Translations under genes and position numbers: made by a program
NCBI GenBank assembly: GCA_947474495.1
Contig: CANJIM010000013.1
Location: 1-50,997 of the forward strand
Direction: 5' to 3'
Length of the DNA: 50,997 nt
Source: Rhodospirillaceae bacterium
GTDB taxonomy: Bacteria; Pseudomonadota; Alphaproteobacteria; SMXQ01
In this document: positions 1 through 50,997 of the stretch, piece by piece
Layout: each line of letters begins with the position of its first letter
Position numbering within the stretch: position 1 is the first letter of the stretch
The notes under the pieces: generated by a model
Told to the model about the DNA's origin: nothing
Databases searched by the model: none
The model's input: only the letters and a program-made list of their open reading frames with translations

Positions 1-40
1 TTCCCTCCCGGCCGTCCACGTGATAGTCGAAATGCCCCAT
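1..40 (-). CDS. possible 5' end of a divergent gene cut by the window edge
   Basis: On the minus strand an ATG at position 40 opens a frame reading MGHFDYHVDGREG that stays open to the window edge. Only 13 codons are visible, so no family can be named. The reading is plausible because the neighbouring importer starts in the opposite direction at 129, leaving a normal divergent promoter gap. There is no convincing ribosome binding site before the ATG. It could be chance. Confidence 0.2.
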   Translation of the reverse strand, partial: MGHFDYHVDGREG

Positions 41-128
41 CTTCGGCGCTGAGGGGATTAGCGCCGCCCCATCCGGGCAACTGCCCATCGCTCCGCAGCT
101 CGCAAGACCCGTCGGAAAGGAATACTCG

Positions 129-1721
129 ATGACCCGTTTCTCTCTCCGCATCAGCGCCCTCGCGCTTGCCGCCAGCCTCGCCCTGTCGGGCCAGGCCATC
201 GCCCAAGGCACCCCCGTTCGCGGCGGCACCCTGTCGATGATCTTGAACCCGGAACCGCCGGTTCTCGTCACCGGCGTGAACAGCGCCTCGCCGGTCGCCG
301 CGGTATCGCCGCGCATGTTCGAGGGCCTCGCCACTTACACGCCCGACTTCAAGATGGTGCCGGTGCTCGCCACTTCGTGGGACCAGAGCGCCGACGGCAA
401 GACCATCACCTTCAAGCTGCGCCCAAACGTGAAGTGGCATGACGGAAAGCCCTTCACCTCGGCCGACGTGCAGTTCTCCTTCATGGACATCTTGAAGAAG
501 GTTCACTCGCGCGGCACGGCGACCTACCTGCATCTCATCGCCGTCGAGACGCCCGACCCGCTCACCGCCATCTTCAAGCTGGACGAGCCATCGCCCTACA
601 TTATGCGCGCGCTCGCCGGCGTCGAATCGCCGATCATGCCCAAGCATATCTATGAAGGCAGCGATCCGCTGAAGAACCCGGCGAACGTCAAGCCGATCGG
701 CACCGGTCCCTTCAAGTTCAAGGAATGGGAACGCGGCAACTACATCATGCTCGAGCGCAACCCCGACTATTGGGATGCCGGCAAGCCTTACCTCGACGCC
801 ATTATCTTCCGCATCATCCCCGACGGCTCGGCCCGCGCCGTCGCGCTGGAAAGCGGCGCCGTGCAGTACGGCACCCAGTATGTCGTCCCGCTCAACGACG
901 TGGCTCGCCTCGCCAAGCTGCCGAACCTGAACGTGACCACTGCCGGCTACGAATACAACACGTCGGTGAACTACCTCGAGTTCAACTTGCGCCGCCCCTA
1001 TCTGCAGGACCGCCGCGTGCGCCAGGCCATCGCCCACACGATCAACACCGACTTCCTGGTGAAGAACGTGTGGTTCGGCTTCGCCACCAAGGCGACCTCG
1101 CCGGTGACCGACAAGCAGAAAGACTTCCACACCGCCAACGTGCCGCAGTACCCGTACGACCTGAAGAAGGCCGAGCAGCTGCTGGACGAGGCCGGCTATA
1201 AGAAGGGCGCCGACGGCATCCGCTTCAAGGTCACCATCGACTGGTCGCCCAGCGGCGAGATGTTCAAGCAGACCGCAGAACTACTGCGCCAGGGTCTGCA
1301 ACGCGTCGGTATCCAGGCGGAGATCCGCAACTCAGACAGCCCGACCTACCTGCGTCGCGTCTGGACCGACAACGATTTCGACATCAACATCTACTCGGCC
1401 TCGAACATCGCCGACCCGGTGATCGGCATCCAGCGCTTCTACTGGAGCAAGTCGATCCAAAAGGGTGTCACCTACTCGAACGGTTCGGGCTATAACAACC
1501 CCGAGATGGACAAGATCCTCGAGTCGGCTCAGATCGAAAACGATCCGGCGAAGCGCCGCAAACTATACGAAGACACGCAGCGGTTGGTGATGACCGACCT
1601 GCCGAACATGGGCCTCGTCTACATCCAGTGGTTCACGATTCACGACAAGAAGGTGAAGAATCTCAACACCACGGGCCTCGGCCCGATGGAGAGCTTCGCC
1701 GACGTCTATATAGAAAAGTGA
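129..1721 (+). CDS. ABC transporter substrate-binding protein, family 5 (peptide/nickel type)
   Basis: A 530-residue periplasmic binding protein that would deliver its ligand to the permeases encoded directly downstream. Residues 1-26 form a Sec signal peptide (basic MTRFSLR start, hydrophobic core, AIA cleavage site). The mature part has family SBP_bac_5 features: an early RMFEGLATY segment, LRPNVKWHDGKPFTSADV, and GTGPFKFKEW near residue 190. Length is usual for the family. A purine-rich AAAGGAA lies 6-8 bases before the ATG. It is the first gene of a five-gene importer operon; 26 bases separate it from the next gene. The ligand cannot be read from sequence: family members bind peptides, nickel, opines or other small molecules. 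Confidence 0.93.
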   Translation: MTRFSLRISALALAASLALSGQAIAQGTPVRGGTLSMILNPEPPVLVTGVNSASPVAAVSPRMFEGLATYTPDFKMVPVLATSWDQSADGKTITFKLRPNVKWHDGKPFTSADVQFSFMDILKKVHSRGTATYLHLIAVETPDPLTAIFKLDEPSPYIMRALAGVESPIMPKHIYEGSDPLKNPANVKPIGTGPFKFKEWERGNYIMLERNPDYWDAGKPYLDAIIFRIIPDGSARAVALESGAVQYGTQYVVPLNDVARLAKLPNLNVTTAGYEYNTSVNYLEFNLRRPYLQDRRVRQAIAHTINTDFLVKNVWFGFATKATSPVTDKQKDFHTANVPQYPYDLKKAEQLLDEAGYKKGADGIRFKVTIDWSPSGEMFKQTAELLRQGLQRVGIQAEIRNSDSPTYLRRVWTDNDFDINIYSASNIADPVIGIQRFYWSKSIQKGVTYSNGSGYNNPEMDKILESAQIENDPAKRRKLYEDTQRLVMTDLPNMGLVYIQWFTIHDKKVKNLNTTGLGPMESFADVYIEK

Positions 1722-1747
1722 GCCGACCTGAGTTCGAGTACGCGTAA

Positions 1748-2776
1748 ATGACGATGGCGACAGAAAGCGTGGGCGCAGGCGCCGCCCGGCGCGCGAGCCG
1801 TGAGAGGCTTGCGCGCTATCTGGCCCGACGTTTTGGCCAGGCCGCGATCACGCTTATCGCCATCGTCATTCTCAACTTCGTCATCCTGCATCTCGCGCCG
1901 GGCGATGCCATCGACGTGCTCGCCGGCGAATCTGGCGGCGCCGGGCCAGAATATCTCGCGCAGATGCGCAAGTCTTACGGCCTCGACCAGCCGATTTACG
2001 TGCAGATGGTCCAATATCTCTGGAACGTCGCGCAGCTGAACTTCGGCTTCTCCTTCCGCAACAACGTCTCCGTGCTCGAACTGATCATGAGCCGCCTGCC
2101 GGCGACACTGCTCCTCATGATCGCCAGCATCCTCCTCTCCTTCACCGCCGGCGTGCTGCTCGGCGTTTTCGCCGCGCGCCGCGTCAACACCTTTGCCGAT
2201 AACGCCGTCTCGGTGCTGGCGCTTTTATGCTACGCCACACCGCTGTTCTGGTTCGGCCTGATGGCCATCGTGTTGTTCACCGTGAAGCTTGGCTGGCTAC
2301 CGGGCAACGGCATGTACACCATTGCCGCCAATTTCAACTGGTTCGAGGCGACGATCGACGTACTCCGACATCTCGCCCTGCCGGCACTCAGCCTCGCGCT
2401 GTTCCATATGGCGGTCTATACGCGCCTGATGCGCGCGTCGATGCTGGAAATCTACGGCCTCGACTACATCCGCACCGCGCGCGCCAAGGGCCTGTCGCAA
2501 CGTCGCATCGCCTTCCGCCATGTGCTCCCCAATGCCATCCTGCCGATGGTCACCATGCTCGGTCTGCAGGTCGGTGCGCTGCTCGGCGGCGCCGTGCTGG
2601 TCGAGACGGTGTTCGGCTGGCCCGGCCTTGGCCGTCTCGCCTTCGACGCCATCCTGCAGCGCGACCATAATCTGCTGATCGGCATCCTCTTGTTCAGCTC
2701 GGCGCTCGTCATCGTCGCCAACCTCATCACCGACCTGGTCTACGCCATGCTCGATCCGCGCATCGAAGTGGCGTGA
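1748..2776 (+). CDS. ABC transporter permease, DppB type
   Basis: A 342-residue inner-membrane permease, the first of the two channel subunits. After a cytoplasmic N-terminus of about 30 residues (arginine-rich) comes a hydrophobic segment at about 30-50, then a periplasmic loop and the core membrane domain from about 115. The EAA loop that contacts the ATPases is at about 241-265 and includes ARAKGLSQRRI. The DppB/OppB family shows this same long first loop. Its TGA stop overlaps the start of the next permease, which argues for translational coupling. Confidence 0.93.
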   Translation: MTMATESVGAGAARRASRERLARYLARRFGQAAITLIAIVILNFVILHLAPGDAIDVLAGESGGAGPEYLAQMRKSYGLDQPIYVQMVQYLWNVAQLNFGFSFRNNVSVLELIMSRLPATLLLMIASILLSFTAGVLLGVFAARRVNTFADNAVSVLALLCYATPLFWFGLMAIVLFTVKLGWLPGNGMYTIAANFNWFEATIDVLRHLALPALSLALFHMAVYTRLMRASMLEIYGLDYIRTARAKGLSQRRIAFRHVLPNAILPMVTMLGLQVGALLGGAVLVETVFGWPGLGRLAFDAILQRDHNLLIGILLFSSALVIVANLITDLVYAMLDPRIEVA

Positions 2777-3618
2777 TGCAGGCCTTTCGCGATTTTTGGC
2801 GGCGCTACCGCCGCAAGACTTCAGCGGTGATCGGCCTCGTGCTGCTTCTCTTCGTCTTCCTCGTCGCTTTTGTCGGCCCCTGGATCGTGCCGGGCGATCC
2901 GTGGGACATGGCGACCATGCCCTTCCTGTGGCCCGGCACCAACGCGGAATTCCCGCTCGGCTCCGACACACTGGGGCGCGACATCCTCACCGGCATCATC
3001 CACGGCTCGCGCGTCTCGCTACTGATCGGCTTCGCGGCCACCTTGGCCGCTCTCGGCCTCGGCGTCACCGTCGGCGCGCTCGCCGGCTATTTCCGCGGCT
3101 GGATCGACGACGTGCTGATGCGCATCACCGAAATCTTCCAGACCGTGCCGACCTTTTTGCTGGCCGTCGTACTCGTCGCGATTTTCAAGCCGTCGATGAC
3201 GACCATCGTGCTGGCAATCAGCGCCGTCACCTGGCCGTCGATCGCGCGACTGGTGCGGGCAGAGTTTCTCTCGCTGCGTGAGCGCGAGTTCGTGCAATCC
3301 TGCGTCGTCATCGGCATGGGCGAAACGCGCATCATCTTCCGCCAAATCCTGCCGAACTGCCTGCCGCCGATCATCGTCATGTCGTCGGTCATGGTGGCCT
3401 CCGCCATTCTCACCGAATCGGGCCTGTCGTTCCTCGGCCTCGGCGATCCCAATCTGATGAGTTGGGGCACCATGATCGGCATCGGCCGCGACGCCATGCG
3501 CACCGCCTGGTACATGAGCGCCCTGCCCGGCGTCGCCATCCTCATCACCGTGCTCGCCCTCAACCTCGTCGGCGAGGGGCTGAACGACGCGCTCAACCCG
3601 CGCCTGAAGAACCATTGA
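2773..3618 (+). CDS. ABC transporter permease, DppC type
   Basis: The second channel subunit, about 280 residues. It shows the DppC/OppC pattern: an N-terminal membrane segment (about 18-40), a periplasmic stretch with the family [10 protein letters not shown] motif near residue 75, then the core domain. The start is either the GTG at 2773 or the ATG at 2776; both overlap the stop of the upstream permease. The stop overlaps the ATG of the following ATPase gene in TGATG. The gene belongs to the importer operon 129-5590. Confidence 0.93.
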
Positions 3619-4610
3619 TGGCGCCCATTCTCGAAGTGCGCAATTTGCGCACGCAGTTCTCCGGGCCGAACGGCTATGTCACCGTCGTCGATGGCGTCAG
3701 CTTGACGCTGGCGCAAGGCGAGACGCTCGCCATCGTCGGCGAATCGGGCAGCGGCAAGTCCGTCACCGCCATGTCGATTCTGCGCGTGCTGCCCGAGCCG
3801 CCCGCGCGCATCGCCGGCGGCGAAGTGTTGCTCGAAGGCCGCGACCTCCTCAAGCTCGACGAGGAGGCCATGCGCGCCGTGCGCGGCCATCAGATCTCAA
3901 TGATCTTCCAGGAGCCGATGACCTCGCTCAATCCGGTGATGACCATCGGCGATCAGATTGTCGAGGCGCTGTGCGAGCATCGCGACATTTCCCAGGACGA
4001 CGCCTTCGCGGAAGCGGTGGCGCTGCTCGAGCGGGTGCGCATCCCGGACGCCAAGCGCCGCGTGCTCGAATATCCGCACCGCTTGTCGGGCGGTATGCGC
4101 CAGCGCGTGATGATCGCCATGGCACTCGCCTGCCGGCCGCAAATCCTCATCGCCGACGAGCCGACCACCGCGCTCGACGTGACGGTGCAGGCGCAAATTC
4201 TGACGCTGCTGGCCAAGCTGCAAAGCGAATTCGGCATGGGCATTCTGCTCATCACGCACAATCTCGGCGTTGTGGCGCGCGTGGCCCAGCGCGTGATGGT
4301 GATGTATGCCGGTCGCGTCGTCGAGGAAGCCCCCGTTGGGCCGCTGTTCAAGCACCCCCTGCATCCCTACACCGAAGGCCTGCTCGGCGCGACGCCGCGC
4401 ATGCACAGCGATGCCGAGGAAGGCGCGCGTCAGCGCCTGGTCGATATTCCCGGCACCGTGCCGCTGCCCGACAAGCTGCCGCCCGGTTGCGCCTTCGCGC
4501 CGCGCTGCCCAAAGGTGTTCGACCGCTGTTTGAAGGAGCGCCCCGAACTGGTGACGAATCGCGACGGCCGCAAGACCGCCTGCTTCTTGACGCAGGAGAG
4601 GACGGCATGA
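3618..4610 (+). CDS. ABC transporter ATP-binding protein, DppD type
   Basis: A 330-residue ATPase of the importer. Walker A GESGSGKS is at residues 41-48, the signature LSGGM at 156-160, and Walker B LIADEP near 177-182. The C-terminal oligopeptide-transporter extension includes [14 protein letters not shown], whose cysteines match the Fe-S-type cluster motif seen in DppD/OppD proteins. The frame is open further upstream, but MAPILEV at 3618 is the start because it aligns with family N-termini and overlaps the upstream TGA. The stop overlaps the next ATG in ATGA. Confidence 0.93.
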
Positions 4611-5590
4611 GCGGCCCCTTGCTCTCCATCGCCGGCCTCATCGTGCATTTCAACACGTCGCAAGGCACCGTGCGCGCGGTGGATGGCGTCAGCCTCAGCT
4701 TGAACAAGGGCGAGACGCTCGGCCTGGTCGGCGAATCGGGCTGCGGCAAATCGACGTTGGGCAAGGCCATCGTCGGCCTCGTTAAACCGACCGCCGGCAG
4801 CGTCCAGCTCGACGGCATGGAGATCGCCGGCCTCAGCCGTGGCGAATTGCGCCGCCACCGCGCCCGCCTGCAGATGATCTTTCAAGACCCTTACGCCTCG
4901 CTCAATCCGCGCCTGCGCGTCGGCAAGATCATCGAGGAGCCGCTCAGCGTCCACGGCGTCGGCAACGCCCGCGAACGCCGCGCCGCCGTGGTGCAGCTCG
5001 CCGAGCGCGTCGGCCTGCGCCCGGAAATGCTGACGCGCCATCCCCATGAATTTTCCGGCGGCCAGCGCCAGCGTATCGGCATCGCCCGCGCCCTGGCGCT
5101 CAATCCAGAGATCATCATCTGCGATGAGCCGGTCTCGGCGCTCGACGTGTCGGTGCAGGCCCAGGTCGTTAATCTCCTCGGCGATCTGCAACGCGAGCGC
5201 GGCCTGTCGTACCTGTTTATCTCGCACGACCTGTCTGTGGTGCAGCATCTCGCCCATCGCGTCGCGGTGATGTATCTCGGCAAGATCGTCGAGCAGGCAC
5301 CGCGCAAAAGCCTATGGGCGCGGCCGCTGCATCCCTACACGCGCACCCTGCTCGCCGCCGTGCCGGTGCCCGATCCCGATCAACCCAAGCTGATCGATCA
5401 GCCGATGGTCGAAGGCGAGATTCCCTCACCGCTCAATCCGCCCTCGGGCTGCCATTTCCGCACGCGCTGCCCCTTCGCGCAGGCGATCTGCGCCGAGCAA
5501 GAGCCTGCCCTCAAGGAAGTCGCCGACGGCCATTTCGTCGCCTGCCACTTCGTCGAGCGCAAGCCGGACGGAACAGTCACTGCGCCTTAA
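4607..5590 (+). CDS. ABC transporter ATP-binding protein, DppF type
   Basis: The second ATPase, 327 residues, completing the importer. Walker A GESGCGKS lies at residues 42-49, followed by an [15 protein letters not shown] signature and an [10 protein letters not shown] Walker B. The C-terminal extension carries [14 protein letters not shown], the cysteine motif of DppF/OppF. A longer open frame upstream (from 3971) is a shadow inside the preceding gene; [10 protein letters not shown] at 4607 is the family-like start and overlaps the upstream stop by 4 bases. The stop interlocks with that of the convergent gene at 5587 in a single TTAA. Confidence 0.93.
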
Positions 5591-7923
5591 CGGCTGATTA
5601 AACGCCAGATTTTCTCGGGCGTCGCCGGCATGTCGAGATGTGTCACGCCGTAAGGCGCGAGCGCGTCGATCACCGCGCCGATCACCGCCGGAATCGAGCC
5701 GATCACGCCCGCCTCGCCGGCGCCTTTCACGCCCAAGGGATTGGTCGTGCTCGGCACCACATTGGCGAGCACCTCCAGGCGCGGCACATTGCCGGCGCGC
5801 GGCATCGCATAGTCGGTGAAGGAGCCGGTGAGCAGCTGGCCGCTCTCGGCGTCATAAGACACCTGCTCCATCAACGCCTGGCCGATGCCCTGCGCGACGC
5901 CGCCCAGCACCTGGCCCACCACCATGTCATGGTTGAGCACGGTGCCGACGTCGTCGGCGACGACATAGTTCAAAATCTCCAGCGCGCCGGTGTCGGGATC
6001 GATCTCGATCTCGCAGACATGGCAGCCGTTGGGGTAGGACGGCTCGGGCGGCTTGAAGATCGCGCCGCCGTCCAGGCCGCCGGCCAAGTCCGCCGGAAGA
6101 TTAGGATCGTTCGCCGCCTGCACAGCCTCGTCGAAGGTCAGGGTGCGGTTGGTGCCACGCGCGGCGAACTGTCCGTCCGCGAAGCTGACATCCGCCGCAG
6201 CGACGCCGAACTTGTGCGCCACGATTAGCGATAATTTCGTCAGCGTCGCATCTCCAACGAGCGAGACGGCGGAGCCCGCCGTCATCATCGAGCGCGAGCC
6301 GAAGCTGCCGCGGCCCATCTTCACCTTGTCGGTGTCGCCCTGCACGACGCGCAGCCGTTCGCGGGCGATGCCGAACTTCGCCGCCAGCAGATCGGCAAAG
6401 ACCGTCTCATGGCCCTGGCCATTCGACATGGTGCCGACCAGCACGTCGATCGTGCCGTCCGGGTGGAAGCGCAAATCGGCATATTCCTCCCATGGCGCGC
6501 CGTACGGACCGCCAGCCTGCTCGATGCAGTTGGCGATGCCGATGCCGCGCAGCTTGCCCTTGGCCTTGGCGGCGGCGCGCCGCGCCGGAAAGCCGCGCCA
6601 ATCGGCAGCGTCGGCGGCGAGCGTCATGTTGCGTTCGAACTCGCCGGTATCGTAGGTGAAGAGAAAGCCGGTCTTGTAGGGCATGGCCGCGGCCGGAATG
6701 GCGTTGCGCCGGCGTATCTCCAAACGGTCCAGCCCCATTTCCCCGGCGGCGATGTCGATGATGCGCTCAAGCATATAGGTCGCTTCGGGACGACCGGCGC
6801 CACGATAGGACGAGGTCGGCGCCGTGTTGGAGAACAACCCTTCGGCCTTGGCGTGGATCGCCGGCAGCATGTACACACCCGAGAGCGAGCCGAGATTGTT
6901 GGTCGGCGGGTGGGCGCCGCGCAGCGCGACGTAAGCGCCGAGATTGGCCAGGCTATGGACGCGCAGCGCGAGAAACTTGCCGCTCGCATCAAGGCCCAGC
7001 TCGACATCGACGACGTTGTCGCGGCCGTGATCATCGGCCAGCAGCGACTCGCTGCGATCGGCCTGCCAGGCGACGGCGCGGTTCAGGCGCTTGGCCGCCC
7101 ATAGCACGAGGATCTGTTCGCGGAACAAGCCGCCCTTAAGGCCGAAGCCGCCGCCGACATCGGGTGAGATCACCCGCATCTGCTCTTCCGGCACTTTGAA
7201 GATGAACTTCGCCAGCACGCTGCGCATCTGATGCGGCGTCTGATGGCCGGTGGTCAGTGTGTAGCGCCCGCTCGCCGCGTCATAGGCGCCGATGGCGTTG
7301 CGCGGCTCCATCGGATTGGCCGAGACGCGGCTGATCACCATGCGCTGACGCGTCACATGGGCGGCCTGCGCCATCGCCACCTCGGCTGCCGCCGCATCGC
7401 CGATCTCGTAAGTGAAGGAGCGATTGCCTGGCGCCTCGGGCCACAGTTGCGGCGCGTCTGCGTCGGCAGCGCCCGCCGTGTCGGTCACCGATGGCAGCGG
7501 TTCGTAATCGACCTGAATAAGTTCGGCGGCATCCTTCGCCTGGGCCAGCGTCTCGGCGACGATCAAGGTGACGGCGTCGCCGGTGAAACGCACGCGATCA
7601 ACGGCAAGGGCGAGATGCGGCGGCTCGATGATATCCTGCACCTGGCCGTCGGCGCTGCGCGGCCGGCTGACGCAGGGAATCGCGCCGAGCCCGTCAGCCA
7701 GTACGTCGGCGCCGGTGAGGACCGCCAGCACGCCCGGCAGGGCGCAGGCTTCGCGCACGTCGATAGCGCGAATCTCGGCATGGGCATGGGGCGAGCGCAG
7801 GACATAGGCCTGGGCGGCCCCCGCCGGGCGCAGGTCGTCGGTGAAACGCCCCCCGCCGGTGAGCAGCCGGGCGTCTTCCAGGCGGCCTTTTTGGCCGCCG
7901 CTATCGCCAAAGCGCTGGCTCAC
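5587..7923 (-). CDS. molybdenum hydroxylase large subunit (xanthine dehydrogenase / CoxL family, form II)
   Basis: A 778-residue molybdopterin-cytosine-dinucleotide-binding subunit, expected to hydroxylate an aldehyde or N-heterocycle with water as oxygen source. Visible signs are the N-terminal aldehyde oxidase a/b hammerhead domain (about 15-130), DVGGGFGLKGG near 255, SYRGAGRPEA near 375 and GVKGAGEAG near the C-terminus, which supplies the catalytic glutamate. The SYRGAGR loop is the form II type, not the CYSFR-like loop of true CO dehydrogenase. The start is a GTG at 7923 preceded by GGAAAGGG. Oddly, neither the FAD (CoxM) nor the 2Fe-2S (CoxS) subunit is adjacent, so electron acceptors must be encoded elsewhere. 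Confidence 0.9.
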   Translation of the reverse strand: MSQRFGDSGGQKGRLEDARLLTGGGRFTDDLRPAGAAQAYVLRSPHAHAEIRAIDVREACALPGVLAVLTGADVLADGLGAIPCVSRPRSADGQVQDIIEPPHLALAVDRVRFTGDAVTLIVAETLAQAKDAAELIQVDYEPLPSVTDTAGAADADAPQLWPEAPGNRSFTYEIGDAAAAEVAMAQAAHVTRQRMVISRVSANPMEPRNAIGAYDAASGRYTLTTGHQTPHQMRSVLAKFIFKVPEEQMRVISPDVGGGFGLKGGLFREQILVLWAAKRLNRAVAWQADRSESLLADDHGRDNVVDVELGLDASGKFLALRVHSLANLGAYVALRGAHPPTNNLGSLSGVYMLPAIHAKAEGLFSNTAPTSSYRGAGRPEATYMLERIIDIAAGEMGLDRLEIRRRNAIPAAAMPYKTGFLFTYDTGEFERNMTLAADAADWRGFPARRAAAKAKGKLRGIGIANCIEQAGGPYGAPWEEYADLRFHPDGTIDVLVGTMSNGQGHETVFADLLAAKFGIARERLRVVQGDTDKVKMGRGSFGSRSMMTAGSAVSLVGDATLTKLSLIVAHKFGVAAADVSFADGQFAARGTNRTLTFDEAVQAANDPNLPADLAGGLDGGAIFKPPEPSYPNGCHVCEIEIDPDTGALEILNYVVADDVGTVLNHDMVVGQVLGGVAQGIGQALMEQVSYDAESGQLLTGSFTDYAMPRAGNVPRLEVLANVVPSTTNPLGVKGAGEAGVIGSIPAVIGAVIDALAPYGVTHLDMPATPEKIWRLISR

Positions 7924-8071
7924 GATTCCCTTTCCAGCCGTCCGCCTGAGAAGCTAATATCTTACACTTAGGGTATCTGACATTCCAGTAATCCAGCCCC
8001 GAAATCAGCCGGCTGGGCTATATAGCTGGTCGCATCCCATCCGTCACAACAGCCGCAACGAGTACGACCAC
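7924..8071. promoter_or_regulatory. divergent promoter region with candidate GntR operator
   Basis: A 148-base gap between the divergently transcribed molybdenum hydroxylase and ThDP enzyme genes, visibly richer in A and T around 7953-7992 than its flanks. At 7975-7990 it holds ATCTGACATTCCAGTA. This matches 13 of 16 bases of the perfect palindrome at 14621-14636, read in reverse complement. Both sites lie in divergent intergenic regions on either side of the GntR/FCD regulator gene at 13281. That this is its binding site is inference. Confidence 0.45.
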
Positions 8072-9856
8072 ATGGCGCGCCTCGAAGACATCGAACTGCC
8101 GGTCAACGGCGGCAATCCGCCCATCGAATGGTCGAGCGACGTGATGGCGGAGATGATCCGCCGACTCGGCGTCAAATATATCGCCATGAACCCCGGCGCC
8201 AGCTATCGCGGCCTGCACGACAGCCTGGTGAATTACCTCGGTAACCGCGACCCGCAGATGCTGCTGACCTTGAGCGAAGGCCACGCCGTCGCCATCGCCC
8301 ACGGCTACGCCAAGGTCACCGAGGAGCCGATGGGCTGCCTGCTCCATAGCAACGTCGGCCTAATGAACGGCCTGATGCAGATTTTCAACGCCTGGTGCGC
8401 CCGCGTGCCGATGACGGTGATCGGCGCGGTCGGCCCGATCGACGCCGCCGAGCGCCGCCCCTGGGTCGACTGGATTCACACCACCGCCGACCAGGGCGCC
8501 ATGCTGCGCAACTACGTTAAGTGGGATAACACGCCGGCCTCGGTCGGCGCCTCGATCGAGGCGCTATTGCGTGCCCAGCAGATCGCCCGCACGGCGCCGA
8601 AGGGCCCCGTCTACGTCTGCCTCGACGCCGGCCTGCAGGAAAAGCCCAACGAGCAGACGCTCGACGATCTGCCCGACATGGCGCGCTATCAGCCCGGCCC
8701 GACTCCGGCGCCCTCGCCCGTCGCGGTCGAAGAAATGGTCAAGCGCCTGACCGACGCCAAGCGACCGCTGCTGTTCATCGGCAAGGTCTCGCGCGACAAG
8801 GCCGACTGGGACCGCCGCGTGAAGCTTGCCGAGATGCTCGGCGCGCGCGTGGTCACGGACCTGCGTGCCGGCGCCGCCTTCCCAACCGATCATCCGCTGC
8901 ATGGCCCCGACCCGCGCCCCAACCTGCCGAAGGTCAGCCAAGACCTGATGCGCGAAGCCGACGTGATTCTCGCCTTCGACTGCGTCGATCTCGCCGGCGC
9001 CTTGCAGCTGATCGCAGGTAGCGGCGCACCGGCCAAGGCCTACATGATTCACTGCAGCATCGATTCCTACGTGCATAACGGCTGGAGCATGGACCACCAA
9101 GGCCTGCCCGCTGTCGACTTGCGCGTGCTCGCCGAACCGGACGCCACCATCGCCGCGCTGCTCCCCGCGCTCGCCGCCAAGAACGCAACCGGGAAAGGCA
9201 AGTGGGAGGGCGTCGCGCCCGCCAGCCATGCCGTGCCGCCCGCGCCGGAATTGGGCGATCGCGTCATCACCTACAAAGAGCTGACCTACTGCCTCAACGA
9301 GGCGCGCAAGAACCGCAAGTTCACCATCGTGCGGTTCAGCTTGGGCTGGGCCAGCGAATACTACCCGTTCCACGAGCCGCTCGACTTCCTCGGCTGGGAC
9401 GGCGGCGGCGGTCTCGGCGCCGGCCCCGGCATGGGCATCGGCGCCGGCCTCGCCTTGCGCGGCTCGGACCGCGTCGCCATGACCTTGCTCGGCGACAGCG
9501 ACTTCCTGCAGGGCGTCACCGCGCTATGGACGGCGGCGCATTACCGCATCCCGGTGCTGATCATCGTCTGCAACAACAAGTCGAACTTCAACGACGAGAT
9601 CCATCAGGAGGCCGTCGCCAAGGAGCGCAACCGCCCGGTCGAGAACAAATGGATCGGCATGCGCATCGACGATCCCGCCTGCGACATCAAGAAACTCGCC
9701 GAAGGCCAGGGCGTCGAAGCCTCCGATCCCATCGCCCGCGCCGGCGATCTGCCCGCCGCGCTGGAGAAGGCGATTCACGTCGTCGAAGACGGCCGGCCCT
9801 ATGTGCTTGATTTGACGGTCGTTCCCACCGGCGGCCCGTTACTCAAGCGTGCCTGA
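8072..9856 (+). CDS. thiamine-diphosphate-dependent enzyme, acetolactate synthase-like
   Basis: A 594-residue ThDP enzyme with the usual three domains: N-terminal pyrimidine-binding (about 15-190, with the catalytic glutamate in LSEGHAVAIAHGYAK), a central domain (about 220-370), and the C-terminal pyrophosphate-binding domain. The cofactor motif is GDS-X24-NN (GDSDFLQG to IIVCNN). GDS in place of GDG is also seen in oxalyl-CoA decarboxylases and 2-hydroxyacyl-CoA lyases. A glycine-rich GGGGLGAGPGMGIG precedes it. Substrate unknown: a 2-oxoacid decarboxylase, a carboligase or a sulfo-compound lyase are all possible. It is followed after 118 bases by the DapA-family gene, probably in one transcript. 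Confidence 0.87.
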   Translation: MARLEDIELPVNGGNPPIEWSSDVMAEMIRRLGVKYIAMNPGASYRGLHDSLVNYLGNRDPQMLLTLSEGHAVAIAHGYAKVTEEPMGCLLHSNVGLMNGLMQIFNAWCARVPMTVIGAVGPIDAAERRPWVDWIHTTADQGAMLRNYVKWDNTPASVGASIEALLRAQQIARTAPKGPVYVCLDAGLQEKPNEQTLDDLPDMARYQPGPTPAPSPVAVEEMVKRLTDAKRPLLFIGKVSRDKADWDRRVKLAEMLGARVVTDLRAGAAFPTDHPLHGPDPRPNLPKVSQDLMREADVILAFDCVDLAGALQLIAGSGAPAKAYMIHCSIDSYVHNGWSMDHQGLPAVDLRVLAEPDATIAALLPALAAKNATGKGKWEGVAPASHAVPPAPELGDRVITYKELTYCLNEARKNRKFTIVRFSLGWASEYYPFHEPLDFLGWDGGGGLGAGPGMGIGAGLALRGSDRVAMTLLGDSDFLQGVTALWTAAHYRIPVLIIVCNNKSNFNDEIHQEAVAKERNRPVENKWIGMRIDDPACDIKKLAEGQGVEASDPIARAGDLPAALEKAIHVVEDGRPYVLDLTVVPTGGPLLKRA

Positions 9857-9974
9857 CTGTCTCTGAGGCCAGCTTGACTTGGCCGCGCCGTGCCTGCGAT
9901 GTTAGTTGCCAATCCCAATGATATTTCGCGTTCCCGCGCCACCTCGCGCGCCGCGCCTCACGGAAGGATTTCCC

Positions 9975-10913
9975 ATGGCCCATGATTTGATCGCTGGCTC
10001 GTTCGTCGCCATCGTCACGCCGTTCAACCGCGACGGCAGCGTCGACTTCGAGGGCTTCCGTACCATCCTCGACTTCCAAGAGCGCAACGGCTCGGTCGCC
10101 GTGCTGATCATGGGCTCGACCGGCGAAGTCTCGATGCTCTCCATCGAAGAGCGCCATGCCATCATTCGCGAAACCGTGAAGATGAAGAAGGGCAAGATGC
10201 AGCTGTGGTACGGCTGCAGCGGCAACAGCACCGACTCGGCGATCAAGATGACGCAGTTCGCCGAAAAGGAAGGCGCTGACGGCGCCATCCTCGCGGCGCC
10301 GTCCTACATTTGTGCGCCGGAAGAGGACATCGTCGAATATTTCCTCGACATCGCCAACGCCGTGAAGCTGCCGCTCGGCATCTACAACAACCCGCCGCGC
10401 GTCAAAAGCGATCTCAACACCGAGCAGCTGCTGCGCCTGTTCGAGCACCCCAACGTGATCGTGCACAAAGAATCGACGACACGCGTCGGCCAGGTCGCCC
10501 AGGTGCTGAAGGCGAAGCCGAACGTCTCGGTCATGTGCTGCGACTCGCCCAACCTCGGACTCGTCGTGCCCACCATGTCGCTCGGCGGCCACGGCACCGC
10601 GAACATGTCGGGCAATCTCGCCCCGGCGGAAATCGCCACCATGTCGACGCCGTGGAAAATCCCGGCCCAGTCCGAAGTGTTCCGCGACACCTATCTGAAG
10701 ATGCTGCCGCTGCTGCATTACTGCTACAGCGCCATCAACCCGGTCGCCGTGAAATCCTTGATGCAGGCCGTCGGCCTGCCGTCTGGCCCGCTGCGCAAGC
10801 CGCTGAAGCCGCACAATCCGCAAGCCGTCGCCAAGGGCGTGCAGATCATGAAGGACCTCGGCCTGCTCGATAAATATGGCCTGAAGCCGACGCTCGCCAG
10901 CGCCGCCGAATAA
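9975..10913 (+). CDS. DapA/NAL-family aldolase or hydratase-aldolase
   Basis: A 312-residue TIM-barrel lyase of the dihydrodipicolinate synthase / N-acetylneuraminate lyase superfamily. These enzymes use a Schiff-base lysine to cleave or join pyruvate-type carbanions. The family GSTGE motif is in IMGSTGEVSML, the active-site tyrosine in YNNPPR, and the Schiff-base lysine in IVHKESTTR. The start at 9975 is chosen because MAHDLIAGSFVAIVTPF aligns with family N-termini and follows GGAAGGA. The open frame from 9906 is only leader. The superfamily is diverse, so this need not act in lysine synthesis. Its place between a ThDP enzyme and a molybdoenzyme points to catabolism. Confidence 0.88.
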   Translation: MAHDLIAGSFVAIVTPFNRDGSVDFEGFRTILDFQERNGSVAVLIMGSTGEVSMLSIEERHAIIRETVKMKKGKMQLWYGCSGNSTDSAIKMTQFAEKEGADGAILAAPSYICAPEEDIVEYFLDIANAVKLPLGIYNNPPRVKSDLNTEQLLRLFEHPNVIVHKESTTRVGQVAQVLKAKPNVSVMCCDSPNLGLVVPTMSLGGHGTANMSGNLAPAEIATMSTPWKIPAQSEVFRDTYLKMLPLLHYCYSAINPVAVKSLMQAVGLPSGPLRKPLKPHNPQAVAKGVQIMKDLGLLDKYGLKPTLASAAE

Positions 10914-10923
10914 GCGGAGCGTA

Positions 10924-13233
10924 ATGAGCAATCGCGAGCGTCTCACCAGCACCCATTGGGGCGCCGGCGCCGTCGAGGTGAAGGACGGCCGCGTCGTCGC
11001 CGTGCGTCCCTTCTCGCTCGACCCGCATCCTTCGCCGATTTTAAAAGGCATGCCCGACGCGCTCTACGCGCCGACGCGCATCGCCAAGCCGGCAGTGCGC
11101 AAAGGTTGGCTGGAGAAGCGCGGCGATAGCCGCCGCGATCGCGGCAACGACAGCTTCGTCGAAGTCAGCTGGGACGAAGCACTCGATCTCGTCGCCGGCG
11201 AACTGATGCGCGTGCGCAAAGAGCACGGCGCACAAGGCATCTTCGGCGGGTCCTACGGCTGGTCGAGCGCCGGCGGCTTCCATCACGCGCGCACGCAGCT
11301 GCGCCGCTTCCTCTTCACCTCGGGCGGCTGCGTCGATCAGGTCACGAACTATTCCTACGCCGCCGGCATGATCGTGCTGCCGCATATCATCGGCACCAAC
11401 GCGCCGATCGGCGGGCCGATGACGACCTGGCGCAGCATCGCCCAGCATACCAAGCTGATGGTGATGTTCGGCGGCGCCAATATCCGCAACATGCAGGTCT
11501 ATTCCGGCGGCTGCGGCGCGCATGACAGCGAAACCTGGCTGCACAAGGCGCGCGAAGCCGGCGTGCAGTTCGTCTCGATCACGCCGATCCGCGACGACAG
11601 CCCCGACTATCTCGGCGCCGAATGGCTCGCCCCTAAGCCCAACTCGGACACGGCGCTGATGCTCGGCCTCGCGCACACATTGGTCGCCGAGAACCTGCAT
11701 GACAAAGCCTTCCTCGCCACGCATTGCGTCGGTTTCGAGAAATTCCTGCCCTACCTGATGGGCGAGAGCGACGGCACGCCGAAGAGCGCCGCCTGGGCGG
11801 CAGGCATCTGCGGCATCGAAGCGAACGTTATCGCCGATCTCGCGCGCCGCATGGCCAAGGGCCGCACCATGCTCGCCGCGTCCTGGTCGCTGCAGCGCGC
11901 CGACCATGGCGAGCAGCCCTATTGGATGCTGGCGGTGCTCGCCGCCATGCTTGGCCAGATCGGCCTGCCTGGCGGCGGCTTCGGCTATGGCTACGGCTCG
12001 ATCGGCGGCCCCGGCGTGCCCGGGCCCGAGACCGGCGCGCCGCGCTTTCCGACCGGGCGCAATCCGCTCAACTTCGCCATTCCCGTCGCGCGCATCGCCG
12101 ACATGCTGCTGGAGCCCGGCGCCACCATCGACTTCGACGGCAAGAAGCTGACCTACCCGGACGTGAAGCTGGTCTATTGGGCCGGCGGCAATCCGTTCCA
12201 TCACCATCAGGATATCAACCGCCTGGTCGAGGCCTTCCGCAAGCCCGAGACCATCGTCGTGCATGAGATCGCCTGGACCGCGACAGCGCGCCATGCCGAC
12301 ATCGTGCTGCCGGCAACGACCTCGCTCGAGCGCAACGACATCGGCGCCTCGTCGCGCGACCGTTTCATCATCGCCATGCAGAAACACATCGCGCCGGTCG
12401 GCGAGGCGCGCGACGACTTCGCCATCTTCCGCGATCTCGCCCACCGCATCGGCAGCGAGGCGGCCTTCACCGAAGGTCGCTCCGAGATGGAATGGCTGAG
12501 GCAAATGTACGACGAGTATCGCGCGGGCCTGGCCAAGCGCGACATGGCGATCCCGCCGTTCGAGACCTTCTGGAACGACGGCTATGTCGAATTGCCGGTG
12601 CCGGAAGAAGACTTCGTGCTGTTCGACGCCTTCCGCAATGACCCGCAAGCCCATCCGCTGCACACCACGAGCGGCAAGATCGAAATTTTCTGCGACGATA
12701 TCGCCGGCTTCGGTTACGACGATTGCCCCGGTCATCCGACGTGGCTGGAGCCTTACGAATGGCTGGCAAATGCAAATGCCAAGCATCCGCTGCACATGAT
12801 CACCAATCAGCCGAAGTCGCGCCTGCATAGCCAGCTCGATCCGGTCGGCGTCAGCGCCGACAGCAAGATCGCCGGCCGCGAGCCGGTGCGGCTCAACCCG
12901 GCCGATGCTGCCGCGCGCGGAATCAAAACCGGCGACGTCGTCGAAATCTTTAACGACCGCGGCCGCTGCCTGGCCGGCGCCGAGGTCAGCGACCGGCTGC
13001 GGCCGGGCGTCATACAGATTTCCACCGGTGCATGGTACGATCCGGCCGATCCGGCAACGCCCGGCAGCCTCGACGTCCACGGCAATCCCAATGTGCTGAC
13101 CGCCGATCGCGGCACGTCGCGCCTCGGCCAAGGCCCCTCGCCGCTCAGCGCCCTCGTCAACGTGCGCAAATACGTCGGTACGGTGCCGGACGTGACCGTG
13201 CATCAGCCCCCCAAGATTCTTGGGGCGCGCTAA
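10924..13233 (+). CDS. molybdopterin oxidoreductase, BisC/DMSO-reductase type
   Basis: A 769-residue bis-MGD molybdoenzyme. It starts with HWGAG like biotin sulfoxide reductase and TMAO reductase, and has no N-terminal cysteine cluster for 4Fe-4S. The Mo-ligand region reads YGWSSAGGFHHARTQLRRFL, where a serine is the expected ligand in the BisC/TorA/DorA group. The C-terminal molydop_binding domain is visible from about residue 620 (HPLHMITNQPKSRLHSQ). There is no Tat signal, so it should be cytoplasmic like BisC. It lies 10 bases after the DapA-like gene with GGAG before its ATG, so it is co-transcribed. Expected activity: reduction of an S- or N-oxide; the substrate is unknown. Confidence 0.9.
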   Translation: MSNRERLTSTHWGAGAVEVKDGRVVAVRPFSLDPHPSPILKGMPDALYAPTRIAKPAVRKGWLEKRGDSRRDRGNDSFVEVSWDEALDLVAGELMRVRKEHGAQGIFGGSYGWSSAGGFHHARTQLRRFLFTSGGCVDQVTNYSYAAGMIVLPHIIGTNAPIGGPMTTWRSIAQHTKLMVMFGGANIRNMQVYSGGCGAHDSETWLHKAREAGVQFVSITPIRDDSPDYLGAEWLAPKPNSDTALMLGLAHTLVAENLHDKAFLATHCVGFEKFLPYLMGESDGTPKSAAWAAGICGIEANVIADLARRMAKGRTMLAASWSLQRADHGEQPYWMLAVLAAMLGQIGLPGGGFGYGYGSIGGPGVPGPETGAPRFPTGRNPLNFAIPVARIADMLLEPGATIDFDGKKLTYPDVKLVYWAGGNPFHHHQDINRLVEAFRKPETIVVHEIAWTATARHADIVLPATTSLERNDIGASSRDRFIIAMQKHIAPVGEARDDFAIFRDLAHRIGSEAAFTEGRSEMEWLRQMYDEYRAGLAKRDMAIPPFETFWNDGYVELPVPEEDFVLFDAFRNDPQAHPLHTTSGKIEIFCDDIAGFGYDDCPGHPTWLEPYEWLANANAKHPLHMITNQPKSRLHSQLDPVGVSADSKIAGREPVRLNPADAAARGIKTGDVVEIFNDRGRCLAGAEVSDRLRPGVIQISTGAWYDPADPATPGSLDVHGNPNVLTADRGTSRLGQGPSPLSALVNVRKYVGTVPDVTVHQPPKILGAR

Positions 13234-13280
13234 AGAAGCCGTGCGTTAAACTGGCCTGGAGCCGTATAGGGAGCGTTCGC

Positions 13281-14021
13281 ATGACGATAGGTAAAAGGCC
13301 GGAGCGTGTCGTGTCGCTTGCCGCCGCGACGGATGGCAAACCGGCGCGCGAAAAAGGCCTCAGCGATATCGCCTACGACCAGATTCGCCGCGACATCATC
13401 CGCTGCGTTCTCCGCCCCGATGAAGAGATCACCGAAAGCCAGCTCGCCGCCCGCTATGGCTTCGGCAAGGCGCCGATCCGCTCGGCGCTGCTGCGCCTGG
13501 CGCAAGACGAGATGGTCGTCTCCTATCCGCGGCGCGGCTATGTCATCGCGCCGATCACCCTGGAATATGTCAAAGACCTGTTCGATTACCGCGCCATCGT
13601 CGAACCGGCCGCCGTGCGCCTCGCGATCGGCAATGTCGACGAAGCAGAACTGCGCGAACTCGACCGCATCTCGAACGCCGGTTACATCCCCGGAGATCGC
13701 GAGAGCGAGCAGAATTTCCTGGCGAACAATAAAGCCTTCCATGTCGCCCTGGCGCGCGCCTCGGGCAACCGCAAGCTGGCGAGCAATCTCGAACGCCTGC
13801 TCGACGAGATGGAGCGTCTGTTTCATGTCGGCCTGTCGATCCGCGACCGCACCGAGGAAATGCAGCACGAACATAAATCGCTGATCGATGCCATGATCGC
13901 CGGCGACTTGGCGAAGGCCGAAGCGGCGGTGATCGAACAGATCGAATCGGCGCGCCAGATGGTGCTCGGCGCCATCATGTCGAGCCCCAAGCTGCAGCAG
14001 GTCAGCGTCACGCTGGCCTAA
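13281..14021 (+). CDS. GntR-family transcriptional regulator with FCD ligand domain
   Basis: A 246-residue regulator. Residues about 28-95 form the GntR winged helix (LAARYGFGKAPIRSALLRLAQDEMV; family consensus usually has PVREAL, here PIRSAL). About 100-225 form the helical FCD domain, with candidate metal-binding histidines in NNKAFHVALARASGN and HEHKSLIDAM. The ATG at 13281 is preceded by a GGGAGC. It follows the molybdoenzyme by 47 bases on the same strand, so it probably controls the surrounding catabolic genes in response to their substrate or an intermediate. Candidate operators are at 7975-7990 and 14621-14636. Confidence 0.9.
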   Translation: MTIGKRPERVVSLAAATDGKPAREKGLSDIAYDQIRRDIIRCVLRPDEEITESQLAARYGFGKAPIRSALLRLAQDEMVVSYPRRGYVIAPITLEYVKDLFDYRAIVEPAAVRLAIGNVDEAELRELDRISNAGYIPGDRESEQNFLANNKAFHVALARASGNRKLASNLERLLDEMERLFHVGLSIRDRTEEMQHEHKSLIDAMIAGDLAKAEAAVIEQIESARQMVLGAIMSSPKLQQVSVTLA

Positions 14022-14032
14022 ACTGGGCCTGA

Positions 14033-14584
14033 TCAGTTCGCCGGATATTTCCTGAGGATGCTGCTGCCGCAGCGCGACAAGTCGGCGCCGTAGACATGCA
14101 GCGAGATCGCCAAGTCCTCGCCGCCATTGGCGACTTTGTGAATGTCGGCCGGCGGCAGCAAGCCGACCACCGTGCCGGCCGGATTGAGGCCTTGGCCCAA
14201 TTCCGTCAGACAGTCGCCACCGACGCAGCGGTAGCTCGTCTCACGCTCGATGCCCTGATGAACGCCGACGACGCACCAGGACAGATGGTCGTGCACCGGT
14301 GTTTCCTGGGTCGGCAGCCAGACCAGCGAGACGATGGAATACAGCCCATCCTCGGCCACATGGAGCAGATGCTGGCGGTAACGCACGGGATCCGGCAGCT
14401 TCTGCGCGTCGGTCAGCAGGTCGCGCTTCAAGATCACCTCACGCAAGCTGCCGGTGACGCCGTCGAGCAACTCCTGGGGATGGCGGGCACCGCGCACGGC
14501 CCCGTCCACCCCCGCCAGCAGCTGGCGGAAGGCGGCGGAAGGAGCCGGGGGCGGCTCGAAATGGGGGGCGGGCTGAATCAACAT
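14033..14584 (-). CDS. cysteine dioxygenase-like cupin (thiol dioxygenase family)
   Basis: A 183-residue cupin resembling bacterial cysteine and 3-mercaptopropionate dioxygenases, which oxidise a thiol to a sulfinate with O2 at a non-haem Fe(II) held by three histidines. The candidate ligands are H98 and H100 (VHDHLSWCVVG) and H149 (PPADIHKVANGG). C104 sits close to where CDOs carry the cysteine of their Cys-Tyr cofactor. The gene converges with the GntR gene (11-base gap) and diverges from 14730 across a region holding a perfect 16-bp palindrome. The exact thiol is unknown. Confidence 0.8.
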   Translation of the reverse strand: MLIQPAPHFEPPPAPSAAFRQLLAGVDGAVRGARHPQELLDGVTGSLREVILKRDLLTDAQKLPDPVRYRQHLLHVAEDGLYSIVSLVWLPTQETPVHDHLSWCVVGVHQGIERETSYRCVGGDCLTELGQGLNPAGTVVGLLPPADIHKVANGGEDLAISLHVYGADLSRCGSSILRKYPAN

Positions 14585-14729
14585 AGGACCACTGTACTAA
14601 GTGACCGCTCAGCTTACAACATCTGAAATGTCAGATTAGCAAAAAGTCGATGTTAAAGCTTTTTGGCCTGGAGCCGAGCCGGTCCCGCCCCTATCGTGCC
14701 GCCCCGCTTATCTTTTCTGAGGCTCGCCC
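14585..14729. promoter_or_regulatory. divergent promoter region with 16-bp palindrome
   Basis: This gap between two divergent genes contains the perfect palindrome ATCTGAAATGTCAGAT at 14621-14636 (6-base arms, 4-base centre) in an A/T-richer stretch ending in a TTAAAGCTTTTT run near 14652. Size and symmetry fit an FCD-type GntR operator. A 13/16 match lies at 7975-7990 in the other divergent gap of this cluster. Confidence 0.5.
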
Positions 14730-15701
14730 GTGACCAAGCGCCTGTCCCTCGCCATCTGCGAATATGACCATTGCCGCGACTTCACGCATGGGCCGGTCAA
14801 GGCCGAGGGTATCGAGTTGGATCTCAAGGTCCTGCCGATCGCCGAGATCTTCCAGCGCTTCACCAAGAATCGCGAATGGGACGTCTCGGAGATGTCGCTC
14901 GGCATGTATGTCTCGCTGCTCTCGCAGGGCGACACCGGCCTGACGGCAATCCCCGTCTTCACCTCGCGCATGTTCCGCCTCTCGGCCTTCTATGCGCGAA
15001 GCGACGGCAGCATCAAGACGCTGGCTGATCTGCGCGGCAAGCGCGTCGGCTATCCCGACTGGATGCATACCGCCGGCATCTTCGCGCGCGGCTATCTGGC
15101 GCATGACGAGAACATCGCGCTGAACGAGATCGAATGGGTCCAGGCCGGCGTAAATGCTCCGGGATTACAAGAGATTCTGAAGGTCAAGCTGCCGCCCGAC
15201 GTGAAGCGCTCGAGCCGCCCCGACAGCTCGCTCGACGCCCTGCTGCTGGCCGGCGAGATCGATGCGGTGCTGACCTCGCACCCGCTCACCAGCTCGCATG
15301 GCGCAGCGCCCAAGAGCAAGCGCGTGATCGACGATTTCGTCACCGCCGAGAAGGCCTATGGCAAGGCGAGCGGGCTCTTTCCGATCATGCATGTCATCGC
15401 GATACGCAAGGACGTGTACGACGCCGATCCCTGGATCGCCCAGTCGCTGTTCACCGCCTTCGAGACGGCGAAGGCCAACAGCCTCGCCCGCATGCGCGAC
15501 AGCACCATCTCGCGCTATCCCTATCCGTGGAGCTTCAAGCTCGCCGAGGAGATGACGGCGATGGTCGGCGAGGACTTCTGGCCCTATGGCATCGCGCCCA
15601 ACCGGCACACGCTGCAAGCCTTCCTGACCTACTGCCACGAGCAGGGCGTCGCCCACCGGCCGGTAGACATGGCAGAACTCTTCGCCCCAGGCTTTAAATA
15701 A
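14730..15701 (+). CDS. 4,5-dihydroxyphthalate decarboxylase-like / NMT1-like binding-fold protein
   Basis: A 323-residue protein with the periplasmic-binding-protein fold. Its opening (LSLAICEYDHCRDFTHGPVKAEGIELDL) matches proteins often annotated as 4,5-dihydroxyphthalate decarboxylase (Pht5-like) or as NMT1/THI5-like binding proteins. LADLRGKRVGYPDWMHTAGIFARG is the typical SBP ligand-loop region. There is no signal peptide and no lipobox, so it is probably cytoplasmic; that supports an enzyme-like or sensor role over an importer component. The product name is inherited from a loosely related family and should not be read as proof of phthalate metabolism. Confidence 0.75.
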   Translation: MTKRLSLAICEYDHCRDFTHGPVKAEGIELDLKVLPIAEIFQRFTKNREWDVSEMSLGMYVSLLSQGDTGLTAIPVFTSRMFRLSAFYARSDGSIKTLADLRGKRVGYPDWMHTAGIFARGYLAHDENIALNEIEWVQAGVNAPGLQEILKVKLPPDVKRSSRPDSSLDALLLAGEIDAVLTSHPLTSSHGAAPKSKRVIDDFVTAEKAYGKASGLFPIMHVIAIRKDVYDADPWIAQSLFTAFETAKANSLARMRDSTISRYPYPWSFKLAEEMTAMVGEDFWPYGIAPNRHTLQAFLTYCHEQGVAHRPVDMAELFAPGFK

Positions 15702-15789
15702 TCTTTTTTATAGATTGATTTAATCACATCTATTTATTATACAGATTAGGCATTACCACATACCTTGGCTGTAGTTTCAGCTTGGGTTT
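15702..15789 (+). promoter_or_regulatory. AT-rich regulatory region before the YeiH-type exporter
   Basis: A very A/T-rich island (about 15698-15760) in otherwise GC-rich DNA, with two imperfect dyads built on ATCT/AGAT: 15701-15704 with 15712-15715, and 15728-15731 with 15743-15746. CAGATTAG at 15742-15749 repeats eight bases found at the end of the 14621 palindrome. The region probably contains the promoter of 15790 and a site for one of the two local regulators. No clear -35/-10 pair could be assigned. Confidence 0.35.
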
Positions 15790-16830
15790 GTGCCGATGCC
15801 CGCCGATCTGTCGCTCAACGTCGCGCCGCCCGTCTCAGGCGCCCACGCCAAGAGATCGCCATGGCCTGGCCTGCTGCTGACCGCCGCCCTCGCCGCTCTG
15901 GCCTTCCTGCCGCGCGCCCTGACGGGCATTGGCATGCTCAACCCCCTCGTCGTCGCCATCCTGCTCGGCATCGCGCTGCGCGCCGTGATGGGGCTGCCGG
16001 CTTGGGCACCCCGTGGCCTCGCCCTGTCGCAGAAGCGCGTGCTGCGCGTTGCCATCGCTCTCCTCGGCCTACAGATCGGCATGGGCCAGATCGCCGAGAT
16101 CGGCCTTGCCGGCATCGCCATCGCGCTGACCTGCCTTGGCGCGACCTTCCTCTTCACGCGCGCGCTCGGCCGCTGGCTCGGCGTCGATCGCGAGCTGACG
16201 ATCTTGATCGCCGCCGGCACCTCGATCTGCGGCGCCTCGGCCATTGCCGCAGTGAACTCCGCGACGCGCGCGCCGGAAGAAGACGCGGCCTACGCCATCG
16301 CCTGCATCACGCTGTTCGGCACGGCGGCTATGTTGCTTTATCCGCTGATCGCCGCGCTGCTGCCAATGAACGCCCATGCTTATGGCCTGTGGAGCGGCGC
16401 GACGCTGCACGAGATCGGCCAGGCCGTGGCCGCCGCCTTCCAGCAGGGCGATGCCGCCGGCCAGACCGGCACGATCGCCAAATTGCTGCGCGTCGCCATG
16501 CTGCCGGCCATGGTGCTGTTGCTAGCCTGGCGCGACGCCCGCAAATGCCGCAAGAGCGGCACGACGCAAGCCGCTATCGCCATGCCCTGGTTCGTGCTCG
16601 GTTTCGTCGTCCTGATGATCCTCGGCAATGTCATCGATATCGCCCCGGCGCTGAAGGCCCGCGCCAACGACGCGACGATCTTCCTGCTCTGCATGGGATT
16701 GGCCGCCATGGGAATGGCGACGGATATCACCAAGATCCGCGCCAAGGGTCTGCGCCCGCTGCTGGTCGCCGGCGGCGGTACCCTGTTCATCTCGACGCTA
16801 GGTCTGGGACTCGCACTCTGGCTCGTTTAA
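15790..16830 (+). CDS. YeiH-family (UPF0324) putative sulfate/sulfite exporter
   Basis: A polytopic membrane protein of 344-346 residues, beginning at GTG 15790 or ATG 15796. It has about ten hydrophobic segments and the family pattern LRVAIALLGLQIGMGQI, GTSICGASAIAAVNS and LHEIGQAVAAAF. The UPF0324/YeiH family is associated with export of sulfate or related sulfur oxyanions, and in enterobacteria it neighbours and responds to the sulfite-sensing LysR protein YeiE. Here too a LysR gene of that type follows 43 bases downstream. In this cluster it could remove sulfite or sulfate released from an organosulfur substrate (inference). Confidence 0.85.
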   Translation: MPMPADLSLNVAPPVSGAHAKRSPWPGLLLTAALAALAFLPRALTGIGMLNPLVVAILLGIALRAVMGLPAWAPRGLALSQKRVLRVAIALLGLQIGMGQIAEIGLAGIAIALTCLGATFLFTRALGRWLGVDRELTILIAAGTSICGASAIAAVNSATRAPEEDAAYAIACITLFGTAAMLLYPLIAALLPMNAHAYGLWSGATLHEIGQAVAAAFQQGDAAGQTGTIAKLLRVAMLPAMVLLLAWRDARKCRKSGTTQAAIAMPWFVLGFVVLMILGNVIDIAPALKARANDATIFLLCMGLAAMGMATDITKIRAKGLRPLLVAGGGTLFISTLGLGLALWLV

Positions 16831-16873
16831 GCGCTAGGGTCATTCTCGTGACTTTACGCGCGGGACGCCCGAC

Positions 16874-17752
16874 ATGACCCTCGAACAACTCCGCATCTTC
16901 GTCGCCGTCGCCGAGCGCGAGCATATGACCCGCGCCGCCGAAGCGCTCGGCCTCGTGCAATCGGCTGTCAGCGCCGCCATCGCGGCGCTCGAAGCGCGCC
17001 ACGCCACACCGCTGTTCCATCGCATCGGCCGCCGCATCGAATTGACCGACGCCGGTCGCTTGTTCCTCGTCGAGGCCAAAGCGGTGATGGCGCGCGCCGA
17101 AGCCGCCGAGCAACGTCTGGCAGAATTCGCCGGCGGCCCGCGCGGCAAGCTCTCCGTTCATGCCAGCCAAACCATCGCCAGCTATTGGTTGCCGCGCCAT
17201 CTCATGGCTTTCCGCCGCGCCTATCCCGAGGTCGATGTGCAGCTCGCCATCGGCAACACCGCACAGGTGACTGAGGCGGTGCTGGCCGGCGCCGCCGATC
17301 TCGGCTTCGTCGAAGGCGAGATCGACGCGCCGACCTTGAGCAACCAAATCATCACCGGCGACAAGCTGGTGATCGTCGTCGGCATGACCCATCCCTGGCT
17401 CGAAAAGCGCAAGGTGACGCTGGCCGATCTCGCCGAGGCCGATTGGGTGCTGCGCGAGAAAGGCTCCGGCACCCGCTCCGAATTCGAGGCCGAACTGCGC
17501 CGCCTCGGGCTCAACCCGGCCAAGCTCAAGGTCGCGCTCGAACTGCCGTCGAACGAAGCCGTGCGCTCGGCCGTGGTCGCGGGCGGCGGCGTTACCGCGA
17601 TTTCCGAACTGGTGGTCGAGGCGCTGCTCCGCCTCGGCTCGCTCCATCGCATCGACATCGACCTGCCGGCCAGGCCGTTTCACGTTCTGCACCACCGCGA
17701 GCGCTACCGCAGCAAGGCGAGCCAGGCGCTACTGGATATCATCGCGAGATGA
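16874..17752 (+). CDS. LysR-family regulator, CysL/YeiE type
   Basis: A 292-residue LysR regulator. The N-terminal winged helix covers residues 1-60 (MTRAAEALGLVQSAVSAAIAALE). The effector domain runs from about 90, opening with LSVHASQTIASYWLPRHL as in CysL/YeiE/CbbR-like members. Its position directly after the YeiH-type exporter, on the same strand, supports regulation of that gene, probably in response to an inorganic sulfur species. Ligand identity is inferred from the family and neighbour only. Confidence 0.87.
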   Translation: MTLEQLRIFVAVAEREHMTRAAEALGLVQSAVSAAIAALEARHATPLFHRIGRRIELTDAGRLFLVEAKAVMARAEAAEQRLAEFAGGPRGKLSVHASQTIASYWLPRHLMAFRRAYPEVDVQLAIGNTAQVTEAVLAGAADLGFVEGEIDAPTLSNQIITGDKLVIVVGMTHPWLEKRKVTLADLAEADWVLREKGSGTRSEFEAELRRLGLNPAKLKVALELPSNEAVRSAVVAGGGVTAISELVVEALLRLGSLHRIDIDLPARPFHVLHHRERYRSKASQALLDIIAR

Positions 17753-17808
17753 GCATCTCGACATCATCGCCGGATGACGGCATCCTGCGCCCATAACAGG
17801 GGATCAGA

Positions 17809-18510
17809 ATGACCGACCAGCTCAAGACGACGCTCATCAACGCCGGAAAAATTCTCTATAGCGAACAGCAGGGCGACGACATCTTCGGTCATGTCACCGT
17901 GCGCCTGCCCGACGATGCCGGTCATTTCCTGATGAAGCCGCATACCTTCGGCCTGGAAGAGATCACGATGGAGAACATCATCACCGTCAATCTCGACGGT
18001 GAGAAGACCGCCGGCAGCGCGCCGCGCCATCTCGAAGTCTTCATCCATTCGGAAATCTTGCGCGCGCGATCCGACGTGCAGGCCGTCGTCCACACCCATG
18101 CGCCGCATGCCGTCGCCTTCTCGGCGCTCGGCCGCCCCTTGCAGCCGGTCGGCCATGAAGGTTCGGTCTTCTGCGACGGATTGCCGGTGTTCGACGAGAC
18201 GACCGACCTGATCGTGACGCAGGAGCGCGGCAAATCGGTCGCCAAGGCGCTCGGCAAGCATCATGCGGTGCTGCTGCAGAACCACGGGTTGGTCACGGCG
18301 GGCCGCACGATCCAGGAAGCAACGATGCTCGCCATCCATCTGGAGCGCGCCTGTAAATCGCAATTGATGGTGGAATCCTGCGGCGGTGCTACGCGCCTCA
18401 GCACGCCGGACGACGCCAAGGCCAAGCAGGGCCGCATCATCCCGCAATATGCCTCGGTCTTCGCTTACTTAGAGCGGAAAGTCTGCGGTTGCGGCCAGGC
18501 CCACGACTAA
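17809..18510 (+). CDS. class II aldolase/adducin-family protein
   Basis: A 233-residue zinc-dependent aldolase-fold protein. The metal-binding histidines are in VVHTHAPHAVAF (HTH) and LLQNHGLVTAG, and the expected acidic catalytic residue lies in LEVFIHSEI. Members cleave or epimerise sugar phosphates, decarboxylate, or have unknown roles; this one lacks a strong pointer to one substrate. GGGGATC lies 8 bases before the ATG. Its stop codon overlaps the ATG of the next small gene (TAATG at 18508-18512). Confidence 0.85.
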   Translation: MTDQLKTTLINAGKILYSEQQGDDIFGHVTVRLPDDAGHFLMKPHTFGLEEITMENIITVNLDGEKTAGSAPRHLEVFIHSEILRARSDVQAVVHTHAPHAVAFSALGRPLQPVGHEGSVFCDGLPVFDETTDLIVTQERGKSVAKALGKHHAVLLQNHGLVTAGRTIQEATMLAIHLERACKSQLMVESCGGATRLSTPDDAKAKQGRIIPQYASVFAYLERKVCGCGQAHD

Positions 18511-18923
18511 TGCCCACTTGTCTGGCCTATGCTGCAGCATTCAGTCTGTGCCTCATTAGTCAAGCCACGGCGGGGGAATGGCTCACTGTGGGCCTGACGA
18601 GGCTACCTATGGATGGTGGTGAGCGCATCGTCGGCATTCATATTGAAATCACCGCAGGCATCATCCATGCAATGAATGGCTTGCCGCGCGGCTGGCGCAT
18701 CACCATCGATAACAAGGCCGATGGAAGCGCATCAGTCTTAGGCGGAGCAGAAGTTGGCGCCGCCGCGCTCGACGCCGATCAACTCATCAAATTCTTACGC
18801 ATCGAGAAAGACGAATCACTCGGCGAAAAGTTTGAAATCTCAGGCCAGCTTGACGTGACGCGCGATTTCGTCGACGTCAGGACCCTGCCACTGCGGCTAG
18901 ACAATTTCGCCGTCGCGCCGTGA
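18510..18923 (+). CDS. small exported protein of unknown function
   Basis: A 137-residue protein I do not recognise. The start at ATG 18510 overlaps the upstream stop. An upstream in-frame start at 18489 lies inside the aldolase gene and is less likely. Residues 1-20 form a signal peptide (AYAAAFSLCLISQATAGEW). The mature part is short, beta-rich in appearance and without cysteines, and ends LPLRLDNFAVAP. Base use is slightly less GC-rich than its neighbours. It converges with uup, whose stop is 7 bases away. No function can be assigned. Confidence 0.7.
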   Translation: MPTCLAYAAAFSLCLISQATAGEWLTVGLTRLPMDGGERIVGIHIEITAGIIHAMNGLPRGWRITIDNKADGSASVLGGAEVGAAALDADQLIKFLRIEKDESLGEKFEISGQLDVTRDFVDVRTLPLRLDNFAVAP

Positions 18924-18930
18924 CGCAGGC

Positions 18931-20742
18931 TTAGCCCTCGATCTCCTCGCGCAGCATTTCGAGAGCGAGCCAGTCTTCCTCGGCCTTGGCCAAGTCCGCC
19001 TGAGTTTTTTCCAACTCGGCGGCGGTGGCGGCAAATTTCGCCGCATCCTTCGCAAACAGCTGCGGATCGGCAAGCCTGGCCTGCAGATCGACCGCCTGCT
19101 TCTCCAGTTTCGCCATCAACTCGGGCAGCGTTTTCAGCGCATGCTGTTCCTTGAAGCCGAGCTTTTTCTTGGCGGCTGACGCGGCTTTCGCGGCTTTCAC
19201 GTCGGCCTTGGTCGCCGCTTTGACGCCGGAGTTCTTCGCCGTCACGCCTTCGCCGCGCTGCGCCACCATGTCCGAATAGCCGCCGGCATATTCGATCCAC
19301 TTGCCGTCGCCCTCGAAAGCGATGACCGAGGTGGCGACGCGATCGAGGAAATCGCGGTCATGGCTAACGACCAGCGCCGTGCCGGGATAGTCGGCGATCA
19401 TTTCCTCGAGCAGATCAAGCGTTTCCAGATCGAGATCGTTGGTCGGCTCGTCGAGCACCAACAGGTTCGACGGTAGCGCCAGGGCGCGCGCCAGCATCAA
19501 GCGGCCGCGCTCGCCGCCCGACAGCACGCCGACCGGCGTGCGCGCTTGCTCCGGCGTGAAGAGGAAATCCTTCATATAGCTGATCACATGCTTGCGCTGA
19601 TCGCCGACCTCGACATAGTCGCTGGTGGTGCCGCCGGTCAGCGCGTTTTGCAGCGTCATGGCGGGATCGAGCATGGCGCGGCCTTGGTCGAGCGTGACCA
19701 GCTTCAGGTTGGCGCCCTGTTTGACCGTGCCCGTGTCGGGCTCGAGCGCGCCGGTCAGCAGTTTCAGCAGCGTCGTCTTGCCGGCGCCATTGGGACCGAT
19801 GACGCCGAGCCGGTCGCCGCGCAACACGCGCAAGGTGAGATCGTCGATCACCGTCTGCGGGCCGAAGCTCTTGGAGATGTTCTCGACGTCGAATACCAAC
19901 TTGCCGGAGGTTTCGCCCTGGCTCACCGTCATCTTGACGTCGCCGGTGGCTTTGCGCTCGTCGCGGCGGGTCTGGCGCAGGCCTTCCAGGTCGCGCATGC
20001 GGCGGACGTTGCGCTTGCGCCGGCCGCTGACGCCATGGCGGACCCAATATTCTTCATTAACGATCTTGCGGTCGAGCTTGTGGCGCTCAAGCTCTTCCTG
20101 CTCGAGCACTTCGTCGCGCCAATTCTCGAAGTCGCCGAAGCCCTTGTCCAAGCGGCGGGTGACGCCGCGGTCGAGCCACAGGGTCGCCTTGGACAGATTC
20201 TGCAGGAAGCGCCGGTCATGGCTGATCAGCACGAGGGCCGAGCGCAGGCCGCGCAATTCCTCTTCCAGCCATTCGATGGCCGGCAGGTCGAGATGGTTGG
20301 TCGGCTCATCGAGCAGCAGCACGTCGGGCTCGGGGGCCAACACGCGCGCCAGGGCGCAACGCCGCGCTTCGCCGCCGGACAGGTTCGCGGTGGATTCCTC
20401 GCCGGTGAAGCCGAGACGCTCCAGCAGGTAAGCGGCGCGGTATTCGTCGTCGCCCGGCCCGAGGCCGGCCTCGACATAGGCCAGCGTCGTCGCATAGCCG
20501 GTCAAATCCGGCTCCTGCGCCAGATAGCGGATGGTGACGCCGCCCTGCAGCACGCGCTCGCCCTTGTCGGGGGTCAGTTCGCCGGCGGCGATCTTGAGCA
20601 GGCTGGATTTTCCCGAGCCGTTGCGCCCGACGAGGCAGAGGCGTTCGCCCGCGCCGATGGCGAGTTCCGCCCCGGTCAGCAACGGCGTGCCGCCGAAGGT
20701 CTGATGAATGTTTTGCAAAGTGAGTAAGGGGGCTGGCGGCAT
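18931..20742 (-). CDS. uup: ABC-F family ATPase Uup
   Basis: A 603-residue soluble ATPase with two ABC domains and no membrane segments. The first has Walker A GRNGSGKS near 39, signature LSGGE near 121 and DEPTNHLDLP near 145. The second has GPNGAGKT near 315, signature LSGGE near 407 and DEPTNDLDLE near 432. A charged coiled-coil C-terminal domain (about 535-600, LEKQAVDLQARLADPQLFAKD) is diagnostic for Uup in ABC-F. Family members act on the ribosome; Uup also affects precise transposon excision and DNA-junction processing. It stands alone, convergent with 18510-18923 and divergent from 20955. Confidence 0.9.
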   Translation of the reverse strand: MPPAPLLTLQNIHQTFGGTPLLTGAELAIGAGERLCLVGRNGSGKSSLLKIAAGELTPDKGERVLQGGVTIRYLAQEPDLTGYATTLAYVEAGLGPGDDEYRAAYLLERLGFTGEESTANLSGGEARRCALARVLAPEPDVLLLDEPTNHLDLPAIEWLEEELRGLRSALVLISHDRRFLQNLSKATLWLDRGVTRRLDKGFGDFENWRDEVLEQEELERHKLDRKIVNEEYWVRHGVSGRRKRNVRRMRDLEGLRQTRRDERKATGDVKMTVSQGETSGKLVFDVENISKSFGPQTVIDDLTLRVLRGDRLGVIGPNGAGKTTLLKLLTGALEPDTGTVKQGANLKLVTLDQGRAMLDPAMTLQNALTGGTTSDYVEVGDQRKHVISYMKDFLFTPEQARTPVGVLSGGERGRLMLARALALPSNLLVLDEPTNDLDLETLDLLEEMIADYPGTALVVSHDRDFLDRVATSVIAFEGDGKWIEYAGGYSDMVAQRGEGVTAKNSGVKAATKADVKAAKAASAAKKKLGFKEQHALKTLPELMAKLEKQAVDLQARLADPQLFAKDAAKFAATAAELEKTQADLAKAEEDWLALEMLREEIEG

Positions 20743-20954
20743 GGCGATGACCTATACCGATAAGCCTTGCAATTCAATGGGCCAGACAGGATTTGGTTCG
20801 CTATTCCCAATTTCGCGAGCATTACGGCTAGGACTTGCAGGATCCCGCCTGAAGGATCAAGGTCTGCCCCCTCGATTGACCTTTTCCCCCATCGCGCCGT
20901 CCGCGCCGCACCCCGGCCGCGGGCGTTTTTGCGCCTTTGTCAGCGTTGCTTGCC

Positions 20955-22436
20955 ATGGCCGACACCGCCGTTACCCTGCCTGTAGAAAACTCCGCGATTG
21001 AGCCCGCCGCCAAGCGCTCGATCATTTTCGGCGTGCTCTTGGCGATGTTCTTGGCCTCGCTCGAACAGACCATTATCGCCACCGCCCTGCCGACCATCGG
21101 GCGCGAATTGGGCAATGTCGAGGCGCTCGCCTGGGTCGTCACAGCCTATCTCCTCAGCTCGACAGCGGTGACGCCGCTCTATGGCAAGCTGAGCGATATC
21201 TACGGCCGTCGCGTGATGATGCTGACGGCGGTCGGCATCTTCATCGCCGGCTCGGTTCTGTGCGCCATCGCGCCCAGCATGTCACTGCTCGCCATCGCCC
21301 GCGCCCTACAGGGCCTCGGCGGCGGCGGGTTGATGGTCCTCGCCATGACGATCATCGCCGATCTCGTACCGCCACGCGAACGGGCGCGCTACCAGGCGCA
21401 TTTTGCCGCCGTGTTCATGAGCTCCAGCCTGGTCGGCCCGGTGCTCGGGGGCTTTATCGCCGAACATCTGCATTGGTCGGTGATCTTCTGGATCAATCTG
21501 CCGGTCGGCGGCTACATCTGGTGGTCGCTGAGCGGTCGCTTGCGCCAGTTGCCGCGCCACGAACAGCCGCACAAGCTCGACATCGTCGGTGCTTCCTTGC
21601 TCGTTCTCGCGACGGTCCCGCTGCTGCTGGCGCTGAATTGGGGCGGCAACCGCTATGTCTGGGCCTCATGGCAAGTCATCGGCCTCTTTGGCTTCGCAGC
21701 CGCCATGACGGCGCTGTTCGTGCTGCGCATGTTCATGGCGCGCGAACCCTTCCTGCCGCTCGCCATCGCCTTCCATCCTGTGGTCGGCCCGGCGGCAGCA
21801 GCCGGTTTCTTCAATATGGGCGTGTTCGTCGCGCTGACGATCTACACGCCGATCTACTTCGAGGCCGCCCTGGGCCTCAGCGCCAGCGTCGCCGGCCTCG
21901 CCTTGGTGCCGCTGATGGCCTTCACCGTGGCCGGCGCACAGACAAGCGGCCGGCTGATCGCCCATGTCAAACATTACAAACGCATCGGCGTGATCGGCCT
22001 CGGCGCGGCGGTCGGCGCGCTCGTCCTGCTCGCGCTAGGCTCGCCCAATCTGCCTTTCGCCGCCGCACTGACGCTGTTCGGCATCGCCGGCATCGGCATC
22101 GGGACCGCCTTCCCGCTCGTCACACTGGCCAGCCAGAACGCGGTGACGCCGCAGCAGATGGGCACCACGACGGCGCTGATCAATTTTTTCCGCTCACTTG
22201 GCGGCGCCATCATCGTCGCGATCTTCGGCGCCATCGTCATCAACGGCTTGAACGAAGGCGCCAAAGCGCCAGGCCGTCATATGGAAGGCATTGGTGGGGG
22301 CTTCACAGACATTCCGCAAGATACCTTCCGTTGGCTCTTCTTCGCCGCCGCGGTAGCGGTGTTCATCGGCTGGATTCTCGTCCTGCTCATGGAAGAGCGG
22401 CCGATCAAGGATGGCAGAGCCAAATCCTCATCCTAA
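20955..22436 (+). CDS. MFS multidrug exporter, DHA2 family (EmrB/QacA type)
   Basis: A 493-residue inner-membrane proton antiporter of the 14-helix DHA2 group. Helix 1 carries LEQTIIATALPTIGRELG, the DHA2 motif with its conserved acidic residue region; GKLSDIYGRR is the MFS signature loop, followed by the antiporter-like GGGLMVLAM segment. The frame is open from a TTG at 20937, but ATG 20955 (MADTAVTLP) is the better start. No adjacent EmrA-type fusion protein or TetR gene is present, so substrate and control are unknown. Confidence 0.9.
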   Translation: MADTAVTLPVENSAIEPAAKRSIIFGVLLAMFLASLEQTIIATALPTIGRELGNVEALAWVVTAYLLSSTAVTPLYGKLSDIYGRRVMMLTAVGIFIAGSVLCAIAPSMSLLAIARALQGLGGGGLMVLAMTIIADLVPPRERARYQAHFAAVFMSSSLVGPVLGGFIAEHLHWSVIFWINLPVGGYIWWSLSGRLRQLPRHEQPHKLDIVGASLLVLATVPLLLALNWGGNRYVWASWQVIGLFGFAAAMTALFVLRMFMAREPFLPLAIAFHPVVGPAAAAGFFNMGVFVALTIYTPIYFEAALGLSASVAGLALVPLMAFTVAGAQTSGRLIAHVKHYKRIGVIGLGAAVGALVLLALGSPNLPFAAALTLFGIAGIGIGTAFPLVTLASQNAVTPQQMGTTTALINFFRSLGGAIIVAIFGAIVINGLNEGAKAPGRHMEGIGGGFTDIPQDTFRWLFFAAAVAVFIGWILVLLMEERPIKDGRAKSSS

Positions 22437-22503
22437 AGTTCCCGGAACCTCGGCGACTGGATAAGCGTTGACCAATTGAACGCAACAACCAGGAGCGCGA
22501 AAA

Positions 22504-22692
22504 ATGCGCCTTATCCTCGCCGCCATCGTCGCTATCGCTGCCCCGTTGACCCTCGCCGCCTGCGGCGGCAATCCGGAGCGTCGAGAGACCGTCATCGTCC
22601 AGCAGCCTGCCCAAGCCGTCGTCGTGCCGCAGGGCCAAACCGTTGTCGTGCCGCAGGGCAACACCGTCCGCACCTGCACCGCCGGCAGCTAA
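22504..22692 (+). CDS. tiny lipoprotein with VVVPQG repeats
   Basis: A 62-residue lipoprotein. The signal peptide ends in a lipobox TLAAC with cysteine 20 as the lipidation site. The mature 43 residues contain two tandem VVVPQG-x-TV repeats and a C-terminal CTAGS. An AGGAGCG ribosome site precedes the ATG by 6 bases. Similar short lipoproteins are scattered through Alphaproteobacteria without a known role. The next 304 bases carry no gene and include a strong terminator. Confidence 0.8.
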   Translation: MRLILAAIVAIAAPLTLAACGGNPERRETVIVQQPAQAVVVPQGQTVVVPQGNTVRTCTAGS

Positions 22693-22740
22693 AACTGCCC
22701 GTAAGCGGAACCTGAGCTCGAGGTAAAGTCGCGCGTTGAG

Positions 22741-22954
22741 TCTTTAGCCGGCACTCCTCCATCACCTGATGGGGCCCATTCCCCGATGGAAGCCGGCTCA
22801 CAAGAAGAAGATCGACTATCCGCATCCGCCGCCGCCATCCCCTCTGGTGCCCGGCGATGCCCCCCGGCCTTCCCCGGCCGTCGGATAGTCGATCTTCTTT
22901 CTCGTCTCTCCCCACCTGGCAAGGCCCGGACCCATACCGCGCCTTGCCTTTTTT
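22741..22954 (+). ncRNA. candidate structured RNA (sRNA or gpt leader) ending in a terminator
   Basis: Between the tiny lipoprotein and gpt the plus strand folds as follows. First, a hairpin with 7-bp (22746-22752/22792-22798) and 6-bp (22758-22763/22785-22790) helices separated by an asymmetric loop. Second, a three-way junction: an 18-bp perfect closing stem 22805-22822/22882-22899 enclosing hairpins at about 22823-22860 and 22865-22880. Third, an intrinsic terminator at 22918-22954. No coding frame explains the pairing. It may be a free small RNA or a riboswitch-like leader controlling read-through into gpt. Alphaproteobacteria do have a xanthine-binding riboswitch class (NMT1), but I cannot confirm a match by eye. 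Confidence 0.45.
22918..22954 (+). terminator. intrinsic terminator just upstream of gpt
   Basis: An 8-bp perfect stem GGCAAGGC (22918-22925) / GCCTTGCC (22941-22948) with a 15-base loop, followed immediately by six T. It ends 42 bases before the gpt ATG, so either gpt has its own promoter in the short gap or transcription through this terminator is regulated. A further 6-bp hairpin (TGCGCC/GGCGCA, 22954-22968) lies between it and the gpt ribosome site. Confidence 0.8.
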
Positions 22955-22996
22955 GCGCCAATGGCGCATTGGGAATGGGTAGCCAGGGGGAACGCC

Positions 22997-23488
22997 ATGC
23001 CGTCCGACACCTCGATCAATGCCGGCCTCATCGTCAGTTGGGACGACGTCCACCGCGACGCCCGCGCCCTGGTGCGCAAGCTGATGTCGCTCGGCCCCTG
23101 GGAAGGGATCATCGCGCTGACGCGCGGCGGCCTGGTGCCGGCGGCCATCGTCGCGCGCGAGATGGAAATCCGCGTCATCGATACGCTCTGCATCGCCACC
23201 TACGACGAGCAGAAGCTCGAAAAGGTCAAAATCCTTAAAAGCCCGGAAGCCGCCGTGGCGAGCCAGGGCGACGGCTGGCTGCTGATCGACGATCTGGTCG
23301 ATACCGGCACCACACTGCAGGCCGCACGCAAGCTGCTGCCCAAGGCGCATTTCGCCACGGTCTACGGCAAACCCAAGGGCCTGCCGCTGGTGGATACCTT
23401 CATCCACCAGGTGCCGCAGGACCAATGGGTTTATTTCCCCTGGGATCTCAGCCCGAGCTACGCGCCGCCGTTAGCTCGTAAAAGCTAG
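22997..23488 (+). CDS. gpt: xanthine(-guanine) phosphoribosyltransferase
   Basis: A 163-residue purine-salvage enzyme that joins xanthine or guanine to PRPP to give XMP or GMP. The PRPP motif LLIDDLVDTGTT is at residues 95-106, and ALTRGGLVPAA near 40-50 is the pyrophosphate loop. Length and the closing WVYFPWDLSPSYAPP match proteobacterial Gpt. The start at 22997 follows AGGGGG by 5 bases; the frame open to 22961 is leader. It converges with the NCS2 purine permease across a hairpin, forming an uptake-and-salvage pair. The structured leader upstream suggests RNA-level control. Confidence 0.9.
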   Translation: MPSDTSINAGLIVSWDDVHRDARALVRKLMSLGPWEGIIALTRGGLVPAAIVAREMEIRVIDTLCIATYDEQKLEKVKILKSPEAAVASQGDGWLLIDDLVDTGTTLQAARKLLPKAHFATVYGKPKGLPLVDTFIHQVPQDQWVYFPWDLSPSYAPPLARKS

Positions 23489-23505
23489 GCCTGTAAAAGC
23501 GAAGC

Positions 23506-23531
23506 GCCCGCGAAGGTTTCCCCTCGCGGGC
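23506..23531. terminator. hairpin between convergent gpt and NCS2 permease genes
   Basis: An 8-bp perfect stem GCCCGCGA (23506-23513) / TCGCGGGC (23524-23531) with a 10-base loop in the 51-base gap between two convergent stop codons. The T-runs on either side are short, so it is a likely but not textbook bidirectional terminator. Confidence 0.55.
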
Positions 23532-23539
23532 AAGGCGCC

Positions 23540-24832
23540 TTAGCCGAACACGAAGTGCAGCACGCTGAGACCAGCGATGATCAGCACGCCGATCGTCGTC
23601 TGCTCGAACTGCCGGGTCGCCAATTTCGCCAGCGCGTAGACGATGAAGGCGATCGCGATGCCATGGGCGATGCTGTAAGTCAGCGGCATCATGATGGCGC
23701 CGAGCACCGCTGGCGCGTACTCGGTCGGGTCCTCCCAATCGAGATCCAGCAGATTGCGCATGAAGTGGCAGGCAACGAACACCAGCGCCGGCGCGGTGGC
23801 GAAGGCCGGGATGCTTTCGGCCAGCGGCGCAAAGCCGAGGCAGAGCAGGAACAGCACCGCCACGGTGACGGCGGTCAAGCCGGTGCGGCCGCCTTCCTTG
23901 ATGCCGGCGCCGCTCTCGATATAGGACGTCGTGTTCGACGTGCCGAGCAGCGCGCCGATGGTGGTGGCCGACGAATCGGCGATGACCGCCTTGCCGATGC
24001 CCTCGACCTTGCCGTCCGGCCCGACCTTATTCGAGATGTTGGCGACGCTGGTCAACGTACCCGCCGTGTCGAAGAAATCGACGAACAGCAGCGCCATCAC
24101 CACCGAGATCAGGCCGGCGCTGAAGACGCCGCCGATGTCGAGCTGCAGGAAGGTGGGCGCGATGCTCGGCACCGGGCCGACGACGCCGGCGAAGGGCGCG
24201 GCTTTTAGCAACCAGCCGAGGATCGAGACGCCGAGGATGCCGATGACAATGGCGCCCGGCACGCGCAGCTTATCGAGCACGATCATGGCGATGAAACCGA
24301 ACGTGGCGAGCAGCACCGCCGGCGTGATCGGCCCGAGGCCGACGAGGGTCGCCGGATGGTCAACCACGACGCCGGCGCCACGCAGACCGATGATCGCCAA
24401 AAACAAGCCGATGCCGGCGCCGATGCCGAGCTTGAGCGCCTTGGGGATCGCGTTGATGATCCACTCGCGCAGGCCGGTGAGGCTGAGCACCATGGCGAGC
24501 ACACCGGACAGGAAGACGGCGCCGAGCGCGACCTGCCAGGGCTGCTTCATGCCGATGACGATGGCATAGGTGAAATAGGCGTTGAGCCCCATGCCCGGCG
24601 CGAGCGCCACCGGCCATTTTGCCCAGGCGCCCATGATGAAGGTGGCGATGGCGGCGGCCAGGATGGTGGCGACGAATACCGCGCCGAAATCCATGCCCGC
24701 ATCCTTCAAGATGAGCGGGTTGACGGCGATGATGTAGGCCATGGTCAGGAATGTCGCGAGACCCGCGAGCAATTCCGCGCGCACGGACGAGCCGCGCTCA
24801 GTGATGCCGAAATACTTATCGAGCCATGTCAT
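23540..24832 (-). CDS. NCS2/AzgA-family purine (guanine/hypoxanthine/adenine) permease
   Basis: A 430-residue inner-membrane transporter with about 12-14 hydrophobic segments. The start MTWLDKYFGITERGSSVRAELLAGLATFLTMAYI and the motifs ALAPGMGLNAYF and GALLGTSNTTSYIESGAGI are those of the AzgA-like purine permeases (PbuG, PurP, GhxP). It would import guanine, hypoxanthine or adenine, giving substrate to the convergent Gpt. It lies 127 bases downstream of the secreted hydrolase gene, beyond that gene's terminator, so it has its own promoter. Confidence 0.9.
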   Translation of the reverse strand: MTWLDKYFGITERGSSVRAELLAGLATFLTMAYIIAVNPLILKDAGMDFGAVFVATILAAAIATFIMGAWAKWPVALAPGMGLNAYFTYAIVIGMKQPWQVALGAVFLSGVLAMVLSLTGLREWIINAIPKALKLGIGAGIGLFLAIIGLRGAGVVVDHPATLVGLGPITPAVLLATFGFIAMIVLDKLRVPGAIVIGILGVSILGWLLKAAPFAGVVGPVPSIAPTFLQLDIGGVFSAGLISVVMALLFVDFFDTAGTLTSVANISNKVGPDGKVEGIGKAVIADSSATTIGALLGTSNTTSYIESGAGIKEGGRTGLTAVTVAVLFLLCLGFAPLAESIPAFATAPALVFVACHFMRNLLDLDWEDPTEYAPAVLGAIMMPLTYSIAHGIAIAFIVYALAKLATRQFEQTTIGVLIIAGLSVLHFVFG

Positions 24833-24903
24833 TGGCCGATCCCCTCGTTATTGTTGCCCCTCTGCGCGGTGAACCCCTTCGCCGCGTCAGTCTCATTTAA
24901 ACG

Positions 24904-24940
24904 AAAAAACGGGCGGCGGGATAGTCCCGCCACCCGTATC
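24904..24940 (-). terminator. intrinsic terminator of the alpha/beta hydrolase gene
   Basis: On the minus strand a stem ACGGG-x-GGCGGGA / TCCCGCC-x-CCCGT (24909-24937, loop of 3 bases, one mismatch) is followed by a run of T (complement of AAAAAA before 24910). It starts about 20 bases after the stop at 24960. Confidence 0.8.
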
Positions 24941-24959
24941 CTTCTATGGATAACGCCGA

Positions 24960-26267
24960 TCAGGAGAAGCGCTTGTTCATCCAGGCGGCGAGGTAATCGA
25001 AGAAGTTTTTCGTGGCGTTGCCGTAGTCCTGGCCAGTGGCGGCCGAGCAAGGCTTGCACGGTGTCATGCCATGCACGGCGCCTTCGAGCACGATGAAGTC
25101 CTTGTCGGCGCTTTTCGCCATCTCATAGGTGATCTCGTTGTCGCGGATGAAATAATGGCCGCCCATAGCAGTCACCAGCAGCGGCACCGATATATTCTGT
25201 ACGGCGCAAGGCACCGAATTGTTGCTCGAACACCAATCGATGCCGTCGAGGGCGCTCTTTGACTTCACGGCATTGGCGCTGAGAAACGACTTGATGGTCA
25301 GCTGACGCACGTCGCCGAATTCGGCATCACGCTTGGCGTTGTCCGGCGTCGAGACGCGCACGGTCTTGACCGGCTTGCTGGCATCCACCGTGCCGTCGTT
25401 CTTGAGCAGCTTCTGCGGCTTGACGGTGCTGCCATGTACGCCGGTCGAAATATCCATCAGGCGGCCACGATTACGGTAGATGACGAAGCTTTCGTCGTCC
25501 GCCGGCTGATGGCGGCCCGCCTTCATCTCGACCAACATCTTCTGCGCCTTGTCGATCAGCCGGTTCATGCGATCGGACTGGGCTTTATAATAGCGGTCCT
25601 GGAATTCTTTCGAGTAGGTCGAATCACCGTTCGGGTTAAAGCCGTTCTTCGGATTGAACGGATCGAGCGATGGATCGATCTTGGTGATATCGTTTTCATC
25701 GGTCAGCGCGCCATTGAGACTGCGCAGGCCGTTCACCGAATTGCCCGGATGGGCGTCGACCAGGATCAAGCCATCCGCCTTCGGCGCGCCAGCCACCTTG
25801 TCGTTGCATTCGACGAGCTTGTTGGCGCCCTTGCAATAGGAGAGGCCATTCTCGGCGACCGCTTGGTAATAACTCGTGGTCGGACCGCCGCCACTATGGC
25901 CGAGCAGCACGACCTTCTGGATGCCCGGCTGCTTCTTCAAGAACTCGACGCCTTCACGCACGTCGAGCTGATTGGCGTCCCAATCGACCGCCGCCTCGTT
26001 GTTGTCGGAACGCGGATTCATGCCGAGCACGAGAAAGCCGCGCTGGGCCAATTCGGTGGTCGAGATGTGGTTCATGAAATTGCTGGTGCGATGAATGACC
26101 AGCACGGCGATCTTCGGCGCCGGCCCGCTGTCGGGCTTGTAAAGCGCGCCCTTGGTGGCGCTATTGGAAAAGCGGATATAGCGCGGATCGCTTTGCGCCG
26201 CAGCCTCGGTCGCGAGATAGCCCAGCATCAAGCCGAGCCCCGCCGCGACGAATTGTTTCGTCTTCAT
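24960..26267 (-). CDS. secreted alpha/beta hydrolase
   Basis: A 435-residue exported protein. The start at 26267 is preceded by GGGAGGTTACC, a strong ribosome site, and gives a signal peptide MKTKQFVAAGLGLMLGYLATEAAAQ; the open frame to 26369 is leader. The nucleophile elbow is GHSGGG (in VVLLGHSGGGPTTSYY, about residue 145-160), and the fold core is PKIAVLVIHRTSNFMNH near 50. Long charged insertions (about 200-330) separate the core from a C-terminal catalytic-histidine region GAVHGMTPCKPC. Substrate unknown; resemblance is to uncharacterised secreted hydrolases, not clearly a lipase or a PHB depolymerase. Confidence 0.8.
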   Translation of the reverse strand: MKTKQFVAAGLGLMLGYLATEAAAQSDPRYIRFSNSATKGALYKPDSGPAPKIAVLVIHRTSNFMNHISTTELAQRGFLVLGMNPRSDNNEAAVDWDANQLDVREGVEFLKKQPGIQKVVLLGHSGGGPTTSYYQAVAENGLSYCKGANKLVECNDKVAGAPKADGLILVDAHPGNSVNGLRSLNGALTDENDITKIDPSLDPFNPKNGFNPNGDSTYSKEFQDRYYKAQSDRMNRLIDKAQKMLVEMKAGRHQPADDESFVIYRNRGRLMDISTGVHGSTVKPQKLLKNDGTVDASKPVKTVRVSTPDNAKRDAEFGDVRQLTIKSFLSANAVKSKSALDGIDWCSSNNSVPCAVQNISVPLLVTAMGGHYFIRDNEITYEMAKSADKDFIVLEGAVHGMTPCKPCSAATGQDYGNATKNFFDYLAAWMNKRFS

Positions 26268-26500
26268 TCGGTAACCTCCCTGTATGCCGTGCGAATTCTT
26301 TTTAATGGGCCGGCATGACGCCCTGGCCGTATTTAACGCCGTTCGCAAAACAGCGGCAAGCGGCCGCAAAAGTAACCAAGGAACCGCTCATATTTGCCGG
26401 TGTTATCTTAAAAGCACGGTTGTATTTCCGGGCTTAAAGGCCAAGATTAGGCCCTTCGGGACCCGGCCCGACCGACCTCAGAAAGCCGCTTGCAGGCCCC

Positions 26501-27790
26501 ATGACCGCGATCGCCCAGCCGTCATCCGACGCGCATTCCAATCTCGCTCAAGCCGCTGTCCGCTATAAGACCGTCCGCAGCCTGACCGAGCAACTCGCCG
26601 CGCCGTTGAGCGCCGAGGATCAATGCGTGCAATCAATGCCGGACGCGAGCCCGACCAAATGGCATTTGGCGCACACGACCTGGTTTTTCGAAACCATGAT
26701 CCTCGTGCCCCATCTGCCCGGCTACAAAGCCTTCGACGAGACCTTCTTCTATCTGTTCAATTCCTATTACGAGGCGCTCGGCCCGCGCCATCCGCGGCCG
26801 CAGCGCGGCCTGCTGACGCGCCCATCGCTGGGTCAGGTGATGGACTATCGCCACCATGTCGATGCCGCGATGGTCAATCTGCTCGCCAGTGCCTCGCCCG
26901 CCGTCACGGCGCGCATCGCGTCGCTCGTCGAGCTCGGCTGGAACCACGAACAGCAGCATCAAGAATTGCTGCTGACCGACATCAAGCACGCCTTCTCCTG
27001 CAATCCGCTATCACCGGCCTATATCGCGCGCGCGGAGGACTATTCGCTCGAAGCGATGCCGGCGCGCTGGATCGAAGGGCCGCACCACATCGTCGAGGTC
27101 GGACATCGTGCCGGTGACGGCTTTGCCTTCGACAACGAGACGCCGCGCCATCCGGTGCTGCTGCAGCCTTACCGCATCGCCGATCGCCTGGTGACCAACG
27201 GCGAATATCGCGCCTTCATTGCCGACGGCGGCTACAAGCGCGCCGAGTTTTGGCTGTCGGACGGTTGGGCCACGGTGCAGGCGCAAGGCTGGCAAGCGCC
27301 GGGCTATTGGGAGCGTGACGGCGACGACGGCAACTGGCGCGTCTTCACGTTGCACGGCCTGCGTCACGTCGACGATGCCGAGCCAGTCGCCCATGTCAGC
27401 TTCTTTGAAGCCGCCGCCTATGCCGCCTGGGCGGGCAAGCGCCTGCCGACCGAATTCGAATGGGAAGCGACGGCGGGCAAGGGTATGAGCGGGCGCCACC
27501 TCGATCCGGCGCGGCCCCATCCGCGCTCGCTGGTCGGCGGAGACGGTTTGCGTCAGGCGACCGGCGAAGTCTGGCAATGGACGCGCTCGTCCTACGATCC
27601 CTACCCAGGTTTCAAGCCGCTGACCGGCGCGCTCGGCGAATACAACGGCAAGTTCATGGTCGGCCAGGTGATCCTGCGCGGCGGCTCTTGCGTAACCCCT
27701 GAAGGGCACACGCGCCCGACCTATCGCAATTTCTTTCCCCCATCGGCGCGCTGGCAGTTCAGCGGCATCCGTCTCGCGGAGGACCTATGA
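26501..27790 (+). CDS. egtB: EgtB, iron-dependent sulfoxide synthase of ergothioneine synthesis
   Basis: A 429-residue enzyme that oxidatively couples trimethylhistidine (hercynine) with a cysteine-containing thiol to form the hercynyl sulfoxide intermediate. The DinB-like N-terminal domain carries the iron ligands: a histidine in WHLAHTTWFFE (H55 or H58) plus H149 and H153 in WNHEQQHQELL. The C-terminal FGE-sulfatase domain covers about 200-429 (FFEAAAYAAWAGKRLPTEFEWE, LRGGSC). Its stop overlaps the egtD start (ATGA). egtA, egtC and egtE are not nearby; two-gene egtB-egtD loci are common in proteobacteria. Confidence 0.92.
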   Translation: MTAIAQPSSDAHSNLAQAAVRYKTVRSLTEQLAAPLSAEDQCVQSMPDASPTKWHLAHTTWFFETMILVPHLPGYKAFDETFFYLFNSYYEALGPRHPRPQRGLLTRPSLGQVMDYRHHVDAAMVNLLASASPAVTARIASLVELGWNHEQQHQELLLTDIKHAFSCNPLSPAYIARAEDYSLEAMPARWIEGPHHIVEVGHRAGDGFAFDNETPRHPVLLQPYRIADRLVTNGEYRAFIADGGYKRAEFWLSDGWATVQAQGWQAPGYWERDGDDGNWRVFTLHGLRHVDDAEPVAHVSFFEAAAYAAWAGKRLPTEFEWEATAGKGMSGRHLDPARPHPRSLVGGDGLRQATGEVWQWTRSSYDPYPGFKPLTGALGEYNGKFMVGQVILRGGSCVTPEGHTRPTYRNFFPPSARWQFSGIRLAEDL

Positions 27791-28761
27791 ACGCCCCCAA
27801 TCGCCGCAGCCCGTCCGAGGCGCTTTTCACACCGGCCGCAAATGGCGACTTTGGCCGCGCCCTGATCGCCGGCTTGAAAGCCTCGCCAAAAAGCCTGCCC
27901 TGCAAGTTTTTCTATGATGAAGCAGGCTCAATCCTGTTCGACCAAATCTGCGAACTGCCGGAGTATTATCCGACGCGCACGGAGTTGGCGCTGCTCGAAG
28001 CGCGCGCCACGGACTTCGCCGCGCTGATCGGCCCGGATGCCGAATTGGTCGAGTTCGGCGCTGGCGCCGGTCGCAAGGTCCGCATCCTGCTCGACGCCTT
28101 GGAGCGTCCGCACGGCTATCTACCGATCGACATTTCCGGCGATTACCTGCAAGGCGTCGCGGACAAACTCGACGCTGACTATCCCGAGCTGCGCGTGCGG
28201 CTAGTTATCGCCGACTACACCAAGCCCTTCGCCCTACCCGCCAAATCATCCGGCGCGCGCCGCGTCGGCTTTTTCCCCGGCTCGACCATCGGCAATTTTA
28301 AGCGCGCCGAGGCCATCGCCTTCCTGCGCATGGCGGCGGACAAGCTGGCCGGCGGCGGCCTGTTGATCGGCGTCGATCTAGTAAAAGACCCGAGCATCCT
28401 GCACGCCGCTTATAACGACTCGGCGGGCGTCACCGCCGCCTTCAACAAGAACATCCTGGCCCGCGCCAACGCCGAGCTCGGCGCCGACTTCGATCTCGAC
28501 GGCTTCGCCCACTACGCCTTTTACGATCCGCGCGCCCAGCGCATCGAGATGCATCTGGTCAGTCTGGCGCGCCAGCGCGTGCATCTGCTCGGCCAAGACA
28601 TCCTGTTCGCCGAGGGTGAGACGACGCATACCGAGGATTCGCACAAATATACGCTGGACGGCTTCCGCGCCCTGGCGGTCGAGGCGGGCTTCAGCCCGCG
28701 CGCCGCCTGGACCGATCCCGACCACTTATTCAGTATTCACTGGCTGGAGGCCACGCAATGA
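27787..28761 (+). CDS. egtD: EgtD, L-histidine N-alpha-methyltransferase
   Basis: A 324-residue SAM-dependent methyltransferase (DUF2260/Methyltransf_33) that trimethylates histidine to hercynine, the substrate of EgtB. The SAM site is in LVEFGAGAGRKVRILLDAL near residues 80-98. The family-typical FFYDEAGSILFDQICELPEYYPTRTE is at 39-65, and FFPGSTIGNF near 160. The start overlaps the egtB stop by 4 bases and the stop overlaps the DUF427 gene by 4 bases, so the three form one translationally coupled unit. Confidence 0.92.
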   Translation: MNAPNRRSPSEALFTPAANGDFGRALIAGLKASPKSLPCKFFYDEAGSILFDQICELPEYYPTRTELALLEARATDFAALIGPDAELVEFGAGAGRKVRILLDALERPHGYLPIDISGDYLQGVADKLDADYPELRVRLVIADYTKPFALPAKSSGARRVGFFPGSTIGNFKRAEAIAFLRMAADKLAGGGLLIGVDLVKDPSILHAAYNDSAGVTAAFNKNILARANAELGADFDLDGFAHYAFYDPRAQRIEMHLVSLARQRVHLLGQDILFAEGETTHTEDSHKYTLDGFRALAVEAGFSPRAAWTDPDHLFSIHWLEATQ

Positions 28762-29036
28762 AGGCAATCTGGAACGGCGCCGTACTCGCCGAATCGAACG
28801 ATACCGTCGTAGTCGAGGGCAACCATTACTTCCCGGCGAGCGCGCTCAAGCGCGACTACGTCAAACCGAGCGACAAGCACACCACCTGCGGCTGGAAGGG
28901 CATCGCGTCCTACTACGACGTCGTGGTCGACGGCAAAACCAACTCGAACGCCTGCTGGTATTATCCCGAGCCGATGAAGGGCGCCGAAGCGGTCAAAGAT
29001 CGCGTCGCCTTCTGGCGCGGCGTCGAGGTCTCTTAA
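28758..29036 (+). CDS. DUF427 domain protein coupled to egtD
   Basis: A 92-residue single-domain DUF427 protein. It shows the family pattern: KAIWNGAVLAESNDTVVVEGNHYFP at the start, CGWKGIASYYDVVVDG near residue 50 and CWYYPEP near 70. These small beta-rich proteins have no established function. The gene overlaps the egtD stop by 4 bases, so it is made with the ergothioneine enzymes. A role in that pathway, for example in later steps or redox protection, is only suggested by this coupling. Confidence 0.85.
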   Translation: MKAIWNGAVLAESNDTVVVEGNHYFPASALKRDYVKPSDKHTTCGWKGIASYYDVVVDGKTNSNACWYYPEPMKGAEAVKDRVAFWRGVEVS

Positions 29037-29042
29037 GGCCTT

Positions 29043-30188
29043 TTACGTCTTCGCCGCTTCGTAATCCGTGCCGGAGGTCGGCACCAATTCCGGCGGCACG
29101 CTCCATTTCTTCGTCGCCTGCCCCTGCTCGATGGCGCGGATTTCCCGGCCCCAGATGCTGCGCAGCATGACGACCTGTCTGTCGGATGCGCCCAGGATGT
29201 CTTTGCTACGATCGCGGCCCGGCGGCTGGCCCTGCATAGCGACGCCATCCTGAATCAGCACGATATCGGGCCGCCATTCGATGTCGTCGCAATGCAGTTC
29301 CCCGCGCAGGATGCGGTCGACCACCTTCTGCGCCGGCTCCAAATCCTTCAGACTGGCTCGATGCTCGGCGCGCAGGCGCGAATATTCCTCCGCGTCGGCG
29401 CCGGTCTTGTGCACACAATCGATCATGAAGTTGACGTGCGTATTCTCGTCAACAGGCACGCGCCAAGCGATATGCTCGGCCCAGCCTTTAAAATGCTCGA
29501 ACACCATGCTGAACATGCAGTTCGGCATGATGATGTGCGACTTCCGCACCAGGTTGCCGCGCCGCCCGATACGTAGAATCCCGTAATCGGTCTCCTCCGC
29601 ACCGAGATCGGGCAATTCGTCATTGAGGCCGACGTCGCTGAACTTCGATTTGCGATGCGTGAAGGCGAAATGCACTTCATCGACGCTGTTCTCGAGCTGC
29701 GCAAAGGCGCTCCAAGCGCGATGGCTTTCGCGGATCTCGTGAAAGCTATTCTCCTCATAGACCGAAAAGCGCGGCAGCGGCGGCGCCGCGCCTTCGCCGA
29801 AATAGCAGAAGATCAGGCCGAGATATTCCTGTGTCGGATAGCCGCCGATCTTGATCTTGTCGGCAAAGCTTTTCTTTTCGGCCGGCTGGGCGACGCACTG
29901 GCCGCGGCCGTCGTAGGTCCAGCCGTGATAGAAGCATTCCACCGTATCGCCGACGACGCGACCCATCGACAGCTTCAGGCCGCGATGGGCGCAGTAAGGC
30001 GCAATGACGCTGGCCTTGCCGCTGGTCCCGCGAAACAGCGTGAAATCCTCGCCGAGCAGGCGCAGCGGCACCGCCTTGCCCGGCTTGAGTTTTGCCGACT
30101 GATAGACCGGCTGCCAGAAGCTGCGTAGGAATTTGCCCGTCGCCGTGTCCGGGCCGATCGCGGTGAAGTCGGGATAATCCATCGCCAT
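29043..30188 (-). CDS. Rieske non-haem iron oxygenase alpha subunit
   Basis: A 381-residue aromatic-ring-hydroxylating-type oxygenase. The Rieske 2Fe-2S site is C-A-H near residues 68-70 and C-F-Y-H near 87-91 (CAHRGLKLS ... CFYHGW). The mononuclear iron site is ENSVDEVHFAFTH, with the bridging aspartate and two histidines. The start is taken at ATG 30188, 12 bases after the stop of the upstream binding-protein gene; the frame to 30257 lies inside that gene. Such enzymes demethylate or hydroxylate aromatics. No reductase or ferredoxin gene is adjacent. The neighbouring binding protein may supply the substrate. Confidence 0.9.
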   Translation of the reverse strand: MAMDYPDFTAIGPDTATGKFLRSFWQPVYQSAKLKPGKAVPLRLLGEDFTLFRGTSGKASVIAPYCAHRGLKLSMGRVVGDTVECFYHGWTYDGRGQCVAQPAEKKSFADKIKIGGYPTQEYLGLIFCYFGEGAAPPLPRFSVYEENSFHEIRESHRAWSAFAQLENSVDEVHFAFTHRKSKFSDVGLNDELPDLGAEETDYGILRIGRRGNLVRKSHIIMPNCMFSMVFEHFKGWAEHIAWRVPVDENTHVNFMIDCVHKTGADAEEYSRLRAEHRASLKDLEPAQKVVDRILRGELHCDDIEWRPDIVLIQDGVAMQGQPPGRDRSKDILGASDRQVVMLRSIWGREIRAIEQGQATKKWSVPPELVPTSGTDYEAAKT

Positions 30189-30199
30189 CGAACAGGCCC

Positions 30200-31498
30200 T
30201 TATTTGCAGATCACGGTACGGGCGGAATCGCCGTTGCCGAGATAGGAGATGTCGCAAACCATGGCGGCCTTGAAGTCGGACAATTTGCCTTCGGCGCCAG
30301 CGACAACGATCTTGGCATCGCCCGCGTCCGCTTTGACCGGCTTGCCATTGTCATTGAACAGCAGGAAACGTCCTTTGTCTTCGACACCGGTCAGCGCGAC
30401 GTTGGTCAGGTCGATCCAGTTGAGCTTGGCGTCGAACACGTTGATCTCATTCTCCAACACCTTGTCGGCGATAGCGACGATGTCCTTCGATGTCGCCGCC
30501 AGCTTGACGACTTGGGTCTGGACGTCAGCGCCGGTGGCGGGCTGCACTTCCATGAGCTGCTTCTCCGCCTCGGCGAGCAGCGCCGGATCGTGCGCCGCCG
30601 CCCAAAACGCGGCGCGCAAGGCCGCGACGCGGTCTGCCGGCACGTCCGGCGGTGCCGTAAAGGCGCGACCGACGTAAAGCCGAATGGTGAGGAAATCTAG
30701 CACGTCCTTCAGCTTCGGATCGAGCAGCATGTCGTAGATGAAGGGCACGTTCGGCAATTCGGCGTGCTTTTCGAAACCGAGCTGCATGACGGGCACGATC
30801 TTACCCGACTGCAGATAGCCGGTGCTGGACTTGACGCTGTCCCAGCCGATCCCGCAGGCGACTTCCAACTCGCCGCGCTCAAGCGCCAGCAGCATCGAGG
30901 TCGAGCTCGGATAGCCTTTCACCACCTTGAGCTTGGCGCCGCCGAGCACGATGAAGACATTGGCCTGCTGCACCGTAGAGGAGCGCGCCGCCGTACCGCC
31001 GGTCAGCCATTCGCGCGCACGCAGGTCTTCAATGGTGCGCAGCGGCACCGTGTGCCAGGTGACGCAGGTATTGACCAGCTTGTTGGCGGTGCCGAGCCAG
31101 TTGAACTTGGTTGCGTCGAAGCGGGCGTTTTTATTGCCGATCACCGGCTCGACGGTCATGTTGTTGTGCGGGATGGCGATGACACTGCCGTCCTTCGCAG
31201 CCTGATTATACAAATAGTTCGTCATGGTCAGGCCGCTGGCGCCCGGCATGTTTCGCAGCAGCATGGTCGGCTCGCCCGGCAGGTGCTTGGCGATATAGCG
31301 TCCAAACAGGCGCCCGTAGCTATCGTAGCCGCCGCCCGTCGTCGTACCGACGAGCACCTCGAGCGTCTTACCCTTGTAGAACTGCTCGACGCTTTGCGCC
31401 GCCGCTGAGCTTATGAGGGCCGGCGCGGCGACAAGGCCGAGCGCGATGAAAACCGAAAGGCAAGATCCGGACACAAGCCGGTCGAAGCGCGCGCGCAT
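30200..31498 (-). CDS. Bug/TctC-like periplasmic binding protein with C-terminal extension
   Basis: A 432-residue exported protein. The start at 31498 follows GGGGGA; residues 1-34 are a signal peptide ending SSAAAQ. The N-terminal part carries the Bug pattern (FYKGKTLEVLVGTTTGGGYDSYGRLFGRYI, NMPGASGLTMTNYLYN). It lacks its own TctA/TctB partners locally and is about 100 residues longer than usual Bug proteins (about 320). The extra segment, from about residue 355, holds LNWIDLTNVALTGVEDKGRFLLFNDNG-like sequence and two cysteines near the end. It is read together with the downstream Rieske gene (12-base gap). Confidence 0.82.
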   Translation of the reverse strand: MRARFDRLVSGSCLSVFIALGLVAAPALISSAAAQSVEQFYKGKTLEVLVGTTTGGGYDSYGRLFGRYIAKHLPGEPTMLLRNMPGASGLTMTNYLYNQAAKDGSVIAIPHNNMTVEPVIGNKNARFDATKFNWLGTANKLVNTCVTWHTVPLRTIEDLRAREWLTGGTAARSSTVQQANVFIVLGGAKLKVVKGYPSSTSMLLALERGELEVACGIGWDSVKSSTGYLQSGKIVPVMQLGFEKHAELPNVPFIYDMLLDPKLKDVLDFLTIRLYVGRAFTAPPDVPADRVAALRAAFWAAAHDPALLAEAEKQLMEVQPATGADVQTQVVKLAATSKDIVAIADKVLENEINVFDAKLNWIDLTNVALTGVEDKGRFLLFNDNGKPVKADAGDAKIVVAGAEGKLSDFKAAMVCDISYLGNGDSARTVICK

Positions 31499-31760
31499 GA
31501 CGTTCCCCCATCTGCGGTGCAATGGACAGAGTGTAAAGGTCGTTGCCGAGCGAGGACAAGGGCGACGGATTCACGCGGCCATGGCAGATATTCCACTCAC
31601 CGAAATTGCGCTTGGCGAAATTGCCGCCAATCGCTGCCTGCCTTCTCTACAAGACCCGCCACCCGCCACGCAAAGCATTGACGGCGCAGTAGACCAAGGC
31701 GAGGATCCTGCTGCAAAGCGCAGCGCTCATGGGAACGTGCGCAGTACATTGGGGATCATA

Positions 31761-32543
31761 ATGCCGACAGCATTCGTCACCGGCGGCGGCGGCGCCTTGG
31801 GCCGAGGCATCGGCCGCGCCCTGATCGACAAGGGCTGGCAAGTGGTGCTCGCCGATCTCAAACCCGAGCATGCCGAGGAAGTCGCCGCCGCGCTTGGCGC
31901 CGGCGCGACACCGACGACGCTCAACGTCAACGAATTTGCCCTCGCCAAGGCCGCCATCGACAAGGCGGCGAAAGACTTCGGCAGCCTAGACGCGTTGGTC
32001 AATTGCGCCGGCGGCACCATGGCGCTGCGAGTGCCCAAGGGTACACTGGTCGAGAACGATCCCGAACATTGGGACCGCATGATCAACGTGAACCTGTTCG
32101 GCACCTTCAATTGCGCCTACGCGGCGGCGCCTCATATGAAGGCCGCCAAGCGCGGCGGCATCGTCAATATCGCGTCGGGCGCCGGCATGCGCGGCGGACC
32201 GCCGGAATCGCGCCAATCGGGTGCTGCGGTTTATTCCGCAACCAAGGCCGGCGTTATCGCTTTCACCCAAGCGCTGGCGCAGGAGCTTGGCCCGCACGGC
32301 ATTCGCGTCAACGCCGTCGCGCCCGGCCGCAACGAATCGCGCGCCAAACCGCTCGCCAAGATGATCGAGATGCAGCAAAGCGAAGAAGCGCGCGAACCGG
32401 GCAGCGGGCGCGCCTCGCCGCTGCCCCGCCCGTTTGGCAAGCCGTCAGACATCGGCGACGCGGTCGCCTTCCTACTCTCGGCGGAGGCCGACTACATCAC
32501 CGGCTGCTGCCTCGATCTCACCGGCGGCATCCGGCTGCATTAA
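31761..32543 (+). CDS. short-chain dehydrogenase/reductase (active-site residues intact)
   Basis: A 260-residue classical SDR. The cofactor site is TGGGGALGRGI (residues 7-17), and the D in LADLK (residue 32) favours NAD(H). The catalytic residues N111, S139, Y158 and K162 (YSATK) are all in place. The start at 31761 aligns with family N-termini; the long open frame from 31413 is leader. It is followed 9 bases later by a second SDR with the same kind of ending (…LH), so the two are co-transcribed. Substrate unknown, presumably an alcohol or ketone in the Rieske-linked pathway. Confidence 0.88.
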   Translation: MPTAFVTGGGGALGRGIGRALIDKGWQVVLADLKPEHAEEVAAALGAGATPTTLNVNEFALAKAAIDKAAKDFGSLDALVNCAGGTMALRVPKGTLVENDPEHWDRMINVNLFGTFNCAYAAAPHMKAAKRGGIVNIASGAGMRGGPPESRQSGAAVYSATKAGVIAFTQALAQELGPHGIRVNAVAPGRNESRAKPLAKMIEMQQSEEAREPGSGRASPLPRPFGKPSDIGDAVAFLLSAEADYITGCCLDLTGGIRLH

Positions 32544-32552
32544 GGACAGGCC

Positions 32553-33218
32553 ATGAACAGCGTTTTGATCACCGGCGGGGCCGGACGGCTCGGATCAGCC
32601 ATCGGCAAACGACTCGTCGCAGACGGCTGGCGCGTCCTGCTTGCCGACAAGGACGGCACGGCGGCGGAAGCCGCCGCCAAGGCCATCGGCGCTACTGCAA
32701 TCACGCTCGACGTCACCGATTTGGCGGCTGTCGAAAGGGCCGCCGCGCAGCATGGGCCCTTCGCCGGCCTGGTGACCGCGGCCGGCGGTCGGTTCGGCGC
32801 TCAGGCCGGCCCCTTCACCGAGAGCGATCCAGCGACCTGGCGCGCCATCGTCGAACTGCAGTTGAAAGGCGTGCTGAACAGTTGCCGCAGCGTGCTGCCC
32901 GGCATGATCGCCGCGAAACGCGGCGGCATCGTCAACATCGCCGCCATCGAAGGGCTGCGCGGCCACCCGCAAGGCGCCATCTTCTCGGCCTGCAAGGGCG
33001 GCGTGATCGTGCTGACGGAAACCCTGGTGCGCGAATGCCGCCCGCATGGCATCCGCGTCAACGCGCTGTTGCCCGGCAATCCCGATTCACTCGCGAAAAG
33101 TCAGGCGGCGGACGACGCCGCAGACGTCGCCGAGATGGCCGCCTTCCTGCTGTCGGACAAAGCCGCGCGCACGACCGGCGCGACGATCGACGTCACCGCC
33201 GGCTGGTCGCTGCATTAA
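32553..33218 (+). CDS. short-chain dehydrogenase-like protein lacking catalytic Ser and Tyr
   Basis: A 221-residue SDR-fold protein, shorter than its neighbour by about 40 residues in the substrate-lid region. The nucleotide site TGGAGRLGSAI (7-17) is intact and LADKD suggests NAD(H). The catalytic Ser position is Ala131 (IVNIAAIEG) and the catalytic Tyr is Phe144 (GAIFSACK, codon TTC at 32982-32984), while Lys148 remains. By family knowledge this should abolish ordinary oxidoreductase activity. It may be a non-catalytic partner of the SDR encoded just upstream, or may have a different chemistry. Confidence 0.85.
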   Translation: MNSVLITGGAGRLGSAIGKRLVADGWRVLLADKDGTAAEAAAKAIGATAITLDVTDLAAVERAAAQHGPFAGLVTAAGGRFGAQAGPFTESDPATWRAIVELQLKGVLNSCRSVLPGMIAAKRGGIVNIAAIEGLRGHPQGAIFSACKGGVIVLTETLVRECRPHGIRVNALLPGNPDSLAKSQAADDAADVAEMAAFLLSDKAARTTGATIDVTAGWSLH

Positions 33219-33244
33219 GCAGCCAGCCGGCGGGTTTCGTTACG

Positions 33245-34774
33245 TCATTTCCCGAGGCCGAGCTTTTCAGCCAGGCCGATGCGCACCATCTTGCCGGTCG
33301 CGCCCTTGGGGATTTCAGCCAGGAACAGGATCTTGCGCGGCACCTTGAATTCGGCGAGACGGCCGCGCGCGAAATCGCGTAGCTCCGATTCCGTGCAGGC
33401 CTGATTCTCGCGCAGCACCACCGCCGCGGCAACGTCCTCGCCGAGCATGGTATGCGGCACGGCGAAAGTGACGACTTGCGCCACCGCCGCATGGTCCATC
33501 AGCACCTCATCGACCTCGCGCGGCGAAATTTTTTCGCCGCCGCGGTTGATGATCTCCTTCAGGCGGCCAGTGATCGACAGATAGGCCTCGTCGTCCATCA
33601 TGCCCTGATCGCCGGTGCGGAACCATCCGTGGGTGAAGGCTTCGGCATTGGCCTTGTCGTTGGCCTCGTATCCCGCCGTCACATTAGCGCCGCGAATCAC
33701 GATCTCGCCGGTCTGGCCCGGCAGCAGTAGGCCGCCGCTATCGCCCATGATCGCCACCTCCGGTCCCGCCGCGATGCCGACGGTGCCCGGCTTGCGGGCC
33801 CGCGGCGGCAGGGGATTGGAGGTCATCTGATGGGCCGCCTCGGTCATGCCGTAAGCCTCGATGACCGGCGCGCCGAATGTCGATTCGAGCTCGGCCATCA
33901 CCTGTGGCGGCAGCGAGGCCGACGACGAGCGGATGAATCGCAGCAGATTGCGCTTGAGCGTCTCGGCGTTGCGCGCCGCCCGCGTGAGAATCGCCTGATG
34001 CATGGTCGGCACCGCCGTGTACCAGGTGGGCTTCACTTCATCCACCCAGCCGAAGAACTTCAGCGCGTTGAAGCCCGGCGAGCAGGCAACATAGGCACCG
34101 GCACCGAGCGAAGACAACACCGCCGCGATCAGACCATGAATATGGAATAGCGGCATCACGTTGAGGCAACGGTCCTTGGGCGTCAGCGCCACCGCCGCGC
34201 CGACGTTGCGGCCCGACGCCGCCACGTTGCTTTGGCGCAATGGCACGATCTTGGGCCGCGATGTCGTCCCCGAGGTGTGTAGCACGAGGGCAACATCATC
34301 CGGCTCGGCCATGCCGGGCCGCGCCGCCGGCGTGGCTTTCGCCGCCGATGATTGAATCGCGAAGCTGCCCGCCGGATCGCTCGGTTGCCAGGCGATCTCG
34401 TAGACCGGCACCTTCAGTTTCTGGGCGACGGCGATAGCGGCAGATTGACTGCCCTTCTCGACGAGCAGCGCCTTGGCGCCGAGGTCGGAGAGATAAAATT
34501 CGAATTCCTCGGCCTTATAGTCGGGATTGAGCGGCGCCGTCGCCGCGCCGCAGGCGACCGTCAGAAAGGCGGTGGCCATTTCCGGCCCGTTCGGCAGCAC
34601 GATCGCGACGCGGTCGCCGCGGCCGATGCCGAGCGCGTTCAAGTCGGCGACGGTTTTCTTCGCCAAGGCGCGCAAGCCCGCATAGGTCAGGTCCGTCCGT
34701 TCGGGGGCGCCAATGGCCGGCGCGGCATCTTGTCCCGCCGCGAGAAGCGACCAGACCGTATTAGAAGCGTTCAT
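33245..34774 (-). CDS. acyl-CoA synthetase (AMP-forming), oxalate-CoA ligase-like
   Basis: A 509-residue ANL-superfamily ligase that adenylates a carboxylate and transfers it to CoA. The AMP signature reads LHTSGTTSRPKIVPL (about 170-184), TGDQG and KEIINRGGEKISPREV follow, and the C-terminal lysine is in PKGATGKMVR (near 497). The segments MPLFHIHGLIAAVLSSLGAG and YGMTEAAHQMTSNPLPP closely recall AAE3/Pcs60-type oxalate-CoA ligases, but other short acids cannot be excluded. GGAGG lies 10 bases before the ATG. It converges with the SDR pair (26-base gap), so it is a separate transcript. Confidence 0.85.
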   Translation of the reverse strand: MNASNTVWSLLAAGQDAAPAIGAPERTDLTYAGLRALAKKTVADLNALGIGRGDRVAIVLPNGPEMATAFLTVACGAATAPLNPDYKAEEFEFYLSDLGAKALLVEKGSQSAAIAVAQKLKVPVYEIAWQPSDPAGSFAIQSSAAKATPAARPGMAEPDDVALVLHTSGTTSRPKIVPLRQSNVAASGRNVGAAVALTPKDRCLNVMPLFHIHGLIAAVLSSLGAGAYVACSPGFNALKFFGWVDEVKPTWYTAVPTMHQAILTRAARNAETLKRNLLRFIRSSSASLPPQVMAELESTFGAPVIEAYGMTEAAHQMTSNPLPPRARKPGTVGIAAGPEVAIMGDSGGLLLPGQTGEIVIRGANVTAGYEANDKANAEAFTHGWFRTGDQGMMDDEAYLSITGRLKEIINRGGEKISPREVDEVLMDHAAVAQVVTFAVPHTMLGEDVAAAVVLRENQACTESELRDFARGRLAEFKVPRKILFLAEIPKGATGKMVRIGLAEKLGLGK

Positions 34775-34979
34775 AGGAACTCAATCCTCCGTCTTGCGAC
34801 ATCGTCGGCCGGCAGCAACCCGCGGCGACCGCGATGACGCTTGTTGTGAATTTTTACGGGTACGCGAAGGGTGATGGTGCCCTCGCCTGCAAGGGGGACG
34901 GCGCGTCTGCGGGGCTACGATAGCACGCGACCGCCAGAGTCCAAGAGGGCGAGCGATTATCTAGAGATTCCGGGCGAAA

Positions 34980-35263
34980 GTGCCTGGCGGCTCAAGCGCG
35001 CCGCGCGTAGATCGCCTTCAGAACGGCGGCGCCGAGGGCGACGCGATCCTCGCCGAAGCCCGCGTCGTTGCCGTCGCCAACGCTTTCGTCGCGCTCGCCA
35101 GCCCACGGCCTACCGCGCCGGTATGCCGCTCGAGGAAGCCATTGCAAAAATCCGCGATCAAGCCGGCACGGTGTTCGACCGCCGCGCCGTTACCGCGCTC
35201 GAGAACAGCCTAGAAAACCGCGGCGGCCGCGACGCCTGGGCCGATTTCGGCAAACCGGCCTAA
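34980..35263 (+). pseudogene. remnant of an HD-GYP-type domain, frameshifted
   Basis: Two plus-strand frames together spell the end of an HD-GYP phosphodiesterase domain. The first (34980-35108) reads GDAILAEARVVAVANAFVALASPRP. The second (from about 35109) reads YRAGMPLEEAIAKIRDQAGT then VFDRRAVTALENSLENRGG. Together they match the LEARIlAVAD-x-FDAL-x-S-x-RPYR-x-x-x-x-EEAl-x-x-I pattern of HD-GYP proteins. One missing base near 35109 accounts for the shift. The upstream catalytic HD and GYP motifs are absent, so it is a dead 3' fragment. Confidence 0.6.
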
Positions 35264-35281
35264 CAGCCGCGCAACCAAATA

Positions 35282-35313
35282 AAAAGGGCGGCGCCTTGCA
35301 GCGCCGCCCTTTT
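35282..35313 (-). terminator. intrinsic terminator after tctC
   Basis: A 13-bp perfect stem (35282-35294 / 35301-35313, core GGGCGGCGC/GCGCCGCCC) with a 6-base loop, flanked by A-runs on the left and T-runs on the right. On the minus strand it follows the tctC stop at 35331 by 18 bases and is trailed by TTTTTATTT. It can act in both directions. Confidence 0.85.
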
Positions 35314-35330
35314 CGTTTCAGCCGTCAGGC

Positions 35331-36311
35331 TCACTCCGGCGCGACGACGCCGCCGGCCTTCAGGATCGGCGTCCAGCGCGCGACTTCCTGCACGACATAG
35401 TCGCCGAGCCAGGCCGAGGTGCGCTCGTTGCCCTGCGGCAGCACGGCTCCGAGGTCGAGCAGTCGCTTCTTGGTGGCCGGATCGTCCAGCGCCTTCACCA
35501 GCGCGTCGTTCAACTTGGCGACGATGGCCGGCGGCGTGCTCTTGGGCGCGAAGACCGCGTTCCAAGCGCTGACTTGATAATCGGGCAGACCGGCCTCCTT
35601 AGTCGTCGGGACATCGGGCAGCGCCGACGAACGTTCCGGGGTGGCGATGGCATAGGCGCGGATGTTGCCGCCCTGGATCTGAGTGACCAGGTTGACGATC
35701 TGGTCACATACGTAGTCGACCTTGCCGCCGATCATGTCGTTGACGACCGGCCCGGTGCCGGTGTAGGGCACGCGCGTTGGCTTAATTCCGATCATGACGT
35801 TGAACATGGTGCATGTGGTGAAGGACACCGAACCTACGCCGGCATGCGCCTCATTCGCTTTGTCCTGTTCCGTCTTCAAACGGGCAATAAACTCCTTGAG
35901 GTCCTTCGCCGGATAATCCTTGCGCGCGGCGATCAGAATCGCCGTGCCCGCGGCCATGCCGATCGGCGAAAAATCCTTCGCTGGATCGTACCGCAGTTTA
36001 GGATAGAGCGCCGGTGCAGCTGCATGCGTACCCATGTGGCCCATCATGATGGTATAGCCATCGGCCTGCGCCTGGGCGCCGCGCGTGATGCCGGTGGTGC
36101 CGCCGGCGCCCGCCACGTTCTCGATAATGATCTGCTGGCCCAGTGTCTTGGACATGTTCTCGCCGACGATGCGCGCGATCACGTCGGTCGGGCCACCCGC
36201 GGCGAACGGCACGATCATCGTGATCGCACGCGTCGGGTAATTCTGAGCTTGAGCGCCGGCGGCGGTGAGAGCCGCTGCGGCGACGGCGATGGCGGCAAAT
36301 GTGCGTTTCAT
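35331..36311 (-). CDS. tctC: TctC-type (Bug) binding protein of a TTT transporter
   Basis: A 326-residue periplasmic solute-binding protein. Signal peptide residues 1-22 (AVAAAALTAAGAQAQ), then the Bug hallmark YPTRAITMIVPFAAGGPTDVIARIV and the VENVAGAGGTTG-like loop (IIIENVAGAGGTTGITRGAQA). Bug proteins bind carboxylates such as citrate, tartrate, glutamate or terephthalate. It is the last gene of the tctB-tctA-tctC operon, 81 bases after tctA, with the terminator directly downstream. Ligand unknown. Confidence 0.92.
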   Translation of the reverse strand: MKRTFAAIAVAAAALTAAGAQAQNYPTRAITMIVPFAAGGPTDVIARIVGENMSKTLGQQIIIENVAGAGGTTGITRGAQAQADGYTIMMGHMGTHAAAPALYPKLRYDPAKDFSPIGMAAGTAILIAARKDYPAKDLKEFIARLKTEQDKANEAHAGVGSVSFTTCTMFNVMIGIKPTRVPYTGTGPVVNDMIGGKVDYVCDQIVNLVTQIQGGNIRAYAIATPERSSALPDVPTTKEAGLPDYQVSAWNAVFAPKSTPPAIVAKLNDALVKALDDPATKKRLLDLGAVLPQGNERTSAWLGDYVVQEVARWTPILKAGGVVAPE

Positions 36312-36392
36312 TGTGGCCTCCTGGTTTGAGCTTCTTGGTGGATCGCGCCGCCCACGGTCATCGCGGAGCGGCGTGTCAACTTGACGTATTGT

Positions 36393-37898
36393 TTATTCTT
36401 GGAACGCTTCCTCGCGTCCCTTGCGGACGGTTGGGATGATCGCGACGACGACGACGAGAACCGCCACGATCAACAATCCGGCGGAGACCGGACTGGTGAC
36501 GAAGGTGGCGAAATCGCCGCGCGACAGGATGAGCGCTTGACGCAGCTTCTCTTCCATCAGCTTGCCGAGCACGAAGCCGAGCAATAGCGGCGCCGGCTCG
36601 AAACCGAACTTGTAGAAGGCGTAACCGGCAAAACCGAAGAAAGCGGTCATGAGCACATCGCTCGAATTATTGTTCACCGAGTAGATACCGATGCAGCAGA
36701 ACAGCAGGATGGCCGGGAACATCAGGCGGTAAGGGACCTTCAACAGCTTCACCCAAATGCCGATCAACGGCAGATTGATGATCAGCAGCATCAAATTGCC
36801 GACCCACATGCTGGCGATCATGCCCCAGAACAGCTCGGGGGTCTTGGTCATGACCTGCGGGCCGGGAATGATGCCATGGATCGTCATGGCGCCGACCATC
36901 AAGGCCATCACAGCGTTGGGCGGAATGCCGAGGGTCAGCAGCGGAATGAAGGCCGTCTGCGCGCCGGCGTTGTTCGCCGATTCGGGGCCGGCGACGCCTT
37001 CGATGGCGCCCTTGCCGAAACGGCGCGGGTCTTTGGCGATCTTCTTTTCCAGCGTGTAGGAGGCGAACGGCCCGAGCACCGCGCCGTTGCCCGGCAAGAT
37101 GCCGAGAGCGCCGCCGAGGAACGTGCCGCGCAGCACGGGCATGATGCAATCCTTGACGTCCTGCTTCGAGGGCAGCAAGCGGCCGATCTTGGCCTGCACG
37201 ACGTCGCGGGTTTCCGGATTGTCGAGGTTGCGCAAAATTTCCGCAAAACCGAACAGGCCCATGGCGAGCACGGCAAAATCGATGCCGTCCATCATGTCGA
37301 CCAATCCCAAGGTGAGGCGTTCGTCGCCGGTCTGCAGATCGGTGCCGACCGTCGAGAGCAACAGGCCGACGAAGATCACCGCCCCGGCTTTCAAGATCGA
37401 GCCGCGCGCCAGCACGACGGCGAAGGCCAGGCCCATGATCATGAGCGAGAAATATTCCGCCGGGCCGAAGATCAACGCCAGCTTGGTCAGCGGCACACCA
37501 AGCGCCGCGATCACCAAAGTGGCGACGGTGCCGGCGAAGAAGGAGCCGAGGGCGGCGACGCCGAGCGCGACGCCGGCGCGGCCCTGACGCGCCATCTGAT
37601 GGCCGTCGAGCGTGGTGACGACCGATGTGGCCTCGCCCGGAATATTGACCAGGATCGCCGTGGTCGAACCGCCATATTGCGCGCCGTAATAAATGCCGGC
37701 CAGCATGATCAAGGCGCCGGTCGGATCGACCTGGAAGGTGAGCGGCAGCAGGATCGCGATGGTGGCGATCGGGCCGACGCCGGGCAAGATGCCCACCAGC
37801 GTGCCGATCAGGCAGCCGGCGAAGCAGAGCGCGATGTTCTGCAGCGACAGCGCCGTGGTGAAACCGAGTTCGAGATTACCGATAAAGGCTTCCATCAT
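36393..37898 (-). CDS. tctA: TctA, large membrane subunit of a TTT transporter
   Basis: A 501-residue polytopic membrane protein with about 11-12 hydrophobic segments. It shows the TctA family motifs GTLVGILPGVGPIATIAILLP (about 32-52), YYGAQYGGSTTAILVNIPGE (about 71-90) and GPESANNAGAQTAFIPLLTLGIP (about 305-327), the two G/P-rich repeats thought to line the substrate path. It uses an ion gradient rather than ATP to import the carboxylate delivered by TctC. It begins 6 bases after the tctB stop. Confidence 0.93.
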   Translation of the reverse strand: MMEAFIGNLELGFTTALSLQNIALCFAGCLIGTLVGILPGVGPIATIAILLPLTFQVDPTGALIMLAGIYYGAQYGGSTTAILVNIPGEATSVVTTLDGHQMARQGRAGVALGVAALGSFFAGTVATLVIAALGVPLTKLALIFGPAEYFSLMIMGLAFAVVLARGSILKAGAVIFVGLLLSTVGTDLQTGDERLTLGLVDMMDGIDFAVLAMGLFGFAEILRNLDNPETRDVVQAKIGRLLPSKQDVKDCIMPVLRGTFLGGALGILPGNGAVLGPFASYTLEKKIAKDPRRFGKGAIEGVAGPESANNAGAQTAFIPLLTLGIPPNAVMALMVGAMTIHGIIPGPQVMTKTPELFWGMIASMWVGNLMLLIINLPLIGIWVKLLKVPYRLMFPAILLFCCIGIYSVNNNSSDVLMTAFFGFAGYAFYKFGFEPAPLLLGFVLGKLMEEKLRQALILSRGDFATFVTSPVSAGLLIVAVLVVVVAIIPTVRKGREEAFQE

Positions 37899-37904
37899 GC
37901 GCTC

Positions 37905-38363
37905 CTAATAGCCCAGCAACCAGGGCGCGACGGGGATCGGCAAGCTCAGCAATACCTTGAACAACAGCCAGCAGAATGTCGTCATGCCGATGCCGAACAC
38001 GACGGATTCGACGAAGCGCGAATCGCGTGTCGCCATGCTGCCGAGGATCACAGCGGCGGGACCGGCGACGAACAGGCCGAGCGGCCGAATGGCGAGACCG
38101 AAGACGATCGCGGCACCGAGAATGAAGAGCGGCCCGCGAATGCTCCAGCGTTCAAGCTGGGCGCCGTCCTTGACCAGCGAATAAACGACGAGCGCGATGC
38201 CGCAAATGGCGCACAGGCTCGCCAAAAGGCGCGGCATCATGCCGGGGCCGAGCGCGCGGAGGGTACCGACAGCCAGATCGTCGGTTTGCCAAAAGACGAG
38301 AACGGCGAGAACGATCAGAAATAGCCCTGCGGCGGTTTCTTGCGGGGCGCGAATACGAATCAT
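37905..38363 (-). CDS. tctB: TctB, small membrane subunit of a TTT transporter
   Basis: A 152-residue protein with four hydrophobic segments, the normal size and shape of TctB. The opening (RAPQETAAGLFLIVLAVLVFW) and GTLRALGPGMMPRLLASL are typical. It is the first gene of the tctB-tctA-tctC operon, so the promoter should lie in 38364-38450. Confidence 0.9.
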   Translation of the reverse strand: MIRIRAPQETAAGLFLIVLAVLVFWQTDDLAVGTLRALGPGMMPRLLASLCAICGIALVVYSLVKDGAQLERWSIRGPLFILGAAIVFGLAIRPLGLFVAGPAAVILGSMATRDSRFVESVVFGIGMTTFCWLLFKVLLSLPIPVAPWLLGY

Positions 38364-38677
38364 GCCGTCTCTCCCCGCCCGTTACGGCGCAGCATCGCCT
38401 CCCGACATCCCTGACGCATCGCGCTCTCCACACTGTCTAGTTCGTTTCTTGTAGTACGATTGTATTAGGCCATCGGACTATTGCACGTAAAAATCTGTAG
38501 ATATTGGTTCTTTTCGCCGGGAAGAATCCCGAAGACCTGTGGAACGATTGTGGCGGCCTTGCAAAGCCTGTTGCGGACCGCTCATCTGCACATTGACGCG
38601 CCATTGCTGCAAAGCAGCATGGCCGGCGCGGCCTCCACCCAGAGCAGGGCCCTGCGGCAAGGCCATTCAATCGGACT
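38364..38677. other. 314-base intergenic region upstream of tctB
   Basis: No gene is supported here; short open frames on both strands look like shadow sequence. An A/T-richer stretch at about 38435-38515 is the likely tctB promoter. A hairpin at 38600-38623 (GCCAT-T-GCTGC / GCAGC-ATGGC, loop AAA) lies downstream of the response-regulator stop on the minus strand and may end that transcript, though no T-run follows. Confidence 0.45.
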
Positions 38678-39169
38678 CTAGAGCGGCGAGGATTTGTTTG
38701 GGACGGGCCTGATCACATCAGGCTGAGAGCCGAGACGCTTTTCGATCTGGGTAATCTTGGCTTGGCGACGCACCGGCGTATCACCTCGGCTGGTCGGGTT
38801 GCGCCAATATTTGACGCGCTCGACGAGCTTTTGCAGGCCGCTGGTCTTGACGACGAAATCGTCGCCGCCGGCTTTGAACGCCGAGAGCAGGATGTCGACG
38901 GTGTCGGAGGCGGTGAGGAACAGGATCGGCGCGCGTTCGCCGATCTGCTTGCGGAAACGTTGGCAAGCTTCGATGCCGTCGACGTCGGGCATCATAATGT
39001 CGAGAAGGATCACGCTCGGCATATTGGCCAAGAGAAATTGCTCGGCCTCTTTGGCGTTCGGCATCGCGATGACACTGAAACCTTCGGCCTTCAGCACGTC
39101 CCCATACAAGCGGCTCTGCACCGGGTTGTCGTCGACGATAAGAATTAAGCCCTGAGAGGCGGCAGACAT
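38678..39169 (-). CDS. stand-alone response-regulator receiver protein
   Basis: A 163-residue protein with one CheY-like receiver domain (about 7-125): acidic pocket D13/D14, phosphoacceptor D57 (LLDIMMPDVDG), T86 (FLTAS) and K108. The lysine is followed by Thr (VVKTSG) where Pro is usual. After the receiver come about 40 polar residues with no output domain. GGGTGAGTA precedes the ATG. No histidine kinase is adjacent. It probably acts by protein contact. Confidence 0.87.
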   Translation of the reverse strand: MSAASQGLILIVDDNPVQSRLYGDVLKAEGFSVIAMPNAKEAEQFLLANMPSVILLDIMMPDVDGIEACQRFRKQIGERAPILFLTASDTVDILLSAFKAGGDDFVVKTSGLQKLVERVKYWRNPTSRGDTPVRRQAKITQIEKRLGSQPDVIRPVPNKSSPL

Positions 39170-39269
39170 TACTCACCCTTGAACCGAACAGGGGAGCAGA
39201 ATAGCCAATCGCCCTTGCAAATGGGTTAACACCCCATCCGAATGGATAGGGCGGGGTTTGCTGCGGCAG

Positions 39270-40139
39270 TTAGGGCCGTGGCGGTGGCTCGGCGCCAGCC
39301 CTCTCGGATTCGCGGTCTTCAGCAGGTTCGGCGAAGGGTGCAAAGGCGCGCTCCTCTCCCTCCGCCGCGACATCGGCATGATCGGCCACGGGCGTGTCCG
39401 TCAACTGGCGGCGATAGGACCGTAACGCCATCGGAATGGTTGCCAGATAGACAAGAATGATCCCGCTCATCGTCGCCCAGGGCGCGGTGGCGAAGAGCGC
39501 GGCAAGCAGGCCGACGGCGAGCAGCGCCGGCATCACCCAGCGATGCGGGATGCGCATCACCTTGAAGGAATAGGTGGGCACACGGCTGATCATCATCGCG
39601 CCGGCGCCCACCAGCACCACAGCATTGAGCAACGGATGGGCGAAGACGGTCTGGCCGAACTCGAAACTCAGCATCATCGGCAGCAACGCCGCACCGGCGC
39701 CTGACGGCGCCGCCATGCCGGTAAAATAATTGCCGGCCCAGGGCGGCAGATCGGACACACCGATGCGCGTGTTGAAGCGCGCAAGACGCAGCGCGGCGCA
39801 AACGGCATAGAGCAGTGCCAAAACCCAACCCGCGCCGCCCAGCGCGTTGAGCGACCAAAGATAGACGAGAATGCCGGGCGCCACGCCGAAGCAGAGGAAA
39901 TCCGACAACGAGTCCAGCTCGGCGCCGAACTTGGTGGTGCCGCCGAGTTTGCGGGCGACGCGGCCATCGAGCGAATCGAGCACGGCGGCGGCGATCACCG
40001 CGGCGACAGCCAATTGCCAGCGCTGCTGAAAGCCGAAGCGGATGGCGGTCAAGCCAGCGCAGAGCGCTAGCACCGTCAGCACGTTGGGCAGGAGCTGATG
40101 AAACGGCAGTTCGCTGATGCGGCGGCGCGTGCGGTTCAT
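39270..40139 (-). CDS. pssA: phosphatidylserine synthase
   Basis: A 289-residue membrane enzyme making phosphatidylserine from CDP-diacylglycerol and serine. The CDP-alcohol phosphatidyltransferase motif DG-x2-AR-x8-G-x3-D-x3-D spans D58 to D80 (DGRVARKLGGTTKFGAELDS…D). About seven to eight hydrophobic segments follow, and the C-terminal tail of about 50 residues is acidic and proline-rich. The ATG at 40139 lies 8 bases after the psd stop. The longer open frame to 40322 lies inside psd. Together psd-pssA supply phosphatidylethanolamine. Confidence 0.92.
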   Translation of the reverse strand: MNRTRRRISELPFHQLLPNVLTVLALCAGLTAIRFGFQQRWQLAVAAVIAAAVLDSLDGRVARKLGGTTKFGAELDSLSDFLCFGVAPGILVYLWSLNALGGAGWVLALLYAVCAALRLARFNTRIGVSDLPPWAGNYFTGMAAPSGAGAALLPMMLSFEFGQTVFAHPLLNAVVLVGAGAMMISRVPTYSFKVMRIPHRWVMPALLAVGLLAALFATAPWATMSGIILVYLATIPMALRSYRRQLTDTPVADHADVAAEGEERAFAPFAEPAEDRESERAGAEPPPRP

Positions 40140-40147
40140 GATCGTTC

Positions 40148-40843
40148 CTACAGCGGGACGCTGGGCAGATGGGCGATTACGCTCTCGCCGCCCGCCACAT
40201 GATCGCCGACCTGCACGGCAACGACGCTGCCTTCCGGCAGATAGAGGTCGGTACGGCTGCCGAAGCGGATCAGGCCGAAACGGTCGCCGCCGACGATCTC
40301 CTGGCCGTCGGTCAGGTCGCAAATAATGCGGCGCGCGATCAAGCCGGCAATCTGCACGAAGACGATGTCATGACCGTCTGTCGTCGTCATGCGCACCGAC
40401 TGGCGCTCATTGTCGACGCTCGCCTTATCGAATGAAGCATTGAAAAACTTGCCGGGACGGTAATGCAGGCCGGTGACGCGGCCCGTGGCCGGCACGCGGT
40501 TCACATGCACGTTGAAGACATTGAGGAAGATGCTGACGCGCGTTAGTTCGCCAGGGCCCATGCCCAGTTCCGGCGGCGGCGCGGCGCGCACGATCATCTG
40601 GATGCGGCCATCGGCCGGGCTGATGACGGCGGACGGGTCCGCCGGCGGGATACGCTCCGGATCGCGGAAAAACCAAATGCACCAGGCCGTGAGGATCAAT
40701 CCGATGACACCGAGCGCGGGCGAGAACAGCGCCAGTAGCAGGCTGACGATCGCGAAGAGCGCGACGAAGGGCCAGCCGGCGGGATGCACCGGGATCAGAG
40801 GAATGCTGGGAGGCGTTGCGAGCGGCGGCGTGGACACTGTCAT
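40148..40843 (-). CDS. psd: phosphatidylserine decarboxylase proenzyme (short type)
   Basis: A 231-residue enzyme converting phosphatidylserine to phosphatidylethanolamine. Two hydrophobic segments lie at about 24-56, followed by the family blocks [15 protein letters not shown] and [11 protein letters not shown]. Self-cleavage is expected between G195 and S196 in [13 protein letters not shown]; the serine becomes the pyruvoyl group. This is the short Psd type (about 210-235 residues). It is the first gene of psd-pssA and starts 76 bases after the LysM gene stop. Confidence 0.92.
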
Positions 40844-40919
40844 CGATCCAATCTGCGGGACACGAAAGGGAATGCTCGCGGCGGCATAACGTGCCGCGAG
40901 ACGGGGCGAAATATCGGAA

Positions 40920-41921
40920 TTAGTTGGCCGCCGTTAGCGCGAAGACCTGACCGGGATAGATCAGATCGGGATCGCGGATCTGCGACTTGTTGGCCTCGAA
41001 AATCAGCGCGTAGCGCGTGCCTTCGCCGTAGGTGCGGCGGGCCAAACGCCACAGGCTGTTGCCGGGCTGCACGATCACGGCGGTGCCCGCCGTCAAGCCT
41101 TCGGTCGGCGGCGCGCGGTTGAAGGCGTATTCGGCGCGGTCCGTCACTTTGCCGCCGTCGTCGAGACGATCGACGCGCAGCTTATGATCGCCGGGCGCGA
41201 GCAACTTCGGCACAGCGAGGCGCCACTCATTCTTCGCATCGGCCGTGGCCGAGCCCTGCAAGGCATCGTCGAGATAGATATTGAGCTTGGCGCCGGCCGG
41301 CGCGTTGCCGCTGATGGTGGCGCGGCCCTTCTCGTCGTAATCGATGACATCGATGGTCAGGCCACGCGCGCCGCGTCCGTCGCCGCCGGTGAAGGGCGAC
41401 TGCAGCAAGCGGCTAGGCCCCTGGCCATTGCCGGGCACGCGCAGCGCCAGGACGCCCGTCGCGCCCTCGCCATTCTCGGGCACCACCAGCACGACATCGG
41501 AGTCCGAACGCAATTCTTCGCCGTCCGGCAATTTGGCGATCAGGCTCAGATTGCGCGAGCCTGGCGGCAATGGCTTTTCCGGCACCAGAACCCATTCGCC
41601 GCGCTTGTCGGCGAGCACCTTACCGATGACTGTCTCGCCGTCGAGCACAGTCACTTCCGCGCCGGGCTCGGCACGGCCGGCGATCACCGTGTCGCCGCTC
41701 GGATTGACACGCACCACATCGAAACTCGGTGCCGCCGGCTCGCGCGCCAACGGTGGCGCGCGCAGCGGCTTGTCGCCGGCCGTCTGCGCTGCCGGCACAG
41801 CCGAATTGTCGCCGCGCCAATCGATGACCCAGTTGAGGCCAAGGGCGATCGCGAGAACGAGCACGCTAAGCAAGGCAAGGACAACGGGCTTATCTAGTTT
41901 TTTCAATGGCTTATGGATCAC
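40920..41921 (-). CDS. membrane-anchored LysM-domain protein
   Basis: A protein of about 333 residues. From the GTG at 41921 it begins with a short basic stretch and one membrane anchor ([21 protein letters not shown]). Then comes a long extracytoplasmic part with Ig-like/bacterial adhesion-type segments ([20 protein letters not shown] and [20 protein letters not shown]), and a C-terminal LysM domain (about 280-333, [21 protein letters not shown] … [10 protein letters not shown]) expected to bind peptidoglycan. The frame continues to a GTG at 41996, so the start is uncertain. Proteins with this layout are common in Rhodospirillales and Rhizobiales; function unknown. Confidence 0.8.
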
Positions 41922-42019
41922 GCTGGAGGGACCAGCGGCTAACCTAATACGCCGCCCGCAGAGGCGCAATGCGCATGGCGGGGCGATCCCTGCCACCGCA
42001 AGTGCCGTTTGGTCAGCTG

Positions 42020-42928
42020 TTAAGGCTTATGAACGATCGCCGGCAGGGACTTGAGATAGGCGGCCATGGCCGCGAGATCGGCATCCGTCATCTTCGAGGT
42101 GCCGTTCTCGACCACGTCCGCCATCAAGGAGCCGAGCGTGTCGCCGGTCGGCGCCATACCGATCTTGAGGGCGAAGGCGAGATCGTCCTCGGCCCATTCG
42201 CCGATCCCGGTCGCTGGATCGGGCGTGATATTGGGCGCACCCTCGCCTTCAGCGCCATCCTTGGAGCCGGCCATCCACATGCTTTTGACCAAACCGCCAA
42301 GGCGATCGCGTGGCGTGTGGCATTCGGCGCAATGGCCGACCGCTTCGACGAGATAGCGTCCGCGCGTCCAGGCCTCATCTTTAGTGCTTGAGGCCGGCAG
42401 CGGCCCCGGCGTGAAGTTCAGCCACTTCCAAACCATAACGCCGAGCCGGATATTGAACGGGAAGCCCAGCTCATGCGGCAGGTTCGGCTTGGCGACCGCC
42501 GGTAGCGTAAAGATGTAGGCGCGCAGATCCTTCATGTCCGCGTCCGTCATCTTCGTGTAGCTGGTGTAGGGGAAGGCCGGGAAATAATGATCGCCGTTCG
42601 GTGCGCGGCCGTCGCGCAAGGCGCGGATGAAGTCGGCCTCGCTCCATTTGCCGATGCCGTGAGTCGGATCTGGCGTGATGTTGGGCGTGCGGAAGGTGCC
42701 GAATGGTGTTTTCAGTCCTCGTCCGCCGGCCAATGGCGCAGCTTTGTTCGCCGTATCCGTGTGACAGTTCTCGCAGCCCGCGACGTGGAAGATATACGCA
42801 CCCCGCTCCACTTGTTCGGACGAGGCAGGCGTCGTCTGTGCCTGCGCGTGAGCCGCAAGCGAAAGCAGCAGCGCCGCGCCGGCAAAAACCGGCGCGGCGC
42901 GCGACATCGAAAACACGGGAAGCGCCAT
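42020..42928 (-). CDS. diheme c-type cytochrome
   Basis: A 302-residue exported cytochrome. After a signal peptide (1-30, AAHAQAQ) come two haem-binding sites: C52-x-x-C55-H56 (CENCH) and C200-x-x-C203-H204 (CAECH). Each is followed by a TPNITPD segment, typical of the cytochrome subunits of membrane-bound alcohol or aldehyde dehydrogenases and of related stand-alone dihaem cytochromes. No dehydrogenase gene is adjacent. It follows the cytochrome c556-like gene by 17 bases on the same strand, so the two are co-transcribed. Confidence 0.9.
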   Translation of the reverse strand: MALPVFSMSRAAPVFAGAALLLSLAAHAQAQTTPASSEQVERGAYIFHVAGCENCHTDTANKAAPLAGGRGLKTPFGTFRTPNITPDPTHGIGKWSEADFIRALRDGRAPNGDHYFPAFPYTSYTKMTDADMKDLRAYIFTLPAVAKPNLPHELGFPFNIRLGVMVWKWLNFTPGPLPASSTKDEAWTRGRYLVEAVGHCAECHTPRDRLGGLVKSMWMAGSKDGAEGEGAPNITPDPATGIGEWAEDDLAFALKIGMAPTGDTLGSLMADVVENGTSKMTDADLAAMAAYLKSLPAIVHKP

Positions 42929-42945
42929 CGGCGCGCCGCCGAAAA

Positions 42946-43416
42946 CTACTGCTGACGGGGACCGCGATACTCGCGATGACAGACGTTGCAGCTCGCCGCC
43001 GCCTTGGTGAAGGCCGCCGTCACGCCGGCGCCGTCGCCAGCCTTCGCCGCCGCCGCAACAGCGACGAACGCCGCGTCGGTGTCCTTGGCATAGCCCTCGA
43101 ACTTAGCAAAATCGGCCCAAATCTCCGGCTTGGCGCGGGACTTGAACTTGTCACTGCCGCTGCCAGCAGGAAACAGGCCGATCAGTTTCTTGAGCCCGGC
43201 GCTGATCTCTTCAGCCGCCTTGGCGGTCGCCGCGTCGGCCGTGCCGGCCTTGGACGAGGCAAGCAAAACCTTGGCATGCTCGTCAAAGCCATCCATCAAG
43301 GCGATGCGCGCCTTGACTGCATCTTCCGCGCTTTGCGCCGAAGCGGCTAACGGCGACAAGCAAATGCCGGCCAACGCGGTCATGGCCACGGCAGCGAGCG
43401 TCAGGCGAAACGACAT
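42946..43416 (-). CDS. cytochrome c556/c'-family protein
   Basis: A 156-residue exported four-helix cytochrome. The ATG at 43416 follows GGGGG and yields a signal peptide ending ASAQS; the open frame further upstream is leader. The single haem site is near the C-terminus, C143-x-x-C146-H147 (CNVCHREYRGP), as in cytochromes c556 and c'. Alanine- and lysine-rich helices precede it. It probably passes electrons to or from the dihaem cytochrome encoded downstream. Confidence 0.88.
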   Translation of the reverse strand: MSFRLTLAAVAMTALAGICLSPLAASAQSAEDAVKARIALMDGFDEHAKVLLASSKAGTADAATAKAAEEISAGLKKLIGLFPAGSGSDKFKSRAKPEIWADFAKFEGYAKDTDAAFVAVAAAAKAGDGAGVTAAFTKAAASCNVCHREYRGPRQQ

Positions 43417-43683
43417 AGGAAACCCCCAATTAAGCGCGGCCGGCTGGGCGCCGCCGCATTGCGCAGCCACATTGCCGAACTCACGGCGGGGCGGCAAGGC
43501 ATCGCGCGGAACTACACAAAGAGTTGAAAGGCTTGAGGAACTCGGCAAACGTTGCACCTCGGAATCATTCCGAATTGACCGTTCCGGAGCCCAAAGTCGC
43601 GAAGCCCTGGCGGAGCCTGATGCCCGGGGGTATAACGCCGCCGTCCGAAGCGACATTCCCTTTCACATCCCTTGACCCATTTC

Positions 43684-45657
43684 ATGCTGCCGCCCGGCTT
43701 GCAGCGTCTTAAACGTGCGTTTCTCGGCGATGCCAAGGATCCCCTGGCCCCGCAGGCGCGTCAGCATATGGCCCTGGCAGCCTTCCTCGCCTGGGTCGGC
43801 CTTGGCGCCGACGGATTGTCGTCCGCCAACTATGGCCCGGAAGAAACCTTCCTGGCGCTCGGCGGCCATACCCATCTCGCGCTCTATCTGGCGCTCGCCA
43901 CGGCGCTCACCGTCTTCATCATCGCGCTGGCCTACAACCAGGTCATCGAACTGTTCCCCTCGGGCGGCGGCGGCTACAAGGTCGCCACCACGCTGATCGG
44001 TCCGCGCGCCGGCCTTGTCTCCGGTTCGGCCCTGATCGTCGACTACGTCCTCACCATCGCCATCTCGATCGCCAGCGGCATCGATGCGCTGTTCAGCCTG
44101 CTGCCGCTGGCGGCGCAGACCTGGAAGCTGCCGGCCGAGGTGATCATGGTCGTGGTGTTGATGATCCTCAACATGCGCGGCATGAAAGAGCCGCTGAAGT
44201 TCCTGCTGCCGCTGTTCCTCGGCTTTCTCATCACCCACGGCGGCTTCATCATCGCCGGCATCCTGTCGCATGCCGGCAGCCTGCCCGATCTGATCCCCGA
44301 CACGCTCGCCGACACGAAGGACTATGCCGGCGAGATCGGCTGGTTCGCCCTGCTCTCGCTGTTGTTGCGCGCCTTCGCGCTCGGCGGCGGCACCTACACC
44401 GGGATCGAAGCCGTCTCCAACAACATCAACAACTTGAAAGAGCCGCGCGTCGCCACCGGCAAGGTGACGATGTTATATATGGCGAGCTCGCTCGCCTTCA
44501 CCGCCGGCGGCTTGATCGTGCTCTATCTGCTGTGGAATCCGACGCCGTCGGACGGCATGACGCTGAACGCCTCGACCTTCACCACGATCCTGCATGCTGC
44601 CTTCGGCGACGACTCCTGGGTCGGCCAAGGCATTCTTCTGCTCACCCTCACCTTCGCCGCCGGCCTGCTGTTCGTCGCCGCCAACACCGGCTTCCTCGGC
44701 GGCCCCGCCGTGCTCGCCAACATGGCCGCCGACCGCTGGGTGCCGCATCAGTTCAGCCAGCTGTCCAACCGGCTGGTGACGCAGAATGGTCTGCTGCTGA
44801 TGGGCGCGGCGGCGGTGATCCTGCTGGTCATCACCGGCGGCGACGTCTCCACCCTGGTGGTGCTCTATTCGATCAACGTGTTCCTCACCTTCTCGCTCAG
44901 CCTATATGGCCTCTGCGTGCATTGGTGGAAGAACCGCGCGGTCGCGCCGCGCGCCTATCAGCGCCTCGGCATGGCGCTGCTCGGCTTCGTCGTCTGCGCC
45001 GGTATTCTCTCGACGACGATCTTCGAGAAGTTCACCCACGGCGCTTGGCTCACAGTGCTCATCACCGGCCTCGTCATCACCACCGGCTTCGCCATCCGCC
45101 GCCACTACCGCGGCGTCTCCGGCCAGCTTGCCAAGGTCGATGCGCTGTTCGCCACCGCCGCGCCGCCGATCCCGCCCGGCGCCGTGCAGCCGCTCGATCC
45201 GCAGGCGCCGACCGCCGTGTTCCTGGTCGGCCGCAGCCTCGGCGCCGGCATGCACACGCTGCTCTCGACCCAGCGCCTGTTCCCCAATCAGTTCAAGAAC
45301 TTCATCTTCATCAGCATCGGCGAAATCGACGCCGAGAGCTTCCACGGCGAGGAATTGCTGACCGAACTGCGCGCTGAAGTCGAAGATAACCTCGAAAGCT
45401 ACGTCAATTACTGCCGACGCCACGGCTGGGCCGCGACCTCGATGCACAGTTTCGGCACCGACGTGGTCGACCGCCTGCTGACGCTGGCCGATATGATCGT
45501 GCGGCAATATCCCAACAGCATGTTCTTCGCCGCCCAGCTGATCTTCGCCGAGGACAACGGCCTGACCCGCTTGCTGCACAACCAGACGGCCTATGCCATC
45601 CAGCGCGACCTGCATCTGCGCGGCGTCCCGATGGTCATCCTGCCGATGAAGCTTTAG
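43684..45657 (+). CDS. APC-superfamily transporter with large C-terminal cytoplasmic domain
   Basis: A 657-residue protein from ATG 43684 (a TTG lies in frame at 43672). About 12 hydrophobic segments cover residues 30-460, with GADGLSSANYGPEETFLALG at the start and GGGTYTGIEAVSNNI near 240, as in amino-acid/polyamine/organocation permeases. The last 150 or so residues (AVFLVGRSLGAGMHTLLSTQ … VVILPMKL-like) form a soluble domain with a Rossmann-like feel. I cannot name the substrate. The upstream gap contains a perfect 6+1+6 palindrome CGGAATCATTCCG at 43560-43572. Confidence 0.85.
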   Translation: MLPPGLQRLKRAFLGDAKDPLAPQARQHMALAAFLAWVGLGADGLSSANYGPEETFLALGGHTHLALYLALATALTVFIIALAYNQVIELFPSGGGGYKVATTLIGPRAGLVSGSALIVDYVLTIAISIASGIDALFSLLPLAAQTWKLPAEVIMVVVLMILNMRGMKEPLKFLLPLFLGFLITHGGFIIAGILSHAGSLPDLIPDTLADTKDYAGEIGWFALLSLLLRAFALGGGTYTGIEAVSNNINNLKEPRVATGKVTMLYMASSLAFTAGGLIVLYLLWNPTPSDGMTLNASTFTTILHAAFGDDSWVGQGILLLTLTFAAGLLFVAANTGFLGGPAVLANMAADRWVPHQFSQLSNRLVTQNGLLLMGAAAVILLVITGGDVSTLVVLYSINVFLTFSLSLYGLCVHWWKNRAVAPRAYQRLGMALLGFVVCAGILSTTIFEKFTHGAWLTVLITGLVITTGFAIRRHYRGVSGQLAKVDALFATAAPPIPPGAVQPLDPQAPTAVFLVGRSLGAGMHTLLSTQRLFPNQFKNFIFISIGEIDAESFHGEELLTELRAEVEDNLESYVNYCRRHGWAATSMHSFGTDVVDRLLTLADMIVRQYPNSMFFAAQLIFAEDNGLTRLLHNQTAYAIQRDLHLRGVPMVILPMKL

Positions 45658-45713
45658 CTCCACCGCAGCCCGCGCTATAACGCCGCGACCCCACGCCACA
45701 TAGCGAGCGCAGC

Positions 45714-46298
45714 ATGGCCCGCGTCACCTCCCTTTGCGTTTACTGCGGCGCCAGCGCCGGCGCCGACCCGCGCCATGCCGAGGCCGCCGCCGAACTCGGC
45801 AGGCTGCTCGGCAAGCAGGGCATCACCCTGGTCTATGGCGGTGGCCGCGTCGGCCTCATGGGCATCGTCGCCGACGCGACACTGGCGGCCGGCGGCAAGG
45901 TGATCGGCGTCATCCCGACCATGCTGAAGACCAAGGAGTTGGCCCACCCCGGCTGCACCGAACTGATCGCGGTGGACACGATGCACGCGCGCAAGCAGCG
46001 CATGTTCGAGCTGTCCGACGCCTTCGCCATTCTGCCCGGCGGCCTCGGCACGCTCGACGAAGCCTTCGAGATGATCACCTGGAAGCAGTTGCGCATGCAC
46101 GACAAGCCGATCCTGCTGCTCGACATCGCCGGCTATTGGCGGCCGTTCCGCGAGATGATGCGCCATGTCGTCGAGGGCGGCTTCGCGCGCGGCGAACATG
46201 AAACGCTGATCACCCCGGTCGAGCGCATCGCCGACATTCCCGGCGTCCTCGCCGGCCTGCCTGAGCCGGCCCTGCCGGCGCAGCCGGATAAGCTGTAG
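45714..46298 (+). CDS. LOG-family (TIGR00730) nucleoside-monophosphate phosphoribohydrolase
   Basis: A 194-residue Rossmann-fold protein of the family annotated as cytokinin riboside 5'-monophosphate phosphoribohydrolase or lysine-decarboxylase-like. Signature residues are [12 protein letters not shown] at the start, [10 protein letters not shown] near 40, [15 protein letters not shown] near 90 and PGGLGTLDE near 112 (PGGxGTxxE). Activity would be hydrolysis of AMP or modified AMP to base and ribose-5-phosphate. The stop codon lies inside the first copy of a 25-bp tandem duplication. Confidence 0.88.
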
Positions 46299-46326
46299 TT
46301 CGGCGCAGCCGGAGAAGCTGTAGTTC
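46277..46326 (+). repeat. 25-bp tandem duplication across a stop codon
   Basis: Two adjacent 25-base copies, 46277-46301 and 46302-46326, starting GGCGCAGCCGGA and ending AGCTGTAGTTC, differ at one base (T at 46289, G at 46314). The first copy contains the TAG stop of the LOG-family gene, so the second is entirely 3' untranslated. Confidence 0.85.
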
Positions 46327-46549
46327 GGCCCTAAAAACCCGAGATTTTCCGCCATTTTTCGCAGGGCGGAGAGGCTTTCGAGGCACCATGGCCCGGCGGC
46401 CCCGGCCAACCTTGCGCGGGGCCCCTCGGCTGATTAAGGTGCCCTGCGCTTTCGCCCGATTTCCATCCGACCACCGCCCCGCCCCCTGTCATATGCGGCC
46501 ACACGCCGCGGGGGCATCTTCGGCGGCCCAACAGGAGACTGAGGACACC

Positions 46550-47770
46550 ATGGCCAAGATTCAGGTCAAGACCCCGCTCGTCGAACTCGACGGCGACGAG
46601 ATGACGCGGATCATCTGGAAGTTCATTAAAGACAAGCTGATCCTGCCGTACCTCGACGTCGACCTGAAATACTACGACCTCGGCGTCGAGCATCGCGACG
46701 CGACTTCCGACAAGGTCACCGTGGAATCCGCCGAGGCGATCAAGAAGTACGGCGTCGGCGTCAAATGCGCGACGATCACCCCGGACGCCGGCCGCGTGAA
46801 GGAATTCAACCTCAAGGAAATGTGGAAGTCGCCCAACGGCACGATCCGCAACATCCTCGACGGCACCGTGTTCCGCGAGCCGATCATCTGCAAGAACGTG
46901 CCGCGCCTGGTGCCGGGCTGGACCAAGCCCATCGTCATCGGCCGTCACGCCTTCGGCGACCAATACCGCGCCACCGACATCATCATGCCGGGCAAGGGCA
47001 CGCTGACCATGACCTTCACGCCGGAGGGCAGCGGCGCGCCGATCACCCGCGAAGTGTTCAAGTCGCCGAGCGCCGGCGTCGCCATGGCGATGTACAACCT
47101 CGACGAATCGATCCGCGGCTTCGCCCGCGCCTGCTTCAACTACGGCCTGGCCAAGAAGTGGCCGGTGTATTTGTCGACCAAGAACACCATCCTGAAGGTC
47201 TATGACGGCCGCTTCATGGACCTGTTCCAGGAAGTGTTCGACACGGAATTCAAGGCGAAGTTCGACGAGCTGAAGATCATCTACGAGCACCGCCTGATTG
47301 ACGACATGGTCGCCAGCGCCATGAAGTGGAGCGGCGGCTATGTGTGGGCCTGCAAGAACTACGACGGCGACGTGCAGTCCGACACCGTCGCCCAGGGCTT
47401 CGGCTCGCTCGGCCTGATGACCTCCGTCCTGCTCGCGCCCGACGGCAAGACCGTCGAAGCGGAAGCGGCGCACGGCACGGTGACGCGCCACTACCGCGAA
47501 CATCAGAAGGGCAAGGAGACCTCGACCAATCCGATCGCGTCGATCTTCGCCTGGACGCGCGGCCTCAACTATCGCGGCAAGTTCGACGGCACGCCCGACG
47601 TGGTGAAGTTCGCCGACGCGCTCGAGAAGGTCTGCATCGACACCGTCGAAGACGGCCACATGACGAAGGACCTGGCCTTGCTGATCGGCCCGGACCAGAA
47701 GTGGCTGACCACGACGCAGTTCCTCGACAAGATCGACAGCAACCTGAAGGCGGCGCTGTCGAAGGCGTAA
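46550..47770 (+). CDS. icd: NADP-dependent isocitrate dehydrogenase
   Basis: A 406-residue TCA-cycle enzyme converting isocitrate to 2-oxoglutarate with NADPH formation. It is the eukaryote-like (type II) form usual in Alphaproteobacteria: start [21 protein letters not shown], then [19 protein letters not shown] (substrate-phosphate loop with S-N-R) and [20 protein letters not shown] (metal-binding aspartates). The ATG at 46550 follows GGAG-A-CTGAGGA. The open frame upstream to 46388 is leader. A strong terminator lies 27 bases downstream. Confidence 0.95.
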
Positions 47771-47796
47771 GCTTCAGATACACGGCTCAAGAAAAA

Positions 47797-47826
47797 CCCC
47801 GCGGGATCGCTCCCGCGGGGTTTTTG
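47797..47826 (+). terminator. intrinsic terminator of icd
   Basis: A perfect 10-bp stem CCCCGCGGGA (47797-47806) / TCCCGCGGGG (47811-47820) with a TCGC loop, preceded by AAAAA and followed by TTTTTG. It resembles the hairpin at 48427-48472: the core differs at four positions, of which two make a compensated stem pair. Confidence 0.92.
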
Positions 47827-47858
47827 TTTTCAATAGCCCAAGTTCGAACGACGATCCC

Positions 47859-48320
47859 TCAGTTCGTCAGCCCCTTGGGCGCTGTCGCATCGGACGTCTG
47901 CGGCGCCGCGGGCTCGGCCGGCGTTACCGGCACTGGCATGATAGGCACCAGGGTGATGTTGACCGGGCTGTCATATTTGTTATCGGCACCCGAGGCTGAA
48001 TCGATCGCCCAACCGATGCCGCCGCCGAGGATGATGTTTCCAAAGGTCGCGCCGGCGGCAGCTGATTTATTGAAGAAGGTCGCCTAATGAAATTCCGGCT
48101 TTAGGCATTTGATCGTGATGTCGTGCTTGGTTTTCTTGATCGTCGTGGCGCCTGGTGTCGGGCTGACACGGGCGATCGAAATGCCTTCACGGATCAGGTC
48201 GCAATTCGCGCCAGCCGGATTGGTATTGATGACGATTTCCTGAGACGTGCCTTCGACGACCGACGAGCAGCCAGCAAGAAGAGCGATACTTGCCGCAGCA
48301 AGCAGAGTGCGTCAGTACAT
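47859..48320 (-). pseudogene. lipoprotein gene broken by two nonsense codons
   Basis: One minus-strand frame of 154 codons runs from ATG 48320 (after a GGGGGG ribosome site) to TGA at 47859-47861. It encodes a lipoprotein: basic start, hydrophobic run, lipobox LLAGC (cysteine 18), then a domain containing TSQEIVINTNPAGANC, and ending in a glycine-rich ATFGNIILGGGIGWAIDSAS segment known from alphaproteobacterial outer lipoproteins. The frame has no indels but holds TGA at codon 3 (48312-48314) and TAG at codon 79 (48084-48086). Both are explained by single C-to-T changes (CGA, CAG). This looks like recent inactivation. Confidence 0.75.
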
Positions 48321-48426
48321 TTTATTCCCCCCGGATATGTAATCGACTCTTCGATTATATCGCCTGTCTATGGGGATAAAAGCCTCACCTTGAGCAGCGT
48401 TTTCACGATGCGCAGACGCTGGAGGG

Positions 48427-48472
48427 CGCCAAACAAACCCCGCAGGAGCGATCCTGCGGGGTTTGTTTGGCG
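48427..48472 (-). terminator. 21-bp perfect hairpin downstream of alaS
   Basis: The arms 48427-48447 and 48452-48472 are exact inverted repeats of 21 bases around a GCGA/TCGC tetraloop. On the minus strand the descending arm contains GGGGTTTGTTTGG. It lies about 125 bases after the alaS stop and about 107 bases before the broken lipoprotein start, so it may end the alaS transcript. Confidence 0.65.
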
Positions 48473-48492
48473 GTGCCCATGCCACTTTATCG

Positions 48493-48584
48493 ACCGTCAC
48501 CCTCGGGCTTGACCCGAGGGTCCATTGATCCGGCGCTCGAGCGCGTAATGCATGGATGCTCGGATCAAGTCCGAGCATGACGGT
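48493..48584. repeat. dispersed intergenic palindromic repeat (alphaproteobacterial type)
   Basis: A 92-base element bounded by ACCGTCA and TGACGGT. Inside are two short dyads, CTCGGGCTTGACCCGAG and GCTCGGATCAAGTCCGAGC, and matching TCCAT/ATGGA pairs. Its minus strand translates as VMLGLDPSIHALRARAPDQ…, the phrase that recurs as spurious protein in Alphaproteobacteria because this repeat is scattered in many genomes. It sits just after the alaS stop. It is not a gene. Confidence 0.8.
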
Positions 48585-48596
48585 TTTCAAACAGCT

Positions 48597-50997
48597 TTAA
48601 GCCGGCACTTTCGCCACGGCATGCTCGACCGCTTGCAATGCGGCATCGGCCTTGTCGGCGTCGGGGCCGCCGGCTTGTGCCATGGCGGGGCGGCCGCCGC
48701 CGCCTTTGCCGCCGAGCGCTTCGGCGGCAACCTTCACCAGATCGACGGCGTTGAAGCGGCCGGTCAGATCGTCGGTGACGGAGACGACGACCGAGGCCTT
48801 CCCGTCGGTGACGGCGATCAGCGCGACGATGCCGGAGCCGACCTTGGCCTTGAAATCGTCGGCCATGCCCTTGAGGTCTTTCGCAGCGACGCCATCGAGC
48901 TTGCGCGCGACGAGCTTCACACCGCCGATGTCCTTGGCCAGTTCGCCGGTGGACGCGCCGCCCGACGACGCGCCGGACGCGCCGAGCAGCGCGAGCTGCT
49001 TCTTGGCGTCGGCCAGTTCGCGCTCGAGGCGGCGGCGCTCGTCGGCGAGGGCAGCGACACGCGCCGGCAGGTCGGCGGGCGCGGTCTTCAGCACGGCAGC
49101 GGCTTCGGCCAGCCGCGCACTCTGCTGTTCGTCCCAGCGGTCGGCGGCTTCGCCGGTCAGCGCTTCGATGCGGCGGACGCCGGAGGCCAGCGCGCCCTCG
49201 GCGACGATGCGGAAAGCGCCGATGTCGCCGGTGCGGGTGACATGGGTGCCGCCGCACAGTTCGGTCGAATAGGGCTTGGCGTCGGAGGTCGGGATCTCGT
49301 CGTCGAGGCCCATGGAGACGACGCGCACCTCATCGCCGTATTTCTCGCCGAACAATGCCATGGCGCCTTCGGCCACAGCGGCGTCGGGCGTCATCAAGCG
49401 CGTGGCGACGTCGGCGTTGCGGCGCACCAGGCGGTTGACGTCGCGTTCGATGACGAGCAGTTCGTCCGGCACGATCGGCTTGTTGTGGCTGAAGTCGAAG
49501 CGCAGGCGATCCGGCGCGACCATCGAGCCCTTCTGCGTCACATGCGGGCCCAAGCGGCGGCGCAGCGCGGCGTGCAGCAAGTGCGTCGCGGAGTGATGCG
49601 CGCGCAAGGAAGAGCGGCGCTTGCCGTCGACGCGCAGTTCGACCGTGTCGCCGACTTTGAGCGCGCCCTTGGTGAGCTTGCCGTGATGGACGAGGAGATC
49701 GCCGAGCTTCTTGTGGGTGTCGGTGACGGTGAATTCCGCAGCGCCTGACTTGCCGTCTTGAGATGTGATTGTGCCGACATCGCCCATCTGGCCGCCGGAC
49801 TCGCCGTAGAACGGCGACTGGTTGACGATCACCGCGCCCTCCTGGCCGGCCTTGAGGTCGGTGACGCTCTTGCCGTCCGCCACCAAGGCGACGATCTTGC
49901 CATCCGCCGTTTCCGTCGTGTAGCCGAGGAATTCGCTGGCACCGACGGCGTCGCGGATTTCAAACCACAGCTTCTCGGTGGCGGCCTCGCCCGAGCCAGA
50001 CCAGGCGGCGCGGGCATCCTGGCGCTGCTTTTCCATCGCCCTGTCGAAGCCGGCGCGCGCGACCTTGCGGTTCTGCGCGCGCAGCGCGTCTTCCGTCAGA
50101 TCGTAGGGGAAGCCGAAGGTGTCGTAGAGCTTGAAGGCGACCTCGCCCGGCAGTTCGGCGCCGGAGGCGAGTTTCTTCGTCTCGTCTTCGAGCAATTTCA
50201 GGCCGCGATCGAGCATGGTGAGGAAGCGCGATTCCTCGAGCTTCAGCGTCTCGGCGATCAGCGCCTCGGCGCGCGCCAGTTCGGGATAGGCCTGGCCCAT
50301 CTGCTTGACCAGGGCCGGCGCCAGCTTCCACATCACCGGCTCGCGGGCGCCGGCGATATTCGCGTGGCGCATGGCGCGGCGCATGATGCGGCGGAGCACA
50401 TAGCCGCGCCCTTCGTTCGACGGCAGCACGCCGTCGGCCATCAGGAAGCAGGAGGAGCGTAGGTGGTCGGCGATGACGCGATGACTGACCTTGTGCGGGC
50501 CGTCGGCCGGGCTGCCGATCGCTTGCGACGAGGCCTCGATCAGGGCGCGCAGCGTGTCGGTGTCGTAATTGTCATGCTTGCCCTGCAGCACGGCAGCGAG
50601 GCGCTCGAGGCCCATGCCGGTGTCGATCGACGGGCGCGGCAGCGGCTGGCGGTTGTCCGGCGCCAACTGCTCGTATTGCATGAAGACGAGATTCCAGATC
50701 TCGATGAAGCGATCGCCGTCCTGGTCGGCGCTGCCCGGCGGGCCGCCCGGAATATGGTCGCCGTGGTCGTAGAAGATTTCTGAGCAGGGGCCGCAGGGGC
50801 CGGTGTCGCCCATCGACCAGAAATTGTCGCTGGTCGGGATGCGGATGATGCGATGGTCGGTCAGGCCGGCGATCTTCTTCCACAGGTTCGCAGCTTCGTC
50901 GTCCGTGTGATAGACGGTGACGCAGAGCTTGTCCTTGGCGAGGCCGAATTCCTTGGTGATCAAATTCCAGGCCAGCTCGATGGCGCGCTCTTTGAAA
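48597..50997 (-). CDS. alaS: alanyl-tRNA synthetase, 5' end beyond the window
   Basis: The C-terminal 800 codons of AlaRS, which charges tRNA-Ala; the frame runs off the right edge, where [19 protein letters not shown] is already inside the catalytic domain. Class II motifs appear as [14 protein letters not shown] and [14 protein letters not shown]. The editing domain has [13 protein letters not shown] (HxxxH) and CGGTHV for zinc binding. The C-terminal dimerisation domain has a glycine-rich [16 protein letters not shown]. An internal TTG at 50963 is not the start. In many Alphaproteobacteria alaS lies between recA and icd; icd is indeed nearby. Confidence 0.95.

Follow-up and report, generated by a model that had tools for sequence, protein, structure and literature searches.

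On structure prediction and the comparison of two genomes, the 304-base intergenic region between the stop codon of a small lipoprotein gene and gpt holds a structured RNA that is real, conserved and restricted to the genus, and whose terminator looks functional. The favoured reading, held with moderate confidence, is that this RNA forms the 3' untranslated tail and the terminator of the lipoprotein transcription unit, and that it is possibly a source of small RNA. The lipoprotein stop (22692) is followed by the RNA and then by the terminator (22918-22954), in the same order in the window (the whole stretch of DNA that was analysed, 50,997 nucleotides) and in a congener (genome G001), and the gene and the RNA would be transcribed together. 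A scan for sigma-70 promoters from the lipoprotein stop to gpt gave no match that reached 8 of 12, in the window's genome or in the congener. The simplest reading is a single unit of lipoprotein gene and structured tail.

Locus layout and structure of the element

All features from the promoter motif to gpt lie on the forward strand. An EcfG (general stress sigma)-type promoter motif, GGAAC-N17-CGTT, is located at 22444-22469, upstream of the lipoprotein ORF (22504-22692), which encodes 62 amino acids, including a signal with a LAAC lipobox. The lipoprotein had no match in Pfam and NCBIfam searches and is 85% identical between the window's genome and the congener, and no convincing homologue was found elsewhere in the family searched. 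The gpt gene (22997-23488) encodes a xanthine phosphoribosyltransferase (NCBIfam NF006613 equivalog, E 1.4e-66; Pribosyltran) and is preceded by a Shine-Dalgarno region, AGGGGGAA (22985-22992), that is identical in the congener. The congener does not retain an alternative start codon at 22961, farther upstream, and 22997 is therefore the likelier start. A purine permease gene (Xan_ur_permease, 23540-24832) is convergent to gpt and forms a purine-salvage pair with it. No match to gpt was found in the nine other family genomes searched, so that within the family the gene is confined to the two congeners, which suggests loss in the other genomes or gain in this genus.

The RNA opens with a first hairpin (22746-22798), the outer helix of which is formed by AGCCGGC/GCCGGCT (22746-22752/22792-22798) and which contains two inner helices, CCATT-CCCC-GATGG and one further helix. 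It is followed by an 18-bp exact stem (22805-22899, arms at 22805-22822/22882-22899) enclosing two smaller hairpins with the loops AUCCCC and UUCCCC. The intrinsic terminator (22918-22954) has an 8-bp stem with the arms GGCAAGGC/GCCTTGCC (22918-22925/22941-22948), a loop of 15 bases with a 3-bp inner helix inside it, and a run of six T (22949-22954). A small hairpin, GCGCC-AAT-GGCGC (22955-22967), lies 3' of the T run, the end of which is 42 bases from the gpt ATG at 22997. The two-helix hairpin, the perfect stem, the 8-bp terminator with its T run and the small hairpin that precedes gpt had all been described in the original prediction, and each was recovered in place. The terminator was not listed by a simple terminator scan, which is consistent with that scan's 8-base loop limit. 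The predicted three-way junction was upheld in part: the two inner hairpins that form it are present in the minimum-energy fold of each genome taken by itself, and the junction is not drawn in the two-sequence consensus fold.

The earlier view that an 18-bp inverted repeat far exceeds chance was borne out for the intergenic region, where the longest exact inverted repeat reached a maximum of 13 bp in 2000 dinucleotide shuffles of the 304 bases. Shuffles of the whole window (n = 40) gave a longest inverted repeat of 16 bp. The fold z-score, relative to shuffled sequence, is -5.3 for this copy and -4.2 for that of the congener. Only one inverted repeat of the real window exceeds 18 bp: at 48427-48472 (CGCCAAACAAACCCCGCAGGA...) an exact hairpin of 21 bp closes a loop of 4 bases. 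No other close inverted repeat in the window is as long, and no T run directly follows it; its presence means that a long hairpin is not peculiar to the intergenic region. Two shorter exact inverted repeats, terminator-like and with A-rich left ends, were also observed, one of 15 bp at 47792-47825 and one of 13 bp at 35282-35313.

Two coding explanations of the long stem were set aside. The 5' arm, AAGAAGATCGACTATCCG (22805-22822), equals a KKIDYP-coding stretch found in about 100 genomes, in what looks, from the motif, like the ETF-quinone oxidoreductase gene. The window's own homologue of that gene reads CKPIAYP with different codons, and neither genome has a close second site, so the likeness was regarded as a coincidence. 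A possible short peptide, from a 37-amino-acid frame (MGPIPRWKPAHKKKIDYPHPPPP...) through the 5' arm, was rejected on inspection of the congener, which keeps neither the start nor the stop.

Conservation and distribution

Gene order is identical in the congener. There the first hairpin keeps its outer helix and the CCATTCCCCGATGG unit despite a 20-base deletion between them, and lacks the one further inner helix. The long stem retains 17 of its 18 pairs and an unchanged span of 95 bases; the altered pair, C22816-G22888, has become U.U, a loss and not a compensation. The terminator pair G22924-C22942 has become A-U, a compensatory change, with stem length and T run unchanged, and GCGC/GCGC of the small hairpin after the T run is kept. 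The original prediction had staked itself on conservation of the paired arms in relatives, and the arms (22803-22824 and 22880-22902) proved identical to those of the congener at 42 of 45 bases. For comparison, the neighbouring spacer (22693-22745) is 60% identical and the segment enclosed by the arms 74%, and identity at four-fold sites ranges from 66 to 82% over five genes nearby. The probability of the arm identity is about 0.0016 at a neutral identity of 0.75 and about 0.013 at 0.80. Arm identity thus lies above the neutral expectation and provides moderate evidence, from two sequences only, of purifying selection on the stem arms. With the element carried by two genomes only, the scope for covariation is very small.

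The window's genome and the congener each carry one copy of the element, and the congener was also the only one of 60 relatives (1/60) with a strong match. A covariance model (R1) derived from both copies found only these two genomes among 385 sampled genomes of the class. Weak model matches in other genera of the family (best 24.8 bits) were discarded: the element's own reverse complement scores 25-26 bits, and the best weak match in the family sits inside a long open frame. The proposed cmscan check for a known family returned no Rfam match to 22000-23700 (E<=1), nor did the whole window match at the gathering threshold. Because the rest of the family has neither a gpt match nor a clear lipoprotein homologue, co-occurrence cannot assign the RNA to one gene or the other.

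Transcription and competing readings

The EcfG/SigT promoter rule is GGAAC, 15-17 bases and CGTT (PMC5869019). The motif before the lipoprotein gene (22444-22469) has equal spacing in the congener, and its spacer letters differ. In the congener nepR-like and ecfG-type sigma genes are close together, and the window's genome has two ecfG-type paralogues; these general stress response genes are on contigs other than the element's, in draft assemblies. The NepR-like ORF of the congener (C168, L230), beside an EcfG-type sigma gene, scores 24.7 bits, just below the Pfam cut-off. The EcfG pattern showed no genome-wide enrichment over a reversed control, and the single site is for this reason only suggestive of a stress promoter of the lipoprotein gene. 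The 42 bases that separate the terminator from gpt show no promoter consensus, and gpt may therefore rely in part on read-through; its transcription may come either from a promoter unrecognised by the scans or from read-through.

In the mechanism that we infer for the tail of the lipoprotein transcript, which takes in transcript boundaries, stress control, trans activity and read-through, RNA polymerase would start at the probable EcfG-type stress promoter, transcribe the lipoprotein gene, continue for about 210 bases, over which the RNA is strongly folded, and end at the terminator (22954). The long stem and hairpins would shield the 3' end of the transcript, and the processed tail may persist as a small RNA, the C-rich loops of which (UUCCCC/AUCCCC) could pair with G-rich ribosome-binding sites. 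The downstream gpt gene would be fed by read-through from the lipoprotein unit, by a weak promoter of its own, or by both. The CCCC of three hairpins (AUUCCCCGAU, CAUCCCC and UUCCCCGG) is kept and predicted to be unpaired in both genomes, which suggests a possible role as a small RNA, comparable to that of GsrN in Caulobacter; this pattern carries limited weight because the region is C-rich and the pattern was recognised only afterwards. As for the free small RNA originally proposed, the evidence supports a structured RNA that ends in a terminator, an sRNA that is either free or derived from the 3' UTR fits it best, and such a function would be plausible.

A tentative alternative is an independent sRNA that acts in trans and has a promoter of its own shortly before 22746. 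It would agree with the poor conservation of the stretch from the lipoprotein stop to 22745 beside a well-conserved RNA and with the retention of the C-rich loops in both genomes. The nearest EcfG-like pair directly upstream of the RNA, GGAAC (22707-22711) and CGTT (22734-22737), would give a start near 22745, but its spacing of 22 is outside the 15-17 of this promoter class (PMC5869019), and neither genome offers a sigma-70 match instead. Equally tentative is a cis-acting leader of gpt, with the terminator as an attenuator and read-through or gpt translation set by an alternative fold. With no promoter consensus in the 42 bases that lead up to the gpt ATG, read-through may be needed, and the full-length fold in the window pairs the Shine-Dalgarno region with the terminator base (CCUGGC/GCCAGG) at about 1 kcal/mol from the terminator-forming fold. 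In the congener, however, the terminator fold is the clear minimum, and keeping the terminator 3' arm unpaired makes the best fold about 13 kcal/mol worse. The search for an antiterminator yielded nothing conserved in both genomes, including any pairing with the terminator arm. Other gpt genes of the class are without such leaders: the upstream regions compared (n = 28), as the original prediction had proposed, are ordinary spacers, some with the terminator hairpin of the preceding gene, and none is comparable. A dual role seems unlikely: on a stop at 22954 the RNA would be the stress-controlled tail of the lipoprotein mRNA and a C-loop sRNA, and on read-through a gpt leader tied to the general stress response, all in a genus-specific RNA.

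The riboswitch and mobile-palindrome readings of the original prediction are both very improbable. A xanthine/guanine riboswitch, of a known or a new class, would suit the location upstream of gpt, with the convergent permease gene following, but this claim drew no support from the Rfam searches at either threshold, and against it stand the absence of the element from the other gpt leaders examined and from every other genome of the 385 and the lack of a conserved antiterminator; the NMT1 xanthine class, moreover, consists of two-stem junctions that almost never have terminators (PMC7373994). The near-perfect inverted arms could also belong to a mobile or repetitive palindrome (MITE/REP-like) or to a site acting at the DNA level. 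Against this, there is one copy per genome, at the same position in both species, with no target-site duplication and with an RNA-type terminator adjoining; the single copy and the conservation in place refute the mobile palindrome.

Relation to known systems and significance

UTR-derived sRNAs are documented in Alphaproteobacteria, for example CcsR1-4 of Rhodobacter sphaeroides (PMC8625941). The element is like these in being a structured RNA in an untranslated stretch, here from a stop codon to an intrinsic terminator; it differs in that no sequence relation was found and in its occurrence in one genus among the genomes searched. GsrN of Caulobacter is an EcfG/SigT-dependent sRNA whose active part is an exposed C-rich loop pairing with G-rich mRNA leaders, and EcfG-linked sRNAs are reported to be prevalent across the class (PMC5869019). 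An EcfG-type promoter motif upstream, a predicted exposed C-rich loop and an intrinsic terminator are shared with GsrN, whereas the motif here precedes a protein gene and not the RNA, and the helices are more numerous and longer. The element resembles such sRNAs and may function as they do, but it lacks the EcfG promoter directly upstream that would mark it as GsrN-like. It shares with the NMT1 xanthine riboswitch (PMC7373994) a location upstream of a xanthine-metabolism gene and an apparently alphaproteobacterial host, and is unlike it in having no covariance-model match, another architecture and a terminator at its end.

The element would be ordinary if it were no more than a terminator region and a stem that protects it. 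Should it be expressed, it would represent a structured RNA that is specific to the lineage and new to description, and would add to the evidence that the 3' ends of stress genes are reservoirs of sRNAs in Alphaproteobacteria and that read-through can couple purine salvage to stress.
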